Shown: piece by piece, positions 1-11,928 of the stretch | Layout: each line of letters starts with the position of its first letter | Numbering within the stretch: position 1 is the first letter of the stretch | NCBI GenBank assembly: GCA_028691625.1 | Contig: JAQUYZ010000017.1 | Span: forward strand, 1-11,928 | DNA length: 11,928 nucleotides | Reading direction: 5' to 3' | Origin: Eubacteriales bacterium | GTDB lineage: Bacteria; Bacillota; Clostridia; Peptostreptococcales; Anaerovoracaceae | Translations under genes and position numbers: made by a program | The notes under the pieces: generated by a model | The model's database searches: none | What the model saw: the letters and a program-made list of their open reading frames with translations, nothing else | Told to the model about the DNA's origin: nothing

Positions 1-232
1 TTCCGTAAAGGTCTTCAAAATGGTCAACCGAGTCGGTCCATTCTACAAATGTCGCGTCTGTTGATACGGATTTTCTGTATTCCAGCCAGCCGGGGTTTAC
101 ATTTTCGTTAAAGTTGGAAATGGAATCCTTAACGATTCTGTCTTTTTCTTCTTTCGTTAATTCAGGCCTTTCAATATAGCCGACAACTCTCTGAGCTTCT
201 TTTAATGCTAATTCTTTGTTACATGCGGTCAT
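1..232 (-). CDS. Class III (PLP) aminotransferase, putrescine aminotransferase-like, N-terminal part
   Basis: Only the first 77 codons lie in the window; the rest, including the PLP-binding lysine, is beyond base 1. The ATG at 232-230 follows a strong AGGAGG ribosome binding site about 9 bases upstream. The stretch ENVNPGWLEYRKS followed shortly by VEW closely resembles the N-terminal segment of E. coli PatA (EHVNPGFLEYRKS...VEW), as I remember that sequence, ahead of the aminotransferase fold. PatA-type enzymes move the amino group of putrescine to 2-oxoglutarate in the cytoplasm. The substrate cannot be fixed from this fragment, since related class III enzymes use ornithine or other diamines. 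A sigma54-like promoter lies upstream at 301-319, which agrees with the known sigma54 control of E. coli patA. The family call is fairly secure; the exact substrate is inferred. Confidence 0.72.
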   Translation of the reverse strand, partial: MTACNKELALKEAQRVVGYIERPELTKEEKDRIVKDSISNFNENVNPGWLEYRKSVSTDATFVEWTDSVDHFEDLYG

Positions 233-300
233 GGTATAAAACCTCCTCAAATTTTAACTAATAACTCTTTTCTAGAGTAGCTAACGATTACCCTTATATA

Positions 301-319
301 CTTCAAATTCCGTGCCAAC
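301..319 (-). promoter_or_regulatory. Candidate sigma54 (-24/-12) promoter for the aminotransferase gene
   Basis: Read on the minus strand the site is GTTGGCACGGAATTTGAAG. The -24 half (TTGGCACG) matches the sigma54 consensus exactly. The -12 half is TTGA instead of TTGC, with the correct spacing. It would start transcription near 290, giving a leader of about 58 nt before the ATG at 232. The imperfect -12 element is the main doubt. Confidence 0.5.
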
Positions 320-411
320 ATATACATTTTATAAAAATAAATTATAATTTTCTGAATTTACGTCCAATTTCAAGGGTTTGCCCCTTTGCTCCCGACTCCT
401 TGCTGTGCATC

Positions 412-424
412 ATTGTCAGACAAT
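412..424. promoter_or_regulatory. Palindrome ATTGTCAGACAAT, possible activator site
   Basis: A 13-base interrupted palindrome (ATTGT, three bases, ACAAT) lies about 100 bases upstream of the -24 element of the candidate sigma54 promoter. That is a usual distance for an enhancer-type upstream activating sequence. The 233-489 intergenic region also holds a short inverted repeat at 372-386 (AAGGG/CCCTT). No clear terminator was found after the radical SAM gene. The role is inferred from position only. Confidence 0.3.
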
Positions 425-489
425 TATTCTCACTTTTTATAAATATAGCGCAAATGCATCTCATTCTTGAGAAAAATGTAAAGGAAGAG

Positions 490-1644
490 TCATATATAAC
501 CAAACATCATGTCGTTTATTTTTCTATCCCAAACGGCCTCTTCAGAAATGGAGCCGGCAAGCCGGGCCAGCTTTTCCAGGCGTTCGGTGGGCAGCAGCTC
601 AAGATCCGACGGTCGGGTAACCATTCCGGAGCGCCGTGCAAGCTGAAAAATCTTCTGCCGGAACTCCGGCATGCTGAAATATTCATCAATGATAGACAGC
701 ATTTTCTGCCGATCCGTATCGAAGCTCCCCTGGATCTCCTGCAGCAGATTGATGATATGATCGCTTGCAAGCAGACCTGTGCAGTTTTTTGTATTTTCGA
801 TCAGCAGTTTGATTTCTGTCAACTTGTCGTTGTCGCTGCACAGTTGATAGCTTCCATTCAGATAATCCTGCCATAGCCCTGTACCCTCTTTGATTACCGC
901 TGTTCTGATCCGGACAAAGTCCGGATTGATTTCACTGACAACGCGAGCGGTCTCCAGTGCATTCTCCCCCGACAGCGTCTTACCGCCGATCCCCGGCATA
1001 AAATAGACCGAGAGCTCGACTCCCGCCTCCCTGATGTGCTTCCCTGCAGTGATCTCCTGCTCCGAAGTAACGCCCTTGTTGATCAGCTCCAGTACTCTGT
1101 CCGAACCGGATTCAAAGCCGGAATGGATCCGGTCCAGACCGGCCGCCTTCAGCTCTTTATATTGATCCGCACTGATTTTGGACAGTGTTTCCGCCCGCCC
1201 GTAGGTCGTGACACGTTTTATGCTGGGCAGCCTCTCACGCAAATACTGAAGAATCTCCAGAACTCTTTCGGTTTTTACTGCAAGGGAATTCCCGTCCTGC
1301 AAAAATACATTTTCTCCGCCGTGGGCAAGCCAGCGATAAACGAGATAGTAGCAATTCTGTTCCTCCCGCGTCATGTGATTCAATTTTTCCAAAGCAGCCT
1401 TTTTGTTCCAGGACCCGTCTTCTCTCTGATATTCGCTGGCGATTTCTGCATACTCAGCCATCACGTCAATGTCTCTCTTGATGCTTTCAACGGGAAACGC
1501 CTTGAAACCCTCATGCTTATATAGCTCACAAAATTTACAGCGATTCCACGTGCAGCCCTCTGTAATTTGAAGCAGCAAACTGTTCGCCTCGCTGGGTGGG
1601 CGGATCGGGCCGATCCGATATGTGGTTTGTTTTTCGTCAGTCAT
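490..1644 (-). CDS. Radical SAM protein (COG1032-like), substrate unknown
   Basis: This is a 384-residue cytoplasmic radical SAM protein. The cluster motif is C31-TWNR-C36-KF-C39, with four residues between the first two cysteines instead of the textbook three. This CX4CX2C spacing is known in a COG1032-type subfamily whose members read CTHNKC.FC. Further family signs are VFLQDGNSL near residue 115, a TYGRAETL segment, GLDRIHSGFESGSDRVL and YFMPGIGGK, which fit the SAM-binding barrel strands. Residues about 60-105 form a charged segment between the cluster motif and the next barrel strand. No B12-binding or SPASM domain is evident. The start at 1644 follows a GGAG site. It is transcribed in the same direction as the aminotransferase, but 257 bases and a separate candidate promoter lie between them, so a shared operon is uncertain. 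The reaction is not known. Confidence 0.82.
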   Translation of the reverse strand: MTDEKQTTYRIGPIRPPSEANSLLLQITEGCTWNRCKFCELYKHEGFKAFPVESIKRDIDVMAEYAEIASEYQREDGSWNKKAALEKLNHMTREEQNCYYLVYRWLAHGGENVFLQDGNSLAVKTERVLEILQYLRERLPSIKRVTTYGRAETLSKISADQYKELKAAGLDRIHSGFESGSDRVLELINKGVTSEQEITAGKHIREAGVELSVYFMPGIGGKTLSGENALETARVVSEINPDFVRIRTAVIKEGTGLWQDYLNGSYQLCSDNDKLTEIKLLIENTKNCTGLLASDHIINLLQEIQGSFDTDRQKMLSIIDEYFSMPEFRQKIFQLARRSGMVTRPSDLELLPTERLEKLARLAGSISEEAVWDRKINDMMFGYI

Positions 1645-1675
1645 AAGTACTCCTAACCTTAATCATTTTGATCAT

Positions 1676-1684
1676 ATTATATCA
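1676..1684 (-). promoter_or_regulatory. Extended -10 promoter of the radical SAM gene
   Basis: The minus strand reads TGATATAAT, a perfect TGnTATAAT extended -10 element, 31 bases upstream of the start codon at 1644. It predicts a short leader of about 25 nt that carries the AGGAG ribosome binding site. No good -35 box is seen 17 bases upstream, which is acceptable for extended -10 promoters. Confidence 0.5.
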
Positions 1685-1758
1685 TTAATATATACCCGGA
1701 TATCAAAAATATAATATCTCATGTTGATTCCTTCGTTTGACAATTTACTGATTCTTTA

Positions 1759-1795
1759 GTAGGTCAAGGACGCTTGCGCGTCCAAGCCCCTATTC
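1759..1795 (-). ncRNA. Group II intron domain VI with bulged branch-point A
   Basis: On the minus strand a hairpin GGACGC-GCAA-GCGTCC has a GNRA loop. A lower stem TAGG/CCTA encloses an unpaired A in TTGACCTAC, six to seven bases from the proposed 3' end. This is the expected place for the branch-point adenosine used in lariat splicing. Confidence 0.65.
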
Positions 1796-1796
1796 A

Positions 1797-1830
1797 AAAC
1801 CGTACGTGCGCTATTAACGCATACGGCTTT
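1797..1830 (-). ncRNA. Group II intron domain V (catalytic hairpin)
   Basis: The 34-nt minus-strand sequence begins AAAGCCGTATGCG and ends CGCACGTACGGTTT, the hallmark domain V hairpin. It holds an AGC catalytic triad at its base and a short unpaired loop. Domain V is the most conserved part of group II introns and holds the catalytic metal site, so this supports an active ribozyme. Confidence 0.85.
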
Positions 1831-1848
1831 CCACTCTACATTCATTTT

Positions 1849-3240
1849 CTACCTGTAAAACAGACTAACCTTAATTGTCGGCTCAAGTAGTGGCAAAGTT
1901 CTTAGGAGTCCATTGTAGAACGTGTCATAGTTGTAACTCTTTCTCTGACTTCTTCGATTTAACCATTTAAATAACAGCCACTTTGTCTGCGCAAGGAAAT
2001 TCTTCACATCCTTTGTGTTGTCCGTAACACTGTAATATTGATAGTGTCCTCTCAACTTCGCATTAATTGTTTTGAATATCAGTTCAAGTGGTATTGTTCT
2101 ATGGTTCTTTATCCATTCCTTCATTGCCTTTATCTTGCTTCTGTATTTCTTCTTGCTCGTTTTCACTCTGCACCGAAAGAATTCTTTCTTGCCATTCATT
2201 CCGCAATAGAATGTAAAACCGAGAAAATCGAAGGTTTCAGGTTTACCTTCTCCTCTCATCTCTCTGTTATGCTTGGCAAATCTCCCGAATTCAAGTATCC
2301 TCGTTTTCTCCATTGCCAGTTCTAATCCGAATTTCTCGAATCTTTTCACCAGTTCTTGGTAGAAAACTTCTGCTTCCCATTTGTTCTGAAAACAACATAC
2401 AAAATCGTCACAGTATCGTATTAGATAGCTCTGTCCCTGGCATTTCCGCTTTACAATTACATCAAACCATTTATCGAGAACGTAGTGCAGGTATACATTC
2501 GCAAGAATTGGACTCGCTCCATTTCCCTGCGGTGTTCCTTTCTCACTATCAAGGTATTTCCCTTCTTCCATGATTCCTGCTTTCAAAAACTTTTCGATTA
2601 TCTCAAGGAACCTTCTGTCCGCAATGTCATGTTGTAAGAATTTCATTAACCATTCGTGATTTACGTTATCAAAGAAACCTTTGATATCTGCCTCTACTAC
2701 GTAGTTCGTTTTCCGATACTGTACATCTTCGATGACCTCGCGCACTGCCTGATGGCAGCTTCGATTCGGTCTGAATCCATAGCTCTCGTTATGAAACTTC
2801 GGTTCATATATCATCGTCAGTATCTGCGCAGTTGCATTCTCAACCAGTTTATCCTCATAGCAGGATATCCCTAGTGGCCTTTTCTTGTTGCTCCCATCCT
2901 TGGGAATGTACACTCTCCTTGTGGGGTTCGGCTTGTAGCTTCCGCTCTTCATCCTTTTCACAAGATTTTCAAGGTTTGCTTCCAGATTCAGTTCATAATC
3001 ATCCTTCGTCACTTTATCAACTCCATATGCCTTATGCCGGTTCATTTGTTTATGAACAACCCTAAGCGTATCAACGTTGATATATGATGCAAGATTTTGA
3101 ACTTTCTTGTCTGTTTTGTCTGCCTTTGCGATATTAAATTGTATTCCAAGTAATTCGTTCACCACGTTTGCCAGCTCTCCTATTGTCTGCATGATAGCTA
3201 ACTTACTTGAAGCTATAAAGTGTCCGCCCCTTCCCTCCAT
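1849..3240 (-). CDS. ltrA: Group II intron reverse transcriptase/maturase
   Basis: This 463-residue intron-encoded protein helps its intron splice and copies it into DNA. Reverse transcriptase blocks are visible in order: KPNPTRRVYIPK (about 103-114), RPLGIS (121-126), YGFRPNRSCHQA (154-165), the first catalytic aspartate in VVEADIKGFF (D185), GTPQGNGASPILANVYLH (235-252), and the second catalytic motif YCDD (276-279) in place of the more common YADD. FLGF (339-342) and the LRGHYQYYSV region (about 397-405) mark the end of the RT and the maturase (X) domain. The C-terminus stops at 463 without a CxxC/HNH endonuclease, as in several intron classes that use nicked or single-stranded DNA at replication forks. 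The ATG at 3240 has only a weak ribosome binding site. The reading frame is full length with no disruption. Confidence 0.93.
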   Translation of the reverse strand: MEGRGGHFIASSKLAIMQTIGELANVVNELLGIQFNIAKADKTDKKVQNLASYINVDTLRVVHKQMNRHKAYGVDKVTKDDYELNLEANLENLVKRMKSGSYKPNPTRRVYIPKDGSNKKRPLGISCYEDKLVENATAQILTMIYEPKFHNESYGFRPNRSCHQAVREVIEDVQYRKTNYVVEADIKGFFDNVNHEWLMKFLQHDIADRRFLEIIEKFLKAGIMEEGKYLDSEKGTPQGNGASPILANVYLHYVLDKWFDVIVKRKCQGQSYLIRYCDDFVCCFQNKWEAEVFYQELVKRFEKFGLELAMEKTRILEFGRFAKHNREMRGEGKPETFDFLGFTFYCGMNGKKEFFRCRVKTSKKKYRSKIKAMKEWIKNHRTIPLELIFKTINAKLRGHYQYYSVTDNTKDVKNFLAQTKWLLFKWLNRRSQRKSYNYDTFYNGLLRTLPLLEPTIKVSLFYR

Positions 3241-3732
3241 CTGCTTTCACAGGTTTCTACGGTACTATGAGCGAATCGGACTTCCTGCCACACATTTGGT
3301 TTCCTGTCGCATTTCTTTGATTCAGTTTCCATACCTAAAAACTTAGGATGTAACAGGATCTCAGCTGTTCCGATGACATACTTATCATCAACCTCGCCAA
3401 GCTCTCAGACTGGGGGAAGACTATATGCCTCTCACCATAACGATTCATATACTGTTGTCTGCGACGAACTAGAACGCCTCGACTCTTCCGACTGAATAAT
3501 AATTTCCCAGCTCAATCACTTCACTTGCGTTTCGGCTCTGTTGCTCCCTGTCCTACGCTTAAACCTAGTGTTACCACTTCGGCTCCAAGGACTCGGTACG
3601 GGCAGTTGGTTAGACCTTACCCGATAGGATTTCCCTACTGTATGTTCATCAGCTTACCAGAGCTTTGCAGAATTTCTTCCGCTCGCTAGGGGAAATCAGC
3701 TACGCTGATTTCGCAGCTCGCACCCTGATATC

Positions 3733-3741
3733 ATTATATCA
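3733..3741 (-). promoter_or_regulatory. Second extended -10-like motif (TGATATAAT) next to the intron 5' end
   Basis: The minus strand repeats the same TGATATAAT found in front of the radical SAM gene, within a shared 13-base stretch TTAATGATATAAT. As a promoter it would start around 3726, just outside the intron's 5' end at 3723, and read into the intron. It could equally be a protein-binding repeat or a chance AT-rich match. Confidence 0.25.
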
Positions 3742-3794
3742 TTAAGGCAGAAAAGAACGATACATACGATTTCGTGCAAAGTGAGGGAACGGAT

Positions 3795-5147
3795 ATGGAA
3801 CTCGCAAACTGTGAATTGATACTGGAACATCTGCCCGGCGCCATGGTCATCGATTTGCAGGGCACTATCGTTTATATAAACAAGCAGTGTGCTGATTACA
3901 TCGGAACAGCTCGTTCCCATGCGCTTGGACGTGATGTCCGGGAGATCTTTCCCGATACAAAAATGATCGATTCGCTGAAATTGGACAAGCCGGAGATCGT
4001 GTTTTACAACAGTTTTGGAATCGGGATCAGTGTTGAAGTGCCCATCTTTTCAGAGGGTGTCAAGGTCGGGCTTTTGGAATACGATCTCGTACAGGGGTCT
4101 GAGGTCTTATATGAACTGGCGGATAATTATACCCACTACCTGGATCAGGAATTGAAATATCTCAAGCACCAGATCAATGAACTCCGAAGCACGAAGTACT
4201 CGATCAACAATATCATCGGTGGATCAGAAGAGATCATGCGGATGAAAGAAACAATCATCTCTGCAGCGAAGACAAATTCAACGGTTTTGATTTACGGCGA
4301 GACAGGTACGGGGAAGGAACTGGTAGCCCATTCCATTCACAGTCTCAGTACACGAGGGAAACATAATTTTATTAAACTCAATGCTGCAAGCATTCCGGAA
4401 AATCTGGTGGAATTGGAACTCTTCGGATACGAAGGCGGAACGTTTACGGGAGCCGACGCCAAAGGCAAAAAGGGAAAATTCGAGCTTGCCGACAAGGGAA
4501 CCCTTTTCATTGATGAAATCAACCAAATGCCGTTGCCGGTACAGCCGAAGCTTCTGCGGGCCCTTCAGGAGAATGAGATTGAGAGGATCGGCGGAACCAG
4601 GAGCATCCCTGTAGATGTGCGTATCATTGTAACGACAAATCAGGATCTGAGAACTATGGTTCAGGATAACAAGTTCCGGAACGACTTGTTTTACCGGCTT
4701 CATGTCATCGTAATCAAGGTGCCGCCGCTCAGAAAAAGACTGGAGGATATCCCGCTGCTGACTGATTATTTTGTTCGCTATTACAACAAAGCCATGGGGA
4801 GGAATATCAGCCATATCGATGAACAGATCTACCATATGTTCCGGAATTTTGACTGGCCCGGAAATGTCAGGCAGCTTCAAAACGTCATCGAGCGCGGGGT
4901 CAGCTTTGCAAAAGGCGAGCATCTTGGACTCGGGGATCTGGATCTGGACGATGGTGCGCGAAGTGCAATCCCGGCGAGGGGTCCGGATGTTCCGGACCTG
5001 ATCAAAACGGTAAAGAACGATGCAGAGCGAAAGCTGATCGCAGCGACGCTGGCAAGGTTTCAAGGAAATAAGACAAAAACAGCCGAATCTCTTGGGATTT
5101 CAAGATCGCTCCTGTATCAAAAAATGTACAGACTCGGCATAAAATAA
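3795..5147 (+). CDS. Sigma54-dependent transcriptional activator (PAS, AAA+, Fis-type HTH)
   Basis: This is a 450-residue enhancer-binding protein that uses ATP hydrolysis to open promoters bound by sigma54 RNA polymerase. Residues about 1-100 resemble a PAS sensor (LEHLPGAMVIDLQGTIVYINKQ), followed by a linker of about 40 residues that may be a coiled coil. The AAA+ domain has Walker A GETGTGKE at 168-175, the sigma54-contacting loop GTFTGA at 215-220 (usual form GAFTGA), Walker B GTLFIDEI, the arginine finger region RNDLFYRLHV, and WPGNVRQLQN. The C-terminus NKTKTAESLGISRSLLYQKM is a Fis-type helix-turn-helix. There is no response-regulator receiver domain, so a small ligand or redox signal through PAS is likely. 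A GTG seven codons upstream (3774) lacks a ribosome binding site, while the ATG at 3795 has GTGAGGG 7 bases upstream. It lies directly before a sigma54 promoter and probably controls the transporter-urease operon. Confidence 0.9.
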   Translation: MELANCELILEHLPGAMVIDLQGTIVYINKQCADYIGTARSHALGRDVREIFPDTKMIDSLKLDKPEIVFYNSFGIGISVEVPIFSEGVKVGLLEYDLVQGSEVLYELADNYTHYLDQELKYLKHQINELRSTKYSINNIIGGSEEIMRMKETIISAAKTNSTVLIYGETGTGKELVAHSIHSLSTRGKHNFIKLNAASIPENLVELELFGYEGGTFTGADAKGKKGKFELADKGTLFIDEINQMPLPVQPKLLRALQENEIERIGGTRSIPVDVRIIVTTNQDLRTMVQDNKFRNDLFYRLHVIVIKVPPLRKRLEDIPLLTDYFVRYYNKAMGRNISHIDEQIYHMFRNFDWPGNVRQLQNVIERGVSFAKGEHLGLGDLDLDDGARSAIPARGPDVPDLIKTVKNDAERKLIAATLARFQGNKTKTAESLGISRSLLYQKMYRLGIK

Positions 5148-5154
5148 AGAGACT

Positions 5155-5191
5155 TGTCATTACCAACTGACAGTGTGAGTTTATAATGACA
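5155..5191. promoter_or_regulatory. Inverted repeat TGTCATTA-N21-TAATGACA, candidate activator binding site
   Basis: Perfect 8-base arms at 5155-5162 and 5184-5191 lie just after the regulator stop codon, about 120-155 bases upstream of the -24 element. That is the usual range for an enhancer site of a sigma54 activator. A second partly symmetric site CTTGGAAATTCAAG (5202-5215) and flanking direct repeats ACGGGCAT (5191-5198 and 5217-5224) lie next to it. Which of these the activator binds cannot be told from sequence alone. Confidence 0.4.
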
Positions 5192-5229
5192 CGGGCATTC
5201 GCTTGGAAATTCAAGTACGGGCATAAGAG

Positions 5230-5255
5230 GCGTCAGTTTCAACTGACGCTTTTTT
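5230..5255 (+). terminator. Rho-independent terminator of the regulator gene
   Basis: A perfect 9-bp stem GCGTCAGTT/AACTGACGC with a very short loop is followed at once by six T. It separates the regulator transcript from the operon that starts at the sigma54 promoter downstream. Confidence 0.88.
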
Positions 5256-5308
5256 GATTTTGAGAACGAACGAAAGACGAATAATGTTGATATTTCAATC
5301 CTTTTATG

Positions 5309-5327
5309 CTTGGCATAATCTTTGCTC
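5309..5327 (+). promoter_or_regulatory. Sigma54 (-24/-12) promoter of the transporter-urease operon
   Basis: The sequence TTGGCATAATCTTTGCT (5310-5326) matches the sigma54 consensus TTGGCAC-N5-TTGCT with a single change (C to T after GGCA). The invariant GG (5312-5313) and GC (5324-5325) have the required ten bases between them. Transcription would start near 5337, about 48 bases before the transporter start codon. It lies downstream of the terminator and immediately after a sigma54 activator gene, which makes the assignment strong. Confidence 0.82.
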
Positions 5328-5384
5328 TTTATTGTAATAATCAATAAACAGTGATCAGATTCTATTATTAAGGAGGTAAATTTC

Positions 5385-6743
5385 ATGGAATCAACCTATG
5401 GCATTATCAGTTTATTACCAGTCATCGTCGTAGTCGTTACGGCGATCATTACCAGGCGGACAGTAGAACCATTGATTATTGGAGCTCTGGTGGGCTATGT
5501 TATTCTCTACAAGGCATCGTTCTTTACCGAGTTTCTCTATGGGTTTTCGAGTGTCATAGCTGAGAATTCCTGGTACATTCTTGTATTCGGGTTTTTCGGT
5601 ATGGTTATTGTTCTGCTTGAAAAATCCGGCGGCGCCCTCGGTTTTGGGGATTGGGGCGCAAAAATTTGCAAATCCAGGGGCATGACAGTATTAATCACAT
5701 GGATTCTTGGAATTTTCGTGTTTATCGACGATTATCTGAATAATCTCGGTGTAGGCACCGCCATGAGAACAATTGCGGACAGGAACAAGGTGGCGAGGGA
5801 ATTCCTGGCCTATGTCGTCAATTCGACGGGGGCCTGCATTTGCGTACTGATCCCTATGTCATCCTGGGCCATCTTCATGATGGGCATCTATGACAACGTC
5901 GGCGTATCCGGTTCCGACGGAACCTCGTATTCGGCTTATCTTGGAACAATTCCTTTCATGGTTTATGCTTGGATCGCCGTAATTCTGGTACCTCTGTTCG
6001 GGTTTAAGATCATTCCGACCTGGGGTCCAATGAAGAAGGCCTGGCTGAGGGCGGAAAACGGCGACGTATATTCTGAATATTATCATCAGAACAGCATAAC
6101 GGATATGGAAGGCTATACCGACATCAAAAAATCGAGCCCCTGGAATTTCTTTGTTCCAATGGCTGCCCTCATCGCGGTTACGCTGATCACCAATGACATC
6201 CTGATCGGAATGGCTGTCGGGTTTGTAGTATGCCTCGTACTTTACATTCCTCAAAAGCTCATGACAATTGGACAGTTCTGTGATCATTCGGTGGAAGGTT
6301 TCAAAAGCATGGTTCTTGTTACGGCCATCGTTATTTCTGCCTTTGTTCTTCAGAAGGCAAATACGGAGCTTGGGCTCACAGAATTTGTAATCTCCGTTGC
6401 GGAACCTGTCATGACTCCGGCGCTTCTTCCTGCCATTGCCTTTATTATTTGTGCGTTTATCGCAATGTGTACCGGCAGCTTTTGGGGTACCATGGCGATC
6501 GCTTCGCCGATCCTGATCCCTCTGGCACTGACGCTGGGAGTCAACCCGCTTCTGGTGGGCGGCGCGATCGTATCCGCCGGAGCCTTCGGAAGCCATGCAT
6601 GCTTCTATGGCGATGCAGCTACCCTTGCATCGGCGGTCACCGGGATCTCCAACAATGAGTATATGAGAAAAGTACTTCCGCTGTTGGTCCTGCCTGCCGG
6701 GCTTGCGATCATAGGTTTTGTCATTCTTGGTATTGTAATGTAA
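5385..6743 (+). CDS. NhaC-family (Na+/H+ antiporter-like) membrane transporter
   Basis: This 452-residue integral membrane protein has about 11-12 hydrophobic segments and a strong AAGGAGG ribosome binding site. Two signatures identify the Na+/H+ antiporter NhaC family (PF03553): FIDDYLNNLGVGTAMR at about 113-128, and STGACICVLIPMSSWAIF at about 147-164. Both correspond to conserved segments of NhaC/MleN-type proteins, which exchange Na+ and H+, sometimes together with an organic acid such as malate/lactate. A hydrophilic loop near residues 205-245 lies in the middle. As the first gene after the sigma54 promoter it is probably made together with urease. It may import the enzyme's substrate or balance Na+ and pH when ammonia is released; the sequence does not decide. 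No canonical urea channel (UreI, UT, UrtABCDE) is present in the window. Confidence 0.87.
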   Translation: MESTYGIISLLPVIVVVVTAIITRRTVEPLIIGALVGYVILYKASFFTEFLYGFSSVIAENSWYILVFGFFGMVIVLLEKSGGALGFGDWGAKICKSRGMTVLITWILGIFVFIDDYLNNLGVGTAMRTIADRNKVAREFLAYVVNSTGACICVLIPMSSWAIFMMGIYDNVGVSGSDGTSYSAYLGTIPFMVYAWIAVILVPLFGFKIIPTWGPMKKAWLRAENGDVYSEYYHQNSITDMEGYTDIKKSSPWNFFVPMAALIAVTLITNDILIGMAVGFVVCLVLYIPQKLMTIGQFCDHSVEGFKSMVLVTAIVISAFVLQKANTELGLTEFVISVAEPVMTPALLPAIAFIICAFIAMCTGSFWGTMAIASPILIPLALTLGVNPLLVGGAIVSAGAFGSHACFYGDAATLASAVTGISNNEYMRKVLPLLVLPAGLAIIGFVILGIVM

Positions 6744-6783
6744 TAATACATAACACATATAATGTAACAATACATAACACATA
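6736..6783 (+). repeat. Tandem duplication of a 24-bp AT-rich unit
   Basis: Two adjacent 24-base copies (6736-6759 and 6760-6783) differ at one base. The unit starts TAATGTAA and ends AACACATA. The first copy includes the stop codon of the transporter gene, and the second ends just before the ribosome binding site of the next gene. It looks like a recent slippage duplication; no function is evident. Confidence 0.85.
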
Positions 6784-6799
6784 ATAAGGAGGAATTTCT

Positions 6800-7015
6800 A
6801 TGAAAAGTTCATCACCGTTTTGCCCCTGCACAGATTATTCGTGCCAGTTCAATCCTCATAACCACGACAAAGGATGCAATCTTTGTGTGGAGGACAGTGT
6901 AAAGTGCAGAGAGATTCCCAAATGCTTTTTCCTTCGTGTGACAGACAGCATTGAAGGCTTTGAAGACTGGTCTTTCGAGCATTTTGCAGAATTGGTACTC
7001 AGAAAACAGAAATAA
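6800..7015 (+). CDS. Small cysteine-rich protein, possible DUF6485 relative
   Basis: This 71-residue soluble protein has seven cysteines in its first 42 residues: C8, C10, C15, C26, C29, C36 and C42. The pattern CPCT....C.....GC..C...KC.EIPKCFF resembles small clostridial proteins of the DUF6485 type, whose function I do not know; this family link is from memory and tentative. The cysteine spacing suggests a zinc, nickel or iron-sulfur binding domain, with histidines at 20 and 22 as extra possible ligands. The C-terminal part (about residues 48-68) is acidic and aromatic and probably helical. It has an excellent AAGGAGG site at 6785-6791, with its start 8 bases further on, and lies between the transporter and urease genes on the same strand. 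A role in metal handling for the nickel enzyme is possible but only inferred from context. Confidence 0.7.
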   Translation: MKSSSPFCPCTDYSCQFNPHNHDKGCNLCVEDSVKCREIPKCFFLRVTDSIEGFEDWSFEHFAELVLRKQK

Positions 7016-7200
7016 AAAAAGTGGAAATGACGGAATCAAAGATTCCTATTTCCACATGTCGCCACAAGGGCGACAACGTTTAAGGTGCTTTCTTTAATAT
7101 TACGTCATATCGCTTTCAGCGATATTTCCTACATAATAAAAAAAGGAGGGCGGATCATTCCGGTCTGCCCTCCTGATCAACCACACTGGAGGGATGTCAA
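7016..7200 (+). promoter_or_regulatory. Structured leader of the urease genes with several hairpins
   Basis: Between the small gene and ureA lie 185 non-coding bases containing four stem-loops. They are 7021-7055 (GTGGAAAT/ATTTCCAC outer stem, GGAATC/GATTCC inner stem, AAA loop), 7057-7075 (TGTCGCC/GGCGACA), 7107-7125 (ATATCGCT/AGCGATAT) and 7145-7173 (10 bp including one G-T pair). None is followed by a T-run on this strand, so none looks like a simple terminator here. The first hairpin could end transcription on the opposite strand, where it would be followed by seven T. I do not recognise a known riboswitch family. It may process, stabilise or regulate the urease mRNA. Confidence 0.55.
7145..7193 (+). 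promoter_or_regulatory. Possible translational switch around the ureA ribosome binding site
   Basis: GCCCTCC (7167-7173) can pair with GGAGGGC upstream (7145-7151), as part of a 10-bp hairpin, or with the ureA ribosome binding site GGAGGG (7188-7193) downstream. The two pairings exclude each other. The first would leave ureA open for translation and the second would mask it. A further competing pairing, GATCA/TGATC (7153-7157 with 7174-7178), exists. This arrangement is typical of translational expression platforms, but no experiment or known family supports it here. Confidence 0.45.
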
Positions 7201-7560
7201 ATGAAACTCACAGTTAAGGAAATGGAACGCCTGATGATATTTGATGCGGCTGAAATTTCTAGAAGAAGATGGAAAAGAGGCGTAAAGCTTAATTATATTG
7301 AGGCGACGGCCATCATCTGCGATGAAATCCTGGAAAGGGCCCGGGACGGGAGATGGCTCGTGAACGACCTTGTGGATATTGGAACAAGAATTATAACCGA
7401 AGAGGATGTCATGGAAGGTGTCGCTGCCCTGGTCCCAAGCATTGATCTGGAAGCGCTGTTTCCCGACGGAAGCAAGCTGGTATCCATTCAGGATCCCATC
7501 CGGCTGGAAAAACGCGAGGAAGCGCTTGGCTTTGATGATCTGCTGTCCATGCAGTACTGA
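7201..7560 (+). CDS. ureA: Urease subunit gamma
   Basis: This is the small structural subunit of the nickel enzyme urease, which packs with UreB and UreC into the (UreABC)3 trimer. The core motifs KLNYIEATAIICDEILERARDGR, VMEGVAALVPSIDLEALFPDGSKLV and QDPI match the family along the first 100 residues. The protein has 119 residues, whereas UreA is usually about 100. The extra C-terminal tail after DPI is charged and ends DDLLSMQY. The start follows GGAGGG by 7 bases. ureB begins 16 bases after the stop, so the two are probably translated together. UreA is separate from UreB here, unlike the fused form in Helicobacter. Confidence 0.95.
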   Translation: MKLTVKEMERLMIFDAAEISRRRWKRGVKLNYIEATAIICDEILERARDGRWLVNDLVDIGTRIITEEDVMEGVAALVPSIDLEALFPDGSKLVSIQDPIRLEKREEALGFDDLLSMQY

Positions 7561-7576
7561 AGGAGGGGGCCGAACT

Positions 7577-7951
7577 ATGAAATATGAAATCGGACAGGTA
7601 ATTTACAGGGACGATCCCATTCTAATCAACGAAGGGCCGTCTGAACTTAAAATTGTCGTAAAAAATACCGGCGACAGAACGGTACAGATCTGCTCCCACT
7701 ATCATTTCTTTGAAGTGAACCGGGCTTTGGTTTTTAACAGAGCGGCCGCCTACGGCATGCATCTTGACATTCCTTCCGGCACCGCTGTCAGATTTGAACC
7801 CGGCACTGACAGAACGGTAACCCTTGTCCCTTATAAGGGCACTCGAAAACTATACGGTTTTGCCGGATGGGTGAACGGACCCGCAGACGACCCCCTGATC
7901 AGGGAGGAAGCCTTCCGGAAATGTAAGGAGGCGCTTGGTCATGACATTTAA
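7577..7951 (+). CDS. ureB: Urease subunit beta
   Basis: This 124-residue structural subunit of urease starts at the ATG at 7577, 8 bases after AGGAGGGGG. The motifs VKNTGDRTVQICSHYHFFEVNRAL, LDIPSGTAVRFEPG and YGFAGWV are the conserved core of the beta subunit. It is somewhat longer than the Klebsiella form because of a C-terminal helix-like tail (REEAFRKCKEALG), as in the beta part of other ureases. Its end overlaps the start of ureC by 11 bases, which points to translational coupling. UreB lies against UreC in the trimer and is thought to help the accessory proteins reach the active site. Confidence 0.94.
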   Translation: MKYEIGQVIYRDDPILINEGPSELKIVVKNTGDRTVQICSHYHFFEVNRALVFNRAAAYGMHLDIPSGTAVRFEPGTDRTVTLVPYKGTRKLYGFAGWVNGPADDPLIREEAFRKCKEALGHDI

Positions 7952-9659
7952 AATGAAAAGGAATGAGTACGGTGATATCTGCGGACCAACAGCCGGAGAC
8001 AAGATCCATCTGGCTGATACCGGACTGATAATAGAAATTGAAAAGGATTACAATCAGGGAAATTACGGAGATGAAATGATTTCCGGCGGCGGCAAATCCT
8101 TCCGTGACGGAATGGGCATGATGTCGGGAACCCCCAATCGGGACGGAGTCCTTGATCTTGCATTCACCAACGCCGTGATCATGGATCCCATTCTGGGTAT
8201 CGTAAAAGGTGATATCGGGATCAAAGACGGGGTGATCGTTGGGATCGGAAAGGCCGGAAATCCCGATACGATGGACATAACCCCCGGTCTGGTGGTGGGC
8301 GTCGGCACGGAGGTCGTTTCCCTGGAGGGCGGTATCGTTACAGCCGGCGGCCTGGATGTGCATATTCATTTTGAATCGCCCGGACAGGTATGGGAAGCAA
8401 TGGCAAACGGAATCACAACCATGATCGGCGGCGGTGCAGGATCAAAGACCCTGGTCATCGAAACACCCGGACCCTGGCACCTGAGGCAGATGATCGAAGC
8501 CCATGAGAGCCTCCCCGTCAATGCGGGTTTTCTGGGAAGAGGCAATTCAGCCCTTCCGGAGGCGATCCGGGAACAGGCTCTTTACGGAGCCATCGGGATG
8601 AAAATCCATGAAGACTACGGTGCGACGCCACAGGTGATCAAAACCTGCCTGGATGTGGCCGATGAACTGGATTTTCAGGTCCAGCTTCATTCAGACACCC
8701 TCAACGAGAGCGGATTTGTGGAGGATACTCTGAGAGCGATCGGCGGAAGGACACTCCATACCTATCATTCGGAAGGCGCAGGCGGAGGCCACGCTCCGGA
8801 TATCATGCGGGTGGTGGGAGAACCTAATCTCATTCCCTCCTCCACAAACCCGACCAATCCCTATACGGTCAATACCGTAGCGGAGCATCTTCAGATGATT
8901 ATGGCCGCCCACAACCTGAACCCCAGGGTTCCTGAGGATGTTGCCTTTGCGGACTCCAGGATCCGGGGAGAGACCATCGCGGCGGAAGACGTGCTTCACG
9001 ATATGGGGGCCATCAGTATTATGGCTTCGGATTCCCAAGGAATGGGACGTGTGGGAGAGTCCGTGCTAAGGGCATGGCAGCTGGCATCCAGGATGAAACA
9101 GCAGAGAGGACCGCTTCCCGAGGATCAGTCCGGAAACGACAATGAGCGTGTCCTCCGGTATCTGGCAAAGTATACGATCAACCCGGCCATCACAATGGGC
9201 ATAAGCAATTATGTCGGTTCCTTGGAATCCGGCAAATTGGCGGATATTGTCGTGTGGGACCCAAAGTTTTTCGGAGCGAAAGCAAGGATGATCTTTAAAT
9301 GCGGCGCACTGGTCTATTCTCACACGGGAGATGTCAACGCATCCATTGAGTGGAGCCAGCCGATCATATACAGAAAGCAGTACGGGGCAATGGGCAGCAA
9401 CTGCAGCCGTTATTGCCGGATCTTCGTAACACAGGCGGCAATTGACAACGGTCTTGCCAGCCTGCTGCCGAATTCGGGAGAAAAGCTGCTGCCCGTCAGA
9501 AATACCAGACATCTCGGAAAAGCGGACATGATAAGAAACAGCTTCTGCCCGAACATAAAAATAGACCCGGAAACCTACAAGGTCTATGTCAACGGAGAGC
9601 AGATCCAGAGTGAACCCGCAACGGTTTTGCCTCTCGCACAAAAATATTTTTTCAGGTAA
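7941..9659 (+). CDS. ureC: Urease subunit alpha (catalytic), divergent active-site flap
   Basis: This 572-residue catalytic subunit belongs to the amidohydrolase superfamily; normal ureases split urea to ammonia and carbamate at a dinickel centre. The metal ligands are present: H141 and H143, K221 (the carbamylated lysine, in KIHEDYG), H250, H276 and D364. The catalytic flap histidine H324 and R340 are also kept. Compared with Klebsiella UreC as I recall it, the flap cysteine (C319) is Ala323, the following H321 is Asn325, A363 is Gly367, HEDWG reads HEDYG, HIHWICPQQ reads HIHFESPGQ, and the loop between GGG and PGPW is three residues shorter. The ATG at 7941 is preferred over a TTG at 7935 because AAGGAGG ends 10 bases before it. 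It is a urease-fold enzyme with the metal site intact; the substrate may or may not be urea. Confidence 0.93.
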   Translation: MTFKMKRNEYGDICGPTAGDKIHLADTGLIIEIEKDYNQGNYGDEMISGGGKSFRDGMGMMSGTPNRDGVLDLAFTNAVIMDPILGIVKGDIGIKDGVIVGIGKAGNPDTMDITPGLVVGVGTEVVSLEGGIVTAGGLDVHIHFESPGQVWEAMANGITTMIGGGAGSKTLVIETPGPWHLRQMIEAHESLPVNAGFLGRGNSALPEAIREQALYGAIGMKIHEDYGATPQVIKTCLDVADELDFQVQLHSDTLNESGFVEDTLRAIGGRTLHTYHSEGAGGGHAPDIMRVVGEPNLIPSSTNPTNPYTVNTVAEHLQMIMAAHNLNPRVPEDVAFADSRIRGETIAAEDVLHDMGAISIMASDSQGMGRVGESVLRAWQLASRMKQQRGPLPEDQSGNDNERVLRYLAKYTINPAITMGISNYVGSLESGKLADIVVWDPKFFGAKARMIFKCGALVYSHTGDVNASIEWSQPIIYRKQYGAMGSNCSRYCRIFVTQAAIDNGLASLLPNSGEKLLPVRNTRHLGKADMIRNSFCPNIKIDPETYKVYVNGEQIQSEPATVLPLAQKYFFR

Positions 9660-9671
9660 ACGGTGGAATAA

Positions 9672-10160
9672 ATGATAGCAGAGAAAGTGTTGGGAAATCT
9701 TCGCGATGCGGAACAGGGAACGCGAAGAATTGACAGAGTCAGGCTCACCCATGACGAAATTGCAAAGCCTCATCAGAAAGTGACGACAGAAAGCGGCCGG
9801 ATAATCGGAATTTCATTGCCGGAGGGAGAGCACCTCCACAACGGCGATATCCTCTATCAGGATGGTTCCGTGATCATCGTCATCGATCTGAAGGAAGAAG
9901 AAGTATTTGAAATCAGACCGAAAAACAATATGGAATGGGCAAAGGCGGCATTCAATGTCGGGAACATGCATCAACGGGCGTATCTCTACCATGACTGCAT
10001 CCGGGCGCCCTATGATTCTGTTTTGGAAAAAATGATGGAGATTCTGGGAGTGGATTATTCCAGAGAAATCAGGAAACTGGACGGGATTCCCGCCAATCTG
10101 TCCGCTTCCGGCAGTCGTCATGCGCACAGTCACCACCACCATGACGATCATAATCTTTGA
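9672..10160 (+). CDS. ureE: Urease accessory protein UreE (nickel metallochaperone)
   Basis: This 162-residue protein delivers nickel to the UreG/UreF/UreD complex that matures urease. The N-terminal part has the peptide-binding beta fold, and the C-terminal ferredoxin-like metal-binding domain contains GNMH with H100, the conserved dimer-interface nickel ligand. A histidine-rich tail at 150-160 (HAHSHHHHDDH) can store extra nickel, as in Klebsiella UreE. The gene starts 12 bases after ureC, with a modest GGTGG ribosome binding site. Confidence 0.94.
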   Translation: MIAEKVLGNLRDAEQGTRRIDRVRLTHDEIAKPHQKVTTESGRIIGISLPEGEHLHNGDILYQDGSVIIVIDLKEEEVFEIRPKNNMEWAKAAFNVGNMHQRAYLYHDCIRAPYDSVLEKMMEILGVDYSREIRKLDGIPANLSASGSRHAHSHHHHDDHNL

Positions 10161-10169
10161 GGGAGTGCG

Positions 10170-10853
10170 ATGAAAAAAGAACAACTTTTTATAATCCTGC
10201 AGCTTGCAGGAGGAACCTTCCCCACCGGCTCCTTCAGCCAGTCATGGGGGCTTGAGACCTTCGTGACTCATGGAGAGGTATCCGATGAAGAGGATTTCCG
10301 GAAGTTTCTCCTTGCATACGTCAATACGACGCTGGCCGGTCTGGAGGGCCCGTTCCTGTGCAGTGCGTATGATCTGGCTGCCTCCAAAAGCCTTGTCGGT
10401 CTCAGGGGGCTGGACCGGCAGCTTGCGGCTATGAAACTGACGAAAGAATCCCGGGAAGGCTGCCTTCGCACGGGAAAAGCCCTGCTGAGGATCGCCTCGC
10501 AGATAACGGCGGATCAAATTCTCACAGACTATTATGAGGGCTGCTGCGGAAGCGGGTCTTCTTATCCCGTTGCCTTTGCGCTGGTTTCAGCCAGGCTGGG
10601 CCTCACAAAGGAAGACGCGCTGAACGCGTTTCTGTTCAGCTCTGTCAACAGCCTGGTCCAGAGCGGACTCAAGCTGATTCCCCTTGGAAACATACAAGCG
10701 CAGCGAATCCTGCTGAGTCTGTACGGCGATATTGCAAAGGCAGCGGAATGTGCTTTCCGCACGGATGCAGAGGATGCCTTCGCGTTTTGCCCTGGTCTGG
10801 ACATCGCTTCCATGCAGCATGAAACCTTGCAAACACGCTTGTACATGTCTTAA
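10170..10853 (+). CDS. ureF: Urease accessory protein UreF
   Basis: This 227-residue mainly helical protein works with UreD and UreG and is thought to gate GTP use and nickel delivery. The conserved beginning FPTGSFSQSWGLET (17-30), the segment GSSYPVAFALVSARLG and the C-terminal SSVNSLVQSGLKLIPLGN are family signatures. It starts 9 bases after ureE, with a GAGGGAG ribosome binding site. The length is normal. Confidence 0.94.
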   Translation: MKKEQLFIILQLAGGTFPTGSFSQSWGLETFVTHGEVSDEEDFRKFLLAYVNTTLAGLEGPFLCSAYDLAASKSLVGLRGLDRQLAAMKLTKESREGCLRTGKALLRIASQITADQILTDYYEGCCGSGSSYPVAFALVSARLGLTKEDALNAFLFSSVNSLVQSGLKLIPLGNIQAQRILLSLYGDIAKAAECAFRTDAEDAFAFCPGLDIASMQHETLQTRLYMS

Positions 10854-10879
10854 ATAAGAAAAACTAACGGAGGGAAGCA

Positions 10880-11488
10880 ATGAGAAAGCCAATCAAGATC
10901 GGCGTGGGCGGACCGGTGGGTTCTGGGAAAACAGCACTGATCGAATGCCTATGCAGAAGACTTGCAGACGAATATGAGATCGGAGTCATCACAAACGATA
11001 TCTATACAAAAGAAGACGCCCTGATTCTGACCCGCGCGGGAGTCCTTGACCCTGTGCGGATCATCGGTGTAGAAACGGGAGGATGCCCCCATACCGCTGT
11101 CCGGGAGGACATCTCCATGAACCTCGATGCGATTGAAGCGCTGAAGCAGCGGTTTCATAATCTGGATCTGATCTTTGTCGAGAGCGGAGGAGACAATCTT
11201 GCTGCCACCTTCAGCCCCGAGCTGGTAGATGGTCTGATCTTTGTCATCGATGTGGGAGAGGGTGAAAAAATACCGAGAAAAGGCGGCCCGGGAATCACCA
11301 AATCGGATCTGCTTGTGATCAACAAGATCGACATTGCCGAATATGTTCATTGCAGCCTGGAAGTGATGGCGCGCGACACAAAAATCGCCCGGGGCGAAAA
11401 GCCATATGTGTTTTCCAATCTTTATGACGGAACGGGAGTGGATGCGATCGTCCGGTGGATTAAAAAGGACATGTTGTTTGAAGAATAG
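10880..11488 (+). CDS. ureG: Urease accessory GTPase UreG
   Basis: This 202-residue SIMIBI-class GTPase couples GTP hydrolysis to nickel insertion into UreC. The P-loop GPVGSGKT is at 11-18, the nickel-binding CPH motif at 69-71, [15 protein letters not shown] at about 101-115, and the guanine-recognition NKID at 148-151. The sequence is highly conserved, with normal length and no missing motif. A GGAGGG ribosome binding site precedes the ATG. It lies 26 bases after ureF. Confidence 0.96.
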
Positions 11489-11504
11489 CGGGGGTTTTTT
11501 AACA

Positions 11505-11928
11505 TTGAAAGGAACAGAAGGCATATTAAGACTTCGATATCGTCGCAGGCAAAGCGGCAGAACCTATATCGCAAATCAATTTTACCAGCTGCCGCTGCAG
11601 GTCCTGCCGCCGTACTATGAAGAAACTGATGGTACGGCATTCACCTATATTTTGAATCCGACGGGCGGAGTTCTGCAAAATGACCGGCTTACCGTAGATA
11701 TCACCGTCGAGAAGGGTGCCAGAGCACTGGTGACTACCCCGTCGGCCGGAAAGTTTTACAGGATGGAGGACGGCCACGGAGAGTTGACGAATTCGTTTGA
11801 AGTCGCGTCCGGCGCAGTATTGGAGTATCTGCCGGAATATAACATTCCGTATGCGGATACAAAAATTATCCAGGAAAACCTGTTCCGGGTCAGTAAGGAC
11901 TCGATTCTCATCGCGGCGGATATGATCC
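11505..11928 (+). CDS. ureD: Urease accessory protein UreD (also called UreH), partial
   Basis: The gene runs off the window end, so about 141 codons are seen. The segment FTYILNPTGGVLQNDRLTVDITVEKGARALVTTPSAGKFYR matches the conserved UreD core, where GG...GD is typical and GARALVTTP is a signature. LEYLPEYNIPY follows as expected. UreD is the scaffold that binds the urease apoprotein and channels nickel from UreG. No ATG fits the frame start; a TTG at 11505, 10 bases after a GGGGG stretch that overlaps the end of ureG, is the best candidate. The start is therefore less certain than the identity. Confidence 0.9.
   Translation, partial: MKGTEGILRLRYRRRQSGRTYIANQFYQLPLQVLPPYYEETDGTAFTYILNPTGGVLQNDRLTVDITVEKGARALVTTPSAGKFYRMEDGHGELTNSFEVASGAVLEYLPEYNIPYADTKIIQENLFRVSKDSILIAADMI

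Follow-up and report, generated by a model that had tools for sequence, protein, structure and literature searches.

The structurally characterised ureases, for which Klebsiella aerogenes (1fwa and related entries) serves here as the reference, carry a 13-residue loop in the substrate site of the alpha subunit, UreC, and in known ureases the hydrogen bonds are made by the backbone carbonyls of Ala167 and Ala363. Haloarchaea also have urease activity, and the haloarchaeal UreC proteins in our alignment (L090, L097 and L098) have a loop of 9 residues. In some bacteria, clusters of the order ureEF(AB)CGD are found beside other ureases (PMC2492869, in its accessible part), and M. smegmatis, in which a ureEFABCGD cluster lies beside ureABCFG, has little urease activity and does not grow on urea, the cluster responsible for the activity being unstated in the accessible part of that report (PMC4222082). 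Among the titles and abstract openings of the full-text literature, which mostly leaves out subscription journals, we found no account of a short-loop UreC branch or of its substrate.

The window analysed here, that is, the whole stretch of 11,928 nucleotides, belongs to a genome (G000) that is 74% complete and carries a plus-strand urease operon in the order ABCEFGD, with ureA and ureB as separate genes. Its ureC begins with an ATG at 7941 and reads through to 9659 with no internal stop, encoding 572 residues; the product scores 812.6 bits against the TIGR01792 profile (curated cut-off 680) and, in an AF2 model, has the urease fold. The positions that we take to be the nickel ligands, the carbamylated lysine and the catalytic histidine and arginine are all identical to those of Klebsiella UreC in the alignment. 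Upstream lie ureA (7201..7560), above its NCBIfam cut-off, and ureB (7577..7951, scanned from 7571), likewise above cut-off; downstream follow ureE (9672..10160), ureF (10170..10853; PF01730, 127.9 bits, above the Pfam gathering score), ureG (10880..11488, above cut-off) and a ureD truncated by the contig end (PF01774, above the Pfam gathering score), whose true start probably lies within the open reading frame 11406..11927. The set of partner and accessory genes ureABDEFG is therefore represented, although every NCBIfam score of the ureE product, which has a His-rich tail, falls below cut-off. This is the only UreC found in the window genome, and the same holds for the single UreC of each of three related genomes (G148, G181 and G187).

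The substrate site departs from the long-loop type at several places. The first-pass annotation had drawn attention to a cluster of pocket changes ending at nucleotide 9050, the final base of R370, and the individual motifs are exactly where it placed them. In HIHFE (residues 141-145, 8361..8375) the nickel ligands H141 and H143 are followed by an acidic E145 (codon start 8373) where Klebsiella has Ile138, and the adjoining S146 replaces Cys139. In KIHEDY (8601..8618) K221, H223 and D225 are retained and Y226 (8616), within the reported HEDYG, replaces Trp222. The stretch ASDSQGMGR (9024..9050), which starts at A362 and includes the reported SDSQGMGR, keeps the ligand D364 and has G367 (9039) in place of Ala363. 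The loop, counted between GGG and PG in a motif that starts at G163 (nt 8427), has 10 residues (8436..8465), three fewer than in Klebsiella. Further changes of the same kind had escaped that annotation: Cys170 is replaced by E174 within the loop (8460..8462), Ala244 by Q248 (8682..8684), the flap cysteine Cys319 by A323 (8907..8909) and His321 by N325, the native Cys319 being taken from structure entry titles since the aligned K. aerogenes row is a C319A variant. Judged by secondary structure in the AF2 model, the cluster sits at the C-terminal mouth of the barrel. With its 10-residue loop and Gly367, the window enzyme thus falls outside the structurally characterised type defined by a 13-residue loop, Ala167 and Ala363.

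These changes are shared widely. In an alignment of 206 UreC rows, which includes a few genes twice, 134 rows have a loop of 10 residues, 9 rows one of 9 and 63 rows one of 13. For column counts, locus rows shorter than 500 residues, rows more than 90% identical to a kept row and several repeat loci were excluded, and L124-L126 stood outside the comparison, leaving 78 non-redundant 10-residue-loop and 40 non-redundant 13-residue-loop sequences. Glu or Asp occupies position 145 in 71 of the 78 short-loop proteins and position 174 in 76 of them; Gln248 and Asn306 each occur in 76 and Gly367 in all 78, while none of the 40 long-loop proteins has any of these residues. The Fisher values (1e-24 for position 145 and 1e-29 for 174) do not count independent events, because the sequences share ancestry. 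One or both acids are missing in 7 of the 78, and L091 and L096 lack both. By contrast with these columns, H141, H143, K221, H223, D225, H250, H276, H324, R340 and D364 are retained throughout both sets, the sole exception being one short-loop row that is gapped at 221-225. The elements that line the substrate site in long-loop ureases are replaced in concert by a shorter loop, E145, E174, Q248 and G367.

Other changes are narrower in distribution. A323 and the replacement of Trp222 by Tyr or Phe are strongest in the subgroup nearest the window protein, to which the change from HEDW to HEDY is confined: among the 39 sequences that share 68.5% identity or more with the query, Cys323 occurs in none and Trp226 in 3; at 62-68.5% identity (n=33) the figures are 19 and 32, and among the 6 more distant short-loop proteins they are 4 and 6. 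All of the best 120 of 7999 homologues, which are the most similar to the query and hence biased towards it, have the short loop; a further homologue search gave 49 matches, of which the 20 with loci comprised 1 short and 19 long. The possibility that this gene alone carries the changes was ruled out by these homologue and 78-versus-40 comparisons; the cluster itself is real, and it is the common state of a whole branch.

The window enzyme is accordingly a urease-family nickel enzyme of a distinct short-loop UreC branch. Judged from the alignments, the pocket follows an alternative and conserved design that includes two acids and a glutamine; since it is shared across a large branch, its cluster of changes is best read as functional rather than as drift. 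Two explanations of that function compete closely. The one that we favour, while granting it somewhat less than an even chance, is that the enzyme uses nickel to hydrolyse a cationic N-carbamoyl (ureido) compound. Plain urea is only slightly less likely: under this second explanation the enzyme is a urease in the ordinary sense, the acids and the glutamine take over the hydrogen bonds, the NhaC-type carrier encoded upstream maintains pH or sodium homeostasis, and the remaining neighbours form a nitrogen-scavenging island. The retained catalytic residues, the UreC score above the urease cut-off, the accessory genes and the lack of any other detected UreC in the window genome, G148, G181 and G187 all fit urea. 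Against it stand the conserved acids, which occur neither in the long-loop set nor in haloarchaea. The second of these, E174, which the first-pass annotation had not noted, strengthens the case for a substrate of which some part is cationic or donates hydrogen bonds.

A quick maximum-likelihood tree of 69 UreC sequences, from which the loop and position 145 were left out, places the long-loop proteins on one side of a branch with SH-aLRT support of 99 and several groups of short-loop and 9-residue proteins on the other. The first-pass annotation had described the loop as carrying a three-residue deletion; the difference in length stands, but its direction does not, because the tree has no root and a gain of residues on the long-loop side would account for it just as well, in which case the short loop may be ancestral. 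Among 198 genomes of the order, UreC was found in 11 at E 1e-50, with a 10-residue loop in 4 (G000, G148, G181 and G187), a 9-residue loop in 1 (G106) and a long loop in 6. Searches of 398 genomes of the phylum at E 1e-100 returned UreC in 20, namely the window's own with 10 residues, G453 with 9 and the others long, and searches of 391 genomes of the class at E 1e-150 returned 9, the window's own and 8 long. The 9-residue proteins of G106 (L078) and G453 (L079) represent a further UreC lineage, about 50% identical to the query, whose pocket is altered (HFETVR and HLSTAK). Some genomes hold more than one urease: G726 has a short-loop operon (L075) and, elsewhere, a long-loop urease accompanied by urt genes of its own, and the clostridial G1240 has two different short-loop modules (L131 and L133). 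Such redundancy argues against urea as the substrate of the short-loop enzyme. In one of the G1240 modules, two activator-NhaC pairs flank an Amidohydro_3 gene.

Comparison with the described lineages divides along pocket and context. Five loci (L088, L089 and L092-L094) were equated with the ureEF(AB)CGD lineage by gene order, not by the members named in the accessible part of PMC2492869. Like the window they have a 10-residue loop, acids at 145 and 174 (Asp in their case), Gln248 and Gly367; unlike it they have fused ureAB, another gene order and urt and ANTAR-type neighbours, and keep Trp226 and Cys323. The window, with separate ureA and ureB and the order ABCEFGD, thus shares the pocket residues of this lineage and lies outside it by gene fusion and order. 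The haloarchaeal urease of Haloarcula marismortui (L090) resembles the window enzyme in its shortened loop and catalytic residues, and differs in the residues at 145 (Asn), 174 (Cys) and 367 (Ala) and in its gene order, ureBCAGDEF. That a haloarchaeal UreC with a 9-residue loop adjoins urt genes, as it does in L090, speaks for urea. The argument that loop length by itself signals a new substrate was rejected as weak: because the haloarchaeal loop is even shorter, the loop change alone proves nothing.

The neighbours of short-loop ureases, which offer the best clue to the substrate, fall into two settings. Around Proteobacteria and Paenibacillus short-loop ureC they are urt genes, an aliphatic amidase or ANTAR-type regulators. 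The urt genes, also a point for urea, occur in L075 and, by annotation, in L088, L092 and L094, and urtA in L089 and L093; in L075, a Paenibacillus operon, UrtB, UrtC, UrtD and UrtE exceed urea-transporter cut-offs. Urea is likewise favoured by L093, where urtA and the short-loop ureC lie within a urate/allantoin cluster, and by G181, where an agmatinase (215.9 bits, cut-off 174.3), a producer of urea, adjoins ureD. The urt genes weigh less than they might, since a Urt-like carrier beside amidase genes was inferred to move amides other than urea (PMC3098086, in its accessible part). The same inference lends something to a third explanation, that the substrate is a small amide, guanidine or amidine such as formamide, methylurea or guanidinium, and that the acids serve to bind the cation. 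The aliphatic amidase encoded within or next to the operon of L075 (NF009802, 710 bits against a cut-off of 427), L092 and L094 fits this idea, as do the ANTAR and binding-protein regulators that adjoin L088, L089, L091, L092, L094 and L096, and two acids would suit a cation, though L091 and L096 are the loci without both. We nonetheless regard it as improbable: no guanidine riboswitch was found at gathering score in the window or 9 related loci (loci such as L131, L133 and L144 lying outside the scan), and in the ORF lists of window-type loci no AmiE-type gene was seen, Amidohydro_3 being present in 5 of the loci read.

The clostridial setting, to which the window belongs, is different. Upstream of ureA the window encodes, all on the plus strand, a sigma54 activator with a PAS fold (3774..5147), an NhaC-type carrier (5385..6743; PF03553) for which no solved relative was found by sequence at E 0.01, and, in the interval between carrier and ureA, a Cys-rich DUF6485 protein of 71 residues (6800..7015). 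Just 5' of the regulator, on the minus strand, lie a group II intron reverse transcriptase (1849-3240) and a group II intron RNA (RF02005, 3400-3633). The three neighbours recur: the activator beside clostridial short-loop ureABC in the window, L003, L077 and L131 (twice), with a longer activator of different N-terminus in L133; the carrier in the window, L003, L077 (twice), L114, L131 (twice) and L133, and also in L078 of the 9-residue lineage; and DUF6485 in the window, L077, L131, L133 and L007. Close copies of the last, at 75-84% identity, adjoin the urease in L077, L131, L133/L002 and L007, and a copy of 63% identity lies between an amidase and an Amidohydro_3 gene in L136. Amidohydro_3 itself stands beside the short-loop urease in L131, L133, L114 and L007, and also in L078 (L114 and L078 being short contigs); L007 has neither NhaC nor activator within 19 kb. 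No Amidohydro_3 or amidase gene is present beside the operon in the window, and the closest Amidohydro_3 of its genome, 58% identical, is a fragment of 168 residues that abuts the edge of a contig; TIGR00857 gave only weak fragments in that genome. MoxR-type ATPase and VWA-like genes, with scores below cut-offs, adjoin Amidohydro_3 in G181 (L113, 5954-8053) and the activator in G125 (L144, 11519-13565).

Where the urease is missing from this module, a different enzyme takes its place. In L144, L145, L136 and L146, urease is absent and a CN hydrolase lies near Amidohydro_3; its best family is N-carbamoylputrescine amidase, at 258-334 bits and so below the cut-off of 410, and the L144 protein is closest to the solved plant N-carbamoylputrescine amidase. 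L146 has a sodium/solute symporter in place of NhaC. At E 1e-40 the CN hydrolase was found in 13 of the 198 order genomes and in none of the 5 with a short-loop or 9-residue urease. Amidohydro_3 was found in 24 of the 198 at E 1e-65 and in nine at E 1e-120, a threshold chosen after the matches were seen; with the 58% fragment of the window genome added, the resulting ten comprise four with urease (G000, G148, G181 and G106), five with the amidase (G125, G175, G028, G008 and G020), none with both and one with neither (G108), a Fisher p of 0.048 uncorrected for kinship. G187 has the urease and no Amidohydro_3 at E 1e-120, and G020 carries Amidohydro_3 and amidase at separate places. No Amidohydro_3 was found in 283 class genomes at E 1e-110, a set without a positive control that therefore adds nothing to the tally. 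The activators do not distinguish the two kinds of module: compared with the PAS region of the window's activator, those encoded next to urease are 21-56% identical and those next to amidase 35-50%, which neither separates nor unites the two.

This alternation can be read in more than one way. Amidohydro_3, carrier, urease and amidase might simply be co-regulated nitrogen-scavenging genes, in which case the alternation would be uninformative about the urease substrate. The sample is small, L143, L166, L169 and L170 have Amidohydro_3 but no urease or amidase close by, and L167 and L168 pair NhaC and an AguB-like gene with a D-aminoacylase-like amidohydrolase instead of Amidohydro_3. We consider such an account unlikely, given that the same neighbours recur with either enzyme in several families of the order and that the pair of an amidohydrolase and an N-carbamoyl-amidase-like enzyme persists in L167, L168 and L171 though the amidohydrolase differs; our estimate for it overlaps those for the other explanations because it questions the argument and names no substrate. 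The recurrent unit would then be an amidohydrolase with an N-carbamoyl hydrolase, and the short-loop urease can be its second member. That an N-carbamoyl-amidase-like enzyme fills the urease-less module is hard to reconcile with urea as the substrate.

The ureido reading, which remains the one we favour, also has a fuller form, to which we give a little less credence: that, within a carrier-amidohydrolase module, the short-loop UreC fills the role of an AguB-type amidase, and that further short-loop modules of the same genome are tuned to different ureides. AguB N-carbamoylputrescine amidase (5h8i) would match the window urease in proposed reaction and in place in the module; as a CN hydrolase of the nitrilase family it is non-homologous to UreC, and so an analogue only. 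Urease-like chemistry is to be expected, because the nickel-binding and catalytic residues are all retained: nickel-bound hydroxide would attack the carbonyl carbon adjoining nitrogen, as in urease, while the rebuilt site would admit a substrate that is substituted on one nitrogen and ends in a tail of positive charge. A ureido compound in the style of N-carbamoylputrescine would thereby yield amine, CO2 and NH3. Under the sigma54 activator, the NhaC-type carrier may bring the substrate in and the Amidohydro_3 enzyme may produce it; in relatives the AguB-like amidase would perform the same last step. The first-pass annotation had suggested a larger or positively charged urea-like molecule, such as a substituted urea or guanidine. 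The conserved pocket, E174 and the N-carbamoyl context favour the general proposal; the short loop of haloarchaea and the urt and urate neighbours detract from it. As to the choice it left, the substituted urea gains from context, since an N-carbamoylputrescine-amidase-like enzyme replaces the urease in the module, and guanidine loses ground with the riboswitch result. In our weighing, the in-frame confirmation of DUF6485 was counted for and the Urt scores of L075 against, which left the balance between the explanations as it was.

All named proteins of the short-loop branch among the homologue listings are called urease, and surveys of ureC in gut, rumen and soil would score the branch as capacity to degrade urea. 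Were the substrate a ureide amine, these surveys would overestimate that capacity. A nickel-dependent route for salvage of polyamine or ureide nitrogen would then have been overlooked, and a family supposed to have one substrate would become a model of how amidohydrolase pocket specificity shifts around an untouched metal centre. Even if urea is the substrate, the branch exemplifies a second mode of binding it, which bears on the design of urease inhibitors.

Two minor observations concern other short-loop loci. In L132 (9361-12296) an alphaproteobacterial short-loop ureC is followed directly by a cytosine-deaminase-like amidohydrolase gene that scores below family cut-offs. Matches to RF02514 (5' ureB sRNA) occur at threshold, antisense within ureC, in L002 (10159-10453), L005 (4125-4414) and L075 (11060-11357), and probably reflect similarity of the coding sequence.
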